This document shows, in pieces, positions 1 to 64,000 of a DNA stretch of 64,000 bases. Every line of letters begins with the position of its first letter. Positions within the stretch are counted from its first letter, which is position 1. This DNA comes from Aurantiacibacter sp. MUD61 (GTDB taxonomy: Bacteria; Pseudomonadota; Alphaproteobacteria; Sphingomonadales; Sphingomonadaceae), in contig NZ_CP115446.1 of NCBI RefSeq assembly GCF_027912455.1, positions 1,573,501-1,637,500 on the forward strand. The letters are read 5' to 3'. Both the position numbers and the translations under genes were made by a program. A model generated the notes under the pieces. The model was not told the origin of the DNA. It saw only the letters and a list, made by a program, of their open reading frames with translations, and searched no databases.

Positions 1-300
1 ATGGAGCACGCCGACAAGCTCGCAGAGCGCGTCCTGTTCCTGAATGGCCTCCCCAATTTTCAGGCGATTCACAAACTCAAGGTCGGTGAAACGGTCGAGG
101 AAATCCTCAAGGCCGATCTGGCGCTGGAGCACGATGCCATCCCGCTGCTGCGCGATGCCATTGAATATTGCGAAAGCGTGCGCGACTATGTCAGCCGCGA
201 TCTGTTTGCCCACATCCTCGACAATGAAGAAGAGCATCTCGATTTCCTCGAAACGCAATTCGACATGATCGAACGGATGGGACTGGAAAATTACGTCTAG
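1..300 (+). CDS. bfr: Bacterioferritin, C-terminal part (5' cut by window edge)
   Basis: This is the last 99 residues of a haem-containing iron-storage ferritin, which is normally about 158 residues. The window begins inside the second helix: the first codon is the internal Met of the motif M-E-H-A-D-K, which in E. coli bacterioferritin is the haem ligand Met52, and His3 here corresponds to ferroxidase ligand His54. The second half of the diiron site is visible as DNEEEHLDFLETQ near residues 73-85. The stop is TAG at 298-300. The first ATG is therefore not the real start. Family assignment is firm; the missing N-terminus is outside the window. Confidence 0.93.
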   Translation: MEHADKLAERVLFLNGLPNFQAIHKLKVGETVEEILKADLALEHDAIPLLRDAIEYCESVRDYVSRDLFAHILDNEEEHLDFLETQFDMIERMGLENYV

Positions 301-370
301 CTGCAGAGCCAGGCCGCAGGCGAGGGCGACAAGGGCTAAGAATTGTTACCGGCAGGCGGCGCCTCCGAGC

Positions 371-877
371 TTACTCAGGATCGTTTTCCTCACGCGCCTT
401 GATCTCGCGGCTCAGCTTGCGCCGCTCTTTGGCAGTAGAAGTCGCCAGACGCGTCTCACGGAAGAAGAGCAGCAAGGCCGCCGAGAGCTGAGCCATCGTG
501 GCGATCCAGAGCACGGCGACGAGCGTGCCAATGCGCGGCTCGATAAAGGCACTGATGAACAATAGGGCGACAACCAGACAGATCGTCAGCGCTGCAGCGG
601 TTGAGAGATTGACCGCACGCTGGGCGTGTTTCTGGCGCAAGCGCAAGGCCGGCAATTCCTCGGCATCGCGCCCCGCCAAGCCTTTCTCGCGCCGCCGGTC
701 GACGAACTCAATCCGGTCAACGAGCCAGGTGAGGCGCGCGTTCATCACGTTAAGCATGGCTCCGATACCGGCGAGAAGGAACACCGGCGCCAGGCTCAAT
801 TGCACCATCTGCTGCACGCGTGCGGTGCTTGAGGTCCGCTCGATCAGATCGCCGGTCAGCGAGAGATACTCGATCAC
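371..877 (-). CDS. DUF2721 family membrane protein
   Basis: A 168-residue protein with three predicted membrane segments, near residues 28-45, 90-112 and 117-138. The N-terminal stretch VQLSLAPVFLLAGIGAMLNV followed by R-L-x-x-L-V-D-R-I is typical of DUF2721 proteins, whose function is unknown. The tail is highly charged (KERRKLSREIKAREEND) and probably cytoplasmic. Its ATG overlaps the stop codon of der by four bases (ATGA), so it is very likely translated from the der transcript. Family placement is by sequence recognition; no biochemical role can be given. Confidence 0.8.
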   Translation of the reverse strand: MIEYLSLTGDLIERTSSTARVQQMVQLSLAPVFLLAGIGAMLNVMNARLTWLVDRIEFVDRRREKGLAGRDAEELPALRLRQKHAQRAVNLSTAAALTICLVVALLFISAFIEPRIGTLVAVLWIATMAQLSAALLLFFRETRLATSTAKERRKLSREIKAREENDPE

Positions 878-2370
878 GACTTGGGCCCGCTGAACTTGCC
901 CCCGCCGCCCTGATTGTCATCATAGGGGTTCTTTGGGCTCTTGAGCGTCAGGCGCACAGGCACCGCGCCAAAGCCAAGCTGCTTGCGGATGCCGTTGAGC
1001 AGATAGCGCTCATAGCTGTTGGGCAGATCGAACAGGCGCGAGCCGAAAATGACGAAGCGCGGCGGACGGGTGCCGACCTGCGTAATGTAGCGCAGCTTGA
1101 TCCGGCGGCCACCGGGCGCAGGTGGCGGATTGGCGGAGAGCGCATCGTCGAACCAGCGGTTGAGCGCCGATGTCGGAACGCGGCGGCTCCAGTCATCGCG
1201 CAGCTTGAAAGCGGCGCCCAGCATTGTGTCGAGTCCCTTGCCGGTCTTGGCCGACACAGCGAACAACGGCACCCCGCGCAATTGCGAGAGACCTTCTTCG
1301 AGCGCGCTGCGGATGCCGTTGAACAGGGCAGACGGATCATCCGCCACATCCCATTTGTTGATAGCGACCATCAACGCGCGGCCTTCCTCGATCACGCGGC
1401 TAGCGATCTTGAGATCCTGCACTTCCAGCCCGCGCGTTGCATCGAGCAGCAACACGACAACTTCGGCATAATCCACTGCGCGCAGGCCATCGGAAACAGA
1501 CAGTTTTTCCAGCTTGTCGACAACCTTGGCGCGTTTGCGCATGCCAGCGGTGTCGATCAGCTTGATGATGCGTGTCTGGCCGGTCTTGGGATCATCCCAT
1601 TCCCAGTCGACTGCAATGGAATCGCGCGTGATGCCGGCCTCGGGGCCGGTTAGCAGGCGGTCTTCATCGAGCAGGCGGTTGATCAGCGTGCTCTTACCGG
1701 CATTGGGGCGACCGACGATGGCGAGGCTCAACGGCGCCTCGGGATCGTGCTCTTCCAGCTCGAAGTCTTCACCCGCAGCGGCGGCAGCTTCGGCGCGTGC
1801 GGCAAGTTCATCTGCGGCGATGGCTTTGACCTGCTCGGCTTCGAGCTCCAATTGCTCAGCCTTGTCGGCGATGAGCGGCACCAGCGCAGAGTAGAGATCA
1901 GCCACGCCTTCGCCATGCTCTGCGCTGACGGGCACCGGATCGCCCAGTCCCAGCGAATAGCTTTCCAGAATGCCGCTTTCACCGGCATTGCCTTCCGCCT
2001 TGTTCGCGACCAGCACGACGGGCACTTCCTGCTCGCGCAGCCAGCGGCCGATTTCTTCGTCGAGCGGAGTTAGCCCGGCACGGCTGTCGATCACGAACAG
2101 CGCCGCATCTGCACCTTTCAGCGAAACCTGCGTCTGCACCCGCATGCGTCCGGGGAGCGAGGCATCCTCCTCATCTTCCCAACCGGCGGTATCGACAGCT
2201 TCGAATTCGAGGCCAAGCAAACCTGCTTCGCCCATGCGGCGATCGCGCGTGACACCGGGCTGGTCATCGACCAGCGCCAGGCGCTTGCCAATCAGCCGAT
2301 TGAACAGTGTCGATTTACCGACATTAGGGCGGCCGATGATGACGACCTGGGGGAGTTTACGTGCGGGCAT
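874..2370 (-). CDS. der: GTPase Der (EngA), ribosome assembly
   Basis: A 498-residue double GTPase needed for maturation of the 50S ribosomal subunit. Two tandem G domains are visible: the first has GRPNVGKSTLFNRL near residue 13 and DTAGW near residue 61, the second has GRPNAGKSTLINRL near residue 219, DTAGMRKR near residue 272 and NKWD near residue 337. A C-terminal KH-like domain follows and ends in a flexible Gly/Lys tail (NQGGGGKFSGPKS). The linker between the G domains is acidic and alanine-rich, which lengthens the protein compared with the approximately 440-490 residues of other Der proteins. It is the first gene of a two-gene unit with the DUF2721 protein. Confidence 0.97.
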   Translation of the reverse strand: MPARKLPQVVIIGRPNVGKSTLFNRLIGKRLALVDDQPGVTRDRRMGEAGLLGLEFEAVDTAGWEDEEDASLPGRMRVQTQVSLKGADAALFVIDSRAGLTPLDEEIGRWLREQEVPVVLVANKAEGNAGESGILESYSLGLGDPVPVSAEHGEGVADLYSALVPLIADKAEQLELEAEQVKAIAADELAARAEAAAAAGEDFELEEHDPEAPLSLAIVGRPNAGKSTLINRLLDEDRLLTGPEAGITRDSIAVDWEWDDPKTGQTRIIKLIDTAGMRKRAKVVDKLEKLSVSDGLRAVDYAEVVVLLLDATRGLEVQDLKIASRVIEEGRALMVAINKWDVADDPSALFNGIRSALEEGLSQLRGVPLFAVSAKTGKGLDTMLGAAFKLRDDWSRRVPTSALNRWFDDALSANPPPAPGGRRIKLRYITQVGTRPPRFVIFGSRLFDLPNSYERYLLNGIRKQLGFGAVPVRLTLKSPKNPYDDNQGGGGKFSGPKS

Positions 2371-2428
2371 GATGCGCCGTCAGGTGGCGTTCTTACAGGC
2401 GAAAGGCAAGCGATTGCTCATCTGCACC

Positions 2429-2866
2429 TCACCAGCTGCCGGTGTTTTCCATGCTCGCCCATGGCTCCTGTGGGTCTAGATAGCCATCCTGCAGCAGCTC
2501 GATACTGATGCCATCGGGCGTGCGGACGAAGGCCATATGACCATCGCGGGGCGGCCTGTTGATGGTGACGCCTGCGTCCATCAGCTTCTGGCAGGTCTCG
2601 TAGATGTCCTCGACCCGGTAGGCGAGGTGGCCGAAGTTGCGGCCTCCGTCATAGCTCTCGGGGGCGCTGCCATCTTCGGGCGGCCAATTATAGGTGAGCT
2701 CCACTTCCGCAACGCCTTCCTGTCCGGGAGCGGCAAGGAAGATCAGCGTGAAGCGACCCTTTTCATTGTCCATCCGCCGCACCTCGTTGAGGCCGATGAT
2801 CCTGAAGAAATCGACTGTGGCTTCCGGGTCGGCGACGCGGATCATGCTGTGGAGATATTTGGTCAT
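2429..2866 (-). CDS. gloA: Lactoylglutathione lyase (glyoxalase I)
   Basis: A 145-residue vicinal-oxygen-chelate protein that converts the methylglyoxal-glutathione hemithioacetal to S-lactoylglutathione in the cytoplasm. The four expected metal ligands are recognisable: His in KYLHSMIRV, Glu in EVELTYNW, His in NFGHLAYRV and Glu in ISIELLQDG. An in-frame extension to 3043 exists, but it would overlap the porin gene and has no family similarity. The ATG at 2866 is preceded by CAGGAAG seven bases upstream, so that start is preferred. It stands alone between der and the porin. Confidence 0.93.
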   Translation of the reverse strand: MTKYLHSMIRVADPEATVDFFRIIGLNEVRRMDNEKGRFTLIFLAAPGQEGVAEVELTYNWPPEDGSAPESYDGGRNFGHLAYRVEDIYETCQKLMDAGVTINRPPRDGHMAFVRTPDGISIELLQDGYLDPQEPWASMENTGSW

Positions 2867-2921
2867 AGGGCTTCCTGTTTGCGTTTGCTCCGCATGTAGC
2901 AGGGAAGGCCGGACAAGCGAA

Positions 2922-2951
2922 AGGGCCCGCGCCATTGCTGGCACGGGCCCT
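2922..2951 (-). terminator. Terminator-like hairpin after the TorF-like porin gene
   Basis: AGGGCCCG and CGGGCCCT form the outer stem and GCCA/TGGC the inner stem around a TTGC loop, with one unpaired base between them. On the minus strand it is followed by TTTCGCTTG, a weak U tract, about 40 bases after the porin stop. Likely a Rho-independent terminator of the porin gene, also separating it from gloA. Confidence 0.65.
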
Positions 2952-2990
2952 CCCGTTCCTCGCTTTATGCGATAGGTGGGTAAATCGTGA

Positions 2991-3740
2991 TCAGAAGCTC
3001 GCGGAGAGCGTGAGCACAACCGAATCGTCAGTGAATGTGCCATCGGGATCGATCAGCACATCGCCTTCGACGCCGACAAAAGCGGCGCTGACGGAAACGA
3101 CCGAACCGAGCGCTGCCTCAACGCCGATCGCGTAATCCAGAGCCTCACCGTCGTCGGTGAATGTCAGGAAGCCATCCGTGTAACCGGCGTGGGCGAAAAC
3201 AGAGACCGGAGTACCAGGAAGTCCTGCGCTCAAATCGGTGTAGATGTAGAAATTGTCGGTGCCGCCAAGCGAATCCTGTTCGGGAGCGTAAGCGACGCCA
3301 AGCGTTGCTTCGACCGGGCCAAGCGCCGCGCCAACCGAGCCATAGACCTCGACATAGTCGAAATCGCCTGCCCCGGCATTCGGGTAGATGTACATGATGA
3401 CGCCGACGTCGGTGGAGATGTTGCCGAATTCAGCGGCCCATCCGCCATAGATATCGAGCTCTGTATGGCCGTAGCCTACAGTGTCTTCGTCAATCGAAGA
3501 GGCCCAGGTGCCGATGTAAAAGCCTGCGGGCAGGCCGACATCGACGCCGCCTTGAACGGCAATATCGCCGTCGGAGAGGGAGACACCGCGGAATTTGTAA
3601 TCGCTGGTGATTGCGACATTGGCCGAAACTTCGACACCGATGTCGTCTTCTTCCTCATCTTGCGCGACGGCGGGCATCGCGGCGAGCGTGGAGAGTGCAA
3701 AAATAGATGCAGCGCCAAGGCTGCGAACGGACGTAAGCAT
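2991..3740 (-). CDS. TorF family putative porin
   Basis: A 249-residue outer-membrane protein. Residues 1-27 form a signal peptide ending in MPAVAQ. It is followed by an acidic patch (DEEEDD) and by the beta-barrel hallmark NVAITSDYKFRGVSLSDG seen in TIGR02001/TorF family proteins. The body has alternating Gly/aromatic strands and the chain ends in LSASF, a typical C-terminal Phe barrel signal. The ATG at 3740 has GAGGAAATT upstream at good spacing; the five-codon extension to 3755 uses TTG and lacks a ribosome binding site. The substrate is unknown. Expression probably starts in the 308-base region upstream. Confidence 0.85.
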   Translation of the reverse strand: MLTSVRSLGAASIFALSTLAAMPAVAQDEEEDDIGVEVSANVAITSDYKFRGVSLSDGDIAVQGGVDVGLPAGFYIGTWASSIDEDTVGYGHTELDIYGGWAAEFGNISTDVGVIMYIYPNAGAGDFDYVEVYGSVGAALGPVEATLGVAYAPEQDSLGGTDNFYIYTDLSAGLPGTPVSVFAHAGYTDGFLTFTDDGEALDYAIGVEAALGSVVSVSAAFVGVEGDVLIDPDGTFTDDSVVLTLSASF

Positions 3741-4048
3741 GGGCAATTTCCTCAATTGCTGTGGTGAACAATGCTTCGTCCCACCTGCGCTTTACCCGTT
3801 CGGCATCTTTATTGTGCCGATTTGTGCAAAAGCGAAATGATCATGCAGACAGTTTCTGCGCCGCACAAGGAAAATTACGTTTTTTGCTGCACTGCAAAAT
3901 AATTGTGGCATTTGCGCATCACCTGCGCGTATCGGCATTCGCGCTTCCGCATTAAGGGGCCAGTCATTGGTCTGCTGTCAAAAAGGACTGATCGATGCCC
4001 GAATTGCGTCCCTGTGCGTAATTACTATGTGCAGCTAGCAGTTTGACC
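3741..4048. other. AT-rich intergenic region between divergent porin and phosphatase genes
   Basis: About 308 bases without a gene, clearly richer in A/T than the surroundings between roughly 3800 and 3960. It separates the minus-strand porin gene from the plus-strand phosphatase gene, so it should carry two divergent promoters. A symmetric element TTTTGC-TGCACT-GCAAAA lies at 3882-3899 and could be an operator. I could not identify a convincing sigma-70 or sigma-54 promoter by eye. Confidence 0.5.
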
Positions 4049-4864
4049 ATGATCCAGTACGTTACCAATATGTTTGGCACCAAGAAGGCGAAGAAGAGCC
4101 TGCCCCGCATCCCCGCCGGGCAGAGGGTCTATGCCGTGGGCGACATACATGGCCGCGCGGACCTGTTCACCGCCCTTGCCGAAACGATCGATGCCGAGAT
4201 CGAGGAATGCGAGGCCGATGGCATCGAATGCCACATCATCCTGCTTGGCGATCTGGTGGATCGCGGACCGGACAGTGCAGGCGTCATCGACTTCGCCAAG
4301 GCGTGGGGCAAGCGTCGCAGCGTCCGCACGCTGATCGGCAATCATGAGGAAATGTTCCTCGATGCGTTCGAAAGCAAGGACGTGCTGCGACACTTCCTGC
4401 GCCATGGCGGGCGCGAAACGCTGATGAGCTATGGCATCGAGCGCAAGGCCTTCTCCAAGCTTTCGTTGCCCGAAATCCAGGAGCTCATGGAAGAGACGGT
4501 TCCTGCCAAGCACCGCAAGTTCCTGCGTAAATGCGAGGATCTGGTGCAGCTTGGCGATTACATCTTCGTGCACGCTGGCATTTCTCCGGGTGTCCCGCTC
4601 GATCAGCAGAAGAAGCGCGCGCTGCGCTGGATTAGGGAGCCGTTCCTCAGCCACACCGGCTCGCACGGCGTTGTGGTGGTTCACGGCCATACGATCACCG
4701 ATGAACCTGTGCAGACGGGCAACCGCATCGGTATCGATACTGGTGCCTATGCCAGCGGCAGGCTGACCGCGCTGGTGCTGGAGGACGATGCCCGCCGCTA
4801 TCTCACCGCGCGTGAAACGAAGAAGGGCAATATCAAGGTCGATGGCGCGAAAGTGCCTGCCTGA
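4049..4864 (+). CDS. PPP-family metallophosphoesterase (serine/threonine phosphatase-like)
   Basis: A 271-residue calcineurin-like phosphoesterase. The complete metal-binding signature of the PPP family is present in order: GDIHGR near residue 34, GDLVDRG near residue 73, GNHEE near residue 99, HAGI near residue 176 and HGHT near residue 216. Members act either on phosphoproteins or on diadenosine polyphosphates (ApaH/PrpE-like), and the sequence alone does not decide which. No membrane segment or signal peptide is present, so it is probably cytoplasmic. The ATG at 4049 was chosen over an upstream TTG. It stands alone, with the convergent RNase P RNA gene about 40 bases downstream. Confidence 0.85.
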   Translation: MIQYVTNMFGTKKAKKSLPRIPAGQRVYAVGDIHGRADLFTALAETIDAEIEECEADGIECHIILLGDLVDRGPDSAGVIDFAKAWGKRRSVRTLIGNHEEMFLDAFESKDVLRHFLRHGGRETLMSYGIERKAFSKLSLPEIQELMEETVPAKHRKFLRKCEDLVQLGDYIFVHAGISPGVPLDQQKKRALRWIREPFLSHTGSHGVVVVHGHTITDEPVQTGNRIGIDTGAYASGRLTALVLEDDARRYLTARETKKGNIKVDGAKVPA

Positions 4865-4906
4865 CAGCTCGCATGCGCGCCGATCAGGTCTGTAGGAAAG
4901 CGTAAA

Positions 4907-5306
4907 GTGCCGGGGAGCCTGTAAGCCGGGTTCTGTCCTGCAACCGGTATCCGAAGGACCAGCGCTGCAGGGGCAGCCATTCATCTAGGCGGTGGATTGC
5001 TCCACGCGCTCCAGCAACCAACCCGGGTCTCTCGGAGCGAAACGCTCCTGCCAGCAAGTGGCGCGAGACCCCTATGCGGTCTTGCTCCGGGTGGGGTTTG
5101 CCATGACGGAGACCGTTACCGGCCCCCCGGTGCGCTTTTACCGCACCCTTTCACCCTTGCCTGTGCCCTTTAGGGGCCATCGGCGGTATACTCTCTGTGG
5201 CACTTTCCCTGTGGTCACCCACGGCGGGCGTTACCCGCCACCCTCGTTTCGTGGAGCCCGGACTTTCCTCGAACCAAAGGCTCGCGGCTGCCCGGCTCCC
5301 CGGCAC
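4907..5306 (-). ncRNA. rnpB: RNase P RNA (bacterial type A)
   Basis: About 400 nucleotides on the minus strand. The universally conserved P4 halves are visible: GAGGAAAGTCCGGGCTCC near the 5' side (plus-strand positions about 5253-5270) and GACAGAACCCGGCTTACAGG near the 3' end (about 4917-4938). The ends pair as helix P1, GTGCCGGGGAGCC (5306-5294) with GGCTCCCCGGCAC (4919-4907). This RNA is the catalytic subunit that removes 5' leaders from tRNA precursors. The exact ends are estimated from P1 and may be off by a few bases. Several open frames cross it, but these are accidental. Confidence 0.95.
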
Positions 5307-5333
5307 CATCGGGCATATAGTCGCCGCCCCGCT

Positions 5334-5831
5334 CTAATCCAAGGATTCTCGAACGCGGGCTGCATCTTCGCTGTCCACCGGGAAGAGGAGCGCCTGCGAG
5401 CACGGCTGTTGCGAGACGATAGCATGGTCTGGCTCGAACCATTCTCCGGCAAGGACGACGGGTGGCTCGGCTGATGGCAGATGTAGGGCTACCAGGTAGA
5501 GCCCGTCGGGCATCTCGGCAGGCTGCGCATAGGTCGAATTGCTCCAGGTTATCGTCAAAGAACCGCTGGCATCACCCGAAAGTACCTGCGTCGGCTCGAA
5601 CCGAAAGCGCGAGTATGTCAGCGGAACCGACAGGCCTGGCCGCCTGACCTCGACCACTTCATAGTCGCTTAGATGGCCGATGAAGACGGCATCGGCCTCG
5701 TTTGCATAAGCCGGATCGAATGGCCTGTTGATGCGGCACGCCCATGCAGGCGAGGTCCAAAGCAAGGCAAGGAAGACCAGTGCGCAGATCGCCCAGCGCG
5801 AATGGCGGGTGATTTGCCAAGCCGAAGTCAC
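5334..5831 (-). CDS. Exported protein of unknown function
   Basis: A 165-residue protein with an N-terminal signal peptide (ICALVFLALLWTSPAWA, cleavage near residue 32) followed directly by mature CRINRPFD. Two further cysteines, in QQPCSQ and after the signal, could form a disulfide in the periplasm. The middle has a beta-rich pattern (YSRFRFEPTQVLSGDASGSLTITW) like proteins that assess transport of small domains, but I recognise no named family. It starts at GTG, overlapping the stop of the amidase gene by four bases (GTGA), so it is the third gene of the chpT-amidase unit. The GTG start rests on this coupling. Confidence 0.7.
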   Translation of the reverse strand: MTSAWQITRHSRWAICALVFLALLWTSPAWACRINRPFDPAYANEADAVFIGHLSDYEVVEVRRPGLSVPLTYSRFRFEPTQVLSGDASGSLTITWSNSTYAQPAEMPDGLYLVALHLPSAEPPVVLAGEWFEPDHAIVSQQPCSQALLFPVDSEDAARVRESLD

Positions 5832-6535
5832 CGCGCCAATCCTCTGTCGCGATCAAGCAGAAGCTGGAAGAGGATCGCGCGCACTTCTCCGCAGATCTGC
5901 CCGTCGATCCGCTCAGGCCGCCAGCGGCGTTGGAAGGCTTCGACCGCCTTGTACCCATCGGTGATGTCGTATCCGAAGCGCTCCAGCGCGAGGTAGAAGC
6001 TCGCATCATTGTCGAACACATCGCCCTGCTCCAGCTTTTCAGGGCGGGGCAGGCAGAGCTTGTATTCGGCAAGGCGATCCCATGGAAACAGCTCGCCCGG
6101 ATCGATCTTGCGTGCCGGGGCTACGTCTGAATGACCGACCACGTTGGCGCGCGGGATGTCGTGCTCTTTCACGATGCGATGGAGCAGCGGCACCAGCGCC
6201 TCGATCTGCGCATCGGCAAAGCCGCGATAGCCGAGGCCATGTCCGGGATGATCGAGCTCGATCCCGATGCTGGCGGAGTTCACATCCTTATGCCCGCGCC
6301 AGTAGGATACCCCCGCGTGCCACGCGCGCTTTTCCTCCGGCACCAGGCGAATGACTTCGCCTTCCTCGGTGATGCAGTAGTGCGCGCTCACCTGCGCCTC
6401 AGGATCGCACATCCGCTCGATCGCGGTCTCGACCGGCTTCATCTCTGTGTAGTGCAGCACCACCATGAAAATGGGCAGCGCGCGGTCGTTGCAATTGGGC
6501 GAGAGCTGCTCGCGGTGGACCAGCTCGTCAGCCAT
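5828..6535 (-). CDS. N-acetylmuramoyl-L-alanine amidase (Amidase_2, AmpD/AmiD type)
   Basis: A 235-residue zinc amidase that would cut the bond between MurNAc and the L-Ala of the peptide stem. The Amidase_2 core is visible: MVVLHYTEM near residue 24 with the first zinc His, SAHYCITEEGEVIRLVPEE near residue 50, the GIELDHPGHG segment near residue 92, and VVGHSDVAPARKIDPG near residue 132 with the second zinc His and the Asp ligand. The C-terminal 80 residues resemble a peptidoglycan-binding-like helical region. No signal peptide is evident, so recycling of cytoplasmic anhydro-muropeptides (AmpD role) is more likely than a periplasmic role. Its ATG shares one base with the stop of the upstream chpT-like gene. 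Confidence 0.88.
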   Translation of the reverse strand: MADELVHREQLSPNCNDRALPIFMVVLHYTEMKPVETAIERMCDPEAQVSAHYCITEEGEVIRLVPEEKRAWHAGVSYWRGHKDVNSASIGIELDHPGHGLGYRGFADAQIEALVPLLHRIVKEHDIPRANVVGHSDVAPARKIDPGELFPWDRLAEYKLCLPRPEKLEQGDVFDNDASFYLALERFGYDITDGYKAVEAFQRRWRPERIDGQICGEVRAILFQLLLDRDRGLAR

Positions 6536-7188
6536 CAGCCGATCATCCCTTCAGCATCGGGCAGTACCGCGCCGAGCACGAGCGCCTCCGGCGTATGCGC
6601 ATATTGCACGCCGCCGCCCTGTTCGTCGCAGAGCAGCTTGATCATATGCGCAGGAGCCGTGCGGCCCGTGATCTGCCCAGCATCGAGCTTGCCCGAGAGA
6701 GCCTGGCCGATGGTATCGTCAAAGGCGACCTTGGGGCCTGACGCGCGGATGGCGATCTCGGTAGCGCCGTCCTGCCGTTCTGCACCGACAGCCAACGTCC
6801 CGCCGCGCACCAGCGATTCAAGGCCCATGGCCGCGAGGTTGAGGAGCACTTTTACAGCGGGTTTGGTTAGCGTCGCTTCGGACACCGCCCAATCGAATGT
6901 CAGCCGCTCGTTTTCGGCCGTCAGCGCTTCCAACAGATCGCGCGGTTCCTCGGACGGTACGGCTTCACCGAAGCCGCCAGCTGCACCGTAAGCGAGGCGG
7001 AAGAACTTGAGCTTGCTCGCCGAAGTACGCGCGCTTTGCTCCAGCAGCTCAAGGCAGCGCTGGCGCATGGCCGGATCGCTTTCGTCGGCCAGCAGCTCCA
7101 GACCGTTATTGAGCGCCCCGACAGGGCTCAGCATGTCGTGGCACAGGCGCGAACAGAGCAGGGCGGCAAGATCGGTGGAGGAAGTCAT
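6535..7188 (-). CDS. chpT: Histidine phosphotransferase, ChpT family
   Basis: A 217-residue protein of the family that in Caulobacter passes phosphate from the kinase CckA to CtrA and CpdR. The phospho-accepting His lies in the family signature LLCSRLCHDMLSPVGALNNGLE near residues 10-32, in the first helix of a dimeric four-helix bundle. The C-terminal half is the degenerate ATPase-like domain, without ATP-binding motifs, ending in GAVLPDAEGMIG. Start ATG at 7188 has TGGAGGAAG-like purine-rich sequence overlapping the region just downstream, but upstream AGCGAACGCC-type spacing is weak, so the start is based on family length. A 39-bp repeat shared with queE lies 32 bases upstream. Confidence 0.87.
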   Translation of the reverse strand: MTSSTDLAALLCSRLCHDMLSPVGALNNGLELLADESDPAMRQRCLELLEQSARTSASKLKFFRLAYGAAGGFGEAVPSEEPRDLLEALTAENERLTFDWAVSEATLTKPAVKVLLNLAAMGLESLVRGGTLAVGAERQDGATEIAIRASGPKVAFDDTIGQALSGKLDAGQITGRTAPAHMIKLLCDEQGGGVQYAHTPEALVLGAVLPDAEGMIG

Positions 7189-7219
7189 GGCTGGCGTTGG
7201 CTAAGCTCGCAAAGGGCAG

Positions 7220-7258
7220 GGGTGTGACAGGTGTGACAGTGTTCTAAACCAAAAATCC
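7220..7258. repeat. 39-bp repeat, copy 1, upstream of chpT
   Basis: On the minus strand the sequence contains ACTGTCACACCTGTCACACC, a direct repeat of TGTCACACC. Across 39 bases it differs at only three positions from the copy at 37256-37294. Both copies lie on the same strand relative to the downstream minus-strand gene and within 16-32 bases of its start codon. This could be a promoter or operator element, or a dispersed repeat. Confidence 0.75.
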
Positions 7259-7326
7259 TGTCCTTGCACCCGCCGAGGTGAAGGCAGGTGATTGCAAGGG
7301 TTTGGATCGATAGCATGCAGCCGCGC

Positions 7327-7716
7327 TTAGCCTCTCACCTGTGTGTAGGGAAGCGGCAAAAAACCATCCGGCGTATCGCGCCACCACGTCGTCTCACCCG
7401 GAGCAACGATCGCCCAGATTGTGTTGTCACCCGCTGCCATCTGCGCGTCGGTTTCAGAGGGATAGGAGGGGCCATTCGGGTGGGAGTGATAGTAGCCGAT
7501 GACCTGCGGGCCGCCCTCACGCTCGGCGCGGTGGGCGTTAATCAGGGTCTGCGGGTCGACTTCAAAATGCGTTGCGGGGGTTGGGTGGACGTTTTGGGCC
7601 GGGATAAGGCCAGTGACTTCGGTGCCGTTTCCGGTGAGAATGCCGCAGCACTCGCTAGGGTGGGCGTTTTGGGCCTCGAGGATAAGGCCAGCGTGAACTT
7701 TGTTAGGAACCACCAC
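7327..7716 (-). CDS. M67 family metallopeptidase, possible independent start inside the fusion
   Basis: The peptidase part alone would be 129 residues, the usual size of bacterial M67 (JAMM/MPN+) proteins, if translation begins at GTG 7716 or GTG 7713. A CAGGG sequence six bases before GTG 7716 can serve as ribosome binding site, and that sequence belongs to the inverted-repeat arm. JAMM enzymes cleave isopeptide or peptide bonds; bacterial M67 proteins have been linked to cleavage of ubiquitin-like or sulfur-carrier proteins. Catalytic Glu, the HxH pair, Ser and Asp are all present. This entry records an alternative start of the frame described above. Confidence 0.5.
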   Translation of the reverse strand: MVVPNKVHAGLILEAQNAHPSECCGILTGNGTEVTGLIPAQNVHPTPATHFEVDPQTLINAHRAEREGGPQVIGYYHSHPNGPSYPSETDAQMAAGDNTIWAIVAPGETTWWRDTPDGFLPLPYTQVRG

Positions 7717-8019
7717 CGGTTGCCCTGAGCTTGTCGAAGGGCTGCCTTTGCTTTTTGCGTAGCGCGAAATCGCGTCCCAATCGCCACGGATCAGCGCCAG
7801 CTTCTTGCGGCGTGACCAGCCTTTAATCTGTCTCTCGGCCTTTTTCGCCTCTTCTCGCGTTACAAACTCTTCGGACCAAACCAATTTGACCGGCAGAAAA
7901 TCGCGCGTGAAACCGGGAATTTGGCCGGTTTCGTGCTGCCATATGCGGCGCTCAAGATCATCAGTATGTCCGGTGTAAAGTTTGCCCGCACGGCAGTGGA
8001 GGATATAGGCCCAGAACAT
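7327..8019 (-). CDS. GIY-YIG nuclease fused in frame to M67 (JAMM) peptidase
   Basis: An uninterrupted 230-residue frame with two unrelated domains. Residues 1-91 are a small GIY-YIG nuclease domain: WAYILHC and LYTGHTDDLERRIWQH give the tandem tyrosines and catalytic Arg, and ERQIKGWSRRKK gives the metal-binding Glu. Residues 92-101 (SPSTSSGQPV) are encoded by one arm of a 30-bp inverted repeat. Residues 102-230 are a Mov34/M67 metallopeptidase with Glu in HPSECCGIL and the zinc motif HSHPNGPSYPSETD. ATG at 8019 matches the usual GIY-YIG start. Small GIY-YIG proteins normally end near the repeat, so the fusion looks like the result of insertion of the nuclease cassette upstream of an M67 gene. 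Whether the fused protein is made or only its parts cannot be told. Confidence 0.8.
   Translation of the reverse strand: MFWAYILHCRAGKLYTGHTDDLERRIWQHETGQIPGFTRDFLPVKLVWSEEFVTREEAKKAERQIKGWSRRKKLALIRGDWDAISRYAKSKGSPSTSSGQPVVVPNKVHAGLILEAQNAHPSECCGILTGNGTEVTGLIPAQNVHPTPATHFEVDPQTLINAHRAEREGGPQVIGYYHSHPNGPSYPSETDAQMAAGDNTIWAIVAPGETTWWRDTPDGFLPLPYTQVRG
7716..7745 (-). repeat. Left arm of 30-bp inverted repeat
   Basis: Plus strand begins CCGGTTGCCCTGAGCTTGTC; it is the exact reverse complement of 8044-8073. The arm is read through in frame by the GIY-YIG gene and encodes the linker SPSTSSGQPV. Within the arm GCCCT and AGGGC can pair. Confidence 0.92.
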
Positions 8020-8043
8020 AGCACTGTTTGAGCTAAGAGAAGT

Positions 8044-8073
8044 GCAGCCCTTCGACAAGCTCAGGGCAACCGG
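8044..8073 (+). repeat. Right arm of 30-bp inverted repeat
   Basis: Plus strand begins GCAGCCCTTCGACAAGCTCA. It is identical, over 30 bases, to the complement of the left arm. Its outer end supplies two bases of the GGAG sequence that precedes the TTG start proposed for rluD. Confidence 0.92.
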
Positions 8074-8083
8074 AGTTTTTCGC

Positions 8084-9037
8084 TTGAAATCAGCCCAAAC
8101 CCTCACCGGAGTTATCCACACCGCCACGCGGATGGACAAGGCGCTCGCCGAAGTCACCGATCTCTCTCGCGAGCGGATCAAGGCATTGATTGCCGAGGGT
8201 AAGGTCGAGGTGGGCGGACAAACCGCCACCAGTCCCTCTGCCAAAGCTCAAGTGGACCAGAGCTTTTTGATCCACATTCCGCCCCCAAGCGACCCACAGG
8301 CTTATCCACAGGACATCCCCCTGACGGTCGTCTTCGAGGATGAGCATCTGATCGTGGTCGACAAGCCCGCGGGCATGGTGGTGCATCCCGCTGCGGGTAA
8401 TCCCGACGGGACGCTGGTGAACGCTTTGCTGCATCATTGCCGCGGCCAGCTTTCCGGGATCGGCGGTGTTGCGCGGCCCGGCATCGTGCATAGGATCGAC
8501 AAGGATACCTCCGGCCTCCTCGTCGTCGCCAAGAGCGATGCCGCGCATGAGGGGCTGGCCAGGCAGTTCGCCGATCACTCGCTCGAACGAGCCTATTTCG
8601 CCGTCTGCGGCGGCCATCCCAATCCTTCCGCTGGCACGGTTTCGGGGCGGCTTGGCCGATCGGACACCAATCGCAAGAAAATGGCTGTGCTTCCGGACGA
8701 CTCGAAGCGCGGGAAACATGCCGTCACGCACTACACGACGGTGCAGCGGCTGGACCACGCAGCGCTCGTCGAATGTCGTCTCGAAACAGGGCGCACCCAC
8801 CAGGTGCGGGTTCACCTTGCGTCAATCGGTCATTCGCTATTAGGGGATCCAGTATATGGGCGCACACCAGCACCACTCAGGTCGACGATAAAAGCCTTGG
8901 ATTTCAAGCGTCAGGCTCTGCACGCAGCGACTCTCGGCTTCGATCATCCCGTCACCGGTAACCAATGCCGTTTTTCGAGCGAAATACCTGCCGATATGAC
9001 GGAACTAATCGACCAACTAGGTGGTTCTAATCGATGA
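8084..9037 (+). CDS. rluD: 23S rRNA pseudouridine synthase, RluD type
   Basis: A protein of about 317 residues that isomerises uridines in 23S rRNA (helix 69 for RluD). An N-terminal S4 RNA-binding domain (MDKALAEVTDLSRERIKALIAEGKVEVGG) is followed by the RluA-type catalytic domain with HRIDKDTSGLLVVAKS near residue 135, whose Asp is the catalytic residue, and GRTHQVRVHLASIGHSLLGDPVYG. No ATG lies at the expected place. TTG at 8084 has GGAG eight bases upstream and gives a normal family N-terminus; a GTG at 8042 would translate the inverted-repeat arm as QPFDKLRATG. The natural start was probably altered when the cassette inserted. Confidence 0.9.
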   Translation: MKSAQTLTGVIHTATRMDKALAEVTDLSRERIKALIAEGKVEVGGQTATSPSAKAQVDQSFLIHIPPPSDPQAYPQDIPLTVVFEDEHLIVVDKPAGMVVHPAAGNPDGTLVNALLHHCRGQLSGIGGVARPGIVHRIDKDTSGLLVVAKSDAAHEGLARQFADHSLERAYFAVCGGHPNPSAGTVSGRLGRSDTNRKKMAVLPDDSKRGKHAVTHYTTVQRLDHAALVECRLETGRTHQVRVHLASIGHSLLGDPVYGRTPAPLRSTIKALDFKRQALHAATLGFDHPVTGNQCRFSSEIPADMTELIDQLGGSNR

Positions 9038-9161
9038 AAAGCACCCTATATTGATGTCGTGCGTGCTATAACAAAATAAGCGCACTCAATGTGGCCGCAA
9101 AGGTCGGGTGCCCAGCAGGGGCTCGTAAGCAGCGGTCGACGCAAGAAAGGTTTGGGACGAA

Positions 9162-10064
9162 GTGAGTAATAATCGACCGAGCGTGCCAGCGCTCAGTGGT
9201 GAGGGAAGCCTCAACCGCTATCTGGCAGAAATCAAGAAATTTCCGGTGCTGACGCCCGAGCAGGAATATATGCTCGCCGTGCGTTACAAGGAACATGAAG
9301 ATCCCGACGCGGCTGCGCAGCTGGTGACGAGCCACCTGCGCCTCGTGGCGAAGATCGCCATGGGCTATCGCGGCTATGGCCTGCCCGTTTCCGACCTGAT
9401 TTCGGAAGGCAACGTCGGCCTGATGCAGGGCGTGAAGAAGTTTGAGCCGGAACGCGGTTTCCGCCTCGCGACTTACGCCATGTGGTGGATCAAGGCGAGC
9501 ATACAGGAATTCATCCTCCGCTCGTGGAGCCTCGTGAAAATGGGGACCACGGCTGCGCAGAAGAAACTGTTCTTCAACCTGCGCCGGATGAAAAAGCAGC
9601 TGGAGGCTTACGAAGACTCCGATCTGCACCCCGACGATGTGGCCAAGATTGCAACCGACCTCGGCGTTCCCGAGCAGGAAGTGATCAACATGAACCGCCG
9701 CATGATGATGGGCGGTGACGGATCGCTCAACACGCCCATGCGCAATGGCGAAGAAGGTGCCGGCGAATGGATGGACTGGCTCACCGATGATCGCCCGCTT
9801 CAAGACACGGTTGTGGCCGACAATGAAGAGGCAGAGGTGCGCCGCGAAATGCTGATCGAAGCGATGGATGCGCTGAACGATCGCGAAAAGCATATCCTGA
9901 CAGAGCGCCGCCTGACCGAAAACCCGCAAACGCTCGAAGAGCTCTCGCAGGTTTACGACGTGTCGCGCGAGCGTATTCGCCAGATCGAAGTGCGTGCTTT
10001 TGAAAAGCTTCAGAAGGCGATGCAGCGCATCGCCGGCGAAAGGCTGATGCCTCAGGCTGCGTGA
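9162..10064 (+). CDS. rpoH: RNA polymerase heat-shock sigma factor RpoH
   Basis: A 300-residue sigma-32 type factor directing transcription of heat-shock genes such as chaperones and Clp proteases. Visible are region 2 (LVTSHLRLVAKIAMGYRGYGLPVSDLISEGNVGLMQGVKKF), the RpoH box QKKLFFNLR near residue 127, and region 4 with the helix-turn-helix EELSQVYDVSRERIRQIEVRAFEKL. The start is GTG at 9162 with GAAAGG about 11 bases upstream; no better candidate exists. It lies alone after rluD with a 124-base gap and has its own terminator. The window also holds clpP, clpX and tig, likely members of its regulon by general knowledge. Confidence 0.96.
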   Translation: MSNNRPSVPALSGEGSLNRYLAEIKKFPVLTPEQEYMLAVRYKEHEDPDAAAQLVTSHLRLVAKIAMGYRGYGLPVSDLISEGNVGLMQGVKKFEPERGFRLATYAMWWIKASIQEFILRSWSLVKMGTTAAQKKLFFNLRRMKKQLEAYEDSDLHPDDVAKIATDLGVPEQEVINMNRRMMMGGDGSLNTPMRNGEEGAGEWMDWLTDDRPLQDTVVADNEEAEVRREMLIEAMDALNDREKHILTERRLTENPQTLEELSQVYDVSRERIRQIEVRAFEKLQKAMQRIAGERLMPQAA

Positions 10065-10087
10065 TTGCGCTCATGATCGAACAATTG

Positions 10088-10116
10088 AAGGCCGGGCGGA
10101 AACGTCCGGCCTTTTT
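10088..10116 (+). terminator. Rho-independent terminator of rpoH
   Basis: An 11-bp stem, AAGGCCGGGCG with CGTCCGGCCTT, closed by a GAAA tetraloop and followed by TTTTT. It starts 23 bases after the rpoH stop and touches the stop of the convergent gene at 10115, so it may serve both directions. Confidence 0.92.
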
Positions 10117-10876
10117 ATTGCGTCTTTGGTGCCAACGATTCCAAGAGAAATGAGCCATCTGCGGGCTCAGGCTGTTGCTCGACTGGCTCAGTCGCAGCCT
10201 CCCAATCGCTTTCACCTCTGCGCGCCATTACACCCAGCGGAGGAAGATCCAGCATTTCGATCGCCAAGGTGAGCAAATCTTCTCGAGTGTTGATCGCGCA
10301 ATAGTCGGTACTAATGATATCAAGATCGCCTTCGTAAACGCGCATAGCGCCATCCGGGCAACGTTGTTGCAGGACTGAGAAATTCTCTGCGACACCATCA
10401 GAAGGCAGCCGCGATAAAAGGGTGTAATTGCTTCCGGACATCGCCCCGTTTTGAATTACCCACAGCTCGGTTATCGCGCCATCGCGATCAACCTCCCCAA
10501 TCCGCGCAAAAAAGCCGATTTCGGTTTGCACTTCGTGGAGGAGTGCACGGTCATATTCTTTGCGGAAGATAGCCGTGCAGTGAAACGTTCCATAATTCAC
10601 GACTCGCAACCACCAGACATCGCCAAACTCATTTGCGGGATTTGGGGTAAACTGCCAGTCACCAAATCTCACGCGAGTGGCGCAACCGGCGACGGCGTCT
10701 TCCGGGATGTAGCTGCGCGGCCAGAATTCGGGATGATCAAAGCCGTAAAGCGGTAAGTCTGAGCGGATTTCCACGGACCGAAACGTCTCATCCTCCGGCA
10801 GGCGTTCGTCGACAGTGGATTGAGCCATAGAGGCGGCTGGCAAAAGCAAGACAAGGCACTGGAGAAACCACGACAC
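10115..10876 (-). CDS. Exported protein of unknown function
   Basis: A 253-residue protein with a short signal peptide (MSWFLQCLVLLLPAASMAQ). The mature part contains four or five cysteines (GCATRV, FHCTAIF, QQRCPDG, TDYCAIN) suited to disulfide formation in the periplasm, and a repeated pattern of aromatic beta strands (FGDVWWLRVVNYGTFHC). The C-terminus is acidic and proline-rich. I do not recognise a family. The GTG start at 10876 lacks a clear ribosome binding site, so the start is uncertain, but the signal peptide supports it. Convergent with rpoH and divergent from mtgA. Confidence 0.7.
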   Translation of the reverse strand: MSWFLQCLVLLLPAASMAQSTVDERLPEDETFRSVEIRSDLPLYGFDHPEFWPRSYIPEDAVAGCATRVRFGDWQFTPNPANEFGDVWWLRVVNYGTFHCTAIFRKEYDRALLHEVQTEIGFFARIGEVDRDGAITELWVIQNGAMSGSNYTLLSRLPSDGVAENFSVLQQRCPDGAMRVYEGDLDIISTDYCAINTREDLLTLAIEMLDLPPLGVMARRGESDWEAATEPVEQQPEPADGSFLLESLAPKTQ

Positions 10877-10955
10877 GGGCGGATGCTAGAACTGAGTGCA
10901 TAACCCTGCAAGGAGGGATGTTGGCGAACCTTGCAAACGCAGCTAATTGATTCCC

Positions 10956-11627
10956 ATGGCCCTGCGGATCCTTACCATCATCGCCAAGACGGTTCTTATT
11001 TTCGTGCTGTTCAGCGTGGTGCTGACGCTGGTGCTGCGCTTTCTGCCTGTCACCTACACCGCGACCATGCTGATGGACGAACGATCGGTCACACGCGACT
11101 GGGAGCCGCTCAGCCGCATCGATCGCAACATGGTCGCTGCCGTCATCGCGGCCGAGGACAGCAAGTTCTGTGAGCATGACGGTTTCGATGTCGAAGCGAT
11201 CGAGCAGGCGCTGGAAGAGCGCGCGCGCGGCGAGCGGCAGCGTGGTGCCTCCACCATCAGCCAGCAGACCGCCAAGAATGTATTCTTGTGGCAGGGCGGC
11301 GGCTGGTTTCGCAAAGGGTTCGAGGCCTATTTCACTTTTCTGGTCGAGAATTTGTGGACCAAGCGGCGGATTATGGAAGTCTATCTCAATGTCGCGGAAA
11401 CAGGACTCGGCACTTACGGCGTCGAAGCCGGATCGCAGCGTTATTTCGGCCATTCCGCCGCGCGGCTTTCTGCGGATGAGGCGAGCCGGATCGCGGCTGT
11501 CCTGCCATCGCCCAAAACGCGCGAGGCGGTGAACCCGGGCGGCTTTACCGCGCGCTATGGAAACACGATTGAGGCGCGCATCGGCGTTGTAAGGCGTGAC
11601 GCGCTCGATGCTTGCGTCTACGAATAG
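10956..11627 (+). CDS. mtgA: Monofunctional biosynthetic peptidoglycan transglycosylase
   Basis: A 223-residue single-pass inner-membrane GT51 enzyme that polymerises lipid II into glycan strands. One N-terminal membrane helix (LTIIAKTVLIFVLFSVVLTLVLRF) precedes the GT51 motifs: AAEDSKFCEHDGFD with the catalytic Glu, RGASTISQQTAKNVFL, and KRRIMEVYLNVAETGLGTYGVEAGSQRYFG. No transpeptidase domain follows, which distinguishes it from class A penicillin-binding proteins. ATG at 10956 was preferred to a TTG three codons upstream. It is the first gene of a tight unit with the cation efflux gene five bases downstream. Confidence 0.94.
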   Translation: MALRILTIIAKTVLIFVLFSVVLTLVLRFLPVTYTATMLMDERSVTRDWEPLSRIDRNMVAAVIAAEDSKFCEHDGFDVEAIEQALEERARGERQRGASTISQQTAKNVFLWQGGGWFRKGFEAYFTFLVENLWTKRRIMEVYLNVAETGLGTYGVEAGSQRYFGHSAARLSADEASRIAAVLPSPKTREAVNPGGFTARYGNTIEARIGVVRRDALDACVYE

Positions 11628-11632
11628 GGCGG

Positions 11633-12616
11633 ATGGGCGCAGCACACTCACATACGCATGACGACGATCATGGTCATGACCACGGGCATGGCCATTCGCA
11701 TGGTCATTCCCACGGATTGGGCCACGGGCACAGCCATGCGCCCGCCGATTTCGGCAGGGCCTTCGCCATCGGCATCGTGCTCAACACGGCCTTCGTCATT
11801 GTCGAAGCGACGTACGGGTTTCTCTCCGGCTCCATGGCGCTGGTCGCCGATGCGGGGCACAATCTCTCCGATGTCCTTGGCCTGCTGATCGCTTGGGGCG
11901 CGAGCGTGGCCGCCAAGAAACCCGCGACCACGAAATTCACTTACGGGCTGAAAAGCTCCACCATCCTTGCCGCTTTTGCCAATGGGATATTGCTGCTGAT
12001 CGCCATCGGCGCGATCCTGTTCGAGACGGTGCATCGCCTGATCGATCCAGCTGAGCCGCAGGGCTGGACGATGATCTGGGTCGCGGGCATCGGCATCGTC
12101 ATCAACACCGCCACCGCGCTGATGTTCATGCGTGGGCGCAAGCATGATCTCAACATTCGCGGCGCATTCCTGCACATGGCGGCAGACGCGCTGGTCAGCG
12201 TTGGCGTGGTGATCGCCGGGGTCGCGATCCTGCTGACGGGATATGTCATCATCGATCCGCTGGTCAGCCTGCTGATCGTCGCGGTGATCGCATGGGGCAC
12301 TTGGGGCCTGCTGAAAGACAGCATCCGCATGGGCCTGCTCGCCGTGCCCGACAGCGTCGATTGTGACGGGGTGCGCACCTATCTCGAAGGCCTGGATGGG
12401 GTCACCGAAGTGCACGATTTGCACATCTGGCCGATGAGCACGACGGAAACCGCGATGACCGCGCATCTGGTCATGCCCGGCGGCCATCCGGGCGATGCCT
12501 TCCTGCGCGACATTGCCGAGGAACTCGCGCATCACCACAAGATCGGTCATGCTACCGTTCAGGTTGAACGTGATAGGCATTGCGCTTCTCTTGGCGAAGA
12601 AGGGGACTGCGCATGA
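11633..12616 (+). CDS. Cation diffusion facilitator, zinc-type efflux protein
   Basis: A 327-residue CDF transporter that would export Zn2+ (or related divalent ions) from the cytoplasm in exchange for protons. The first 35 residues are strikingly His-rich (HSHTHDDDHGHDHGHGHS and more), a likely metal-sensing or buffering segment. Six membrane helices follow, with the metal site residues in ADAGHNLSDV (helix 2) and HMAADALVSVG (helix 5), and a cytoplasmic C-terminal domain containing DLHIWPMSTTETAMTAHLV. The ATG lies five bases after the mtgA stop and its own stop overlaps the following lipoprotein start by four bases, so the three genes are probably cotranscribed. Confidence 0.92.
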   Translation: MGAAHSHTHDDDHGHDHGHGHSHGHSHGLGHGHSHAPADFGRAFAIGIVLNTAFVIVEATYGFLSGSMALVADAGHNLSDVLGLLIAWGASVAAKKPATTKFTYGLKSSTILAAFANGILLLIAIGAILFETVHRLIDPAEPQGWTMIWVAGIGIVINTATALMFMRGRKHDLNIRGAFLHMAADALVSVGVVIAGVAILLTGYVIIDPLVSLLIVAVIAWGTWGLLKDSIRMGLLAVPDSVDCDGVRTYLEGLDGVTEVHDLHIWPMSTTETAMTAHLVMPGGHPGDAFLRDIAEELAHHHKIGHATVQVERDRHCASLGEEGDCA

Positions 12617-12951
12617 GAATATATGTCGTCGGAATAGCGGCCGCATCGCTGGCCGCCTGCGCCTCACCGGACCACCGGGTCGATGGGAACCGCGATTTGC
12701 TGGCTGAGCCGAATGTGCCGCAATCGCTCAATGAGCAGATATTGCACGAAGCGCAGGGCGATGGCTGCCTCGTTGCGGGAAATGCCGGACGCAATCGCGG
12801 TCGCGGGCTCCCGGGGACGACCAATGTTTGCGAAAGCCTGCGCGAGCTTATCGCTCCGCCGGAGCCACCGCCGGGCATCGAGCTGGCACCGCCTCCTGCA
12901 CCCATGCCGCCGGCTCCACCCCCACAGCCTGCACCACGGCCACAAGACTAA
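12613..12951 (+). CDS. Small proline-rich lipoprotein
   Basis: A 112-residue protein. Its first 16 residues (MRIYVVGIAAASLAAC) form a lipoprotein signal with lipobox LAAC, so it would be acylated and membrane-anchored. The mature part contains two cysteines (DGCLVAG, TNVCESL) and ends in a run of proline-alanine repeats (PPPGIELAPPPAPMPPAPPP), probably extended. ATG overlaps the CDF stop (ATGA). No family is recognised; a resemblance in layout to small periplasmic partners of transporters is only suggestive. The upstream in-frame extension to 12580 lies within the CDF gene and is not used. Confidence 0.8.
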   Translation: MRIYVVGIAAASLAACASPDHRVDGNRDLLAEPNVPQSLNEQILHEAQGDGCLVAGNAGRNRGRGLPGTTNVCESLRELIAPPEPPPGIELAPPPAPMPPAPPPQPAPRPQD

Positions 12952-13012
12952 TTCCCAAGCGCTTTGTGTCCCGCTAGGGTGGCCCCATGCCACCTCGTGA
13001 CAGCTGCCCTGC

Positions 13013-13585
13013 ATGATTGATCCTGCCGCCAAGGCCGCGCGCGACGCGCTGAGCGCGGATATTGCTTCGCTGGCTCGCGGCGAGAGAGACGCGCTGCGCC
13101 GCATTTACGAGGCCACATCGGCGAAACTTTTCGGAATTTGCCTACGTATCTTGGGCGATGAGAAAGAAGCCGAAGATGCCCTACAGGATGTCTACATCGA
13201 CCTGTGGAAGCGTGCCGATCGCTTCGATGCCGCGCGCGCGAGCCCGATCAGCTGGCTCGCCACCATGGCGCGCAACCGCGCCGTCGACAAAATGCGTGCT
13301 GGCGGCAAGGTGCGCAGCGGCGCGGTGTCCGAAGAAGCGGCCTTCGACGTACCTGACAAGGATATCGCGGCAGATGAAAAGCTGCTGCTCGATGAGCGCG
13401 ACGCGCGGATTCACCATTGCCTAGGCAAGCTCGAGAAACGCCAGCAGAGCGCCATTCGCCGTGCCTTTCTGGGCGGAGCGACCTATGTCCAGCTTGCCGA
13501 GACGGACGATGTGCCTTTGAGTACGGTGAAATCACGGGTCCACCGCGGGCTCGCCAAATTGAAAAAGTGTATAGAGAAATCGTGA
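13013..13585 (+). CDS. ECF RNA polymerase sigma factor, SigK-like
   Basis: A 190-residue extracytoplasmic-function sigma factor. Region 2 is LFGICLRILGDEKEAEDALQDVYIDLWKRADRFD, continuing into SPISWLATMARNRAVDKMR, and region 4 is LEKRQQSAIRRAFLGGATYVQLAETDDVPLSTVKSRVHRGLAKLK. The order sigma - RskA-like anti-sigma - fasciclin protein matches the SigK group known from mycobacteria and seen in many alphaproteobacteria. It should be released when the membrane anti-sigma factor is degraded. ATG at 13013; the stop overlaps the start of the anti-sigma gene by four bases. Confidence 0.92.
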   Translation: MIDPAAKAARDALSADIASLARGERDALRRIYEATSAKLFGICLRILGDEKEAEDALQDVYIDLWKRADRFDAARASPISWLATMARNRAVDKMRAGGKVRSGAVSEEAAFDVPDKDIAADEKLLLDERDARIHHCLGKLEKRQQSAIRRAFLGGATYVQLAETDDVPLSTVKSRVHRGLAKLKKCIEKS

Positions 13586-14322
13586 CGACCGAAGCCGCCC
13601 CTGACATGACTCCGCGTGAGTTGCTTGCGACCGAATTTGTCCTCGGCTTGCTTGAGGGCGAAGAGCTGCTGCGTGCGCGGGCGATGCTGGCGCGCGATCC
13701 CGAGTTCGCGGAAGAGGTGGCGCGGTGGGAAGATCGCTGCGCGCCGCTGCTCGATAGCTTCCCCCCGGCAACCCCGCGCGAAGAGGTCTGGTCGCGCATT
13801 TTCTCCGCAACCTCTGGCGATGTGGAAGACCAGTCTGCGCAGATCGTCTCGCTCGCCAAGGCGCGCGATCGCTGGCGGATGATGACGGGGCTGGCGATGG
13901 CCGCGGCGGCCGCACTCGCCGCGGTCGTAATCGTCGGACCTGCTGCGGAAGAGAGCACGCCCATCGCGCCTGTCACCAATGATCAGCCGCTGCTTGCCGC
14001 GAATATTCCCATTGGTGATACGGCGCTGCGTCTAGCGCTGACCTATGTGCCGGGCCGCGACGAACTCAGCGTGTCTTCGGCAGGCCTGACCGCCGATGGA
14101 GTGCACGATCACGAGTTATGGCTCGTCGATCGACAGGGAGACCTGCATTCGCTCGGTGTTATCGTGCCGGGAGAGGAAGCGCGCTTCGCCGTGCCGGATG
14201 GGCTGGCCGATGAGTTTGTCGAGGGATCGCAGCTTGTCCTCACTCGCGAGCCGCTGGGCGGAAAGCCTGCCGATGCAGATGCCGGACCGGTAGTGGCTGA
14301 AGGCCAATTCCAGGCGATCTGA
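13582..14322 (+). CDS. Anti-sigma factor, RskA family
   Basis: A 246-residue single-pass membrane protein. The cytoplasmic N-terminal part (TPRELLATEFVLGLLEGEELLRARAMLARDPEFAEEVARWE) is the sigma-binding domain of RskA-type factors. A membrane segment lies near residues 100-117 (MTGLAMAAAAALAAVVIV) and a periplasmic beta-rich domain follows with HDHELWLVDRQGDLHSLGV and LTREPLGGKPA, typical of the RskA C-terminal domain. It starts at GTG 13582 overlapping the sigma gene stop (GTGA); an ATG at 13606 is an alternative. By analogy it inhibits the upstream sigma factor until cleaved. Confidence 0.9.
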   Translation: MTTEAAPDMTPRELLATEFVLGLLEGEELLRARAMLARDPEFAEEVARWEDRCAPLLDSFPPATPREEVWSRIFSATSGDVEDQSAQIVSLAKARDRWRMMTGLAMAAAAALAAVVIVGPAAEESTPIAPVTNDQPLLAANIPIGDTALRLALTYVPGRDELSVSSAGLTADGVHDHELWLVDRQGDLHSLGVIVPGEEARFAVPDGLADEFVEGSQLVLTREPLGGKPADADAGPVVAEGQFQAI

Positions 14323-14413
14323 CATTTCTCAAATTAATTTGCGACTTTCCTAAGCGGGCCGCCGTAGCTTGTGCAGCAAGAATGGACGGGACTTGCACAA
14401 AAGGAGAGTACTT

Positions 14414-14959
14414 ATGTTCAAGAATACCGCACGTTTTGCCGCCGCACTGGCCGCTGCTTCCACCCTCGCGCTGGCTGCACCGGTAACCGCACACAATCAC
14501 AACCATGACAGCCAGCCGAACATCGTTCAGGCCGCTGCCGCCAATGACGATTTCGAAACGCTGGTCGCCGCCGTACAGGCTGCTGACCTTGCCGGTACGC
14601 TGTCAGGCGATGGCCCGTTCACCGTTTTCGCGCCGACCGACACGGCCTTCAACGCGCTGCCCGCGGGCACTGTCGACACGCTGCTGCAGCCGGCGAACAA
14701 GGGCACGCTCACTAGCGTGCTGACCTATCATGTGGTCGCGGGCCGGGTGACGTCTGACGATCTCATCCACCTGATCCGCGATGGCGATGGCCATGCCCGT
14801 ATCGAAACGCTTTCGGGCGAAACACTGATCGCGCGCCTCAACAATGGCAATATCGTGCTGACCGACAATGCCGATCGCCAGGTGCTGGTCACCAATGCCG
14901 ATATCGGCACGTCGAACGGCGTGATCCACGTGCTCGATCGCGTGCTGCTGCCGGGCTGA
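14414..14959 (+). CDS. Secreted fasciclin-domain protein
   Basis: A 181-residue protein with a signal peptide (AALAAASTLALAAPVTA) and one fasciclin (FAS1) domain. The H1 motif GPFTVFAPTDTAFNALP lies near residue 72 and the H2 motif with NGVIHVLDRVLLPG closes the domain. A short His/Asn-rich segment (HNHNHDSQPN) follows the signal peptide. FAS1 domains mediate cell-surface or matrix adhesion. AAGGAG precedes the ATG by nine bases. Its place behind a SigK/RskA pair parallels mycobacterial SigK control of fasciclin proteins MPT70/MPT83, so it is the probable target gene; the 91-base gap should hold its promoter. Confidence 0.93.
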   Translation: MFKNTARFAAALAAASTLALAAPVTAHNHNHDSQPNIVQAAAANDDFETLVAAVQAADLAGTLSGDGPFTVFAPTDTAFNALPAGTVDTLLQPANKGTLTSVLTYHVVAGRVTSDDLIHLIRDGDGHARIETLSGETLIARLNNGNIVLTDNADRQVLVTNADIGTSNGVIHVLDRVLLPG

Positions 14960-15010
14960 ACGCCCCAGATCTGAGCGCCGCGTTCCCCCCTCTGCGCGGC
15001 GCCGCGCTGA

Positions 15011-15043
15011 CCCCGTCTGGCTTGGAAGCCGGGCGGGGTTTTG
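15011..15043 (+). terminator. Rho-independent terminator after the fasciclin gene
   Basis: CCCCGTCTGGCTT pairs with AAGCCGGGCGGGG (two G-T pairs) and TTTT follows. A second GC-rich hairpin, GCGCCGCG with CGCGGCGC, lies just before it at 14975-15002 without a T run. The convergent gene ends at 15063. Confidence 0.88.
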
Positions 15044-15062
15044 TGTTGCAGATTGTCGCGGC

Positions 15063-15962
15063 TTACTCAGCCGGAAGGACGGCAGACGGATCGTTGCATG
15101 GCAATTCGCGCGCATTGTGCGCCAGCGCCATGCCGACATAGGCGTTGCGGCTTTCAAACTGGTAGATCATGCCGATCGTCAGCGGGTCGGGATTTGATCG
15201 CACCCGGTAGCGCATGTCGCCATTCTCTTCGAAGCCGAGCACCTCGATCACATTGCCATAGACGTGGATGGTCACAGGCTCGCCCGCATAGAGCTCTCGA
15301 AGTGCGCAGGTGCCGATCACGTCGCCACCTGAGGAAATTTCGCTGATGCCGAACGTGAGGACGACCGGGTAGTCTTCGGGATCGACGCGATTGACATTGG
15401 CATGCCACCAGATGCGTGCTGGCCAGGTCGGAACATCCGCAGCTTCGACAGGCCGATAGGTGATCGCGGGGCGCAGCCGCTCCCGATCAACGAAAGTGCC
15501 ACCGTACCAATCGCCGTCTTGGTTGAGCAAAACCACATCGGTGTCGAGGCTCGGCGCTTCCAGCTTCACGCCCTGTTCGAACGCGCCGTCATTGTCGAAA
15601 TCGCGGAAGCACGTGCCGCCGGATGCAACCAGCCGATCATTGATGATGTGGCAAAATAGGCTGCGGCGATTGGAAGACCCGTAGAGCCGCGTTCCCTCTG
15701 TCAGTAGCGCATCGCGGGCCACCCCGATGTCGCGCTGCGTGCGCTCGTCCGGCACGGATGTGAGCTCCACCACCAGCTCGGGGCGGAGCGTCACATTCAA
15801 AATGGCATCGCCGCTATCGGCCACGCGCTCCTCATCGGCGGGCACCTGCTCGAACTCAGCAACGAAGAGCGTCGGCGTTTGCGACTGGGCGAGGCCGGGT
15901 GTTGCAAGTGCCAGCGAAAGTGCGGCGGCAGCCAATGAGCCGAGTGCCTTAATTACGACCAC
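15063..15962 (-). CDS. Exported protein of unknown function
   Basis: A 299-residue protein with a signal peptide (LGSLAAAALSLALATPGLAQ). The mature part has an FEQVPADEERVADSGDAI segment, several cysteines (LFCHII, GTCFRD, GTCALRE, ELPCND) and an Asp-rich motif FRDFDNDGAFEQG that resembles a calcium-binding loop. No known family is recognised. The GTG at 15962 lies five bases after the preceding stop codon and has GGGAGAATAAG upstream, so the two minus-strand genes are probably cotranscribed with clpX. An extension upstream to 16058 would run inside the phosphatase gene. Confidence 0.72.
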   Translation of the reverse strand: MVVIKALGSLAAAALSLALATPGLAQSQTPTLFVAEFEQVPADEERVADSGDAILNVTLRPELVVELTSVPDERTQRDIGVARDALLTEGTRLYGSSNRRSLFCHIINDRLVASGGTCFRDFDNDGAFEQGVKLEAPSLDTDVVLLNQDGDWYGGTFVDRERLRPAITYRPVEAADVPTWPARIWWHANVNRVDPEDYPVVLTFGISEISSGGDVIGTCALRELYAGEPVTIHVYGNVIEVLGFEENGDMRYRVRSNPDPLTIGMIYQFESRNAYVGMALAHNARELPCNDPSAVLPAE

Positions 15963-15966
15963 GACC

Positions 15967-16299
15967 TTATTCTCCCATTGGATAATGGCGCGGCAGCCAG
16001 CGCCGCATCTTGGCACGGAGCAATCGCACCAATGATTCCTCCATAAACTCGTAATCATCTGGAATGTCGAGACAAACCACGCGTGTCTTGCCCAGCCCGC
16101 TGCGGAATTTCTTCTGCAGTTTGTTGCGATGCGCGCGTTCCATCACGAAGATGTAGTCCGCCCATTCGACCAGCTCATCGCTCAACGGATTCTCAGCGTC
16201 GTTGTTGGTGCCCGCAGACATGGTCTCGAGCCCCGGCACATCGGCGAAGATCTGTTCAGCTGTCGGACTTCTCAGCCGATTTTGGCTGCAGACGAACAG
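15967..16299 (-). CDS. Low-molecular-weight protein-tyrosine-phosphatase-like protein, unusual start
   Basis: About 110 residues. The catalytic loop [10 protein letters not shown] fits C-x5-R-S of low-molecular-weight phosphatases, and [27 protein letters not shown] contains the second conserved region. Continuing the frame upstream gives E-R-F-L-F-V-C, the expected beginning, but a TAA stop comes two codons earlier and no ATG, GTG or TTG is present. CTG at 16299, preceded by GGTAAGAG, is the most plausible start; otherwise the first usable codon (ATG at 16239) would remove the active site. It follows the clpX stop by 17 bases, so coupling is likely. Either a rare start codon or a decayed start. 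Confidence 0.65.
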
Positions 16300-16316
16300 G
16301 AACCGCTCTTACCGAC

Positions 16317-17585
<1,269 letters not shown>

Positions 17586-17644
17586 AATCCTTCAATCCTG
17601 TCCGCCCCGGCCGGGAATCGACGCGTGGCGGGACTCGACTGCCC

Positions 17645-17672
17645 ATCCTAGGGCACCGAGATTCAATATCAA
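17645..17672 (-). promoter_or_regulatory. Candidate sigma-70 promoter of clpX
   Basis: On the minus strand TTGATA (-35) and TAGGAT (-10) are separated by 16 bases. Transcription would start about 55 bases before the clpX ATG. The spacing and -35 match well, the -10 moderately. It is a reading by eye only. Confidence 0.35.
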
Positions 17673-17771
17673 TCATTGCGATACTTAACATCCCCGCCTT
17701 GCTCCAGACTGAAGAGGCAGGGTTGCCAAAATGCTACAATGTGGTTTCCCCGGTTACCGGGAGGTCGCGAT

Positions 17772-18467
17772 TTACTCGCTATCCTTGGTCGGCGCGCCGC
17801 CGGTGCCGGAGACATCGCCCGCTTCATCATCCTTCGGACGGTGAGCGAAAACAGCATCGACGAGGCCGAATTTCTTGGCTTCCTCGGCTTCGAGGAAGGT
17901 GTCGCGGTCCATCGCCTTCTCGATATCTTCGAGGCTCTGGCCGGTATATTCGACGTAAAGATCGTTCATCCGCTTGCGGATGCGCAGGATCTCGCGCGCC
18001 TGAATTTCGATGTCGGAGGCCATACCGCGCGCACCGCCGGAGGGCTGGTGCACCATGATGCGGGCATTCGGCAGCGCGACGCGCATGCCCGGCTCACCGG
18101 CTGCAAGCAGGAAAGAGCCCATGGATGCCGCCTGGCCAATGCAAACGGTGCGGACCTTCGGCTTGATGTACTGCATCGTGTCATGGATCGCCATGCCTGC
18201 AGTCACCACGCCGCCCGGCGAGTTGATGTACATCGAGATGTCGTTCGAGTTCTCGGACTCGAGAAACAGCAGCTGCGCCACGATCAGCGAGGCCATGTTG
18301 TCTTCGACCTGGCCGGTGACAAAGACGATGCGTTCGCGCAGCAGGCGGCTGAAAATATCGAAGCTACGCTCGCCCCGGCTGGTCGATTCCACGACGACGG
18401 GCACAAGCGCGCCGGTCAGCGGATCGGTGGTGAACTGGTCTTTATTGTCATTGAACAGGTCGAGCAT
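17772..18467 (-). CDS. clpP: ATP-dependent Clp protease proteolytic subunit ClpP
   Basis: A 231-residue serine peptidase forming the double-ring chamber that degrades proteins unfolded by ClpX or ClpA. The catalytic Ser lies in [14 protein letters not shown] near residue 115, the His in [11 protein letters not shown] near residue 139 and the Asp in [14 protein letters not shown] near residue 190. The C-terminal tail ([16 protein letters not shown]) is longer and more acidic than in E. coli. ATG at 18467 has AAGGA six bases upstream; the GTG immediately before it is less likely. The adjacent clpX and rpoH fit ClpP as a heat-shock gene. Confidence 0.97.
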
Positions 18468-18573
18468 CACTATTCCTTGTCACTTTGATTGACCGCCTAT
18501 TTCGGTTGCGGTTCGCCAATGTGCAAGGGGGTTAACCCTGGTCTGTCGATAAAGCCTTCAAAAAGGGCGCGTA

Positions 18574-20316
18574 TCAGGCGGCGCGGACGTGTTGCAGAAA
18601 TTCCGCAACCTGCTGGCGCAGGCGTTCCGACTGCTTGATGAGGTGGCCCGAACTGTCGCGCAATTGCGAGGCTGTGCCGCCGGTCGATACCGCCAGTTCG
18701 CTCACTTCGCGGAAAGAACTGCTGACGATTTCGGTATTACGTGCCGCCATATCGATGCTGCGAGCAAGGTCCTGCCCGGCAACCGCCTGCTGGTCGACCG
18801 CAGAGGCGATCATGATCGATGCCGACTGCAGCTGCATGACTTCATTGGCGATTGTGGTGAGGGCAGAGGCGCTTTTGCCGGTCGAATCCTGCACCAGCTG
18901 GATCAGCGCTTCAGCTTCGGACGTAGCGCGCGAAGTCTGCGCGGCGAGTTCCTTTACCTCGGCAGCGACCACGGCAAAGCCGCGCCCCGCGTCAGAGCCA
19001 CGTGCAGCTTCGATCGAGGCGTTGAGGGCGAGCAGATTGGTGCGCTGGGCGATACCGGCGATCACTTCCACGATCTGGCCGATCTTGCTGGCGGAATCTG
19101 TCATGTCGCCGATGGTGGAATCAGCGTCGGTCGCAGCGCTGGCTGCGCGCTGGGCGCGGTCCGAACTGGTGGCGGCCTGCTTGCTGACCTCGGTGATCGA
19201 GAGCACGAATTCATCTGTAGCGGCTGCAGCGCCCGTCATGCCGGAGGAGACCTCCTGCAGATTGGTATCGGCGGTCACCACCCGGTCGGACGAATTCTCG
19301 ACATTCTTGGCAAGTTCGTCTGCCGCATTGTGTAATTGGGCAGAAGCAGCGGCGACTTCGCTCGCCACGTCGCCAATGGTTTTCTCGAATTTGTCGGCCA
19401 GCGACTGAACCAGGGCAATGCGTTCTTCACGTTCGCGCTCGCGTTCCTTTTCGCTCTCGAATTTCTCTTCCAGCTCACGGGTGGCATGTTCGGCGGCCTT
19501 GCCCTGAACTTCGCGAAGAACGGTTAATGCCTTGGCCAGTGTGCCAATTTCGTCGTCCCGTTCCTGTCCGGGGATCGACACGTCGGTGCGACCTTCGGCA
19601 ATGGCGTGGCTGGTTTCACTGATGGCGCTGATCGGATCGACGATTTGGCGTGCGACCAGGCGCTTTCCGACAAACACCAGGCCAACCGCGATGGCAGACA
19701 GCATAGCTAGCGAAACCAGCAACAGCTGGAGTTCTTCCATCCCATCACCGGCATAGCTTTCCACGCGTTCCGCTGCGCTTGCATTGAGGCTGTTGAGCGT
19801 CGCGATGGGCACGTCGATAGCGTCGTAGCGCGGGCCGAGGAAGGATTCCTGTTCGATGACGTCGGGCGATGCCGCACCCACTTCACTGATGACGCGCGAC
19901 ACATTGGCCAGCGCGGTATCGAGCTCTTGCGGATTGCTGACGAGGTCGCCGTCCACACGCGATGCGGCCGCCTGCAGTTCCACGTTCAGGTCGCGTGCGT
20001 TCTGGGCGTGATCGATGGCTTCCTGGAGAATAAGCGGGTCCCGTCCACGCGCGCGATACGCTCCCATGTCATCCTTGGCGTTGGAGACCTCGCGCGACAT
20101 TTCCGATGACAGGAACGCAATCTGCGTCAGATCGGCAAGCGTGTGGGTCCGCTTGTCGATGTGATAAGTGCCCAGGAGGGCTGCTGCCGCGAGGACAAGC
20201 ACCAGCACGGCGAACAGGTTGAAAACATTGCCAACCTGCTGAACCAGCGAACCGCGGCGGAGCCAAAGGCCTATCCGGCTGGCGATCCCGCTTGATCCGT
20301 CTTGAGCTACACCCAC
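18574..20316 (-). CDS. Methyl-accepting chemotaxis protein
   Basis: A 580-residue chemoreceptor. Membrane helices lie near residues 33-52 and 197-217; between them is a roughly 150-residue helical periplasmic sensor that I cannot assign to a ligand class. A HAMP domain follows ([25 protein letters not shown]), then a coiled coil rich in Glu/Arg and the signalling hairpin with [41 protein letters not shown]. No C-terminal CheB/CheR-binding pentapeptide (xWxxF) is seen. The GTG start at 20316 has GGAG seven bases upstream. No che genes are near, so its cluster of partners is elsewhere. Confidence 0.94.
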
Positions 20317-20541
20317 ACCAAATCTCCAAGTGTCAAAACGGGTTCAATCGGACCCGGAAAATAGAAGTTCGGTGGATCGACTAGGGCAATCACGGTTAAA
20401 TTAGCGTTAGCAAACAACGCTTCATCGCAAGGCAATGCGTTGGTCGGTCGATTAATGTCGCTGGTCGATGAGGACACCAAATCTGCTTCAGCCGAGTTCA
20501 AAGAGCCCACGATTACAACTGTGGTTGATGGGAGGAATGGT

Positions 20542-22632
20542 GTGAAGCGGCTTTTGTCAGGTGTGGCCCTGCTCGGGATTTTGACTGGCGCGCAAACTGC
20601 GTGGGCGCAGGAAGTGAGCGACGAGGCGGAACTGGAGCCTGCACCCGATCCGATCGAAGCTGCAGATGGGGCGCGCGTCTACACTCCTGTCGATTTTGAA
20701 CGCTTTGCACCGCGCAACGCGCTCGACATGTTAAGCCAGGTCCCCGGCTTCACCTTGCGCGGAGAGGACGGGCAGCGCGGCTTCGGGCAAGCCAGCGCCA
20801 ATGTCCTGATCAATGGCGAGCGGATCACCAACAAGTCAGACGGCGTCTTCACCCAGCTGCAACGCATCGCGACCGACCGGGTGGTCCGCATCGAAATCGT
20901 CGAAGGCGCGAGCCTAGGCATTGCAGGACTTTCCGGACAGGTGGCCAATGTCATCACCCGGCCCAGCGATATCTCGGGCCGCTTCAGCTACCGCGCGAGT
21001 GCACGTCCCCGCTATGCAGAGCCAAGCTTTATCGGCGGCGAGATTTCGCTCAGCGGCTCGGGCGACACGCTGGACTGGACGGTGGCGCTGGGCAATGGCG
21101 TCGGTCGCGGCGCAGCGGGCGGCGGCGAATCCTTCATCTTCGATCCCGATGGAAATGTTCTGGAAACACGCGATGTGCGCCAGCAATTCGTCGGCGATTT
21201 TCCGCGCCTGTCCGGCAATGTCACATGGCGCGCAGGCGGCAATACGGTGGTGAATGCCAACGCCGTTTACGGCCGCACCTATCGCAGTTTCCGCGACGAC
21301 CAGTTTCGCGATCTGAGCAATGGCGTCGATCGTACGCGCAATTTCATCAATGTGGGGCGCGGCTACAATTACCAGTTCGGTGCGGACGTAGAGTTTGATC
21401 TGCTGGGAGGGCGGATGAAACTCATCGCGCTCGAACAATTCGCGGAAAGTCGCAACACGTCCGATAGCGTGCTCGTTTTCGTCGATGACACACCGGACGA
21501 GGGAAGCCGCTTTGCCTCGGTCAGCGACAGTGGTGAGCGGATCGGCCGGGCGGAATACAGCTGGTCCATGCTGGGCGGTGACTGGCAATGGGATGTGGAA
21601 GCCGCGTTCAATCGCCTCGACAGCACAGCGCATCTTTTCGAGCTCGACGGAAACGGTGAATTCGTCGAGATCGACTTTCCCAATGGCAGCGGCGGCGTGA
21701 CCGAGGATCGCTACGAAAGCATTCTGACACACAGCCGGTCATTGGCTGACAATCTCTCACTGCAGATCGGTGCGGGCGGCGAATATTCGACCATTTCGCA
21801 AACCGGCGACATGGGCCTGACACGCAGCTTCTTCCGTCCGAAAGGCTCGGTCAATCTGGCGTGGCAGGTCGAGGAAGGCTTCGACATTTCGCTCGAACTG
21901 GCGCGGCGCGTCGGACAGCTGAGCTTCGGCGATTTTCTCGCCAGTGTCTCGCTCAACCAGGACCAGCAGAATGCCGGCAATGTAGAGCTCGTCCCGCAGC
22001 AAAGCTGGGAACTGGAACTCCAGGCAGCCAAGAGCCTGGGTGAATGGGGCAGCACCGAGATTGAATTCTATGTGCGCGAGATCGAGGATTTCATCGAGTT
22101 CATCCCGGTCGAGGGCGGTCTTGAGACGCGCGGCAATATCGATAGCGCCAGCGTTTGGGGCATTCGGTGGAACAGCACGTTCCAGCTTGAACCGATCGGC
22201 TTCACCGGCGCGCAGCTGGACCTGACGATTGATCTGGATCGGACCAGCCTGATCGATCCTCTCACGGGGAAAGAACGCCGCTGGAGCGGCAATCAGAATC
22301 ACGAGTTGGACGCGACGCTGCGGCACGATATTCCGGGATCGGATTTCGCCTGGGGGGTGGGGTTCGAATACAATCACACGCTGCCGCAATATCGGCTGGG
22401 CGAAGAAGCGCTCAATTACGAAGGGCCTGTCTATACATTCGCCTTCGTCGAGCACAAAGACGTGTTCGGAATGACCGCCAGCCTGACGGTGTTCAACCTG
22501 ACCGATGGGCGCGGACGGCAGGATCGCTACGTCTACGACGGGTACCGCGATCGTTCCCCACTGCTGTTCCGCGAAACGCAGGATTTGAGCGTACAGCCGA
22601 TTTTCAATTTCCGTCTCAGCGGGGAATTTTAG
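20542..22632 (+). CDS. TonB-dependent receptor-like outer-membrane protein, copy 1
   Basis: A 696-residue protein with a signal peptide (LLSGVALLGILTGAQTAWAQ). A compact plug follows: FERFAPRNALDMLSQVPGF, then GFGQASANVLINGERI and VVRIEIVEGASL, the usual plug strands. The beta barrel has many aromatic girdle strands and ends in NFRLSGEF, a C-terminal Phe sorting signal. Receptors of this type import bulky substrates with energy from TonB-ExbBD; the ligand is unknown. GTG at 20542 with GGGAGGAAT upstream gives the signal peptide; upstream in-frame codons are not needed. A paralogue lies 3.7 kb downstream and a secreted amidase lies between. Confidence 0.88.
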   Translation: MKRLLSGVALLGILTGAQTAWAQEVSDEAELEPAPDPIEAADGARVYTPVDFERFAPRNALDMLSQVPGFTLRGEDGQRGFGQASANVLINGERITNKSDGVFTQLQRIATDRVVRIEIVEGASLGIAGLSGQVANVITRPSDISGRFSYRASARPRYAEPSFIGGEISLSGSGDTLDWTVALGNGVGRGAAGGGESFIFDPDGNVLETRDVRQQFVGDFPRLSGNVTWRAGGNTVVNANAVYGRTYRSFRDDQFRDLSNGVDRTRNFINVGRGYNYQFGADVEFDLLGGRMKLIALEQFAESRNTSDSVLVFVDDTPDEGSRFASVSDSGERIGRAEYSWSMLGGDWQWDVEAAFNRLDSTAHLFELDGNGEFVEIDFPNGSGGVTEDRYESILTHSRSLADNLSLQIGAGGEYSTISQTGDMGLTRSFFRPKGSVNLAWQVEEGFDISLELARRVGQLSFGDFLASVSLNQDQQNAGNVELVPQQSWELELQAAKSLGEWGSTEIEFYVREIEDFIEFIPVEGGLETRGNIDSASVWGIRWNSTFQLEPIGFTGAQLDLTIDLDRTSLIDPLTGKERRWSGNQNHELDATLRHDIPGSDFAWGVGFEYNHTLPQYRLGEEALNYEGPVYTFAFVEHKDVFGMTASLTVFNLTDGRGRQDRYVYDGYRDRSPLLFRETQDLSVQPIFNFRLSGEF

Positions 22633-22672
22633 GGGTATTGCGAAAGCGAGCGCTGCGGCGCACAAGGCGGGC

Positions 22673-24217
22673 ATGAGACATGCTTTTTTGTTGTTGACCG
22701 CCGTCGGCGTTCTCGCCTCGGTTCCGGCTTCCTCCCAAGACGCCAGCACCATCGTGATGGAGGACGTACCAGAGAGTGCGGAAGTAATGCTGTCGCTCCC
22801 CGCGGATATCCAGGCGGGGGGGTTTGCCTTGCGGATCGAGCATTTTGACCGCCGCCTGAACTCTGTCATCGAGCATCTTGACCGAGAGCAGGCGCGGGGC
22901 ACGGCACACCTTGTCGATGGCGCAAGCATGCTCGCCGGCCGTACCGTTCTTGTTAAAGACAATATCGAAACGCGGGAATTCCCAACGACCGCGGGATCAT
23001 TGGCCCTTGCTGACAATGACACCGGGCGCGACGCGCCGCTGATTTCGCGCCTGCGCCAGAATGGCGGGGTGGTGCTTGGTAAGACAAACCTTTCCGAATG
23101 GGCGAACTTCCGTTCAACGGGATCGAGCAGCGGTTGGAGTGCCGTCGGTGGCATTACACGCAATCCGCATGCCGTGGATCGCAATTCCTGCGGATCGTCC
23201 TCGGGCAGCGGCGCGGCTGTTGCGGCGGGTCTGAGCTGGGGCGCGATCGGGACGGAGACCAACGGTTCGATCACTTGTCCTGCCAGCATCAATGGCGTGG
23301 TGGGGTTCAAGCCCACCGTCGGCCTCGTCAGCCAGACGCATATCGTGCCGATCAGCCACACGCAGGACACGGCCGGACCGATGACGCGCACTGTCTTTGA
23401 CGCGGCGTTGCTCCTCAGCGCCATTGCCGGGCCGGACTATGGCGAGATTGGCGAGGGCGATTTGCTGTTCGATTTTACTGCCGGGCTGGAAACCGCATCG
23501 CTGGACGGCGTGCGCATCGGCGTGATCCGCAATCGGTCGGGTGGCTTTGCTCCGCTGGAGGCAGCCTACAATCAGGCGCTCGCCGATATGGAGGCGCAGG
23601 GCGCGGTTCTTGTCGATATCGACTACGATGCGAACAACGAAATGGGCAGCGCAAGCTTCACCGTGCTGCTCTACGAATTCCGCGAAGGGATCGATGCTTA
23701 CCTGCAATCCTCCCCCGCCAATATCCCGGTGCGCAGCCTGGAAGAGCTCATCGCCTTTAACGAGGCCAATGCCGATGCAGAGATGCGCTGGTTCGATCAG
23801 GACCTGTTCCACATGGCGCTCGGCACCACCGACCGCGCCGAGTATGAAGAGGCCCGCGCCACCGCTTTGCGCCTCGCAGGGCCAGAAGGCCTCGACCGGA
23901 TGCTGGCGGAAAACGATGTCGCCTTTATCGTCGCACCGACCCGTGGCCCCGCTTGGGTGACGGACCTTGTGAATGGCGACAATTTTCGCGGCAGTGTCGG
24001 AGCTGGGTCGCTCGCCGCTATTGCCGGCTACCCGCATCTGACTGTGCCGATGGGCCATATCGAAGGGCTGCCGGTCGGTATCTCCTTCATGGGCGCGGCC
24101 TGGGATGATCACGCCATTCTTCAGGCGGGCTCCGCCTATGAACGTGCGCGCACTGCGGAGTTGGCCGTTCCGGATATGGAGCGCTGGGAACCAACCCCCT
24201 TGCCAAGCACTGACTGA
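22673..24217 (+). CDS. Secreted amidase-signature family hydrolase
   Basis: A 514-residue amidase with a signal peptide (LLLTAVGVLASVPASSQ). The Ser-cisSer-Lys triad is recognisable: Lys in TVLVKDNIETREFPTTAGS near residue 96, the glycine-serine loop GSSSGSGAAVAAG near residue 175 and Ser in GTETNGSITCPAS near residue 199. It would hydrolyse amides outside the cytoplasm; the substrate is not identifiable. The gene begins 40 bases after the first TonB receptor and ends 64 bases before the second, all on one strand, so the three may form one transcription unit for uptake and cleavage of an amide-containing compound (inference). Confidence 0.92.
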   Translation: MRHAFLLLTAVGVLASVPASSQDASTIVMEDVPESAEVMLSLPADIQAGGFALRIEHFDRRLNSVIEHLDREQARGTAHLVDGASMLAGRTVLVKDNIETREFPTTAGSLALADNDTGRDAPLISRLRQNGGVVLGKTNLSEWANFRSTGSSSGWSAVGGITRNPHAVDRNSCGSSSGSGAAVAAGLSWGAIGTETNGSITCPASINGVVGFKPTVGLVSQTHIVPISHTQDTAGPMTRTVFDAALLLSAIAGPDYGEIGEGDLLFDFTAGLETASLDGVRIGVIRNRSGGFAPLEAAYNQALADMEAQGAVLVDIDYDANNEMGSASFTVLLYEFREGIDAYLQSSPANIPVRSLEELIAFNEANADAEMRWFDQDLFHMALGTTDRAEYEEARATALRLAGPEGLDRMLAENDVAFIVAPTRGPAWVTDLVNGDNFRGSVGAGSLAAIAGYPHLTVPMGHIEGLPVGISFMGAAWDDHAILQAGSAYERARTAELAVPDMERWEPTPLPSTD

Positions 24218-24281
24218 CCAAGCCATGGCGCGCCTGCGCATGAAAGCGCGCGCTTGATTACTATCTGGGACTGGGATTTTC

Positions 24282-26375
24282 GTGACTTCACGTTTTGCGC
24301 ACTGCGGATTGCTGGCGCTTGCCTCGGCACTTGCCGGGCAGGCGGCACCCGCGTTTGCGCAGGACAGCGAAGAGGTTGCTGAGAATGTCCAGAGCGGCTC
24401 AGCTGGCGAAGTCCGTGAAACCTATACACCAGAAGATTTTGCTCGTTTCGCTCCGCGCAATGCGCTGGATATCATCGAGCAATTACCAGGCTTCAACGTG
24501 GATCGCGGCGGTGGTGGTGGGCGCGGCTTCGGTCAGGCGTCAGAAAACCTGCTTATCAATGGCGAGCGCATTTCCAGCAAATCGACCAGCACCTCCGATC
24601 AGCTCGCGCGCATCGCGGTCGATCAGGTGGTACGCATTGAAATCGTCGATGGCGCGACACTCGACATCCCCGGCCTCTCAGGTCGCGTCGCCAATATCAT
24701 TGTGCGGCAAGGCGGCGCTGCTGGCCAGTTCCGTTGGCGGCCCGAATGGAATTTCGGCAACGCCCCGGCGCAGTGGTTCGAAGGCGAGGTATCTCTGACA
24801 GGCCAGCTCGGCGGGGTCGAATACACGCTGGCCTTGGAAAATCGCGACTTCGCGCGCGGGAGGATTGGTCCATCTTTCATCACCCTTGCCGATGGCACTG
24901 TGGACGAGCGGCTCAATACGTCGACCAATCTGTTCAACCGGCCCAATCTCAACGCCTTCCTGTCGTTCGACGTCGCGCCGAAGGTGGCAGTCAATCTGAA
25001 CCTCAGCGGCGGCATCGAAATCTTCGATGCGGATGAGACGGAAGAGCGGGTCGCGAACACCACGCTCGAGCCTTTCCTGGAGACGTTCAACACCGACAGC
25101 GACGAATGGTATTACGAGCTTGGCGGCGACATCACCTTCGCGCTGTTCGGCGGCGAGATGAAACTCATCGCGCTCGAAAGCTACGATTATCGCGATCGCA
25201 CATCCAGCTCGCTGCTCGACACTGCCGGCCTGCCGCTCAGCGGTTCGCAATTCATCCGCGTCGCCGAAGAAGGCGAGCGAATCGGACGGGCCGAATATAG
25301 CTGGGGCCTTCTCGGTGCCGATTGGCAGCTGTCGGGCGAAGCCGCGTTTAACCGCCTCGATCAGGTGGGAGAACTCTTCGCCTATGATCCGGTGAACGCG
25401 GAATATGTCGAGGTCGATTTCGATGGTGGCGTGGGCGGCGTGCGGGAAGACCGCTACGAAGCCCTGCTGAGCGTCGGCTTTCCGATCACCGACAACCTCA
25501 CCGTCCAGCTGATCGGCGGCGGCGAATATTCGCAGCTGTCGCAGACAGGCGACAATGCGCGCACCCGCTCTTTCCAGCGGCCAAAGGGTTCACTGGCCAT
25601 CGCATGGACACCCACCGAAGGGCTCGACCTCAATCTTGAGATTGCCCGGCGCGTCGGCCAGCTCGACTTCGGCGATTTCCTCGCCAGCGTCGACCTCTCC
25701 GAAGAGCAGGAAAATGCGGGGAACGCCGAATTGCGCCCGCAGCAAAGCTGGGAAATCGAGCTGGAAGTCGCCAAGAACTTCGGCGACTGGGGCTCGGCGA
25801 CGCTCACCCTGTTCGACCAGGAAATCGAGGACCTGCTGATCATCGTGCCTGTTGCGGGCGGCGGTGAAGCACGCGGCAATCTGGAAAGCGCCCGCAGGCG
25901 CGGTGTTCGCTTCGTCGGCACATTGCAGCTCGCGCCTGTCGGACTTGAAGGCGGTCAGCTGGACGTCGATTTTCAGTGGGAAGATTCCGAACTGATCGAT
26001 CCCGTAACCAATATCGCGCGGCGATTTGACCGGTTCAACCCGTTGGAACTGCGGGTAAATTTCCGCCACGATGTCCCGCGGACCGATTGGGCATGGGGAT
26101 GGTCTTTCGAAGAAGCGGATCCTGCGCCCAGCTTTCGGGTCACACAGGAAATCCTCGAATATGGCCCGCTTCAGCAGGCTGCGGTATTCGTCGAATATAA
26201 GGACCTGTTCGGGATGACCGCCAATGTGCGGCTTGCCGACCTGCTCGACAATGAGGACTACCTGCGCCGCACCGTTTTCGACGGTCCCCGCAATACCGCA
26301 CCGATCCTGTTTACCGAAGAGCGCCGCCGCGATCTCGGCCAGCGTATTACCCTGACACTGACGGGCAGCTTTTAA
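24282..26375 (+). CDS. TonB-dependent receptor-like outer-membrane protein, copy 2
   Basis: A 697-residue protein, paralogous to the receptor at 20542-22632. Shared landmarks include RFAPRNALD followed by PGF, GFGQAS, LINGERI, GGEYS and SQTGD, RRVGQL followed by FGDFLASV, PQQSWE, and EIED. The signal peptide ends in AAPAFAQ. A GGGGG run sits in the plug region, replacing a shorter loop in copy 1. The chain ends in TLTGSF, again a barrel C-terminal Phe. Start GTG 24282 with CTGGGA upstream. Divergence between the copies suggests different ligands of one class. It is followed by a strong terminator. Confidence 0.88.
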   Translation: MTSRFAHCGLLALASALAGQAAPAFAQDSEEVAENVQSGSAGEVRETYTPEDFARFAPRNALDIIEQLPGFNVDRGGGGGRGFGQASENLLINGERISSKSTSTSDQLARIAVDQVVRIEIVDGATLDIPGLSGRVANIIVRQGGAAGQFRWRPEWNFGNAPAQWFEGEVSLTGQLGGVEYTLALENRDFARGRIGPSFITLADGTVDERLNTSTNLFNRPNLNAFLSFDVAPKVAVNLNLSGGIEIFDADETEERVANTTLEPFLETFNTDSDEWYYELGGDITFALFGGEMKLIALESYDYRDRTSSSLLDTAGLPLSGSQFIRVAEEGERIGRAEYSWGLLGADWQLSGEAAFNRLDQVGELFAYDPVNAEYVEVDFDGGVGGVREDRYEALLSVGFPITDNLTVQLIGGGEYSQLSQTGDNARTRSFQRPKGSLAIAWTPTEGLDLNLEIARRVGQLDFGDFLASVDLSEEQENAGNAELRPQQSWEIELEVAKNFGDWGSATLTLFDQEIEDLLIIVPVAGGGEARGNLESARRRGVRFVGTLQLAPVGLEGGQLDVDFQWEDSELIDPVTNIARRFDRFNPLELRVNFRHDVPRTDWAWGWSFEEADPAPSFRVTQEILEYGPLQQAAVFVEYKDLFGMTANVRLADLLDNEDYLRRTVFDGPRNTAPILFTEERRRDLGQRITLTLTGSF

Positions 26376-26394
26376 GCCGGCCACGCAGACAAAG

Positions 26395-26432
26395 AAAAAG
26401 CCCTCTCCAGCACAGGCCGGAGAGGGCTTTTT
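26395..26432. terminator. Bidirectional terminator between TonB receptor 2 and tig
   Basis: AAAAAGCCCTCTCC pairs perfectly with GGAGAGGGCTTTTT around a 10-base loop, giving an A/T run on each side. It lies between convergent genes and can serve both. Confidence 0.95.
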
Positions 26433-26450
26433 ACGTGGCGCTAAGAGCGC

Positions 26451-28052
26451 TTACTTCTTCTTGGCAGGCGCCTTCTTGGCGGCAGGTTTCTTGGCCGCAG
26501 CCTTTTTCGCCGGAGCCTTCTTTGCAGCAGGCTTGGCCTCACCCTTCTTGGCATCGTCCTTCTTGGCTGCCGCTTTCTTGGCAGGGGCCTTCTTTGCCGC
26601 AGGCTTCTTCTCGTCAGCCTTCTTGGCATCGGCTTTCTTCGGAGCTGCCTTCTTGGCGGTTTCCTTTTTCGCCGGAGCCTTCTTCTTGGCGGGTGCCTTC
26701 TTCTTGGCCGGAGCAGGAGCTGCTTCCTCGGCCTCAATCGCGGCTTCCAGTTCTTCGCGCGTCACTTCACGCTCGGTCACTTCAGCCTTGTCGAACAGGA
26801 AGTCGACGACCTTGTCTTCATACAGCGGAGCGCGCAGCTGGGCCTGGGCCATCGGTTCGTTGCGGACATATTCCACGAAACGTTCGCGATCTTCCGGGCG
26901 ATACTGCTGGGCAGCCTGCTGGATCAGCATCTGCATTTCCTGCTGGCTGATTTCCACGCCATTGGCCTGGCCGATTTCGGAAAGCAGCAGGCCGAGACGC
27001 ACGCGGCGCTCTGCAATGCGCTTGTAATCGTCCTTTTCGGCTTCCAGTTCCTTCATTGCCGCTTCAGTATCGTCTTCCTTGGCGGCTTCCTGGGTCAGCT
27101 GATTCCAGATCTGGTCGAATTCGGCTTCCACCATGGTCGGCGGAACATCGAAATCGTGGTCGGCTGCGAGCGTATCGAGCAGCTGGCGTTTCATCTGGGT
27201 GCGGGTGAGACCGGCGCTTTCCTGCTCGATCTGGCCCTTCACCAGTTCTTTCAGCTTATCGATCCCTTCAAGGCCGAGCTGCTTGGCGAAATCATCGTCG
27301 ACCTTGGTTTCGGTCTCGGTCTTCACCTGCTGAACCGTGATGTCGAATTCGGCTTCCTTGCCGGCGAGGTGCTCTGCCGGGTAATCTTCCGGGAAGGTCA
27401 CGGTGATGGTTTTCTCATCGCCCTTCTTGGCGCCTGTCAGCTGCTCTTCGAAGCCGGGGATGAACTGGCCTGAACCGATCACCAGCGGCGCGCCTTCGGC
27501 CTTGCCGCCTTCGAATTCTTCACCGTCCACGCGGCCGACGAAATCGATGATCAGCTGGTCGCCTTCGGCAGCCTTCTTGGTCTTGGCAGCGTCCTTATAG
27601 CTTTTCTGGCCCTCGGCAATCTTGCCCAGAGCTTCGTCAAGCTGCTCGTCGCTTACCGGGACATTCAGCTTTTCCAGCTTCAGACCTTCGATCGAAGGCG
27701 CCTCGATTTCGGGCAGCACTTCGACTTCGACTTTGACTTCGGCATCCTTGCCCTGCTCATAGCCTTCGGTCATTTCGACCTTCGGCTGCAGCGCCGGGCG
27801 CAGCTTCTTGTCCTTGATCAGGCCATCGACCGATTCGCGCACCGTGGTGTTCAGCACATCGGCATGCAGCGCTTCGCCGTGCATCTTGCGCACGAGGTTG
27901 GCGGGCACCTTACCCGGGCGGAAGCCGGGCATGCGCACCTGCGGAGCAACCTTCTTTACCTCGGCATCGATCTTGTCATCGATATCCTTGGCGGTGATGG
28001 TGATTGTGTAGGCGCGCTTGAGGCCTTCATTGGTGGTTTCGACGATCTGCAT
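26451..28052 (-). CDS. tig: Trigger factor with long lysine-alanine-proline tail
   Basis: A 533-residue ribosome-bound chaperone for nascent proteins. The ribosome-binding domain contains the GFRPGKVP signature near residue 44, followed by an FKBP-type peptidyl-prolyl isomerase domain (GDQLIIDFVGRVDGEEFEGGKAEG...) around residues 164-240 and the helical chaperone domain to about residue 435. The usual protein ends near here. An added tail of about 85 residues, from about residue 447, is built of AKKAPAKK-like repeats and resembles histone H1 or alphaproteobacterial polycationic tails. It could increase affinity for ribosomal RNA. ATG at 28052. The tRNA-Leu gene lies upstream. Confidence 0.96.
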   Translation of the reverse strand: MQIVETTNEGLKRAYTITITAKDIDDKIDAEVKKVAPQVRMPGFRPGKVPANLVRKMHGEALHADVLNTTVRESVDGLIKDKKLRPALQPKVEMTEGYEQGKDAEVKVEVEVLPEIEAPSIEGLKLEKLNVPVSDEQLDEALGKIAEGQKSYKDAAKTKKAAEGDQLIIDFVGRVDGEEFEGGKAEGAPLVIGSGQFIPGFEEQLTGAKKGDEKTITVTFPEDYPAEHLAGKEAEFDITVQQVKTETETKVDDDFAKQLGLEGIDKLKELVKGQIEQESAGLTRTQMKRQLLDTLAADHDFDVPPTMVEAEFDQIWNQLTQEAAKEDDTEAAMKELEAEKDDYKRIAERRVRLGLLLSEIGQANGVEISQQEMQMLIQQAAQQYRPEDRERFVEYVRNEPMAQAQLRAPLYEDKVVDFLFDKAEVTEREVTREELEAAIEAEEAAPAPAKKKAPAKKKAPAKKETAKKAAPKKADAKKADEKKPAAKKAPAKKAAAKKDDAKKGEAKPAAKKAPAKKAAAKKPAAKKAPAKKK

Positions 28053-28116
28053 TGTCAGCCTTTACTCAAACTCTCTTTATCCGGTTCACGCCGTGCCATT
28101 TCCGGCACGGCGAGAC

Positions 28117-28201
28117 TGGTGCGGGCGAAGGGACTCGAACCCCCACATCTTGCGATACTGGTACCTAAAACCAGCGCGTCTACCAGTTCCGCCACGCCCG
28201 C
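28117..28201 (-). tRNA. tRNA-Leu, anticodon UAG, with encoded CCA
   Basis: The 85-nucleotide gene begins GCGGGCGTGGCGGAACTGGT and ends in GCCCGCACCA, so CCA is in the DNA. The acceptor stem GCGGGCG pairs with CGCCCGC. The anticodon stem CTGGT/ACCAG encloses TTTAGGT with anticodon TAG, reading CUA and related leucine codons. A long variable arm typical of class II tRNAs is present. A hairpin (GCCGTGCC/GGCACGGC, 28090-28111) directly follows and may be its processing or termination signal. Confidence 0.97.
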
Positions 28202-28339
28202 GGCCAAGCGAACCGTGCAGGCAAAGGCCTGCGCACGAAGCGCCGCCCTTAGAAGGCCCTGCGTAAAAGGGCAAGACGGGTTTGCGCCTGATCGGCAATT
28301 GGATTGCTTTTTGCGTCAATCGGGTTAGGGGCGAGCGCC

Positions 28340-28624
28340 ATGAGTGACGAACAGACAACCGACCTTCCGCCCGATCACCTCTCGATCGATCCGCGCAGCG
28401 AGCATTTCGATGCCGAGAAACTGCAACGCGGCGTAGCCATCCGCTTCAAGGGGCGCGTGCGCACCGATATCGAGGAATATTCGATTCCCGAAAGCTGGGT
28501 GCGCGTGCAGGCGGGCAAGACGGTCGACCGCAAGGGACGCCCGCTGACGATCAAGCTGAATGGCCCGGTCGAAGCCTGGTACGAAGACCTGGGCGAGGAC
28601 GCGCCGGTCAACAAGAAGGACTAA
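28340..28624 (+). CDS. DUF3297 family protein
   Basis: A 94-residue acidic-basic protein of unknown function. The conserved core DHLSIDPRSEHFDAEKLQRGVAIRFKGRVRTDIEEYSIPESWVRV followed by AGKTVDRKGRPLTIKLNGPVEAWYED defines DUF3297, a family found mainly in Alpha- and Gammaproteobacteria. No signal peptide or membrane segment is present. The ATG at 28340 was chosen over an in-frame codon at 28304 because the family begins with MSDE-like sequence. It stands alone between the tRNA and a terminator shared with nhaA. Confidence 0.9.
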   Translation: MSDEQTTDLPPDHLSIDPRSEHFDAEKLQRGVAIRFKGRVRTDIEEYSIPESWVRVQAGKTVDRKGRPLTIKLNGPVEAWYEDLGEDAPVNKKD

Positions 28625-28657
28625 GACGCGCGGGCGCTCGCGCTTTCGACGCGAATC

Positions 28658-28696
28658 AAAAAGGCAGGCCGAGCATTTGCTCCGCCTGCCTTTTTT
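28658..28696. terminator. Bidirectional terminator between DUF3297 gene and nhaA
   Basis: AAAAAGGCAGGC pairs with GCCTGCCTTTTT across a 14-base loop, with T runs on both strands. It lies 34 bases after the DUF3297 stop and 21 bases before the end of convergent nhaA. Confidence 0.95.
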
Positions 28697-28716
28697 GTGG
28701 GTCCATTGCCTCGCGG

Positions 28717-29937
28717 TTACACGACCGGGCTGTTCGGGTCGTCCTTTTCCTCGGGGTGCGAGGTCGTCAGGCGCAGGATCACGTAGCCAAGTACGGCGGA
28801 GATGAGCGAGCCGGTGAGAACGCCGATCTTGGCTTCATCGCGCAGCAGCCGTGCTGCATCGCCAGAGCCGGGGAAGGCGAGTTCGCCGATGAAAAGGCTC
28901 ATCGTGAAGCCGATACCGCACAGGATCGACACGCCCCAGACCTCGGTCCAGTTGCAGCCCGGAGGTTTCTGCACAATCCCGACTTTAACGGCAGCCCAGA
29001 CGGTGGAGAAAATACCCACCTGCTTTCCGATCACAAGACCGGCAGCGATAGCGAGGGGGAGCGGCTCGATAAGCGCGCCCATGCCAAGGCCTGCAAGATT
29101 CACCCCGGCATTGGCAAAGCCGAAGATCGGTACGACGAGATAGGCGTTCCAGGGAACGAGCGCGTGCTCCATATCCTCCAACATGGTCGATCCGTCCTTG
29201 CACTGGAACGGGATCATCAGTGCTGCCAGCACGCCGGCGATGGTCGCGTGAACGCCTGAATAGAGCACCAGATACCAGAGCAGCAGGGTGAGCGCGATGA
29301 AGGGTATCTTCGAGCTGACACCGCGGCGGTTGAGGAAGAACATGACGCCGAGCACGAGCAGCGCGCCGACAAGATACATCACCTTGAGATTGGCGGTGTA
29401 GAAGATCGCGATGATCGTCACCGCGCCGATATCGTCCACAATGGCAACGGTCAGCAGGAACAGTCGCAGGGCGGAAGGCACGCGCGTGCCGAGCAGGCCG
29501 ACGACGCCCATGGCAAAGGCAATGTCCGTGGCGGCGGGGATGGCCCAGCCATTGGCCAGTCCCGGCTCATTCCCTGCGATCAGGAAATACATGGCGGCAG
29601 GTGCAGCCATGCCCGCAATCGCGGCAAGGATCGGGAGGTTGCGCGCCTTGGGATCGGAGAGGTTGCCGGCGATGATCTCGCGCTTCACTTCGAGCCCGAC
29701 CACGAAAAAGAAGATCACCATCAGGCCATCATTCACCCACAGGTGAATGGTGTTGAGATAGAAGACGTCTTTCGACCAGAGATAGCCGTTGAACAGCTCG
29801 AAATAAGCGCCCGAAACCCCCGAATTGGCGACCACCATGGCGACCACGGCAACGGCGATCAGCAGGATACCCGCAAAGGCATCAGCCTTGAACAGCGTGG
29901 AGAAGTTTCGAACGGCTCTGGAGATGATCGTTGGCAT
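28717..29937 (-). CDS. nhaA: Na+/H+ antiporter NhaA
   Basis: A 406-residue inner-membrane antiporter exporting sodium in exchange for protons, important at high salt and alkaline pH and consistent with a marine or halotolerant lifestyle. Twelve membrane segments are expected. Visible signatures are VNDGLMVIFFFVVGLEVKREI near residue 69, the ATDIAFAMGVVGLLG segment containing the two essential Asp residues together with VAIVDDIGAVTIIAIFYT near residue 165, and a cytoplasmic end (SHPEEKDDPNSPVV). ATG at 29937. It is divergent from the glycosyltransferase gene with a 145-base gap that holds both promoters. Confidence 0.96.
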   Translation of the reverse strand: MPTIISRAVRNFSTLFKADAFAGILLIAVAVVAMVVANSGVSGAYFELFNGYLWSKDVFYLNTIHLWVNDGLMVIFFFVVGLEVKREIIAGNLSDPKARNLPILAAIAGMAAPAAMYFLIAGNEPGLANGWAIPAATDIAFAMGVVGLLGTRVPSALRLFLLTVAIVDDIGAVTIIAIFYTANLKVMYLVGALLVLGVMFFLNRRGVSSKIPFIALTLLLWYLVLYSGVHATIAGVLAALMIPFQCKDGSTMLEDMEHALVPWNAYLVVPIFGFANAGVNLAGLGMGALIEPLPLAIAAGLVIGKQVGIFSTVWAAVKVGIVQKPPGCNWTEVWGVSILCGIGFTMSLFIGELAFPGSGDAARLLRDEAKIGVLTGSLISAVLGYVILRLTTSHPEEKDDPNSPVV

Positions 29938-30082
29938 GGTGTGCCCCTTTTATGAATTGGGCATGGATTGCAAGTATCGAGAACCCGTCCGCAACAAAAA
30001 CCTTGGCTTTGCAGCGCTAAGCATTTGCAAACTCGGTTGTAAAATGTAGACCCTTCGCGGACAGGATTCCTAGGGGGAATGT

Positions 30083-31498
30083 ATGGACCTGGGGCAATGG
30101 TCTGCGTTGGAATGGCTGGCGCTGGCCGAATATGAATTGCTGCTGTTTGCAGGGGTCTTCTTCCTGCTCGGTGCGCTCGATGAAATCGGCATGGATTTCG
30201 CGTGGGCTTGGCTGCGCCTGCGGGGCAAGATTCGCACGCATAAGGTCTCGCGCGCCGATCTGCGTCACCGCGAACTGAGCGGGCGTATCGCCGTCTTTAT
30301 CCCCGCGTGGGAAGAAGCCTCGGTCATCGGGCACATGCTCGGCCATACGCTGAGCGCATGGAAGCAGCGCGATCTGGTTTTCTACGTCGGTTGCTATCGC
30401 AACGATCCTGAAACACTGCAGGCCGCGATGGAGGCGGCATCGCGCGACAGCCGCGTCCGGCTGGTGGTGCATGACAAGGATGGCCCATCGACGAAAGCGG
30501 ACTGCCTCAATCGCCTTTACCGGGCGATGCAGCAGGACGAAAACCGCCGCAACCAGCCGGTCAACAGCGTGCTGCTGCATGATGCGGAAGATCTGGTGGA
30601 CCCCGCAGCGCTGGCCCTGATCGACCGCACGCTGGAAACGGCAGATTTCGTGCAATTGCCCGTTCTGCCGATACCGCATCCCTCCTCACGCTGGATTGGC
30701 AGCCATTATTGCGAGGAATTTGCCGAGGCCCATGGCAAGGCGATGATCGTACGCGATGCGCTGGGCACTGGACTGCCCGCGGCGGGCGTCGGTTGCGCTT
30801 TTTCGCGCAGCATACTCGATCTGATGGCGCAGGATCATGACGGCAAATCGCCGTTCTCCGACCAGTCACTGACCGAAGATTATGAAATGGGCTTGCGGAT
30901 CGCCGAGTTCGGCGGTCGCTCACGCTTCATGCGGGTGCGCGGCGAAGACGGCCAGTTGATCGCCACGCGCAGCTATTTCCCATCGTCCATCGCCCGCGCC
31001 GTGCGGCAAAAGGCACGCTGGATTCATGGCATTGCCTTCCAGGGTTGGGACAGGCTCGGTTGGGAGCATTCGCTCGCTGAAAACTGGATGCGACTGCGCG
31101 ATCGGCGTGGGCCATTTTCGGCCATCGTGCTGTTCGCGGGCTATTCCCTGCTTTTGCTGAGCGGGGGACTCGCTTTGCTCGATCTCGTCGGGTTTGACCG
31201 GCCTTGGGAATTGACACCGCTGCTGTATGGCCTGCTGCTCGCGAATATGCTCGCCTTCGCCTGGCGGATCGTCATGCGTTTCGCTTTCACCGCGCGCGAA
31301 TATGGCCCCGTCGAAGGCCTGCGCGCCGTCCTGCGCATTCCGGTATCGAATATCATCGCGATCATGGCCGGGCGCCGCGCATTGGTGGCTTATTCGCGGA
31401 CTTTGCGCGGGCAGCCGCCGCAATGGGAAGCGACCACGCACACGCACCATCCGGCGCAGGTGAACCGGAGCGATGAGATCATGGAGCAAGCACTGTGA
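30083..31498 (+). CDS. NfrB-like glycosyltransferase family 2 membrane protein
   Basis: A 471-residue inner-membrane GT2 enzyme. A membrane helix at residues 13-35 precedes the catalytic domain: RIAVFIPAWEEASVIGHML, VLLHDAEDLVDPAAL with the DxD-like metal site, LTEDYEMGLR, and RQKARWIHGIAFQGW (QxxRW-type acceptor motif). Several C-terminal helices follow. This order matches NfrB, the partner of NfrA in phage N4 adsorption and envelope polysaccharide secretion, but lacks the C-terminal 270 residues of E. coli NfrB. AGGGGGAAT precedes the ATG. The next gene overlaps by four bases. Confidence 0.85.
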   Translation: MDLGQWSALEWLALAEYELLLFAGVFFLLGALDEIGMDFAWAWLRLRGKIRTHKVSRADLRHRELSGRIAVFIPAWEEASVIGHMLGHTLSAWKQRDLVFYVGCYRNDPETLQAAMEAASRDSRVRLVVHDKDGPSTKADCLNRLYRAMQQDENRRNQPVNSVLLHDAEDLVDPAALALIDRTLETADFVQLPVLPIPHPSSRWIGSHYCEEFAEAHGKAMIVRDALGTGLPAAGVGCAFSRSILDLMAQDHDGKSPFSDQSLTEDYEMGLRIAEFGGRSRFMRVRGEDGQLIATRSYFPSSIARAVRQKARWIHGIAFQGWDRLGWEHSLAENWMRLRDRRGPFSAIVLFAGYSLLLLSGGLALLDLVGFDRPWELTPLLYGLLLANMLAFAWRIVMRFAFTAREYGPVEGLRAVLRIPVSNIIAIMAGRRALVAYSRTLRGQPPQWEATTHTHHPAQVNRSDEIMEQAL

Positions 31499-32676
31499 GC
31501 GATCGCTCTCCTCCCGTAACCAGCCCGCGCGGCAAGGCGATCTTCGCACTGGTGGGAATGCTCGTCATCTGGTCGAGCGTGCGCGTGATTACGTGGGCAC
31601 CGCCATTCGAGCCTGCCTCGCTGTCCGTGCTGCCGCTCGATTCGCCGCTCGGTATTTCAGCTCCGATCACCGAAGAGCCAGCTTCGCCCGCAGCGGAGAC
31701 CACTGAGCCTGATCGAGCGCCTGACCGGATACTGCATGCGCCGCCGCAATGGACACCGCAACCGGTACCGGAGCGCGTTCTGCCACCGCAAGATATGCAA
31801 CCGCAGGCGATCCAGCCTGTTTCCAGTTCAACCGGAGCCATGCGCGGATTCGCCGGTGCCGGCCGCCTGATCGGTCACGCGCTTCTGCTGCAAGCCGGCT
31901 ATCGCAGCAGCGCGGTCGCTCCCGAGCCTGCCGGAGGACTTTATGCCGAAAGCACCTTGGCGCTCCGCAATGCGCGATCAGCCGACGCTCCCGCGTCGAG
32001 CGCCACGATGCGCGGCGGCGCTGACTTGCCGCGCTGGTCGCTCGATGCCTGGGCGCTTTGGCGTGATGACACGACTACGCCGATCCTTTCGGGCCGTCCG
32101 AGCTATGGCCGTAGCCAGGCAGGGGCCGTAATCCGCTATCACCTTGCCCCTTCCAGCGGCCACAATCCGCAGCTTCACCTTCGCGGTGTCCATGCGCTTG
32201 AAGGTCAGCGGGAGCGCGAAGTCGCCTTCGGCGCATCGGCGCGGCCCATTCCTGCGATCCCCGTCCGTCTGGCAGCAGAAGCGCGGGTAAGCGAGACCGA
32301 CCGCGGCACTGAATTGCGCGGCGCGGCTTATGCTGTCAGCGAATTTCCGCCCGTAAGCCTTCCTGCCGGGCTGACCGGTGAAGCCTATGTCCAGGGTGGC
32401 TATGTAACAGGCGACTTCGCGACCGGCTTCGTCGATGGGCAAGCGCGCATCACGCGCCGCGTGGTTGGCACGGATGATTTCCGCCTTGAAGCAGGCGGCG
32501 GCGCGTGGGGCGGGGCACAGGAAGGTTCAGGCCGCCTGGATATCGGTCCGAGCGCTTCTGTCAGCTTCCGCCTCGGTGAAGCGCGTGGCCGGGTGTCAGC
32601 CGATTACCGGCTGAGAGTGGCGGGCGATGCAGAGCCTTCCAGTGGCCCTGCGCTCACACTGTCCGCCGGTTTTTAA
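31495..32676 (+). CDS. Membrane-anchored outer-membrane-barrel-like protein, NfrA-like partner (tentative)
   Basis: A 393-residue protein starting at GTG, overlapping the glycosyltransferase stop (GTGA). One N-terminal hydrophobic helix (GKAIFALVGMLVIWSSVRVIT) is followed by a Pro-rich segment (residues 60-115) and a C-terminal region of alternating beta strands such as AAYAVSEFPPVSLPAGLTGEAYVQGGYV that ends in LTLSAGF, a barrel-like C-terminus. In related clusters the partner of an NfrB-like enzyme is NfrA, an outer-membrane protein, so this may be its counterpart reduced to the barrel. That is inference from position; I see no TPR repeats. Confidence 0.6.
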   Translation: MSDRSPPVTSPRGKAIFALVGMLVIWSSVRVITWAPPFEPASLSVLPLDSPLGISAPITEEPASPAAETTEPDRAPDRILHAPPQWTPQPVPERVLPPQDMQPQAIQPVSSSTGAMRGFAGAGRLIGHALLLQAGYRSSAVAPEPAGGLYAESTLALRNARSADAPASSATMRGGADLPRWSLDAWALWRDDTTTPILSGRPSYGRSQAGAVIRYHLAPSSGHNPQLHLRGVHALEGQREREVAFGASARPIPAIPVRLAAEARVSETDRGTELRGAAYAVSEFPPVSLPAGLTGEAYVQGGYVTGDFATGFVDGQARITRRVVGTDDFRLEAGGGAWGGAQEGSGRLDIGPSASVSFRLGEARGRVSADYRLRVAGDAEPSSGPALTLSAGF

Positions 32677-32730
32677 CTGGCAGCGCTCATTCGTCTTCAT
32701 TCCTGCGCCGCCTTGGGTTAGGCGCGGGGG

Positions 32731-33648
32731 ATGGATGTCTACCTCCCAATTGCCAATCTGTCGGTCAACGGGCTGTGGATCATCCTGCTCGGCGCACTGA
32801 CGGGCATTCTCTCAGGCCTGTTCGGCGTGGGCGGAGGCTTCCTGACGACGCCGCTCCTTATCTTCTTCGGCATTCAGCCGACTGTCGCCGCTGCCTCTGC
32901 CGCCACGCAGGTGACAGGGGCCAGCGTATCGGGCGTGATCGCCCATGGTCGGAACAAGGGCGTCGACTATCACCTTGGCGGCGTGATCGTGGCAGGAGGC
33001 ATGCTCGGCGCCTTGCTCGGCGCAGGCCTTTTCAATCTGCTGCGCGCGATTGGCCAGATCGATACGGTCATCAACATTCTCTATGTCCTGTTGCTCGGCA
33101 CGATCGGTAGTCTGATGCTGCGAGAAGCGCTGCAATCGCTCGGCTATGTCAGCGTCGGAAGCGGAAAGCCGCGCGCGGCAAAGCGTCGCCACCACCCGTG
33201 GATCGCGGCTATGCCCTATCGCTGGCGCTTTTACCGTTCGGGGCTTTATATCTCGCCGATAGCGCCGCTTTTGCTCGGCATTATCGTCGGCACGCTAACG
33301 ATGCTGATGGGCGTGGGTGGCGGCTTCATCATGGTTCCGGCCATGCTCTATATCCTCGGCATGAGCGCAAAGGTCGTCGTGGGTACGAGCCTGTTCAACA
33401 TCCTCTTCATCACCATGCTGGTGACGATGGTGCACGCCTTCACGACGCGCGCAGTCGACATCGTGCTCGCGGGCCTGTTGCTTTTAGGATCGGTCATCGG
33501 TGCCCAGTTCGGCAGCAAGATCGCGCAATTGGTGAAGCCGGAATTCCTCCGCCTGATTCTTGCATCCATCGTTGTGGCGATAGCGCTGCGAATGCTCTGG
33601 GGTCTCGGCGTGCGTCCGGATGAAGTTTACACGGTGGTCCCGCTGTGA
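32731..33648 (+). CDS. TauE/SafE family sulfite/anion exporter
   Basis: A 305-residue membrane permease with about eight helices. The internal repeat of the family is visible: GALTGILSGLFGVGGGFLTTPLLIFFGIQP near residue 14 and GTLTMLMGVGGGFIMVPAMLYILGM near residue 185. Members export sulfite, sulfoacetate or other organic anions after taurine or thiosulfate metabolism. The stop shares one base with the ATG of the following TIGR02186 gene, which points to a joint function. ATG at 32731. No sulfur-oxidation genes are nearby, so the substrate remains open. Confidence 0.92.
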   Translation: MDVYLPIANLSVNGLWIILLGALTGILSGLFGVGGGFLTTPLLIFFGIQPTVAAASAATQVTGASVSGVIAHGRNKGVDYHLGGVIVAGGMLGALLGAGLFNLLRAIGQIDTVINILYVLLLGTIGSLMLREALQSLGYVSVGSGKPRAAKRRHHPWIAAMPYRWRFYRSGLYISPIAPLLLGIIVGTLTMLMGVGGGFIMVPAMLYILGMSAKVVVGTSLFNILFITMLVTMVHAFTTRAVDIVLAGLLLLGSVIGAQFGSKIAQLVKPEFLRLILASIVVAIALRMLWGLGVRPDEVYTVVPL

Positions 33649-34418
33649 TGCGCGCACTGTTCGCCTTCCTGCTGGCACTCATGCTGGCCGCACCCGCCGC
33701 CGCGCAAAGCCGCGATCCCATCCTGGTGCCCGATATCTCCGAGCATGAGATTGTCCTGCGCCAGGGCTTTACCGGCGCAGACCTGCTGCTGTTCGGCGCT
33801 ATCCTCGACCCAAGGGGGGACCGCGCTGACGGGCAGTACGATGTCGTGGTCGTCCTCAAGGGTCCAAGCGAGCAAATCCGCCTGCGCGAAAAGGAGCGGT
33901 GGCTGGGCCTGATCTGGGTGAATGCCGAAAGCAGCGATTTCCGCTCCGTTCCTTCATATTACGCGCTGGCGAGTTCGCGTCCGATTGCCAACATCGTCGA
34001 TGAACGCACCGCGCTGATTTTCGAGCTCGGCCTCGATTATTTGCAGCTTTCGCCATCGGGTTCGATCGATCCCGATGAGCAGGCGCGCTTCTCCGCTGGG
34101 CTCGTCGATTTGCGCCAGCGACAAGGATTGTATGCCGAATATGAAAGCGGCGTGGTGGTGTCTGAAGGCGTGCTCTACCGCGCGCGCTTGCCCATTCCAT
34201 CAAATGTGATTGCCGGGCGGTACGTGGCAGAGACCTTTGCCATTGCCGATGGCCGCGTGATCACCTCTGCCACATCCGAAGTGCAGGTGTTCAAGGAGGG
34301 GTTCGAGCGCCGGGTGGAAGAAGAGGCCAACAATAATGCGTTGCTCTACGGGCTGATCGCGGTTGGCCTGTCCGTATTTATGGGCTGGGCGGCGGGGCGT
34401 CTGTTCGCTCTTGTCTGA
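33648..34418 (+). CDS. TIGR02186 family protein, exported and membrane-anchored
   Basis: A 256-residue protein with a signal peptide (LFAFLLALMLAAPAAAQS), a periplasmic domain beginning DPILVPDISEHEIVLRQGFTGADLLLFGAIL, and one C-terminal membrane helix (LYGLIAVGLSVFMGWAAGRLF). This layout identifies the family TIGR02186, of unknown function, which is regularly encoded next to TauE/SafE exporters in alphaproteobacteria. The ATG shares one base with the exporter stop (TGATG). It probably acts as a periplasmic partner of that exporter, which is inference from gene order. Confidence 0.88.
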   Translation: MRALFAFLLALMLAAPAAAQSRDPILVPDISEHEIVLRQGFTGADLLLFGAILDPRGDRADGQYDVVVVLKGPSEQIRLREKERWLGLIWVNAESSDFRSVPSYYALASSRPIANIVDERTALIFELGLDYLQLSPSGSIDPDEQARFSAGLVDLRQRQGLYAEYESGVVVSEGVLYRARLPIPSNVIAGRYVAETFAIADGRVITSATSEVQVFKEGFERRVEEEANNNALLYGLIAVGLSVFMGWAAGRLFALV

Positions 34419-34516
34419 TACCGGTAACATAGACGGAGCCACGCGGCGTAATTGACGCGATTTTAACCTTGCCCGGTTTAGGGCGGCTGCAGTTGAACCC
34501 ATTTGTGAGCCGCCAG

Positions 34517-36235
34517 ATGAACGACATGCAGTCCGATCAATTTGCCAATGCAACTCCGGTAGATGGTGGCAATTCCTTGCCCGAAGGCTCCGGCCAGCAG
34601 GAGGATGCGCGTGAGGCGCAGAGCGTTGAATGTGCGCGCCAGCCGATCGGCGTGGTGCTTGAAATCGCCGGCTCAGGCTCTGCCATCGCGCTCGACCTGC
34701 AACGCCTCAATGAATGTATGGCCGATGCGGACCCCTCGATTGCGCTGGCTGGCCAGGTCGGCTCGCAGATTAAGATCAAGACAAACGATGGCTGGCTTCT
34801 CGCGAGCGTTAGAAACCAGCGGCAGGATCGCCGCGGGGACGGCAATTCCATCGTCGCCAATATCGACTTTCTCGGCGAAGGGATGGAAGAAAAGCTGACC
34901 GGCAAAATCCACAGCTTCCGCCGCGGTGTGACGCGCTATCCGATTCCGGGCGCGATGATTTTCCCCGCCACAAGCGAGGATCTCCGCCAGATTTACGCTT
35001 CCGACGGTCGCAGCGCGATCCAGATCGGCACCGTCTATCCTACCAGCGACATCCGCGCCGGCATGTATATCGATGCGATGCTGGGCAAGCACTTTGCGCT
35101 GCTTGGCTCGACCGGTACCGGGAAATCGACGAGCGCGGCGCTTATCCTGCACCGGATCTGTCAGGCCGCGCCGCAGGGCCACATCCTGATGATCGACCCG
35201 CACGGTGAATATTCCGCCGCATTCCGCAACACCGGTATGATCTTCGACGTCTCGAACCTGCAAATGCCGTATTGGCTGATGAATTTTGAAGAGCACTGCG
35301 AAGTGCTGCTCAAATCCAGTGGCAACGATCTGCAGAACGATCGCGATATTCTCGCCAAGTGCCTGCTCGCCGCACGCTCCAAGAATCGCCTCGCGGAAAG
35401 CATGGGCAAGATCACCGTGGATTCGCCCATCCCCTACCTTCTCAGCGACCTGACCGGCATGATCCAGGACGAGATGGGCAAGCTCGACAAGGCCACCAAC
35501 ACCGCGCCTTACATGCGCATCAAAACCAAGATTGACGAACTGAAGGCCGACCCGCGCTACCAGTTCATGTTCTCCGGCATGCTGGTGGGCGACACCATGG
35601 CGGACTTCATCGGCAAGATCTTCCGCATGCCGTCCGAAGGCAAGCCGATCTCCATCATCGATGTGTCGGGTGTCCCGTCAGACATCACCAGCACGGTGGT
35701 TGCCGTGCTCAGCCGCCTCACCTTCGACTTCGCCATCTGGAGCCGCAGCGAAAGCACGTCGCCAATCCTTCTGGTCTGCGAAGAGGCGCACCGATACGTC
35801 CCCAACGAGCGCAACGCCGATGGCAACTCTGTCGGCACGATCCTCAGCCGCATCGCCAAGGAGGGCCGTAAGTACGGCATCAGCCTCGGCCTCATCACGC
35901 AGCGCCCGTCCGACCTGGCCGAAGGCGTGCTCTCGCAATGCGGTACGATCATCTCGATGCGCCTCAACAACGACCGCGACCAGGACTTCGTCCGCGCGGC
36001 CATGCCCGAAGGCGCGCGCGGCTTCCTCGACTCGATCCCCGCTTTGCGCAACCGCGAATGCATCATCTGCGGCGAGGGTGTCTCGATCCCGATCCGCGTG
36101 AGCTTCGACAATCTCGAAGAGAGCAAGCGCCCGGCATCCGAAGACCCGAGCTTCGTCGACCTATGGAACCAGTCCGGCGGCGAGGAAGACAAGGTCTACC
36201 GCACCGTCCAGCGCTGGAGATCTCAAGGCAGCTAA
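34517..36235 (+). CDS. HerA-like ATPase (DUF87 / HAS barrel)
   Basis: A 572-residue hexameric translocase-type ATPase. An N-terminal HAS-like beta barrel (IGVVLEIAGSGSAIALDLQ... to about residue 125) is followed by the RecA-like motor: Walker A LLGSTGTGKSTSA near residue 198, Walker B LLVCEEAHRYVPNERNADG near residue 416, and the arginine-finger region LSRIAKEGRKYGISLGLITQRPSDL, then a C-terminal lid. HerA enzymes usually pair with the nuclease NurA for DNA end resection, but no NurA gene is adjacent. ATG at 34517 is chosen because upstream codons are TTG without ribosome binding site. A terminator overlaps its stop. Confidence 0.88.
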   Translation: MNDMQSDQFANATPVDGGNSLPEGSGQQEDAREAQSVECARQPIGVVLEIAGSGSAIALDLQRLNECMADADPSIALAGQVGSQIKIKTNDGWLLASVRNQRQDRRGDGNSIVANIDFLGEGMEEKLTGKIHSFRRGVTRYPIPGAMIFPATSEDLRQIYASDGRSAIQIGTVYPTSDIRAGMYIDAMLGKHFALLGSTGTGKSTSAALILHRICQAAPQGHILMIDPHGEYSAAFRNTGMIFDVSNLQMPYWLMNFEEHCEVLLKSSGNDLQNDRDILAKCLLAARSKNRLAESMGKITVDSPIPYLLSDLTGMIQDEMGKLDKATNTAPYMRIKTKIDELKADPRYQFMFSGMLVGDTMADFIGKIFRMPSEGKPISIIDVSGVPSDITSTVVAVLSRLTFDFAIWSRSESTSPILLVCEEAHRYVPNERNADGNSVGTILSRIAKEGRKYGISLGLITQRPSDLAEGVLSQCGTIISMRLNNDRDQDFVRAAMPEGARGFLDSIPALRNRECIICGEGVSIPIRVSFDNLEESKRPASEDPSFVDLWNQSGGEEDKVYRTVQRWRSQGS

Positions 36236-36245
36236 AGCTGCCTTG
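36224..36245 (+). terminator. Terminator overlapping the stop codon of the HerA-like gene
   Basis: CAAGGCAGC pairs with GCTGCCTTG around a TAAA loop that contains the stop codon, followed by ATTGTTTG. The 9-bp stem and T-rich tail fit a Rho-independent terminator whose stem lies partly within the coding sequence. Confidence 0.75.
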
Positions 36246-36259
36246 ATTGTTTGTCTCGT

Positions 36260-36498
36260 GAACCTGCATCCGCAGGTTCGTCCTCGGCGCTATTCGCTCC
36301 GGCGGGCTTCGTCCGCCTGCGCGGCACCTGCGGGCTTCGCGGTTGCTCGCTGTCGCTGACCTGCGGCCAGCGATCCTTGCGCTTCAGCCGATCAGCGTCG
36401 CGGAGCACGGGCGACCAGCCCGCAAGGCCGAACGGCCGCCCGCAGCGAGCGCAGCTTGCCTGCGCGTCTAGCGAGGACGAAGCCGCGGATGCGGCTTC
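36260..36498. repeat. Intergenic element flanked by two covarying hairpins
   Basis: A 239-base gene-free stretch between convergent genes. Its ends are inverted 27-base units, 36260-36286 and 36472-36498. The left unit forms GAACCTGC-ATCC-GCAGGTTC, the right unit GAAGCCGC-GGAT-GCGGCTTC, each an 8-bp stem with a 4-base loop. After reverse complementing, 23 of 27 bases agree and all four differences occur as two compensating base-pair changes in the stem. The interior is GC-rich with further hairpins such as GGCGG/CCGCC. I interpret it as a REPIN-like structured repeat; an open frame through it (36232-36531) is not considered a gene. Confidence 0.7.
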
Positions 36499-36508
36499 GG
36501 AAAGCCAA

Positions 36509-37240
36509 TCACGTCCCCCGCGTATCGCCATACAGGTGGATATGCAGCCGGTCGGTCATTCTAAAGCCATACTTCAAGGCGAGGGGCGCAAGCCATTTCT
36601 CGCGCGCTCTTAGCGTTTCGCTGTCGGTTCCTTCGGGCATCAGATAGACGCGGCTGCGGTCGAAGCCATGGCGCTCTGCCAGCGCCAGCACTTCATCCAT
36701 ATCGCACGGTTCGGCGATGACGAATTTGAGGAAGGCGCGGGGCTCGCTCGCCCAGTGATCGAGCATGTCGGGTCTTAGCGCGAGGTCCGCCGGATTGCCG
36801 CTATGCGCCAGCTTGAGGCTGACATTGTACTGATCGACCCGCACATCTAGCCGCGCGGGCGGCATCACTGTGCCATTGGTCTCGATCTCAACCGTGATGT
36901 CGGGAAGGTGCTCGAGCATCTCGGCGAGCTTGCCTGCCTGCATCAGCGGCTCACCACCAGTAATCACGAGGCGATCCTGACCCATAGCCACCACCCGCTC
37001 AGCGGCCTCTTGAGCCGACAGCTTCACCTGATTGGCTGCCCGGTCAAAGGTCTCTCCAGAGCGGTGCGGGCGATTGTCGCCGTCGAAATGCCATGTGTAG
37101 GCCGTGTCGCACCACACGCAGGCAAGGTTACAGCGCGACAGGCGGATGAAGGCTACCGGCTTGCCCACACTCGGCCCTTCGCCCTGAAGCGAGGCGAAGA
37201 TCTCCGGCCCGCCGGAGTCGTCCGTGGCGAGCGTCAGCAT
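36509..37240 (-). CDS. queE: 7-carboxy-7-deazaguanine synthase
   Basis: A 243-residue radical SAM enzyme converting 6-carboxy-tetrahydropterin to 7-carboxy-7-deazaguanine in queuosine synthesis. The cluster motif is CNLACVWC near residue 34 (C-x3-C-x2-C), followed by DTAYTWHFDG, the GGEPLMQAG segment near residue 101 and the ETNGT motif near residue 122. ATG at 37240 gives the usual start MLTLATDD...GPEIFASLQGEGP. Other que genes are not in the window. The 39-bp repeat lies 16 bases upstream of its start, and the right hairpin unit of the structured repeat follows its stop. Confidence 0.95.
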   Translation of the reverse strand: MLTLATDDSGGPEIFASLQGEGPSVGKPVAFIRLSRCNLACVWCDTAYTWHFDGDNRPHRSGETFDRAANQVKLSAQEAAERVVAMGQDRLVITGGEPLMQAGKLAEMLEHLPDITVEIETNGTVMPPARLDVRVDQYNVSLKLAHSGNPADLALRPDMLDHWASEPRAFLKFVIAEPCDMDEVLALAERHGFDRSRVYLMPEGTDSETLRAREKWLAPLALKYGFRMTDRLHIHLYGDTRGT

Positions 37241-37255
37241 GGGCCAAGTCCTAAA

Positions 37256-37294
37256 GGGTGTGACAGGTGTGACAGTGTCCTGAAGCAAAAATCC
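37256..37294. repeat. 39-bp repeat, copy 2, upstream of queE
   Basis: Begins GGGTGTGACAGGTGTGACAG on the plus strand and matches 7220-7258 at 36 of 39 bases, with single differences at positions 24, 27 and 30. It lies 16 bases before the queE start. The rest of the 192-base gap to the next gene shows nothing recognisable. Confidence 0.75.
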
Positions 37295-37432
37295 ATTCGA
37301 TCACAGCGCGCATCATTGATCGATTGGCTCGATGGAAAATCAGAGGCGAGGCGGGCGACGACAATCACTCCGAGCGCCATGCCATGTCGCCGCGCTGTAG
37401 GAAAGATCAGCTTTCGCCGGGAAACGCGCCGA

Positions 37433-38251
37433 TCAACCAAACAGTGATGCATTCTCGAACTGGCCGCTCTCGTCGGCATGGAGGACGATCGCATGCCCCG
37501 CGAACAGGTCGCCATCCTCGAACACGAGATCGAAGCTGCCTTCGGGGTCGAGGTCGATGGCACATAAGGATAGCCGCGCTTTCCAATCGTCGAGGTCGAG
37601 TACGCGCCCATCGCCATACCATCCGTTGTCGTGCCAGACGGGATATAGCTCTTCGGCGGCCTTCAATCGTGCCCGGCCGAGGATTTCAGCAGCACGCGAT
37701 CGCATGTCGCACAGCTGGGTGGCCTGCCGCTGAAGCGTCGCTTCCGAAAAATCCGCGCCTCGCTGGATCGACACATTGATCGTTGTTCCGTGCCAATCCA
37801 TTTCGCCCTGAAAATCTCTCGGAAAGCCGGTTCGAGATTGGAAAGTGCCAACTTGCGGATCGCCGAAGGTGAATGGCGAGACCAGAGGCGCGCTTGCCTC
37901 GGCAAATCCGGCGTCTTCGCCCCGGCCAAGAAAGGCCAACAGCGGTGCGGTGGGGTAAAAATAGGGGCGCTTTTCAATTGGCCCGATGGCGACCCGGCAC
38001 AGCGACTTTGCGGGCATCGCCTGTGCCCATAGGCTTACTGAGGGCGGCAGGAATACATCCCGCTTCAACACAATCGGATCGGCGTGACGCGTGCCGTCCT
38101 CCTCTTGCCAGGCAGCGATACGGACCTGGAAGTTGCGGCCGCGTGTCGATGCGAAGGGCTTCCCCGCATCCACGCGACATGTGATGATCCGGTCGGCTTT
38201 CGCGGTGGGCAAGGCGCTGCTCAGCAGGCGGAGCAAAGTGCGCGCCGCCAC
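37433..38251 (-). CDS. DUF2262 domain protein
   Basis: A 272-residue protein. The C-terminal half (from about residue 135) matches the DUF2262 pattern: FTFGDPQVGTFQSRTGFPRDFQGEMDWHGTTINVSIQ, a helical middle, and LDPEGSFDLVFEDGDLFAGHAIVLHADESGQFENASLFG. The N-terminal half is not recognised. Function of DUF2262 proteins is unknown; no signal peptide is present. Start GTG at 38251 lies five bases downstream of the valS stop, so it is likely cotranslated; longer in-frame extension lies inside valS. Family placement rests on the C-terminal motif. Confidence 0.75.
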   Translation of the reverse strand: MAARTLLRLLSSALPTAKADRIITCRVDAGKPFASTRGRNFQVRIAAWQEEDGTRHADPIVLKRDVFLPPSVSLWAQAMPAKSLCRVAIGPIEKRPYFYPTAPLLAFLGRGEDAGFAEASAPLVSPFTFGDPQVGTFQSRTGFPRDFQGEMDWHGTTINVSIQRGADFSEATLQRQATQLCDMRSRAAEILGRARLKAAEELYPVWHDNGWYGDGRVLDLDDWKARLSLCAIDLDPEGSFDLVFEDGDLFAGHAIVLHADESGQFENASLFG

Positions 38252-38255
38252 GACC

Positions 38256-40955
38256 TTATCCCAACCGCGCCAGCGCGCCTTCAAGCCGCGCGATCTCCGC
38301 CGTGTGATGCGCCAGATCCTCGCGCGCCTTTTCGACCGCTTCGGGCTTCGCACGTTCGACGAAGTTCGCATTGCCGAGGCGGCCTTCGAGGCTCTTTGCT
38401 TCCTTCTGCGAGGCGGCCAAGGCCTTTTCCAGTCGCGCGCGTTCGGCGTCGATATCGATTACGCCTTCGAGCGGGATGACCAAGACGTCGTCGCCAGCCG
38501 TTACCTGCATCGCCGCCCCTGCGGGTGCCTCGCCCACAGTGACGGGCGTCAGGCGCGCGAGGCGCTCGATGGCGGCAGAGCTGCGGTCGAGCACGCGTTG
38601 CGCGACATCCGAAGGATTCGCAACAAAGGCCGCCAGCTTCTCGCCCGGTGAAATGCCGAGTTCGTTGCGCGCGCCGCGCGTGGCGGTGGTGAGGGCGATG
38701 GTCCAGTCGATGGCGTCGGTCGCTTCCTTCGAGACCTCTGCGCGCGGGTTGGGCCATTTGGCGAGGATCAAATCGTAGCTGCGCTCACCTTGGGCATGCC
38801 ACAACTCTTCGGTCACGAAGGGCATGAAGGGGTGCAGCATGACCAAAATCTGGTCGAGCGCCCATCCGGCGACTTCGCGGGTTTCCAAGGCGGCGGGGCT
38901 GTCCGCATCGCCTTGCAACACCGGCTTGATCAATTCGAGATACCAGTCACAGAAACGGCTCCACGTGAATTGGTAGATCGTGTTGGCGGCGGCATCGAAG
39001 CGCAGGTCGGCCATGGCGGCATCGAGCGCTTCGACCGTCTGTTGCACTTCGCCGATGATCCATTGGTTCGCCGCGAGGCGTGCTGCCGGAGCCTTGATCG
39101 TGGAGGACGCGCCGATGCCGTTCGACTGGCAGAACCGCGTCGCATTCCACAGCTTGGTGGCGAAGTTACGATAGCCCTCGACCCGGCGCTCATCCATCTT
39201 GATGTCGCGGCCCTGGCTTTCCATCGCCGCCATGAAAAAGCGCAGCGCGTCCGCGCCGTACTGGTCGATGAGGCCGAGCGGATCGACGACATTGCCTTTG
39301 GACTTGCTCATCTTGGAGCCATCCGCCGCGCGCACGAGGCCGTGGAGATAGAGCCTTTCCCACGGGCGCTCGCCCATGTTGAAATAGCCCGACATCAGCA
39401 TGCGCGCATCCCAGAAGAACAGGATGTCGAAGCCGCTGATCAGCAGGCTGTTGGGATAATGCTTTTCGAGCAGGTCGGTCCGGTCCGGCCAGCCGAGCGT
39501 GGCGAAAGGCCAGAGCGCGGAGGAGAACCAAGTGTCGAGAACGTCCTCGTCGCGCGTCAGGGCAACGCCTTCACCGGCCTGCGCCTGCGCTTCATCCTCG
39601 GTCATCGCGACATAGGCGTTTCCGTCCGCGTCATACCAGGCCGGAATCCGGTGACCCCACCACAATTGGCGGCTGACGCACCACGGCTGGATGTTCTCCA
39701 TCCAGTTGAAGAAGGTCTTTTCCCAAGTCTTGGGGACGATCTCGACTTCGCCAGACTTCACCGCCTCGATCGGCTTCACCGCCAGCTTTTCGGCATCGAC
39801 ATACCACTGGTCTGTCAGCCACGGTTCGATCGGCACGCCGCCACGGTCGCCGAACGGGGTGGGGATGGTGCGCGGCTCTGCGTCGAGCTCCTGCTCCTCG
39901 CCTTTCTTGGTCTTGGTGATGTGCGGGACGAGGTGGCCCTGTTCCTTCATCATTTCGACCACGTGCTTGCGCGCGTCGAACCGGTCCATGCCGATCAGCT
40001 CTTCGGGCACCAGCTCGTCCGCCGTCTGGCAGACACGCGCCTCTGCATCGAGCATGTTGAGCATGTCGGCTGGCGCGATGCCGGCGCGCTTGCCCACGTC
40101 GAAATCGTTGAAGTCATGCCCCGGCGTGATCTTCACTGCGCCTGAGCCGAGCTCCGGATCGGCGTGTTCGTCCGCCACAATGGGAATCTCGCGGCCGGTG
40201 ATCGGCAGCTTCACCTTCGCTCCGCGTGCGAGCAGGTCCTTATAGCGATCATCGTCCGGATGTACCGCCACGGCCATATCGGCGAGCATGGTTTCTGGCC
40301 GCGTGGTCGAGACGCGGATGTCGCCCGATCCATCGGCCAGCGGATAGATAAAAGTCCAGAAATGGCCCGCGACATTCTCGGTCTCGACTTCGAGATCGGA
40401 GATGGCGGTCTTCAGCTTGGGGTCCCAGTTTACCAGCCGCTTGTCGCGGTAGATCAGGCCCTTTTCGTGCAGGTCCACGAAGACCTTGAGCACGGCCTTG
40501 GTGAAATGGTCGTCCATCGTGAACTGCTCGCGGCTCCAGTCCATCGAGCAGCCGAGGCGGCGCAGCTGTTTGGTGATCTGGCCGCCGCTTTCGGCTTTCC
40601 ATTGCCAGACCTTGTCGATGAAATCTTCTCGGCTGTAATTGGTCCGCTTGTCCTGCCGTTCCTCCAGCTGGCGCTCGACCACCATCTGCGTGGCGATCCC
40701 GGCGTGATCCATGCCGACCACCCACAGCGCATCCTTGCCGCGCAGGCGCTCGTATCGAACGACAATGTCCTGCAGCGTATTGTCGAGCGCGTGGCCGATG
40801 TGGAGCGAGCCGGTGACGTTGGGCGGCGGGTTGACCAGCGTGAAGGCTTCGGCATCGGGGCGCTCGGGCCGGAACGCGCCGGTTTCCTCCCAATGGGAAT
40901 ACCATTTCGCCTCAATCGCGGCGGGATCGAATGTCTTGTCGAGTTCACGGGTCAT
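38256..40955 (-). CDS. valS: Valyl-tRNA synthetase
   Basis: An 899-residue class I aminoacyl-tRNA synthetase. The HIGH motif is in [15 protein letters not shown] near residue 44 and KMSKS in [15 protein letters not shown] near residue 548. The editing domain lies between them, the anticodon-binding domain follows, and the C-terminal coiled coil ([21 protein letters not shown] ... [13 protein letters not shown]) is the usual ValRS arm that embraces tRNA. ATG at 40955 gives the standard N-terminus; an extension to 41009 is less likely. Probably transcribed together with the DUF2262 gene. Confidence 0.97.
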
Positions 40956-41056
40956 AATGATTGGCCACTGCCACCCTCTTTCACCGAGGGCAACATGGTA
41001 AAGTGTCATCCTAAAGTGTTGCGGGCGCTTCCGTTTGCCCGCATAGCGTGGCGAAT

Positions 41057-42166
41057 ATGCGCGAATGGGCCGATTTCAGTGTTGAAGAGCGGGGTGGCCG
41101 GGTGACAGTGTCGATCACCGGTCCGCTTACGGTATCGGGCATCGGGCGGCTCGATCCGGCGCTGCGCGACTTCGACGATTCGGTGCAGACGGTCGATATT
41201 TCCGCCGTGGAGCGGATCGACACGGTCGGTGCATGGATCGTCCACCGTTTTGCCGAGGAAAAAGGCGCGGAGATCAACGGCGCGAGCGAGGCTGCGCTGG
41301 TGCTGATCGATGCAGTGGAAGAATGCGCGTTTGAAGGCGACATCACGCCGGAGCGTGACACGTCGCTCAAGAATTTCGCCGCCGATGTGGGTGAAAAGGT
41401 CGTCGATTTCGGCAACGGCCTGAAACACAATGTCAGCTTCCTTGGCGCCATTGTTGCGGCATTGGGTGGGACAATTGCACACCCGCGTCGCCTGCGCATA
41501 CGCGCGCTTGTGCGGCAGATGGAGCTGGTCGGCGTTTCGGCTTTGCCCATCGTCGGGCTGATGAGTTTCCTGATCGGCATCGTGATTGCGCAGCAGGGTG
41601 CGGTGCAATTGCAGCAGTTCGGGGCAGAGGCCTTCACCGTCAATCTGGTCGGCCGAATCACTCTGCGCGAACTGGGCGTGCTGATGACGGCGATCATGGT
41701 GGCGGGCCGGTCAGGCTCTGCCTTTGCCGCGCAGATCGGCACCATGCAACTGACCGAGGAAGTCGATGCGATGCGCACGATCGGCGTCTCGCCGACCGAA
41801 GCGCTAGTGCTGCCTCGTATCCTTGCAGCAGTGCTGATGATGCCGCTGCTGGGCTTTTATGCGTCGATCATGGCGATTATCGGCGGCGCGATGATCGGCG
41901 ATCTGATGCTCGGCATTCCGTTCTGGACGTTCATCGCCCGCGTACAGGAAGTGGTGCCGATCCACGATTTCTGGGTTGGCATGATCAAGGCGCCGGTGTT
42001 CGGCCTCATCATCGCTTTGTCAGGCTGTTATCAGGGCATGCAGGTCAAAGGAAACGCCGAAGAGGTCGGTCTGCGCACCACCATGGCCGTCGTGCAGGCG
42101 ATCTTCATGGTGATCGTGCTTGATGCGTTCTTTGCCGTGTTTTTCACGGAGATTGGCCTCGGATGA
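41057..42166 (+). CDS. mlaE: MlaE-family lipid ABC transporter permease with N-terminal STAS domain
   Basis: A 369-residue permease. Residues 1-100 form a STAS domain ([17 protein letters not shown] ... [18 protein letters not shown]), equivalent to separate MlaB. The permease part has the MlaE pattern: [56 protein letters not shown] and six membrane helices. Together with the next two genes it would move phospholipids between inner and outer membrane to maintain lipid asymmetry. ATG at 41057; stop overlaps the ATPase start by four bases. Fusion of STAS and permease is common in alphaproteobacteria. Confidence 0.93.
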
Positions 42167-43035
42167 GCGATCAGGAAACCCATGATCACGTGGCAGAGAC
42201 CGCAGAGGATATCCCCGAAATCGAGGATAGCGAATACCCGATCCGCATCCACTCCCTGACCAATGCCTTTGGCGACTTTGTGGTGCACGAAGACCTCGAT
42301 CTCGACGTTCGCAGGGGCGAAATCCTCGGCGTTGTCGGTGGATCGGGCACGGGGAAATCTGTCCTGATGCGCTCCATCATCGGCCTTCAGCGCCCGGCAG
42401 AGGGCGATGTCGAGGTTTTCGGGAAAAACATCACAGAGGCCGAACCGGACGAGGAAATCGGCGTCCGCTCGCGCTGGGGCGTTTTGTTTCAGGGCGGGGC
42501 GCTGTTTTCGACGCTGACGGTGGCGGAAAATGTGCAAGTGCCGCTCAAGCAATTTTATCCCGAGCTGGACCAGGAATTACTCAACGAAATCGCCCGTTAC
42601 AAGGTGGTGCTTACAGGCCTGCCGGAAAATGCTGCGGCAAAATTTCCCAGCGAGCTCTCGGGCGGGATGAAAAAGCGCGCAGGCCTTGCCCGTGCTCTCG
42701 CGCTCGATCCCGAATTGCTGTTCTTGGACGAGCCGACTGCGGGCCTCGATCCCGTGGGTGCGGCAAAATTCGACGAGCTGCTGCGCGAACTTACCGATAC
42801 GCTTGGCCTCACCGTGTTCCTGATCACCCACGATCTCGACACGCTCTATGCGATTTGCGACCGGGTGGCGGTGCTGGCCGACAAGAAGGTCATCGCGATC
42901 GGCTCGATCCCCGAACTGCTCGAAACCGATCATCCGTGGATCCAGGAATATTTCAACGGACCGCGCAGCCGCGCCGCAGCAGAATCGCATGATCGCGGGA
43001 AAGCATTAGACAAGGCAACGGGCGAAGGTTCATAG
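42163..43035 (+). CDS. mlaF: MlaF-family lipid ABC transporter ATP-binding protein
   Basis: A 290-residue ABC ATPase. Walker A is GGSGTGKSVLMRSIIGL near residue 60, the signature ELSGGMKKRAGLARALALDPELLFLDEPTAGLDP holds the ABC motif and Walker B, and the H-loop is LITHDL. An acidic N-terminal tail of about 25 residues ([22 protein letters not shown]) precedes the domain. It energises the MlaE permease. ATG is within the mlaE stop (ATGA) and mlaD follows after ten bases, so the operon order is mlaE-mlaF-mlaD-lipoprotein. Confidence 0.94.
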   Translation: MSDQETHDHVAETAEDIPEIEDSEYPIRIHSLTNAFGDFVVHEDLDLDVRRGEILGVVGGSGTGKSVLMRSIIGLQRPAEGDVEVFGKNITEAEPDEEIGVRSRWGVLFQGGALFSTLTVAENVQVPLKQFYPELDQELLNEIARYKVVLTGLPENAAAKFPSELSGGMKKRAGLARALALDPELLFLDEPTAGLDPVGAAKFDELLRELTDTLGLTVFLITHDLDTLYAICDRVAVLADKKVIAIGSIPELLETDHPWIQEYFNGPRSRAAAESHDRGKALDKATGEGS

Positions 43036-43045
43036 GACGAAGCAT

Positions 43046-43993
43046 ATGGAAACCAGAGCAAACCATGTCTGGGTCGGGGTAGTCACATTGGTGCTACTCG
43101 CCGCCGCAGCTTTTTTCTTCATCTGGCTTGCGGGCCTGAGCGACCGTGACAACAAGGAGTATGACATCTTCTTCGAGCAGTCGGTCGGCGGCGTCGCAGA
43201 AGGGTCTGTCGTTACCTATTCGGGCGTGCCCGTCGGGCAGGTTCTCGATATCAGCATCTGGGAACGCGATCCGGAATTCGTGAAAGTACGCCTGCGCATC
43301 GATGATCGCACACCTATCCATGTCGGCACCGAAGCCAGCGTTTCTGCGAGTTTCACAGGCGTATCCAACATCTCGCTTGCCGGCGGGCGCAGTAATCTGC
43401 CGCTGATCAGCTGCGATACAACGGATTGTCCCGAAGGTGTGCCGGTGATCCCGCCAGCGCCGGGTGCCATCGGTGAAATCCTTGCCAGCGCGCCGCTGCT
43501 GCTGGAGCGCCTCGCCACGCTGACCGATCGGCTCACCCGCGTGCTCGATGATGACAACCAGGATTCGATTTCGGGTATCCTGCGCAACACCGATGCGATC
43601 AGCGGAGAGCTGGCGCGCACCTCGCCGGAAATCGAGCGGACCTTGCAGGAACTGCAGGGCACGCTGAACCAGTCCACGGCAACGCTGGCAGCTTTCGAGG
43701 ATACGCTGACTTCCGTCGATGCGCTTGTCGAGAATGACGGGGCACAGCTGAGCGATGATCTGCGCGCAACGCTCGCTTCGGCACGTCAAGCCGCGGCAGC
43801 GCTGGAAGCGACGCTCGCCAATGTCGAGCCGCTAACTGAGCAGCTTTCGCAAGACACGCTGCCTGCCGCGACGGCTACGATGCGCGATTTGCGTGAGACC
43901 AGCGAAAACCTGCGCAGCCTCACTGAACGTATTGAAACCGAAGGCGCCGGTTCGATTTTGAGCGGGCCGTCGCTGCCCGATTACGAACCTTGA
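43046..43993 (+). CDS. mlaD: MlaD-family MCE-domain lipid carrier protein
   Basis: A 315-residue membrane-anchored protein. One N-terminal helix (VGVVTLVLLAAAAFFFIWLAGL) is followed by an MCE domain (YDIFFEQSVGGVAEGSVVTYSGVPVGQVLDI ... VSASFTGVSNISLAGG) and a long helical C-terminal region with heptads (ELQGTLNQSTATLAAFEDTLTSVDALVEN), typical of larger MCE proteins. It would form a hexameric lipid channel in the periplasm. ATG at 43046; the stop lies 14 bases before the next GTG start. Confidence 0.93.
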   Translation: METRANHVWVGVVTLVLLAAAAFFFIWLAGLSDRDNKEYDIFFEQSVGGVAEGSVVTYSGVPVGQVLDISIWERDPEFVKVRLRIDDRTPIHVGTEASVSASFTGVSNISLAGGRSNLPLISCDTTDCPEGVPVIPPAPGAIGEILASAPLLLERLATLTDRLTRVLDDDNQDSISGILRNTDAISGELARTSPEIERTLQELQGTLNQSTATLAAFEDTLTSVDALVENDGAQLSDDLRATLASARQAAAALEATLANVEPLTEQLSQDTLPAATATMRDLRETSENLRSLTERIETEGAGSILSGPSLPDYEP

Positions 43994-44007
43994 GCGGGAG
44001 ATTGATT

Positions 44008-44601
44008 GTGACGAATTTTGCCAAACCCGTTCTCGCCAGCCTTGCGGCGATCACCCTGCTGGGCGGCTGTGTAAGCATCGGCGGCGCGGAAGCGCCTGAC
44101 CAATTGCTGACCCTGACCCCTGCCACCAACGCACCCGAAGGCAGCGGAACCGAAGGCGAGGCGAGTAACGCGCTCGCGGTGCAAGTGCCGAGCGTCAACC
44201 AGCGGCTCAACGTCAATCGTATCCCGGTGATCACGAGCGACAGCTCGCTCGCCTATCTTGTCGATGCGTGGTGGGTGGAAAAGCCCGCGCGCCTGTTCCG
44301 CAATGTGCTGGCCGAAACGATCCGCGCGCGCGGCAATCGCCTGGTGGCGAGCGGCCCGGAAATGGAATTCGTCGCACGGACGCAGCTTTCCGGCCAGCTG
44401 ACGGCAATGGATTATGACGCGCAGACCGGCAGCGTGTTCATTCGCTATGACGCGGTGCTCGAAGCGCCCGGAGCGCAAGTCCGCACGCGCCGTTTTGAAG
44501 AGCGGATTTCCGGCATTCCCGCAGAAGCGACGGCGGTTGGCGCGGCGATGAACGATGCGGCGAACCAGATCGCTGCGGATGTCGCCGACTGGGTTGATTG
44601 A
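44008..44601 (+). CDS. ABC-type transport auxiliary lipoprotein
   Basis: A 197-residue lipoprotein with lipobox LLGGC at residue 17-21 region (ASLAAITLLGGCVSIGG). The domain ALAVQVPSVNQRLNVNRIPVITSDSSLAYLVDAWWVEKPARLFRNVLAETI fits the ABC_trans_aux/PqiC-like family, which connects MCE proteins to the outer membrane. GTG at 44008 has GCGGGAG upstream at good spacing. It is the last gene of the mla operon and converges on the ATP12 gene, with only seven bases between the two stop codons. Confidence 0.9.
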   Translation: MTNFAKPVLASLAAITLLGGCVSIGGAEAPDQLLTLTPATNAPEGSGTEGEASNALAVQVPSVNQRLNVNRIPVITSDSSLAYLVDAWWVEKPARLFRNVLAETIRARGNRLVASGPEMEFVARTQLSGQLTAMDYDAQTGSVFIRYDAVLEAPGAQVRTRRFEERISGIPAEATAVGAAMNDAANQIAADVADWVD

Positions 44602-44608
44602 TCAGGTT

Positions 44609-45304
44609 TTAGCCGCGAACAGCTTTCGCAAAGCGCGCGGCGCAGGCAAAGGCTTCCAGCCGTGCCTTGCGCGCGGCTTCCGCCTGCGCATCCCAGCCCC
44701 ATAGCTCGGCCTGCCAGTCCTCTTCGGCATTGGCGGCTGCGAACATCGCTTCGCTGTCTGCCTCGTCGTCGATAACCGCCAGCGGCACGACAATCGATGC
44801 GGCGAGCGAGGCGAGCGTCATCAGCGCTGCGAGGGTGAAGTCGTCTTCCTGTTCCAGCCGCTTGCGCACGCTTTGCATCGTCTTTTCCGGCTGCTGCGCG
44901 TGCATGATCCCGCTCACGCGCTGCACGGAGACATCGTGGCGCTTTTCAAATGCAGTCACCAGCGGCTCCCACATCTGTTCCTGCCGCTCATACAGCGGCT
45001 CATCAGGATTGGCGCGATAGGTCAGCGTATCGGTGTCGGCATAGCTGAGCAGCTTGGTGATCGTGCCGTCACGGTCGGGCCGCACAATGTCGATGGCGAA
45101 ATCTGCCATGTCGCGGAAAATGAAGCTTTTGGGATCGACCTCGTCGCCCTGCGCGGCCCATTCCTTGGCCAGCATCTGCGCGCAGGCTTCGGTCGGCACC
45201 ACCTGCTGCCCGCCGCGCTGCGTCTTGATCCCGCGACCATCCAGCGTCACCTGCCAGCCCGCATCGGACTGCTGAACCGAAACCTCTTTCCAGAATTTCT
45301 TCAT
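44609..45304 (-). CDS. ATP12 family F1-ATPase assembly chaperone
   Basis: A 231-residue chaperone for assembly of F1 ATP synthase (alpha subunit in mitochondria), found in alphaproteobacteria as well as mitochondria. Recognisable are KKFWKEVSVQQSDAGWQVTLDGRGIKTQRGGQQVVPTEACAQMLAKEWAAQGDEVDPKSF and the YADTDTLTYRANPDEPLYERQEQMWEPL segment. ATG at 45304 overlaps the stop of the upstream small membrane protein by four bases, so it is the last gene of the crcB-rluC-HAD unit. A 34-codon extension upstream overlaps that gene and lacks conservation. Confidence 0.9.
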   Translation of the reverse strand: MKKFWKEVSVQQSDAGWQVTLDGRGIKTQRGGQQVVPTEACAQMLAKEWAAQGDEVDPKSFIFRDMADFAIDIVRPDRDGTITKLLSYADTDTLTYRANPDEPLYERQEQMWEPLVTAFEKRHDVSVQRVSGIMHAQQPEKTMQSVRKRLEQEDDFTLAALMTLASLAASIVVPLAVIDDEADSEAMFAAANAEEDWQAELWGWDAQAEAARKARLEAFACAARFAKAVRG

Positions 45305-45528
45305 TTTATCTTGTTGGTGCTCCAGCGGCGCGAAAGGATGATCGGGAACAGGAAGACATCGAACATGCCGATCCCGATCAGCAGATAGGCAGTCCAATCG
45401 GGCCAATCCAGTGCACCATTGGCTATGGCAAGGCCGAGCGCGACCAGAATGGCGCCCGATACGCGCAGCATTTGAATTGCCATCCAGCGCTTCTTCGCCA
45501 GCGCTTCCTCACTTGCCTTGTCAGCCAT
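45301..45528 (-). CDS. Small two-helix membrane protein
   Basis: A 75-residue protein with two membrane segments (MLRVSGAILVALGLAIANGAL and WTAYLLIGIGMFDVFLFPIIL) and charged ends (N-terminal KASEEALAKKR, C-terminal RRWSTNKIK). No named family, but small proteins at this place occur in the same cluster in sphingomonads as I recall. Its ATG overlaps the HAD gene stop by eight bases, and its stop overlaps the ATP12 start by four. Confidence 0.8.
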   Translation of the reverse strand: MADKASEEALAKKRWMAIQMLRVSGAILVALGLAIANGALDWPDWTAYLLIGIGMFDVFLFPIILSRRWSTNKIK

Positions 45529-46180
45529 TGATCAGCGCCTCCAGCTCTTCCATCGTGGTCGCCACGCCGATGGCGCCCGCGTCGCGCAGCTCTTCCGGCT
45601 CGTGATAGCCCCAGTCGACCCCGATAGCGCGGCAGCCAGCGGCAGCGGCCATCTGGATATCGTAGACGGTATCGCCAATCATCACCGTATCGCCGCGGTC
45701 TGCGAGCACATCCGCCATCGCCGCTTCCAGCATGGCCGGATGCGGTTTTGACGGGTGCCTGTCTGCCGTGTGCAGAGTGGAGAACAAATCGGTGAGATCA
45801 TTCGCTGAAAGCGTGCTGGCCAGCCCGCGATCCGATTTGCCGGTGGCGACGCCCAGCGTCCAGCCGGTACCGTGAAGGCGGCGCAGCAGGTCGGGAATGC
45901 CATCGTACAGCGGCTCTCGCAGGGAACCGTCCTCGCGCGATTGGCGGAAGGCGGACTTGTAGGCCTCGACGGCCGCGAGCAGCTGATCGTCGTCCGCTTC
46001 CGGTGCCAGCTGGCGGATGGCTTGCGGCAGGCTCAGCCCGACGATCCGCCGCACGAAATGCCTGTCCGGCGTGCCAAGCCCGGCCGTCTCGAATGCGACA
46101 TCCATCGCATTGCACACGCCCGCCTGCCCATCCGAGAGCGTACCATCGCAATCGAACACGGCGAGGCGGACGGCGCTCAC
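45521..46180 (-). CDS. HAD family hydrolase, phosphoglycolate-phosphatase-like
   Basis: A 219-residue cytoplasmic phosphatase. Motif I is FDCDGTLSDG near residue 9 (nucleophile Asp), motif II VATGKSDRG near residue 113, motif III Lys in PSKPHP and motif IV GDTVYDIQMA near residue 164. The cap between motifs I and II is helical, as in phosphoglycolate phosphatases and beta-phosphoglucomutase relatives. The natural substrate cannot be told. GTG start shares one base with the rluC stop (TAGTG), so it is translated from the same message. Confidence 0.9.
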   Translation of the reverse strand: MSAVRLAVFDCDGTLSDGQAGVCNAMDVAFETAGLGTPDRHFVRRIVGLSLPQAIRQLAPEADDDQLLAAVEAYKSAFRQSREDGSLREPLYDGIPDLLRRLHGTGWTLGVATGKSDRGLASTLSANDLTDLFSTLHTADRHPSKPHPAMLEAAMADVLADRGDTVMIGDTVYDIQMAAAAGCRAIGVDWGYHEPEELRDAGAIGVATTMEELEALING

Positions 46181-47322
46181 TAGCGTTTGCCCTTTGGCTT
46201 GGGCTTTGCTCCGCGTTTCTTGCCGCCCGGCTGGCCGCGACCCTTGCGTTCGCCGCGGCGGTTCTTGCGGTATTGCTTGGCGTGCTGGCGCGCGGCCTGC
46301 TTTTTCTCTTCCTTGCTGCGCTCGGGCGGCGGCGTGGCGACGGGGCCAGCATCGCTCAGCGTTTCATCGAAGCCCAGTTGCTCCATGCTCTGCGCGAAAT
46401 GTTCGGGCAGGGGAGCGGTCACATCGAGCTGTTCGCCCTTCGGCCCGTCGATAATCAGGCGTCGAGCGTGGAGGTGCATCTTGCGGCTGACGCTGCCGGT
46501 CAGGAAAGCATCCTGCCCGCCATATTTGCCGTCTCCTACGATCGGGTGACCGATCGCTGCCATATGCACGCGCAGCTGGTGGGTGCGCCCGGTGAAAGGC
46601 TGCAATTCGACCCAGGCGGCTGCGTTGCCAGCGCGTTCGACCACGCGGTAGACCGTCCTGGCTGGCTGGCCGCCTTCCATATCGACATGCATCTTCTCGC
46701 CGCCGGTGCCCGGCTGCTTGGCGAGCGGCGCTTCGATTGTGCCTTCGTGAATATCGGGCACGCCGACCACCAGCGCCCAGTAAATCTTCTTCGCGGTCCG
46801 ACCGGAAAAGCGCTTGGAATAGAAAGCCGCGCTGCCCGATGTGCGCGCCACCAGCAGGACGCCGGAGGTATCCTTGTCCAGCCGGTGGACGAGTTTGGGG
46901 CGCTGCTCGTCCTCGCCTGCAAAGGCATCGAGCAACCCGTCGACATGCTTGGTCGTCTTGGTGCCGCCCTGTGTGGCGAGGCCCGGAGGCTTGTTGAGGA
47001 CCAGCGCCGATCGGGTGCGGGTGATCAGCATTTCCTCGGCCTCTGCAATCTCTGCTTCGGTCAGCTCGCGGCGCTGGCGCTTCGTGCGCGCGCCGTCTTC
47101 ACCGCCCGGCGGAACCCGCAGGACCTGCCCTTCGGAAAGGCGATCATCCACCTTGGCGCGGCTGCCATCCACGCGCAGCTGACCGGTGCGCGCCCAGCGG
47201 CTGACGGTTCCAAAGCCGACTTGCGGCAAATGCCGCTTGAACCAGCGGTCCAGCCGCACGCCATCATCATCGGCATCGACGGTGAACTGGCGAACCTGAT
47301 CTGCGTCTTGCTTGTTGCTCAT
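46180..47322 (-). CDS. RluA-family pseudouridine synthase (RluC-like) with basic tail
   Basis: A 380-residue enzyme modifying 23S rRNA uridines. The S4 domain (VRLDRWFKRHLPQVGFGTVSRWARTGQLRVDGSR) is followed by the catalytic domain with VHRLDKDTSGVLLVART near residue 144 (catalytic Asp) and GRTHQLRVHMAAIGHPIVGDGKYG near residue 243. The C-terminal 45 residues are very basic (KQYRKNRRGERKGRGQPGGKKRGAKPKPKGKR in short segments), possibly for rRNA binding. ATG at 47322 overlaps the crcB stop by four bases; an upstream extension lies within crcB. Confidence 0.92.
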   Translation of the reverse strand: MSNKQDADQVRQFTVDADDDGVRLDRWFKRHLPQVGFGTVSRWARTGQLRVDGSRAKVDDRLSEGQVLRVPPGGEDGARTKRQRRELTEAEIAEAEEMLITRTRSALVLNKPPGLATQGGTKTTKHVDGLLDAFAGEDEQRPKLVHRLDKDTSGVLLVARTSGSAAFYSKRFSGRTAKKIYWALVVGVPDIHEGTIEAPLAKQPGTGGEKMHVDMEGGQPARTVYRVVERAGNAAAWVELQPFTGRTHQLRVHMAAIGHPIVGDGKYGGQDAFLTGSVSRKMHLHARRLIIDGPKGEQLDVTAPLPEHFAQSMEQLGFDETLSDAGPVATPPPERSKEEKKQAARQHAKQYRKNRRGERKGRGQPGGKKRGAKPKPKGKR

Positions 47323-47732
47323 GAGAACAACCGCGTGACCATGAGGCCAAAGACAAAGCCGGTTACGCCGAGCCCGATGGACAGCATCAGGTAAATCGCC
47401 GCCATCCCGATCTGTCCGCGCTCGATCAGCAATGACAGCTCGAGGCTGAAGGCGCTGAATGTGGTGAACCCGCCGAGCAGGCCGACACCCAGCAAGAGGC
47501 GCAGGCTCTCTGCATTTTCGGGTGCGCTGCGGAACAGCCATCCGGCGAGCAGGCCCATCAGCAGGCTGCCGATCGTGTTGACTGCAAGCGTGGCAAAGGG
47601 AAAGACGCTGATGACAGGCGCGCCGAGCCATGAGGTCATAAAGCGGCCGAGCTGGTATCGCGCGAGCGAACCCAGGCCGCCGCCCAATGCCACATAGGCA
47701 GAGGCGAGAAGGGGAGAAGTCGTTTGGGACAT
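47319..47732 (-). CDS. crcB: Fluoride exporter CrcB/FluC
   Basis: A 137-residue membrane protein with four helices, forming dual-topology dimers that expel fluoride. Signatures are GGGLGSLARYQLGRF near residue 17, NTIGSLLMGLLAGW near residue 52 and GGFTTFSAFSLELSLL near residue 90. ATG at 47732. It leads a five-gene minus-strand unit with rluC, HAD, small membrane protein and ATP12. No fluoride riboswitch was recognised upstream; the gap to rpsU is 221 bases. Confidence 0.94.
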   Translation of the reverse strand: MSQTTSPLLASAYVALGGGLGSLARYQLGRFMTSWLGAPVISVFPFATLAVNTIGSLLMGLLAGWLFRSAPENAESLRLLLGVGLLGGFTTFSAFSLELSLLIERGQIGMAAIYLMLSIGLGVTGFVFGLMVTRLFS

Positions 47733-47953
47733 GGCTCACGCTCTAGCCGCTGGCCAGCCTTGGCGGAACCCAAAACTTGCCGCAAATACCGCGAGCGCCT
47801 TGCCTTTTGCCGATGATTCGCTTATCTGCCGCCCCAGAAAGCCGGTTCCGGAACGGATTCGGCGCGTTTTTCGTTGATAAATCATACGGTGCACCCCGCG
47901 CCTGATCCGCGGGCTCTCATCGGTTTTGAATTAGATAAGGTGGCAAGAGTTTT
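47733..47953. other. Divergent intergenic region between crcB and rpsU
   Basis: A 221-base gap holding the promoters of crcB (minus) and rpsU (plus). It is GC-rich with an AT-rich stretch at about 47870-47945. TTGATAAATCATA near 47872 could include a -35 element for rpsU, but no matching -10 is convincing. CCCGCG and CGCGGG around 47896-47914 can pair. No gene or RNA family is recognised here. Confidence 0.35.
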
Positions 47954-48160
47954 ATGCAGATCATCGTCCGCGATAACAATGTCGAGCAGGCCCTCCGCGC
48001 GCTCAAGAAGAAGCTGCAGCGGGAAGGTGTGTATCGCGAGATGAAGCTGCGTCGTCACTACGAAAAGCCCAGCGAAAAGCGCGCCCGCGAAAAGGCCGCT
48101 GCCGTGCGCCGCGCCCGCAAGCTGGAGCGCAAGCGTATGGAGCGTGACGGCATCAAGTAA
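47954..48160 (+). CDS. rpsU: 30S ribosomal protein S21
   Basis: A 68-residue basic ribosomal protein beginning [43 protein letters not shown], fully typical of S21. It participates in initiation by supporting Shine-Dalgarno pairing. AAGAG lies seven to nine bases upstream of the ATG. It stands alone and ends in a terminator at 48216-48250. Confidence 0.97.
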
Positions 48161-48215
48161 GCCGCTTTCCCCGACTATGGGGCAAGATCGCTTGAAAGCT
48201 CATCGCAGCTAAGCC

Positions 48216-48250
48216 AAAGGGGCGTGGAGAGAATCCGCGCCCTTTTGTTT
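48216..48250 (+). terminator. Rho-independent terminator after rpsU
   Basis: AAAGGGGCGTGGA pairs with TCCGCGCCCTTT around GAGAA (one bulged G, one G-T pair) and is followed by TGTTT. It lies 55 bases after the rpsU stop and 30 bases before the FKBP start. Confidence 0.85.
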
Positions 48251-48280
48251 GCGCGGTGGAAATTGGCAGGATCGTATCGA

Positions 48281-48853
48281 ATGGCTGAAGTAACCCGTGT
48301 TCCTCTGCAACCCATCGCCAAGGGTTCGCTGCTGAAGCTGTGGCTGGGCGTGCTGGCCGCTGTCGTGATTGCCGCAGCGATTGCCTGGGCCGCCATGCCA
48401 AAGGGCGTGACCGTGGATACGATCACTGCGGGCGAAGGCGAAAGCCCCTCGGTCGAGGATGTGATCTTCGTGCGCTACACCGGTCGTCTGGAAGACGGCA
48501 CGGTGTTCGACCAGTCGACCGATGGCGAATGGCCGGTGCCGGGCATCCTGCCCGAGGGCGCAGCCCTGCCGCTTGGCCAGATGATCCCCGGTTTCCAGGA
48601 AGCCGTGCTGCAAATGCAGAAGGGCGGCACCTACGAAGTCTTTATCCCGTCAGAGCTTGGCTATGGCGACGAAGCGCAGGAGGGCTCGCCCATCCCGCCC
48701 GGATCGGATCTCTATTTCAACATTACACTCGTCGATTTCATGGCCGAGGAAGAGGCGCAACAGCGTTACATGACCATGATCCAGATGATGCAGCAGATGG
48801 AAGCCGAAGGCGCTGAGGGCGGTGAGGGTGGCGAGGCAAGCACTGCCGAATAA
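48281..48853 (+). CDS. FKBP-type peptidyl-prolyl isomerase, membrane-anchored
   Basis: A 190-residue protein. One N-terminal membrane helix (LLKLWLGVLAAVVIAAAIAWAAM) anchors a periplasmic FKBP domain with EDVIFVRYTGRLEDGTVFDQS, IPGFQEAVLQMQKGGTYEVFIPSELGYGDE and FNITLVDF, the usual active-site strands. The C-terminal tail is Met/Gln/Glu/Gly-rich (MTMIQMMQQMEAEGAEGGEGGE). It likely helps folding of envelope proteins. ATG at 48281; the upstream in-frame extension to 48224 overlaps the rpsU terminator and is not used. Confidence 0.92.
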   Translation: MAEVTRVPLQPIAKGSLLKLWLGVLAAVVIAAAIAWAAMPKGVTVDTITAGEGESPSVEDVIFVRYTGRLEDGTVFDQSTDGEWPVPGILPEGAALPLGQMIPGFQEAVLQMQKGGTYEVFIPSELGYGDEAQEGSPIPPGSDLYFNITLVDFMAEEEAQQRYMTMIQMMQQMEAEGAEGGEGGEASTAE

Positions 48854-48876
48854 GCCCATCGGGTAAGGGGGATAAC

Positions 48877-50652
48877 ATGACCGCCGGTTCTGAAATGGAG
48901 CGGGCGCTCCCCGTCGAAGCGAACTTCCTCGAAGACTGGCCGCAGCGACCGTGGGTATTGGCGGGGCTGGGCCTGCTTGCCGGCCTTGCGGTCAATCTGA
49001 TCCTTGAAGCCGATGGCGAGAGCGCATTGGGCGCAGCCGCCGCGGCGTTCTGCTTCTTCGCTTTTATCGCGGCGACGTTCGTCCTTCGCCCCTCGCGGCT
49101 GGCGGAGTCGGCCGTTTTCGCGATTGGGCTTGGCCTGGTCATGGGCGGCATCGCCTATTTCGCCGCCGACTGGTCGGACACGCGGGCGGGCACGGAATTT
49201 GCGTTCGCTGCGGGAGTTTTCTTTTCGCTGCTCGCCATTCCGCTGTTTCAGGCGAACTTCCATCGCAAGCGGTGGCAGACCAATTACGCCGAAACGCATT
49301 TCCACGTCTGGACCGATGCCGTCAGCGCGGGCGGCGCTTTCGCTTTTGTCCTTCTAAGCTGGCTGGTGCTGTGGCTGCTGCAAGCTTTGTTCAGCATTGT
49401 CGGTATAGAATTTATCGAAGCGCTCATCGATACGGAGGGCTTCCCCGGCGCATTCATGGGCGCAGCATTCGGCGGCGCGATGGGCGTGCTGCGCAACCAG
49501 CTTGGCGTATTGGGGACGTTGCAGCGCGTCGTCATGCTGGTGTTTGCCCTGCTGGCGGTGCCTTTCGCCTTTGCGCTTGCCATCTTCCTTTTCATCCTGC
49601 TGACATCGGGCGGAGGCGCGCTTTGGGAAGCGACCGATAGCGCAACGCCCGTGCTGCTGACCTGCGCTGTCGCGGCCTTCATTCTGACCAACGCCATCAT
49701 CCGCGATGACGACGAGGCGCGCAGCTCCAGCAAGGTGATGCAGACCGCCGCGCTGGTGCTCGCCGCGTGCATCTTCCCGCTGACGGTGTTCGCCGCGATA
49801 AGCATGGGCATCCGCATCGACCAGCATGGGCTGTCGCCCGAACGCATCTGGGCGCTCGTCGCCATCGTGATCGCCACTGCCTATGGCCTTGCATACTGGG
49901 TCGGGCTCGCTCGCGGGCGTATGGCGGGCTGGAGCGCGCATCTGCGCACCGCCAACATGCGGCTGGCCGTGGCGAGCTGTGCGGTGGCGTTCGTACTGGC
50001 GTTCCCACTATTCGATTTCGGGGCAATCTCCACCCGAGACCAGATTGCCCGGCTCGAAAGCGGCGAGGTGAGCGTCGAAGAATTCGATTACTCCGCCTTG
50101 CGCTGGGATTTCGGCGATGCGGGCCGCGATGCGCTGGCAGTGCTGGCAGAGGGCGAAAGCGAGCTTGCCCGGTTGGCGCAGGCCGCGCGGGAGCAGCAGA
50201 GCAGGCCATACGACTGGTTGGACGAGCCCCCTGACAGAGGCGTCGGCACATTCGTCGTCTATCCGTCCGGATCGGATTTACCGCCGGGGCTTGCCGATAC
50301 GATACGGTCCGATGGAGTCTGCCGTGACAGTGCAGCATGCCGCGTTTACCTTCAAGACGATGGCGCATCGGCGGTAGCCTTGGGCGATGGATGCGCGGAC
50401 CTGGACGAGCCTGCAAGCCCGGACGTCCAGTGTGGCATCGACAACGAGGTATTCCTGCGGGTCGATGGAGGATGGCGTGCCGCTCCGCGCTCGCAACCGG
50501 ATGTCTCGATGTCGACGGAGGAAGAGCGCGAGGCTCTCCAGCGTGAACGCGATGCAATCGAGCGAGGAGATGTGCGTATAGATCGATCGCAGCGCCGTTC
50601 GATTTATATCGGCGGCGAAGAGGTTGGACCCACGTTCGAACCGCCCTCGTAA
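48877..50652 (+). CDS. DUF4153 domain membrane protein
   Basis: A 591-residue protein with about 12 membrane helices over residues 28-400 and a soluble C-terminal domain of about 190 residues. The pattern LLQALFSIVGIEFIEALIDTEGFPGAFMGAAFGGAMGVLRNQLG and NAIIRDDDEARSSSKVMQTAALVLAACIFPLTVFAAIS fit DUF4153, whose function is unknown. The C-terminal part has several cysteines (GVCRDSAACRVYLQDD, GCADL, VQCGID) and acidic repeats, and would lie in the periplasm. AAGGGGG upstream of the ATG; 23 bases after the FKBP stop, so probably cotranscribed with it. Confidence 0.83.
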   Translation: MTAGSEMERALPVEANFLEDWPQRPWVLAGLGLLAGLAVNLILEADGESALGAAAAAFCFFAFIAATFVLRPSRLAESAVFAIGLGLVMGGIAYFAADWSDTRAGTEFAFAAGVFFSLLAIPLFQANFHRKRWQTNYAETHFHVWTDAVSAGGAFAFVLLSWLVLWLLQALFSIVGIEFIEALIDTEGFPGAFMGAAFGGAMGVLRNQLGVLGTLQRVVMLVFALLAVPFAFALAIFLFILLTSGGGALWEATDSATPVLLTCAVAAFILTNAIIRDDDEARSSSKVMQTAALVLAACIFPLTVFAAISMGIRIDQHGLSPERIWALVAIVIATAYGLAYWVGLARGRMAGWSAHLRTANMRLAVASCAVAFVLAFPLFDFGAISTRDQIARLESGEVSVEEFDYSALRWDFGDAGRDALAVLAEGESELARLAQAAREQQSRPYDWLDEPPDRGVGTFVVYPSGSDLPPGLADTIRSDGVCRDSAACRVYLQDDGASAVALGDGCADLDEPASPDVQCGIDNEVFLRVDGGWRAAPRSQPDVSMSTEEEREALQRERDAIERGDVRIDRSQRRSIYIGGEEVGPTFEPPS

Positions 50653-50691
50653 CTGCTTGAAGTGCGTCACCGGCACGGCTAGTGCGAGGCC

Positions 50692-50994
50692 ATGTCCGTT
50701 ACCCGAGAAGAAGTGGCGAAAATCGCCCAATTGGCGCGCATCAAGATGGGCGAGGAAGATCTCGACCACCTTGTGCCTGAATTCAACAATATCCTCACCT
50801 GGGTCGAGCAGCTGGGCGAAGTCGACACGTCCGGTGTCGAGCCCATGACTGCCGTCATCCCGCAAGCCCTGCGCCTGCGTGACGATGTGGTCGATGCCGA
50901 TCCCAAGACCGGCGGCGGGCGGCAGGATGATGTGCTGGCCAATGCTCCGGTCGCGGAACATGGCTTCTACGGCGTGCCCAAGGTGATCGAGTGA
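50692..50994 (+). CDS. gatC: Aspartyl/glutamyl-tRNA amidotransferase subunit C
   Basis: A 100-residue subunit that wraps around GatA and stabilises the GatCAB complex, which amidates Glu-tRNA(Gln) and Asp-tRNA(Asn). [24 protein letters not shown] and [16 protein letters not shown], then [29 protein letters not shown] at the end are standard. ATG at 50692; stop at 50994. The gatA start lies 105 bases later, with a REPIN-like element between them, so the usual tight gatCA spacing is broken. Confidence 0.95.
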
Positions 50995-51011
50995 GCCTTA
51001 CACTTCATCCG

Positions 51012-51089
51012 CGTCATCCCAGCGAAAGCTGGGATCTCTCGCTGCCTCGCGCGACTTTCAACCAGATCCCAGCTTTCGCTGGGATGACG
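51012..51089. repeat. REPIN-like inverted repeat pair between gatC and gatA
   Basis: Two exact 26-base inverted arms at 51012-51037 and 51064-51089 enclose 26 bases. Each arm contains the hairpin TCCCAGC-GAAA-GCTGGGA, a 7-bp stem with GAAA tetraloop. The whole can fold as one long hairpin. The element ends 10 bases before the gatA ATG. This architecture, two REP sequences in opposite orientation, is what is called a REPIN. No transposase gene (RAYT) is in the window. Confidence 0.88.
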
Positions 51090-51099
51090 GATAATTCAC

Positions 51100-52581
51100 A
51101 TGACTGACATTACCAATCTCGGCGTCCGCGAAATTCGCGATGGCGTAGCTGCGGGCGATTTCTCCGCGCGCGAAGTGGCGGAAAGCTTCAATGCCGCCGT
51201 CGAAGCGGCGAGCGAGCTCAACGCTTTCATCGTCACCACACCGGAAAAGGCTCTGGAAGCCGCTGATGCGGTGGACGCTGCACGCGCCAAGGGCGAAACG
51301 CTCGGCTCCATGGCCGGCGTGCCGATCGGCATGAAGGATCTGTTCGCGACCGACGGTGTGCAGACCACTGCCGCGAGCCATATCCTCGAAGGCTTTACGC
51401 CGCGCTATGAAAGCACGGTTTCGGCCAAGCTGTGGGAAGCGGGCTGCGGCATGCTCGGCAAGCTCAACTTAGACCAGTTCGCGATGGGCTCCTCCAACGA
51501 GACGAGCTATTTCGGCAATGTCTCCTCACCCTGGCGCAAGAAGGGCAGCAATGCCGCGATGAGCCCGGGCGGTTCCTCGGGCGGCTCTTCCGCCGCCGTC
51601 GCCGCGCGTATCGCACCTGCCGCGACCGGTACCGACACCGGCGGTTCGATCCGCCAGCCCGCCGCTTTCACCGGTATTTGCGGGATCAAGCCGACCTATG
51701 GCCGTTGCTCGCGCTGGGGCGTCGTCGCCTTCGCAAGCTCTCTCGATCAGGCAGGGCCGATGGCGCGCTCGGTGGAAGATTGCGCGATCATGCTCGGCGC
51801 GATGGCAGGGTTCGATCCCAAGGATTCGACCAGCCTCGATGCGCCGGTGCCGAACTGGTTCGGTGGTCTCAATGCAGACCTGCACGGCAAGAAAGTCGGC
51901 ATTCCCAAGGAATACCGGATGGAAGGCACCGACCAGGCGATCCTCGATAGCTGGGACAAGGGTGCCGAATGGCTGCGCGATGCCGGAGCAGAGATCGTCG
52001 AAGTCTCACTGCCGCACACCAAATATGCGCTGCCCGCCTATTATATCGTCGCTCCCGCCGAGGCATCGAGCAATCTCGCCCGCTATGACGGCGTGCGCTA
52101 CGGCCTCCGCGACCTGCCCGAGGGTGCCGGCCTGCAGGACATGTACGCCGCCACCCGCGCCGAAGGCTTCGGGGACGAAGTAAAGCGCCGCGTGATGCTC
52201 GGCACCTATGTGCTCTCCGCAGGGTTCTACGATGCCTATTACACCCAGGCGATGAAAGTGCGCACGCTGGTGCAGCGCGATTTCGACGCGGCATTCGAGC
52301 AGTGCGACGTGATCCTCGCGCCGACAACGCCTACGCCGAGCTTCCCGCTCAACTCGCTCAACGACGATCCGCTGACGATGTATCTGAACGACGTGTTCGC
52401 GGTGCCTGCCTCGCTCGCGGGGCTTCCAGCGATGAGCGTTCCGGCGACGGTGACCGAAGACGGCCTGCCGCTGGGCTTGCAGATCGTGGGCCGCGCGATG
52501 GACGAGCAGGGCGTGCTGAACGCAGGCCTCGCAATCGAACAGCGCGCCGGGTTCACGGCAAAGCCGGAGAAGTGGTGGTAG
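51100..52581 (+). CDS. gatA: Aspartyl/glutamyl-tRNA amidotransferase subunit A
   Basis: A 493-residue amidase-signature subunit that releases ammonia from glutamine. The triad is present: Lys in [18 protein letters not shown] near residue 77, the serine-rich loop [16 protein letters not shown] near residue 154 and Ser in [15 protein letters not shown] near residue 176. Length is standard. ATG at 51100 lies 10 bases after the REPIN-like element, and no separate ribosome binding site is evident other than GGGATGACGG within that element. The gatA stop (TAG) shares one base with the next small gene's GTG. Confidence 0.96.
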
Positions 52582-52727
52582 TGAACGATAGTTCGATAAC
52601 CTTCGTCGGCATTGCACTGATACTCGCCGTGCCTGCTACATTCATGGTGGCGGATTGGGTGCGGAAGAATGTTGATCACGGCGAAGCGCGGTTCGACGAA
52701 AACGGGAAGATGATCGACGATGACTAA
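52581..52727 (+). CDS. 48-residue single-helix membrane protein
   Basis: A small protein, MNDSSITFVGIALILAVPATFMVADWVRKNVDHGEARFDENGKMIDDD in content; one membrane helix at residues 8-26 and an acidic tail. The GTG start shares its first base with the gatA stop (TAGTG), and the stop overlaps the start of the gatB remnant, so it was probably coupled in an original gatA-orf-gatB order. No family is recognised. It is too short for most gene finders, but coupling on both sides and a clean helix support it. Confidence 0.65.
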   Translation: MNDSSITFVGIALILAVPATFMVADWVRKNVDHGEARFDENGKMIDDD

Positions 52728-52827
52728 TTACCGCATTGAGGTCGCAACGGCCGAGTGGCACGTTGTGATCGGCTTGAAGGTCCATGCGCAGGTCACCACA
52801 AACACCAAGCCTCATAAGTGGTGGTGA
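52720..52827 (+). pseudogene. gatB: Diverged 5' fragment of gatB
   Basis: 35 codons beginning ATG, overlapping the small gene's stop by eight bases, and reading MTNYRIEVATAEWHVVIGLK then VHAQVTTNTK before running out of similarity and stopping at TGA (52825-52827). The intact gatB 850 bases downstream starts [20 protein letters not shown] then [10 protein letters not shown]. Over the first 78 bases about 62 agree (79 percent), so this is a separate, diverged copy and not a tandem duplication of recent origin. It is cut by the insertion that carries the sulfotransferase-like gene. It has no function of its own by sequence. Confidence 0.85.
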
Positions 52828-52868
52828 CGCTGGCACCCGGCGCTGTCCATCCGGCCTGACGCCAGCAG

Positions 52869-53543
52869 ATGGTGCCGATAAAACTTCGATTGCGAGCTCT
52901 GCTCGGCCGCTTCCCGCGCCTCTACATGGTCATCCAGATACTGCGGGGGAGCGGGGATCGGTTTAACAGCCTGCTGGCTGACGACACCGATATCCTTATC
53001 GACGGCTTTCCGCGATCGGCCAACAGCTGGACGGTCCGGGTCTTCCGGTTCTGGCAGCGGATGGACCGCGTTCGCGTGGCACATCACCAGCATTCCGAAG
53101 CGCATATTGTGGCAGCCACCACGCGCGGCGTGCCGGTACTGGTACTGGTACGCGATCCCGCCGATGCCATCCGCAGCTGGTGCCTCCACGATTCAAGCAT
53201 CGAAAGCGCATGGGCACTGTCCCGGTGGCTGCGATTTTACGAGGCGGTGGAGCGGATTGCGGATAGGGCGGTGATCGCCACGTTCGAGCAGGCGACCGGC
53301 GACCCCGGCGCGGTGTTCGCGCGGGTCAATGCGCGATTTGGGACACGATTCCGGCATTTTCCGATGACCCCTGCGCTGCGCGAACGGGTGCTCGGTGCGA
53401 TGAATCCGCGCTCGCGTCCACACGCTGGGCGGGATGAACTGCTGGAGCGGGCGGCGCCGGTTCTCGATCCTGCAAAACTGGCCGAGGCGCGCGAACTGTT
53501 CAAGCGACTGGCCGCGCACGCAAGCACGACGTCTTGCACTTGA
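52869..53543 (+). CDS. Sulfotransferase-like protein
   Basis: A 224-residue protein. [21 protein letters not shown] near residue 40 corresponds to the 5'-phosphosulfate loop (GxPRSxxS/T) of PAPS-dependent sulfotransferases, and [15 protein letters not shown] near residue 94 to the 3'-phosphate motif RDP. It would transfer sulfate to a polysaccharide, lipid or small acceptor that cannot be identified. It sits as an isolated insert between a diverged gatB fragment and intact gatB, in the same direction. ATG at 52869. Codon use does not look strongly different from neighbours, but origin by transfer from a relative is likely given the attached gatB fragment. Confidence 0.75.
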
Positions 53544-53568
53544 CGACAGAGCCGTTATCGGGTGGATC

Positions 53569-55068
53569 ATGAGCAATTACAGAATTCAGGGCGCAACGGG
53601 CGAGTGGGAGGTCCTGATCGGCCTTGAAGTCCATGCGCAGGTCACTTCCAACGCCAAGCTGTTTTCCGGCGCGAGCACTCAGTTCGGCGCGGAGCCGAAT
53701 TCGCAGGTGTCCCTCGTCGATGCTGCGATGCCGGGGATGCTTCCCGTACCCAATCGCGAATGCGTGCGGCAGGCGGTGCGCACCGGCATGGCGATTGAGG
53801 CGGAAATTCACAAATGGAGCCGTTTCGACCGCAAGAATTACTTCTATGCCGATCTTCCCCAGGGCTACCAGATCAGCCAGCTCTACCATCCCATCGTGGG
53901 CGAAGGCGCGCTGACGATCCTCGCTGATGAGAAGGCGGGAATTCCCGAAGACAAGGTCATTGGGATCGAGCGCATTCATATCGAGCAGGATGCGGGCAAG
54001 CTGATGCACGATCAGCACCCGACCATGTCCTACGTCGATCTCAACCGCACCGGTGTCGCGCTGATGGAAATCGTCAGCCGTCCGGACATGACTTCGCCCG
54101 CAGAAGCCGGCGCCTATGTCCGCAAGCTGCGTTCGATCCTGCGCTATGTCGGATCGTGCGATGGCAACATGGAAGAGGGTTCGATGCGCGCGGACGTGAA
54201 CGTCTCGGTGCGCAAGGTCGGCTCGACCGAGCTTGGTACGCGGACCGAAACGAAGAACGTCAATTCGGTGCGTTTCGTGATGCAGGTCATCGAATTCGAA
54301 GCGAACCGCCAGGTCGATGTGCTCGAAGAAGGTGGCACGGTCGATCAGGAAACGCGCCTGTTCGATCCGGGCACTGGCACGACGCGCACGATGCGGAGCA
54401 AGGAAGACGCGCACGATTATCGCTACTTCCCCGATCCCGACTTGCTGCCGCTGGAACTGGACGATGCCTTCCTTGAGGAATGCCGCGCCAGCCTTCCCGA
54501 ATTGCCCGATGCCAAGCGCCAGCGCTACGAAAACGAGCTGGGCCTGACACCGTACAACGCGCGCGAGTTGACGGCAGAGGTCGAAACCTACGCCCGCTTT
54601 GAAACGCTGCTTGCCGAGACCGCCAAGGCGCTGGGCAAGCCAGAGGCAGACGTCGCCACACCGGTTGCCAACTGGGCGCTCTCTGTCGCGCCGGGCGTGA
54701 TGAAATCGCTCGGGGACGAGGGCGATGCCAGCAACGCTACCGCCGCGCGGCAGGCCGCTATCCTCAAGATGCAGGATGCGGGCGAGATTTCGGGCGGGCA
54801 GGCGAAGGAAATTTTCGAGATCGTTCTGAGAGAGGGCCGCGAGCCGGACGAAATCGCCGATACCGAAGGCCTGAAGCAGGTCAGCGATACGGGCGCCATC
54901 GAAAGTGCGATCGACGACATCCTCGCCAACAACCAGGACAAGGTCGAGCAGTACAAGGGTGGCAAGGACAAGCTCTTCGGCTTCTTCGTCGGCCAGACGA
55001 TGAAGGCGATGCAGGGCAAGGCCAATCCGGCAGTCGTCAACCAGATCCTGAAAGACAAGCTCGGCTGA
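53569..55068 (+). CDS. gatB: Aspartyl/glutamyl-tRNA amidotransferase subunit B
   Basis: A 499-residue kinase-like subunit that phosphorylates the mischarged Glu or Asp. [20 protein letters not shown] at the N-terminus, [19 protein letters not shown] near residue 84, and [20 protein letters not shown] near residue 280 are standard, and the C-terminal YqeY-like tail ([32 protein letters not shown]) is present. ATG at 53569 lies 25 bases after the sulfotransferase-like stop. Its own ribosome binding site is weak. It is the functional copy; a fragment lies upstream. Confidence 0.97.
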
Positions 55069-55172
55069 TCTTCGCCCCCTTTACGCTGCGCGCAGAAACG
55101 GCCACTTTCGCGCGCAGAGAACAACCGGACGGATTCGCATGCGCGCCGCCGGTATGGTGAAGGGGACTGGCT

Positions 55173-55763
55173 ATGGATTTGACTGTGTTGTTTATCGTGT
55201 TGGTGATCGTGCTGCTGGCGGTCACCGCGTGGCTGATCTTTGGTTCCTCATCAAAGGCGCAGCACGACATCGACGGCTTCCGCAAGCGCGAGACCAATGC
55301 GCTGGGCGTTTCGGACGGACCGCGCGGTGGCAAGGCCACATCTTCCGCACAGAAACCGGCACCAGCGCCCGCCGCCACGGAAGAGCTTGTGCGCGATCCC
55401 GCGCCAACTCCTGCTGACCCCATTCCGACCGAAAAGCCGGTTGTCGCGTCGGCCGTCGCGCCAGTTTCAGACAGCACGGCAACGACTGCGACCCCCAATA
55501 TTGCGGCCGCCGAAGGTGAGAGTCAGGATCTCACCAAGATCAACGGTATCGGTCCAAAGCTGGCCGCTTTGCTCAATGACCTGGGCGTGCGCCGTTACGA
55601 TCAGATCGCCGCCTGGGGCGCGCGCGATGTCGCCGAAGTAGACGCACATCTCGGCAATTTCCGCGGCCGGATCGACCGTGACAAATGGATCGAACAGGCC
55701 AGCCTCCTGGCGGGCGGCAACCATGCCGAGTGGAAAGAACGCTTTGGCTCAAAGCGGAAGTAA
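55173..55763 (+). CDS. Membrane-anchored helix-hairpin-helix protein
   Basis: A 196-residue protein. One N-terminal membrane helix (LTVLFIVLVIVLLAVTAWLIFG) is followed by a long Pro/Ala-rich linker (residues 55-110) and a C-terminal helix-hairpin-helix domain: DLTKINGIGPKLAALLNDLGVRRYDQIAAW then DVAEVDAHLGNFRGRIDRDKWIEQASLLAGG. The same domain occurs in many alphaproteobacterial proteins of unknown role, some near ribosomal or NADH dehydrogenase genes. GAAGGGGACTGGCT upstream of ATG contains a good ribosome binding site. DNA or RNA binding at the membrane is possible but unproven. Confidence 0.82.
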   Translation: MDLTVLFIVLVIVLLAVTAWLIFGSSSKAQHDIDGFRKRETNALGVSDGPRGGKATSSAQKPAPAPAATEELVRDPAPTPADPIPTEKPVVASAVAPVSDSTATTATPNIAAAEGESQDLTKINGIGPKLAALLNDLGVRRYDQIAAWGARDVAEVDAHLGNFRGRIDRDKWIEQASLLAGGNHAEWKERFGSKRK

Positions 55764-55797
55764 TCGCGCTCTTCGTCTGCAGGAAAATTGAACGCCA

Positions 55798-56670
55798 ATG
55801 CTGCTCGCTCTGAAGAATGCTTTCTCGCGCCTGCGCGCATCGCAGACCTTGCGGCTGCTCGTGCTGGAGTTCGTCGTCATCCTGGGCGGCGTGCTGGCGG
55901 CGCAATTGTTGCAGGATCGCTTTGCCCGCAATGCGGAGCGTGAAGCGGCCGAAGCGCAATTCGAAAGCATTGCCGCCGCCCTGCATAATTCGGCAGAGCT
56001 GGCGATCATCCGCCCACGGATGAACCTGTGCATGCTCGATGCCATTGAGCGGGTGCGCGATGTTCTGGCTGTTCCGGGTGCGGATCGTAGCGAGCTTGGC
56101 TGGCTGGAAACGCCCGAACAGATGGTGCTGGACGAAACCGGCATCGATGCCGCACGACCGCTGCTTGCTCGCCATTTGCAGGGCGACTGGATGATGCGGC
56201 TGAGCAGCGCGGAATATATGAACGCCTATATGCGGCAGGGGCAGGATGATGAGCTGGAGGCGTGGTCCACGCTGAAACTGCTTCGGCCGGAAAATGGCCC
56301 CATCGACGAGGCAACACGCGGCGTATTGCTGCGCGCATTGGGAGAGGCACAGCGGTCCAATCGCCTGCTGGTGGAAGTCAGCGGCGTGATGGCATCGCGC
56401 GCGCGCGAGCTCGATACGCCGACACATGACACGACGATCAACGGCATGGCCTATTCGCCAAAGCTCTGCATGGCGATGGTTGGCTATGAGGATGACGCGC
56501 ACCGCGAGGCTGCGCAGCGCGGTGAATTGCCCGATGGCAGGCCGATCCATCCCCGCGTGCTGCAGCAGCTTGCCGAGCGCGCCGAGTGGATCGCAGCGGC
56601 ACGTGCCCGATACGAGGCCGAACAGGCCGCGCAAGCACCGCAGTCTGATCAGACGCAAACCGCTGATTGA
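55798..56670 (+). CDS. Membrane protein of unknown function
   Basis: A 290-residue protein. One N-terminal membrane segment (LRLLVLEFVVILGGVLAAQLLQ) with the cytoplasmic N-terminus is followed by a largely alpha-helical soluble domain (EREAAEAQFESIAAALHNSAELAIIRPRMN). Two cysteines (NLCMLD, KLCMAM) are present, and the end is Glu/Ala/Gln-rich. No family recognised. The start of trmL follows four bases after its stop, so the two are probably cotranscribed. Confidence 0.72.
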   Translation: MLLALKNAFSRLRASQTLRLLVLEFVVILGGVLAAQLLQDRFARNAEREAAEAQFESIAAALHNSAELAIIRPRMNLCMLDAIERVRDVLAVPGADRSELGWLETPEQMVLDETGIDAARPLLARHLQGDWMMRLSSAEYMNAYMRQGQDDELEAWSTLKLLRPENGPIDEATRGVLLRALGEAQRSNRLLVEVSGVMASRARELDTPTHDTTINGMAYSPKLCMAMVGYEDDAHREAAQRGELPDGRPIHPRVLQQLAERAEWIAAARARYEAEQAAQAPQSDQTQTAD

Positions 56671-56673
56671 CCC

Positions 56674-57135
56674 GTGTCTTCAATTGTCCTCGTCCATCCG
56701 GAAATTCCCGGCAATACCGGCGCTGTCGGCCGGACCTGCGTCGCGCTCGATATCGAGCTGATACTGATCCATCCGCTCGGCTTTGTGCTTTCCGATGCGC
56801 GGGTGAAGCGCTCGGGCCTCGATTACTGGCAACATGTCAGGCTGGCGGAATTTTCGAGCTGGGAGACGTTCCTGGCTGACCGAGCCCCGCGCGATGACCA
56901 GCTGTTCCTGTTCGAGGATGATGGCGAGCGCAGCTTTTACGAACCCGACTATCCCGACGATGCCTATCTGGTGTTCGGCTGCGAGACCAAGGGCTTGCCC
57001 GCCGCCATCAGGGACGCACACAAGGCGCGCGAGTTTTTTCTGCCGATGCGCTCGCAGCACATCCGCTCGCTCAATCTCGCCAATACGGTGAGCGCGGTCG
57101 CCTATCAGGCCTTGAGAGGCTCGCTTTCGACATAG
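56674..57135 (+). CDS. trmL: tRNA (cytidine(34)-2'-O)-methyltransferase
   Basis: A 153-residue SPOUT methyltransferase with a knotted SAM site, methylating the wobble base of tRNA-Leu. Motifs: EIPGNTGAVGRTCVALDIELILIHPLGF near residue 9, YLVFGCETKGLPAAI near residue 92 and RSLNLANTVSAVAYQALRG near residue 129. GTG start at 56674. The C-terminal 31 bases overlap the convergent kinase gene. The nearby tRNA-Leu gene is not adjacent, so no direct link is implied. Confidence 0.93.
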   Translation: MSSIVLVHPEIPGNTGAVGRTCVALDIELILIHPLGFVLSDARVKRSGLDYWQHVRLAEFSSWETFLADRAPRDDQLFLFEDDGERSFYEPDYPDDAYLVFGCETKGLPAAIRDAHKAREFFLPMRSQHIRSLNLANTVSAVAYQALRGSLST

Positions 57136-58451
57136 GGGCGCACCAGTGCGCGCACGTCGACCTTTGCTTTCAACCGCGCGCCGAGCAGGGCGGTGCCGCT
57201 TATCTTGCGCTGGACGAACAGTGTTTCGACTGGCGGAATATGCCATGCGCGCTTGTCGGCGGCGATCTCGAAACCCTCATCACGGATCACGGACACAAAG
57301 GCCCGGTCGCCGAAGTCGAAGGGGCCGTCGCGATTGAGTTCCGTGATGATGATATCGATGATCGTATCGAGCCGATCGCCCTGCGATGTGATTACGCCTT
57401 CGCTGACGAAGCCCGCTTCCAGCGCTGCCTTGCGCACCGCGTCGCGATTCTGATCGAGCCCTGCCGCGAGAAGTTTGCGATAGCTTGCCGCCACATCGGG
57501 ATCGACCGCACGGGTTGCACCGAAATCGAGTAGCACCAATTTTCCGGAATCGGGTTGGTAGCGATAATTGGCGAAATTCGGATCGGTTTGCATCACGCCG
57601 AATTCGAACAATTCGCGCAGCACCAGCGCGATAATATCGGCTGCCGCCTCATCTCGCTCGTCCTGCGGCGCGCTTTCCATTTCCTCGATCGGGCGGCCGG
57701 GGATGAAGTCCATCGCCAGTACGCGCTCGGTCGAGAATTCTTCGGCAATCGCAGGCACAAGGAACCGTTCGCTGCCTTCCATCCGCTGGCGGTAAAGCAT
57801 CATCTGCTCGCCTTCGCGAATATAGTCGGCTTCCTCGTGAAGCTGGCGCTTTGCTTCGGCGAGCAGGGGCTTGATGTCGAGTTCGGGCGGCAACAGGCCG
57901 GAGAGCTTCAGCAACGAGGCGACATTGTCGACATCGGCGTCGATGCTTTCCTTCACGCCCGGATATTGCACCTTGATCGCGATTTCCCGGCCATCTTTGG
58001 TCACCGCGCGGTGGACCTGGCCGATGCTGGCAGCGGCGATGGGACGGGGATTGAATTTCTCGAAGCGGCCGAGCCAGCCTTTGCCCCATTCCTTGTCCAG
58101 CACATCGCGCAGCTGGTTTGGCGGCATTCGATCGGCCTGTTCGCGCACGCGGGCGAGGATCTGCGCGAGTTCGGGCGGCAGCATATCGCCTGCATCCATG
58201 CTGATCATCTGACCCATCTTCATCGCCGCACCGCGAAGGTGAGAGAGGCGATCGGCCAGCCGCATGGCATTGGCAGGAGTCATCACCGCATCGCGCAGCC
58301 GGGGTCGTTCACCGCGTGCGAGCCGCTTGGCTCCTTCGGCAAGTACGCCGCCTGCAACGCCCGTCGCCAGCCGCCCGAACGCGCCCATCCGCGCAGCACG
58401 GCTGCTCGGCACCTTGCGGCTGCGGTGGTTGTCGGTCTCGTCGTCGGCCAT
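57105..58451 (-). CDS. ABC1/AarF family kinase, COQ8-like
   Basis: A 448-residue protein of the UbiB/COQ8 family that supports ubiquinone biosynthesis. The family KxGQ motif is in GAAMKMGQMISMDAGDMLPPE near residue 75, the Ala-rich nucleotide loop is AAASIGQVHRAV near residue 139, and VMQTDPNFANYRYQPDSGKLVLLDFGATR near residue 289 follows the COQ8 type rather than the HADPHPGN of UbiB. So it is the eukaryote-like branch found in alphaproteobacteria. ATPase rather than protein kinase activity is expected. ATG at 58451. The end overlaps trmL on the other strand. Confidence 0.92.
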   Translation of the reverse strand: MADDETDNHRSRKVPSSRAARMGAFGRLATGVAGGVLAEGAKRLARGERPRLRDAVMTPANAMRLADRLSHLRGAAMKMGQMISMDAGDMLPPELAQILARVREQADRMPPNQLRDVLDKEWGKGWLGRFEKFNPRPIAAASIGQVHRAVTKDGREIAIKVQYPGVKESIDADVDNVASLLKLSGLLPPELDIKPLLAEAKRQLHEEADYIREGEQMMLYRQRMEGSERFLVPAIAEEFSTERVLAMDFIPGRPIEEMESAPQDERDEAAADIIALVLRELFEFGVMQTDPNFANYRYQPDSGKLVLLDFGATRAVDPDVAASYRKLLAAGLDQNRDAVRKAALEAGFVSEGVITSQGDRLDTIIDIIITELNRDGPFDFGDRAFVSVIRDEGFEIAADKRAWHIPPVETLFVQRKISGTALLGARLKAKVDVRALVRPYVESEPLKA

Positions 58452-58484
58452 GCGGTCTTTCAGGTTGCGTTCGTTGGATAAGCG

Positions 58485-58518
58485 AAGGGGGCACCCGGTC
58501 GTTCCCGGATGCCCCCTT
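58485..58518 (-). terminator. Terminator-like hairpin upstream of the COQ8-like gene
   Basis: AAGGGGGCA pairs with TGCCCCCTT, and CCGG/CCGG form an inner stem with one mismatch. On the minus strand it follows the small gene at 58569-58877 and precedes the kinase gene, so it likely terminates the former. The T tract is short. Confidence 0.55.
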
Positions 58519-58568
58519 TGTCGCAGAGAGACCGCCCGGGTGTCAGCGGTCCTTAGGTCTGCACCTGA

Positions 58569-58877
58569 TCAGGACTTGCGCGTGGCCTTCATCGCCATCT
58601 TGCCCATCATGCCAGCATCGATGGAACCGGCCACATTGTCGCCGTCAACGATAGCTTCGCAGTTGAGAATCATTGGCAGCGGCATGTTCATCTTCATCTG
58701 CCAGTTCAGCGTGTTGCCGTTGATGGTTCCATCCTTGATTTCCATCGTGCCGAGCGTGCCGTTCAATTCGCCATCAAAACCCGTGCCATCGGCATTGGGC
58801 GTGACAACCATTGTGCCGGATTGTTCACCCATCGGGGTGCTGACGGTGAAATCGTAAGTGCCAGCAACTTCGCTCAT
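58569..58877 (-). CDS. Small beta-rich protein of unknown function
   Basis: A 102-residue protein with alternating strands and turns (GTYDFTVSTPMGEQSGTMVVTPNADG ... DGTINGNTLNWQMKMNMPLPMILNCEAIVDGDNVAGSIDAG). The pattern of repeated GxxDG turns resembles small beta-barrel (lipocalin-like or META-like) domains, but no family is recognised. No signal peptide. AAGGAGTAG lies at good spacing upstream of the ATG. It lies 41 bases downstream of the M16 peptidase stop... the two genes are on the same strand, the M16 gene being upstream on the right; read order on the minus strand is M16 peptidase start, then stop at 58918, then this gene. Confidence 0.75.
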   Translation of the reverse strand: MSEVAGTYDFTVSTPMGEQSGTMVVTPNADGTGFDGELNGTLGTMEIKDGTINGNTLNWQMKMNMPLPMILNCEAIVDGDNVAGSIDAGMMGKMAMKATRKS

Positions 58878-58917
58878 AAAACTACTCCTTGGTATTCGTG
58901 TGTGGAGCGCCGCGAGC

Positions 58918-61815
58918 TTACAGCTCGTCCACGCTCAGATATTCGATTGGCATGCCGAGGCGTTCCAGCTGCGGATCGATGATGTCTCGGTCGCCTACAA
59001 CGACAATGACGAGATCATTGGGCTGGAGGTATTCGCCAGCGGCCGCATCGATATCCTGGCGCGAAACGCCGCGCCAAAGATCGGGCAGGCTCGCCTGATA
59101 GCGCAGATCGCGGCCCAGCAATTGGTTGGACAGCAGCGCGCCGAGCACCTGTCCGTTGGTCTCGAAACGGTTGGGCAAGTTGCGAATATTGCCGTCCGTC
59201 ACGCGCTGGTATTCGACATCATCCACCGGGCGGACCGAGGGGAAGGCCGACATTTGCGCGAGGATCACCTCGATTGAATCCGCCGTTCGATCCGCCTGCA
59301 CCTGGGTGCTGATCTGCAGGCGGCGCGGGCCTTCGGCGCTCGGGATCGAAGAGCCGATGCCATAGGTCCAGCCGCGGGTTTCGCGCAGATCATTGTTCAG
59401 TCTGGACAGGAAGCCGCTGCCGATCACTTCATTGGCCAGCTCAACCGCTTCAAAGCCATCGCTATGCCCCTCGAACGGCGTGATACGTCCGATTGAGAGG
59501 AAGCTGGAGGGCGAGTTTGGCCGATCCACCACGACGAGGCGCGTGCCTGGCGCAGGGATCTGAGCATCGACGGATTTTTCAGGCGCGGGCGTTGCCGGTG
59601 CCCGCCAATCGCCAAAGCTCGCCTCGAGCGCGGCCACCAACTCGTCCATCGACACATCGCCGACGGCAGTGATGGTGGCGAGATCGGGGCGGAACCATTC
59701 GGCATGCTCGGCCACAAGGTCGCTTGCAGTCAGGCCGGATACGACATCCGCATCGCCTGCCGAGGAGGCATAGGCATAGGGATGGTCGGCACCATAGATG
59801 AGCGGCATCAGCGCGCGGCTGGCCATACCTGAAGGCGAGGCGAGCTGCTGCTGAATGGCGGCAACACGCTGGCTGCGAACGCGGGCCACGTCTTCTTCGG
59901 CAAAGGCCGGATTGCGTACGATATCAGCCATCAGGTCCAGCGAAGGCTGGAGGTTGGCGGACAGCGCAGTGAGCGAGACGGTGCTGCGCTCCACCCCGGC
60001 ATTCGCGTTGATAGAGGCGCCAAGCGTCTCCTGCGCAATGGCGATATCGAGCGTGCTACGCGAGGTCGTGCCCTGCGTCATCGCGTCGATCATCGTTTCA
60101 TGGACACCGGCCATGCCGATCGGATCGACCGCGCTGCCGGCATCGAACACCATGGCCAGATTGATCTGCGGCACCGCATCGCGGCGTGCGAGAACGACTT
60201 CGATGCCGTTCGAAAGCGTCGCGCGTTCGACATCGGCGAAGGTGAGTGCGCCGACCGGTTCTGGTTCGGGCAAGGCGCGTTCAGGGCCGGTGCGGGTCAC
60301 TTCGACATCGCTGCCGGTATCGGGTTCGGGTGCGGGATTCTGGTCCTCATCGCCCCAGCCGCCGAGCGCGCCGCCGTCGAGCGTGCGTTCGCCCGGAACC
60401 ACGACCAGCGTCGTCTCGGGGCGCGAGAGCCAGCGTTCCATCGCCGCGCGCACCATCTCCGGCGTCAGCGCGGCCATCTGTTCCAGCTGCGTGCGGTAGA
60501 ATCCGGCATCGCCTGCATACATCAGCCCTTCGGCAAGGATCATGCCCTTGCCGCCAAAGCCGCCGACGCTCTGCTGCCCGCCGATGAAGCCGGAAGCGAA
60601 CTGGGTGACCGCGCGATTGATTTCGTCCTGTGTCGGGCCTTCCGCGTTCATGCGCGCGATTTCCGCTTCGAGATCGGCCTGCGCATCGGCATGCGGCACG
60701 CCGTCTTTCACCGTAACGATGGCTTGCAGGAAGCTCAGCTGCTCATGCTGCTGCGAATAGGCGTAGACGCTCGTCGCGCTTTCCTCTCCGCGCACCAGCT
60801 CATTGTCGAGCCGCGAGGAACTGAGGCCGCCAAGGATCTGCATGCCGACCTGCAGCGGAATGGCATCAGGATGTGTGAGGCCGGGGCCGGTCCACGCCTG
60901 ATAAATGCGGGTGGATGGCACCTGATCGGTGATTTCCTGATAGACCGGCTCTGCCAGAGTGACCGGGCCAGCTTCAAGCTGCTCCACATCGGGCCCTGCC
61001 GGAATATCGCCGAACCAGCGCTCAACCATGGGGCGAGCGGTTTCCGCGTCGATATCGCCGGTCAGCGCCAGCACGACGTTGTTGGGGCCATAATTGTCGC
61101 GGAACCAGTTCTGCACATCGACGAGGCTTGCCGCGGAAAGGTCCGCCATCGAGCCGATGGTCGAGTGGCGATAGGGGTGGCCGACCGGCAGCAGCGCATC
61201 GTTCATCACATAATTGACGAGGCCATAGGGGCTGTTGTCCCCCTGACGCTTTTCGTTCTGCACGACCATGCGCTGGTTATCGAGCTTTTCCTGGCTCACC
61301 GCGCCGAGCAGATAGCCCATGCGGTCGCTTTCCATCATCAGCGCGAGGTCAAGCGCGCCGGTAGGCACGGTCTCGACGTAGTTGGTGCGATCATACCACG
61401 TCGAACCATTGGTACTGGTCGAGCCTGCGGCTTCCAGCGGAATGTCGAAATTCTCGACATTCTCCGATCCGCCGAACATCAGATGCTCGAACAAATGGGC
61501 AAAGCCCGTGCGGCCGCGCGGTTCATGCTTGGAGCCGACACGGTAGTAGGTGGTGACGCCCACCAGCGGGCTCTTGCGATCGGTGTGAATGATCACCTGC
61601 AGGCCGTTATCCAGCGTGAACGTCTCGTGCGGGATGTCGATCGAGGCGAGCAGATCGTCCAGCGAGGCTGCCTGTGGCGTCGCCACGCTCGCTTCGGCTT
61701 CGACATACTCCGCTCGCGTCTCGGCGACGGGCGCAGTGTCGGTGGTGGAACATCCCAGCAGCGCCAGTGTGGCGGTGGCCGGAAGGAGCGAGCGGAGTGC
61801 TGTGCGCAGATTCAT
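58918..61815 (-). CDS. M16 family zinc metallopeptidase lipoprotein
   Basis: A 965-residue insulinase-type peptidase. The start MNLRTALRSLLPATATLALLGC gives a lipoprotein signal with lipobox LLGC, so it is membrane anchored in the periplasm. The active-site zinc motif is HxxEH: FAHLFEHLMFGG near residue 98 (two His and Glu). It contains two homologous halves; the second half (from about residue 535) begins ATLSNGIEVVLARRDAVPQINLAMVFDAG and lacks the HxxEH motif, as is usual. Such proteins degrade small peptides in the periplasm. ATG at 61815; an extension to 61842 is possible but weaker. Stop TAA at 58918. Confidence 0.94.
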   Translation of the reverse strand: MNLRTALRSLLPATATLALLGCSTTDTAPVAETRAEYVEAEASVATPQAASLDDLLASIDIPHETFTLDNGLQVIIHTDRKSPLVGVTTYYRVGSKHEPRGRTGFAHLFEHLMFGGSENVENFDIPLEAAGSTSTNGSTWYDRTNYVETVPTGALDLALMMESDRMGYLLGAVSQEKLDNQRMVVQNEKRQGDNSPYGLVNYVMNDALLPVGHPYRHSTIGSMADLSAASLVDVQNWFRDNYGPNNVVLALTGDIDAETARPMVERWFGDIPAGPDVEQLEAGPVTLAEPVYQEITDQVPSTRIYQAWTGPGLTHPDAIPLQVGMQILGGLSSSRLDNELVRGEESATSVYAYSQQHEQLSFLQAIVTVKDGVPHADAQADLEAEIARMNAEGPTQDEINRAVTQFASGFIGGQQSVGGFGGKGMILAEGLMYAGDAGFYRTQLEQMAALTPEMVRAAMERWLSRPETTLVVVPGERTLDGGALGGWGDEDQNPAPEPDTGSDVEVTRTGPERALPEPEPVGALTFADVERATLSNGIEVVLARRDAVPQINLAMVFDAGSAVDPIGMAGVHETMIDAMTQGTTSRSTLDIAIAQETLGASINANAGVERSTVSLTALSANLQPSLDLMADIVRNPAFAEEDVARVRSQRVAAIQQQLASPSGMASRALMPLIYGADHPYAYASSAGDADVVSGLTASDLVAEHAEWFRPDLATITAVGDVSMDELVAALEASFGDWRAPATPAPEKSVDAQIPAPGTRLVVVDRPNSPSSFLSIGRITPFEGHSDGFEAVELANEVIGSGFLSRLNNDLRETRGWTYGIGSSIPSAEGPRRLQISTQVQADRTADSIEVILAQMSAFPSVRPVDDVEYQRVTDGNIRNLPNRFETNGQVLGALLSNQLLGRDLRYQASLPDLWRGVSRQDIDAAAGEYLQPNDLVIVVVGDRDIIDPQLERLGMPIEYLSVDEL

Positions 61816-61873
61816 GGCGCATCTGTTAGCACGCTCTGCCACATTGGGAAGGGCGTTTGCTGCGCACGCTCGA

Positions 61874-64000
61874 CTATCTCTGTCGGTTAGACACGACCTG
61901 CCGACTTGCTGCGTTTTCCAGCACGTCTTCCCGCCAGAAGCGCACCGGTTTCAGCTCATGATCGACATAGAGCTGCATCTGGTCGGTGTAGTGCGGACTG
62001 TCGGGTCGCGTGGTAGCCGCGCCGAAGGGCTGGATCGATTGCGATCGCACCCGCTCACCCGCCTCCCATTCGACGAACTGGATAAAGCTGTCTCCATGGC
62101 GGAGCGAGAGCCGCCCGTCGTCATCGATGTCCCACAGAGTGGAGGCGCGCAGCGTGTCCGATCCGCCGTCGAGCGGCAGGTCGACCTCGCCCTGACGCAA
62201 TCGCAACAGATCGCTCATCGGCACATCCAGCCGTCCGAAGTGCTCCATCAGATGATTGGCAGAGCGTTCCAGCTCCTCGCGAAAATCCGGGATGTCGCCA
62301 TTGTTGTAATCGGCGCCCATGAAGGGACGGATCATCAGCAGAGCGAGCGCATCGGCGTCGCCGACATTGTCCGCTGACAGGTCCCATTGGCCGAGCAGCG
62401 CCTGCGCGCGCGCAAGCCCGGGATCATCCGACAGGTCGAGCGCAGCAACGCCATCGAGCATCATCGCCACATAGCCTTCACGGTTGTAGCCGGTGTCGTA
62501 TTTGATCGCTTCCAGCCGCGCGCGGTCTATGGGGCCGGGCTCGCTCAACAATTGCGCAGCGCGCCGCGCGCGATTTGTGGAGCGGATCTCGATACCGAGC
62601 ACGGGACTGAAGTCGGCGGGGTCCAGATCGCTGCCTTCGCCGGCTGCGCTAAACGGCGTGTTGTTGGCATTGAAAAGCCAACCGCTTTCCGGGTTCACTA
62701 GCTGCGGGATTTCGCCGAAGTCGACAGGGCCACCCCAGATCAGGTCGCCCCGATCGCCCGGCAATACGCCCCGCCAGTCCGGACCTTCCATGCGATCGGG
62801 AATGGCTGCGTTATAGAAATAGCCGATATTGCCCGCTTCATCGGCATAGATGAAGTTGGTGGACGGAATATCCATCCGGGCGAGGATGGAGCGAAATTCG
62901 TCGAGATCGCTCGCCTTGTTCAGGCGGTAATAGGCATCGAGATTGTCCAGATTGTCGATCCCGCCATAGCGGACTGCGAAATAGCCTTCATCGTTCTTGA
63001 TCACCGGGCCATGTGCGCTGCGATATACGGTTTGCGGCACGGGGAGGGTAAACGGACCGAATTTGACGCCGAGCCATACGGTGCGCGTTTCGAGCGGGAG
63101 CCATTCCCCGTCGAGCCGATATTTCTCGCCCGCATCGTCCATGACCAGTTGGTACACGTCGATCATGTCGGGGCGATTGACGGTATTGGTCCAGCCGAGA
63201 TGTTCGTTGTGCCCGAGGAATGGATAAGGGCTGCCGGGAAAGTTCGCGCCGGTGAAGTGCCAGCCTTCCTCGCTCTGCACAGTCATTTCGTACCAGGCGA
63301 CGCCACCGCGCAGTGGCTGGTGGCTGTTGGAAACGAGCCGCGTTACGCCGTCGCCCGATTTTTCAGGAGCGATGGCAAAAGCGTTTGAGCCGGCAAAATT
63401 GCCTGCCTCGCCCATGTGAACAGGCAGGGCGGCAAGCGGCGGACCAGGTTCGGGGTTGCGCTCCTCCCCGGAAACAAGCGGACCGATGACTTTGTCGAGG
63501 CCGAAAAAGAATGGCTGGCGCAAAGCGAAGCCTGCGGCCACATCTTCTCCGTTGACCGGGAAAAGATTGCGCAGTTTTACTTCGCCGGGATTTTCGTCCG
63601 CGAATTGGTTGAGGCCGCTCGCATAGGCATTGAACAGCGCCTGCGTATCTTCGGGCAAGCTCGTAAACTGCCGCTGCGCAGTGCCGCGCGCATCGAGCAG
63701 ATGATAGGCATAATCGACCGCTGCACCGTCCTGACCGGCAATCGCTCCATAGCGCCCGCGCGCCATGGCCAGCACGTCCTGCAGAGTATCGAAATCATCC
63801 TGCGCGTGGGCAATTGCGACGCCATAGGAGACATCGGCATCGGTCTCGCCATAGATATGCGGAACGCCATATTCGCTGCGGATGATCTCTGCCTGATACA
63901 CGCGGTCGCTTTCCGGTGGAGTGCCGCGCTCCGCAGCGATCGGCTCCCACACCAGCAGGCCAATCGATATGGCTATGAGTATCGCGATAACGCTTAAACC
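61874..64000 (-). CDS. Penicillin acylase family protein (start beyond window)
   Basis: At least 709 residues of an Ntn-hydrolase of the penicillin acylase / acyl-homoserine-lactone acylase family, cut at the right edge. The visible N-terminus is a hydrophobic helix (SVIAILIAISIGLLVWEPI) that should be a signal anchor, so little is missing. Then come RSEYGVPHIYGETDADVSYG, the alpha subunit, and the self-cleavage region with GSNAFAIAPEKS near residue 207 of the visible chain, whose Ser would become the catalytic N-terminus of the beta subunit. Substrates range from beta-lactams to acyl-homoserine lactones and cannot be decided here. It is 58 bases upstream of the M16 gene on the same strand. 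Confidence 0.9.
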   Translation of the reverse strand, partial: GLSVIAILIAISIGLLVWEPIAAERGTPPESDRVYQAEIIRSEYGVPHIYGETDADVSYGVAIAHAQDDFDTLQDVLAMARGRYGAIAGQDGAAVDYAYHLLDARGTAQRQFTSLPEDTQALFNAYASGLNQFADENPGEVKLRNLFPVNGEDVAAGFALRQPFFFGLDKVIGPLVSGEERNPEPGPPLAALPVHMGEAGNFAGSNAFAIAPEKSGDGVTRLVSNSHQPLRGGVAWYEMTVQSEEGWHFTGANFPGSPYPFLGHNEHLGWTNTVNRPDMIDVYQLVMDDAGEKYRLDGEWLPLETRTVWLGVKFGPFTLPVPQTVYRSAHGPVIKNDEGYFAVRYGGIDNLDNLDAYYRLNKASDLDEFRSILARMDIPSTNFIYADEAGNIGYFYNAAIPDRMEGPDWRGVLPGDRGDLIWGGPVDFGEIPQLVNPESGWLFNANNTPFSAAGEGSDLDPADFSPVLGIEIRSTNRARRAAQLLSEPGPIDRARLEAIKYDTGYNREGYVAMMLDGVAALDLSDDPGLARAQALLGQWDLSADNVGDADALALLMIRPFMGADYNNGDIPDFREELERSANHLMEHFGRLDVPMSDLLRLRQGEVDLPLDGGSDTLRASTLWDIDDDGRLSLRHGDSFIQFVEWEAGERVRSQSIQPFGAATTRPDSPHYTDQMQLYVDHELKPVRFWREDVLENAASRQVVSNRQR

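Follow-up and report, generated by a model that had tools for sequence, protein, structure and literature searches.

Between an rluD-type gene and an M67 gene, the window (the whole 64-kb stretch of DNA analysed here) holds a small GIY-YIG nuclease gene enclosed by two copies of one inverted repeat. The locus raises the question of whether gene and repeats form a single element, and whether the nuclease acts on the repeats that enclose it. The features concerned are collected in Table 1.

Table 1. Features of the repeat-enclosed GIY-YIG unit and its neighbours (positions in the window).
Feature	Position	Strand	Remark
Whole unit, repeat-GIY-YIG-repeat	7716..8073	.	358 bp
Left terminal repeat, 30 nt	7716..7745	.	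Outer end faces the M67 gene
Right terminal repeat, 30 nt, exact inverted copy	8044..8073	.	Outer end faces rluD
GIY-YIG nuclease domain	7753..8019	-	89 aa from ATG 8019
Continuous frame of GIY-YIG, repeat-coded linker and M67 (JAB) protein	7327..8019	-	
rluD-type pseudouridine synthase, divergent neighbour	8042..9037	+	Right of the unit

A first-pass annotation of this DNA had described a GIY-YIG gene contained within an exact 30-bp inverted repeat. The repeat and the enclosed domain stand as described: the two arms are 100% complementary with 298 nt between them, and the domain matches PF01541 at 57.8 bits (cut-off 22.6), reading from its ATG on the minus strand. The reading frame, however, does not stop inside the unit. 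It remains open past the unit, with the left arm read in frame (as SPSTSSGQ) into the M67/JAB gene, and the open frame as a whole spans 7327-8244. The GIY-YIG and M67 parts report equal open-frame lengths in 10 of the 11 rluD/M67 loci that have the same orientation, and GIY-YIG, linker and M67 may be made as a fusion protein from a single frame. At the other end of the unit, both the listed GTG start of the rluD-type gene and its longest frame begin inside the right repeat. An in-frame TTG at 8084 seems to stand for the ATG of the orthologues, and insertion of the cassette may have changed the start of this gene.

Both arms read CCGGTTGCCCTGAG and lack a CGTC tag. Their core, CCTTCGACAAGCTCAGG, occurs in two places in the window, i.e. 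the arms themselves, when up to 3 mismatches are allowed, against an expectation of 0.14; in 0 of 100 shuffles did it occur twice or more. With a length of 358 bp the unit compares with a median of 390 bp for the other units of the genus. The window's genome contains two GIY-YIG domains, that of the unit and one in a 759-aa frame, which we infer to be UvrC.

The suggestion that the core belongs to a dispersed repeat proved correct. It is present in 35 of the 40 genomes of the genus, and the 2.97-Mb genome of the window holds 29 copies at no more than 1 mismatch, 17 of them exact, with 0 matches to the reversed control pattern. Twenty of the 29 copies have an inverted partner (up to 3 mismatches) within 100 bp, and all of these are oriented ends-outward like the cassette, the members of the short pairs lying 33-83 bp apart. 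Two further copies are the cassette arms and the other 7 are without a close inverted partner, although one of them has a partner 109 bp off in the opposite arrangement. CGTC can be read in 18 of the 29 dispersed copies; arms and copies together carry CCG..GCCCTGAGC or CGTC-type tags, and the GTAG tag was not found among them.

The copies have arms of two classes: class A reads CCGTTCGT-core-GGGCG, and class B reads CCGGTTGC or CCGATTGC-core-GGGCTGC and then has a run of pyrimidines. Both ends of the cassette are of class B, and the sequence just inside the arms is common to the cassette and the short class B pairs. Class A repeats (CCGTTCGT..GGGCG) are common in the window's genome (copies among loci L002-L029), which has no GIY-YIG cassette of class A; they are orphan non-autonomous repeats.

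Nuclease genes and their flanking repeats in the genus and the phylum

Protein matches at E <= 1e-5 were found in 29 of 40 genomes of the genus, at 80 places, all of which were examined. We scored the flanks by local alignment of the 200 bp upstream of a gene against the reverse complement of the 200 bp downstream, and counted a gene as paired at a score of at least 13. By this score, inverted repeats lie on either side of 70 of the 80 small GIY-YIG genes. Of 109 control ORFs from the same loci (called mechanically, with a minimum of 120 aa), 0 reach it (Fisher p 2e-41), so that the expectation that such genes would lie between inverted copies beyond chance was borne out. Shuffled flanks reach the score in 1 of 400 cases, and shifted windows do so in 3 of 80 cases in the genus (450-650 bp out), in 1 of 102 in the phylum and in 2 of 68. 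Mismatched flanks, taken from different genes, reach it in 249 of 1600 cases, which is high as expected because the genes share repeat families. The tagged end of the repeat points outward from the gene, and only outward, in 52 of the 70 genus units; in none does it point only inward, and 18 are undecided.

Relatives of the nuclease turned up in 156 of 249 genomes of the phylum, which were drawn evenly and searched with a profile. Among the matches listed, 110 loci were taken (30 plus 80, the latter comprising 60 from the top of the list and 20 from lower down). Leaving out 3 members of the genus, and then 4 of the remaining 107 in which the gene is not near the centre (L143, L150, L169 and L205), gave 103 loci, and 77 of these 103, among the matches listed, have inverted flanking repeats; the tag points outward only in 41 of the 77 and inward only in 8. 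Loci from named genomes are paired by the same score in 57 of 80 cases (outward only in 40 of the 57, inward only in 6), and loci from viral contigs in 11 of 14. The seven lowest-scoring phylum loci examined (71 bits or less), which we take to be YhbQ-like, serve as an internal control, and 0 of the 7 have a flanking pair.

Judged by record titles, loci with inverted flanks come from alpha-, beta-, gamma-, delta- and zetaproteobacteria, Planctomycetes, Bacteroidetes and others, many of them being metagenome bins. Named relatives of the nuclease are for the most part sphingomonads, and the window's DNA is itself likely to be from one. One is a Neisseria gonorrhoeae locus (L280), where a relative of the nuclease has the palindrome TTCCCGC..GCGGGAA in both flanks. 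In two plasmid-collection records (H1 and H2) no feature is annotated under the nuclease match, the gene table there being incomplete.

The association of repeat, GIY-YIG gene and repeat is therefore real and general, and represents an apparently undescribed kind of minimal bacterial element. The analogy drawn in the first-pass annotation with REP elements and their transposases, a GIY-YIG enzyme taking the place of the transposase, holds across repeat families and phyla (77/103 among the matches listed; 57/80). Genes without a flanking pair by score (10 of 80 in the genus, 26 of 103 in the phylum among the matches listed, and 23 of 80 in named genomes) nevertheless count against the explanation that we favour below, as do the units whose tag points inward only (8 of 77 and 6 of 57).

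Most of the repeat families that flank the GIY-YIG genes share a CGTC tag, a stem starting with AT and a CCA-type tail. Nine repeat labels were used, among them CCTGAGCTTGTCGAAGG, CGTCATTGCGAG..GAAGCAATCCA, CGTCATTCCCGCG..GCGGGAATCCA, CGTCATCCTGAACTTGTTTCAGGATCCA, CGTCACCCCGGACTTGATCCGGGGTCC and CGTCATCCCAGCGAAAGCTGGGATC. On a tree of 76 genus proteins (4 of the 80, shorter than 60 aa, were left out), the ten labels, i.e. nine families plus none, need 13 changes where the minimum is 9; shuffled labels need 50.5 changes and 0 of 200 shuffles are as low as 13. The tree rests on few columns, however, and with close relatives in it shuffled labels are easily outdone. Where a genome has several such genes (22 genomes), the labels are all different in 14 and one recurs in 8.

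The 80 named-genome loci, which were picked solely by protein resemblance to the CGTCATTCCCGCG subfamily, give a stronger check. The palindrome TTCCCGC..GCGGGAA lies within 250 bp of the gene in 57 of them and on both sides in 34; it is found in 6 of the 7 genus loci of that subfamily and in 0 of the 73 genus loci of other subfamilies. Up to 250 bp from the gene it has a density of 2.84 per kb, which falls to 0.09 per kb at 400-1000 bp. At the level of sequence, covariation shows the association of nuclease with repeat and the specificity of that association.

Copy numbers, counted with repeats within 250 bp of a nuclease excluded, also vary with the gene. Among genomes at least 90% complete, the core has 12-121 copies outside the cassette in the 16 with a full-length cognate nuclease vs 0-12 in the 17 without (p 6e-7); the 12-copy genome without a full-length gene, G004, has kept a gene fragment. 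Over all 40 genomes the two ranges overlap, and the incomplete G014 (84%) has 32 copies with no detected gene. Two more repeat families covary with their gene, CTGAACTTGTTTCAG (p 7e-4) and CATTGCGAG..GCAATCCA (p 6e-4).

The covariation has clear exceptions on both sides. Repeats of the TTGCGAG type occur without a detected cognate gene in G027 (25 copies), G003 (11) and G006 (10), where either the nuclease gene has been lost or a relative falls below the threshold, and four of the ten carriers of this type have only 0-2 copies outside the cassette. Similarly, G006 has 8 CTGAACTTG repeats without the gene, and two of the nine carriers have none outside the cassette. The direction of cause may also be the reverse, with nuclease genes persisting only where repeats abound.

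Orthologous sites with and without the cassette

Comparison of empty and occupied orthologous sites between rluD and the M67 gene had been proposed as a check, and both states were found. The count covers 30 loci (two further matches had no locus): the nuclease is present in 14, a gap of 28-136 bp without nuclease lies in 15, and in one rluD is out of reach. The core is absent from all 15 empty gaps, also when 4 mismatches are allowed. In 3 of the 14 occupied loci the nuclease gene is turned round; these three come from subclades farther away (60-69% identity) and may equally well be separate insertions or inversions. The copy in the window is an old insertion common to other species of the genus and no recent jump. 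In two rluD/M67 loci (L130 of G037 and L141 of G027) a short repeat pair seems to have replaced or invaded the cassette at its right end.

The close relative G013 has a second cassette that the window's genome (G000) does not have: 397 bp in the one correspond to 6-9 bp in the other, between flanks that are 91-92% identical. No repeat is left at the empty G000 site, and the G013/G000 junction gives no clean target-site duplication.

Among Sphingobium plasmids, those of TomTYG46, 71 and 73 carry the cassette in the fnrL intergenic region, and those of TomTYG64, 65, 72 and 74 do not. The empty sites of TomTYG64 and TomTYG74 contain one palindrome, built of the outer halves of the two repeats; those of TomTYG65 and TomTYG72 contain no palindrome or repeat. 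A similar hybrid palindrome is found in Sinorhizobium K101, at the site that is occupied in S. meliloti Ak57. Such solo palindromes of two outer half-repeats (L366, L368 and L370), all at sites where relatives have the cassette, could be excision scars, slippage products or former targets. On pSymB of S. meliloti Ak57 (L360), a cassette with a truncated GIY-YIG gene is followed directly by a complete cassette of the same family. Presence and absence at orthologous sites, one of the marks of a transposable element, are thus both observed. Each repeat family usually has one or two cassettes per genome, however, which goes against the favoured explanation to the extent that self-copying of the cassette must be rare; the age of the window's insertion goes against it as well.

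Proposed mechanism and alternative explanations

We consider it probable that the arrangement of terminal repeat, GIY-YIG gene and inverted terminal repeat is a minimal autonomous element, and that the short REP pairs are its non-autonomous, REPIN-like derivatives. The terminal repeats would be of REP type, in most families CGTC-tagged palindromes. The nuclease would recognise its own repeat family, the specificity being that indicated by covariation, probably with the repeat folded as a hairpin or cruciform. Two repeat types fold well as hairpins (z -4.62 and -4.03), and folding is weak for the window arm (z -0.96), which also lacks the CGTC tag, and for the TTGCGAG type (z 0.02), points that speak against the scheme. 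The enzyme would then cut at or in both inverted repeats, as suggested by the GIY-YIG fold, its conserved residues, R25 and E62 among them, and the likeness of the model, in fold comparison, to Slx1-type structure-specific nucleases (I-TevI is also among the matches, and all Z are under 8). The cassette or a short pair would thereby be moved or copied to a new site, a step that we propose because of the dispersed pairs, the covariation in copy number and the occupied, empty and turned-round orthologous sites. Loss at a site could leave one hybrid palindrome of the two outer half-repeats, as the hybrids in two host groups suggest.

The first-pass annotation had proposed that the nuclease may recognise the repeat and so help the unit to spread or persist. 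None of the outcomes that it named as refuting this idea was observed. The family-specific match supports the first part (13 vs 50.5 changes), while cleavage of the repeat and transposition of the unit by the nuclease are steps that we infer. On this scheme the GIY-YIG enzyme would partner CGTC-type repeats as RAYT partners GTAG repeats, the two folds being unrelated, and the nuclease is a strong candidate for the spreader of a repeat class reported without an enzyme. A more far-reaching version is plausible, but we hold it only tentatively: GIY-YIG alone, working without HUH, DDE, serine or tyrosine chemistry, might transpose a large class of minimal elements that extends across phyla. It would cut hairpins or cruciforms near the centre of the palindrome, excision would leave a double-tagged hybrid solo palindrome, and the enzyme would make and spread CGTC REPs, dRS3 of Neisseria among them and perhaps also the RPE of Rickettsia.

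GIY-YIG is a homing-nuclease fold, with I-TevI among the fold matches, and the gene could code for a homing endonuclease that stands on its own and inserts into repeats or repeat pairs already there, the repeats being a mere target spread in some other way; the single palindrome at the empty sites of TomTYG64, TomTYG74 and Sinorhizobium K101 could be that target. We regard this as unlikely, as there is no repeat at the 15 of 15 empty rluD/M67 gaps, at the G000 site or in TomTYG72 and TomTYG65, and the repeats therefore came or left with the gene; moreover, repeat numbers go up and down with the cognate gene, and the window's genome has no RAYT that could spread them. It is also unlikely that the host has domesticated the nuclease for processing or resolving repeat hairpins, the enzyme co-evolving with the repeats without moving them. 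Movement is indicated by presence and absence within the genus and on related plasmids, by the occurrence of a family at several unrelated sites and by the two orientations found at one site, and a host enzyme would have no need of tight repeat flanking, even though the rluD/M67 gene is common to many species, shares one frame with M67 in 10 of 11 same-orientation loci, and has a parallel in RAYTs, which PMC8266576 likewise calls domesticated.

Movement by another transposase acting in trans on the repeats and on the GIY-YIG gene, with the gene as a passenger, is very unlikely. A broad spectrum of transposases is suggested as possibly mobilising CGTC elements in passages of Di Nocera et al. 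(PMC3733652), but the one family searched, the RAYT family PF01797, has no match in the window's genome and is absent from 37 of the 40 genomes of the genus (present in 3), yet the core is found in 35 of the 40; a passenger, furthermore, should not match the repeats family by family. That the arrangement is due to chance or to regulation, i.e. that the repeats are terminators or that the genes merely lie in repeat-rich regions, is scarcely credible given the controls (0 of 109 ORFs; 3/80, 1/102 and 2/68 shifted windows) and the matching by subfamily, common though such repeats are in intergenic DNA according to parts of PMC3733652.

Comparison with known systems

Passages of Di Nocera et al. 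(2013, PMC3733652) describe CGTC REPs from all orders of alphaproteobacteria examined, with CCA-type tails and dimers, and count dRS3 of Neisseriae (CGTC-1) and RPE-4/RPE-6 of Rickettsia among them; in these passages the repeats are apparently without a dedicated transposase and unassociated with transposase genes. The string 'GIY' is absent from the text of that paper, the terms GIY, nuclease and RAYT are absent from the 2025 RepRanger paper, and in the literature searched we found no earlier report that links GIY-YIG to REPs. If every repeat family has an enzyme matched to it, how CGTC REPs arise and spread could be tested directly. The REP/RAYT paradigm would gain a second enzyme class of unrelated structure, and a role would be at hand for many genes known only by the annotation 'GIY-YIG nuclease family protein'.

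From GIY-YIG homing endonucleases of the I-TevI type the present unit differs in having no intron and no DNA-binding tail that we could see, and in its paired REPs at the ends and its association with dispersed repeats. The nearest sequences with solved structures are of the UPF0213/YhbQ type (1zg2 and 1ywl), but the presumed YhbQ-like loci are paired in 0 of 7 cases. Unlike the Slx1/HIGLE structure-specific nucleases, the protein has no partner domain, and it may act on REP hairpins.

Most of the repeat families described here resemble CGTC REPs in their CGTC tag, AT-starting stem and CCA-type tail. They differ in having a GIY-YIG partner, none being reported in the passages of PMC3733652 concerned, and in that the window arms are without the CGTC tag. 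For this last reason the window repeat is not filed as a CGTC REP, despite the tag in 18 of 29 dispersed copies and although relatives of its nuclease sit between CGTC REPs.

The closest parallel is with REPtrons (GTAG REPs with the RAYT or TnpA-REP transposase) and REPINs. According to PMC3116915, PMC8266576 and PMC3733652, these too place a small nuclease gene between inverted REPs, have short inverted REP pairs scattered through the genome, keep the gene at low copy number, and show the enzyme evolving together with its repeat group. The window's genome has this architecture, with a nuclease gene between inverted repeats and dispersed inverted pairs alongside it. The enzyme, however, is GIY-YIG and not HUH/Y1, the tag is not GTAG, and the RAYT family is absent from the genome. 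Because an HUH enzyme and a GTAG tag were looked for and not found, the unit is no member of REP/RAYT, but it is the REP/RAYT system that it most resembles in its working.
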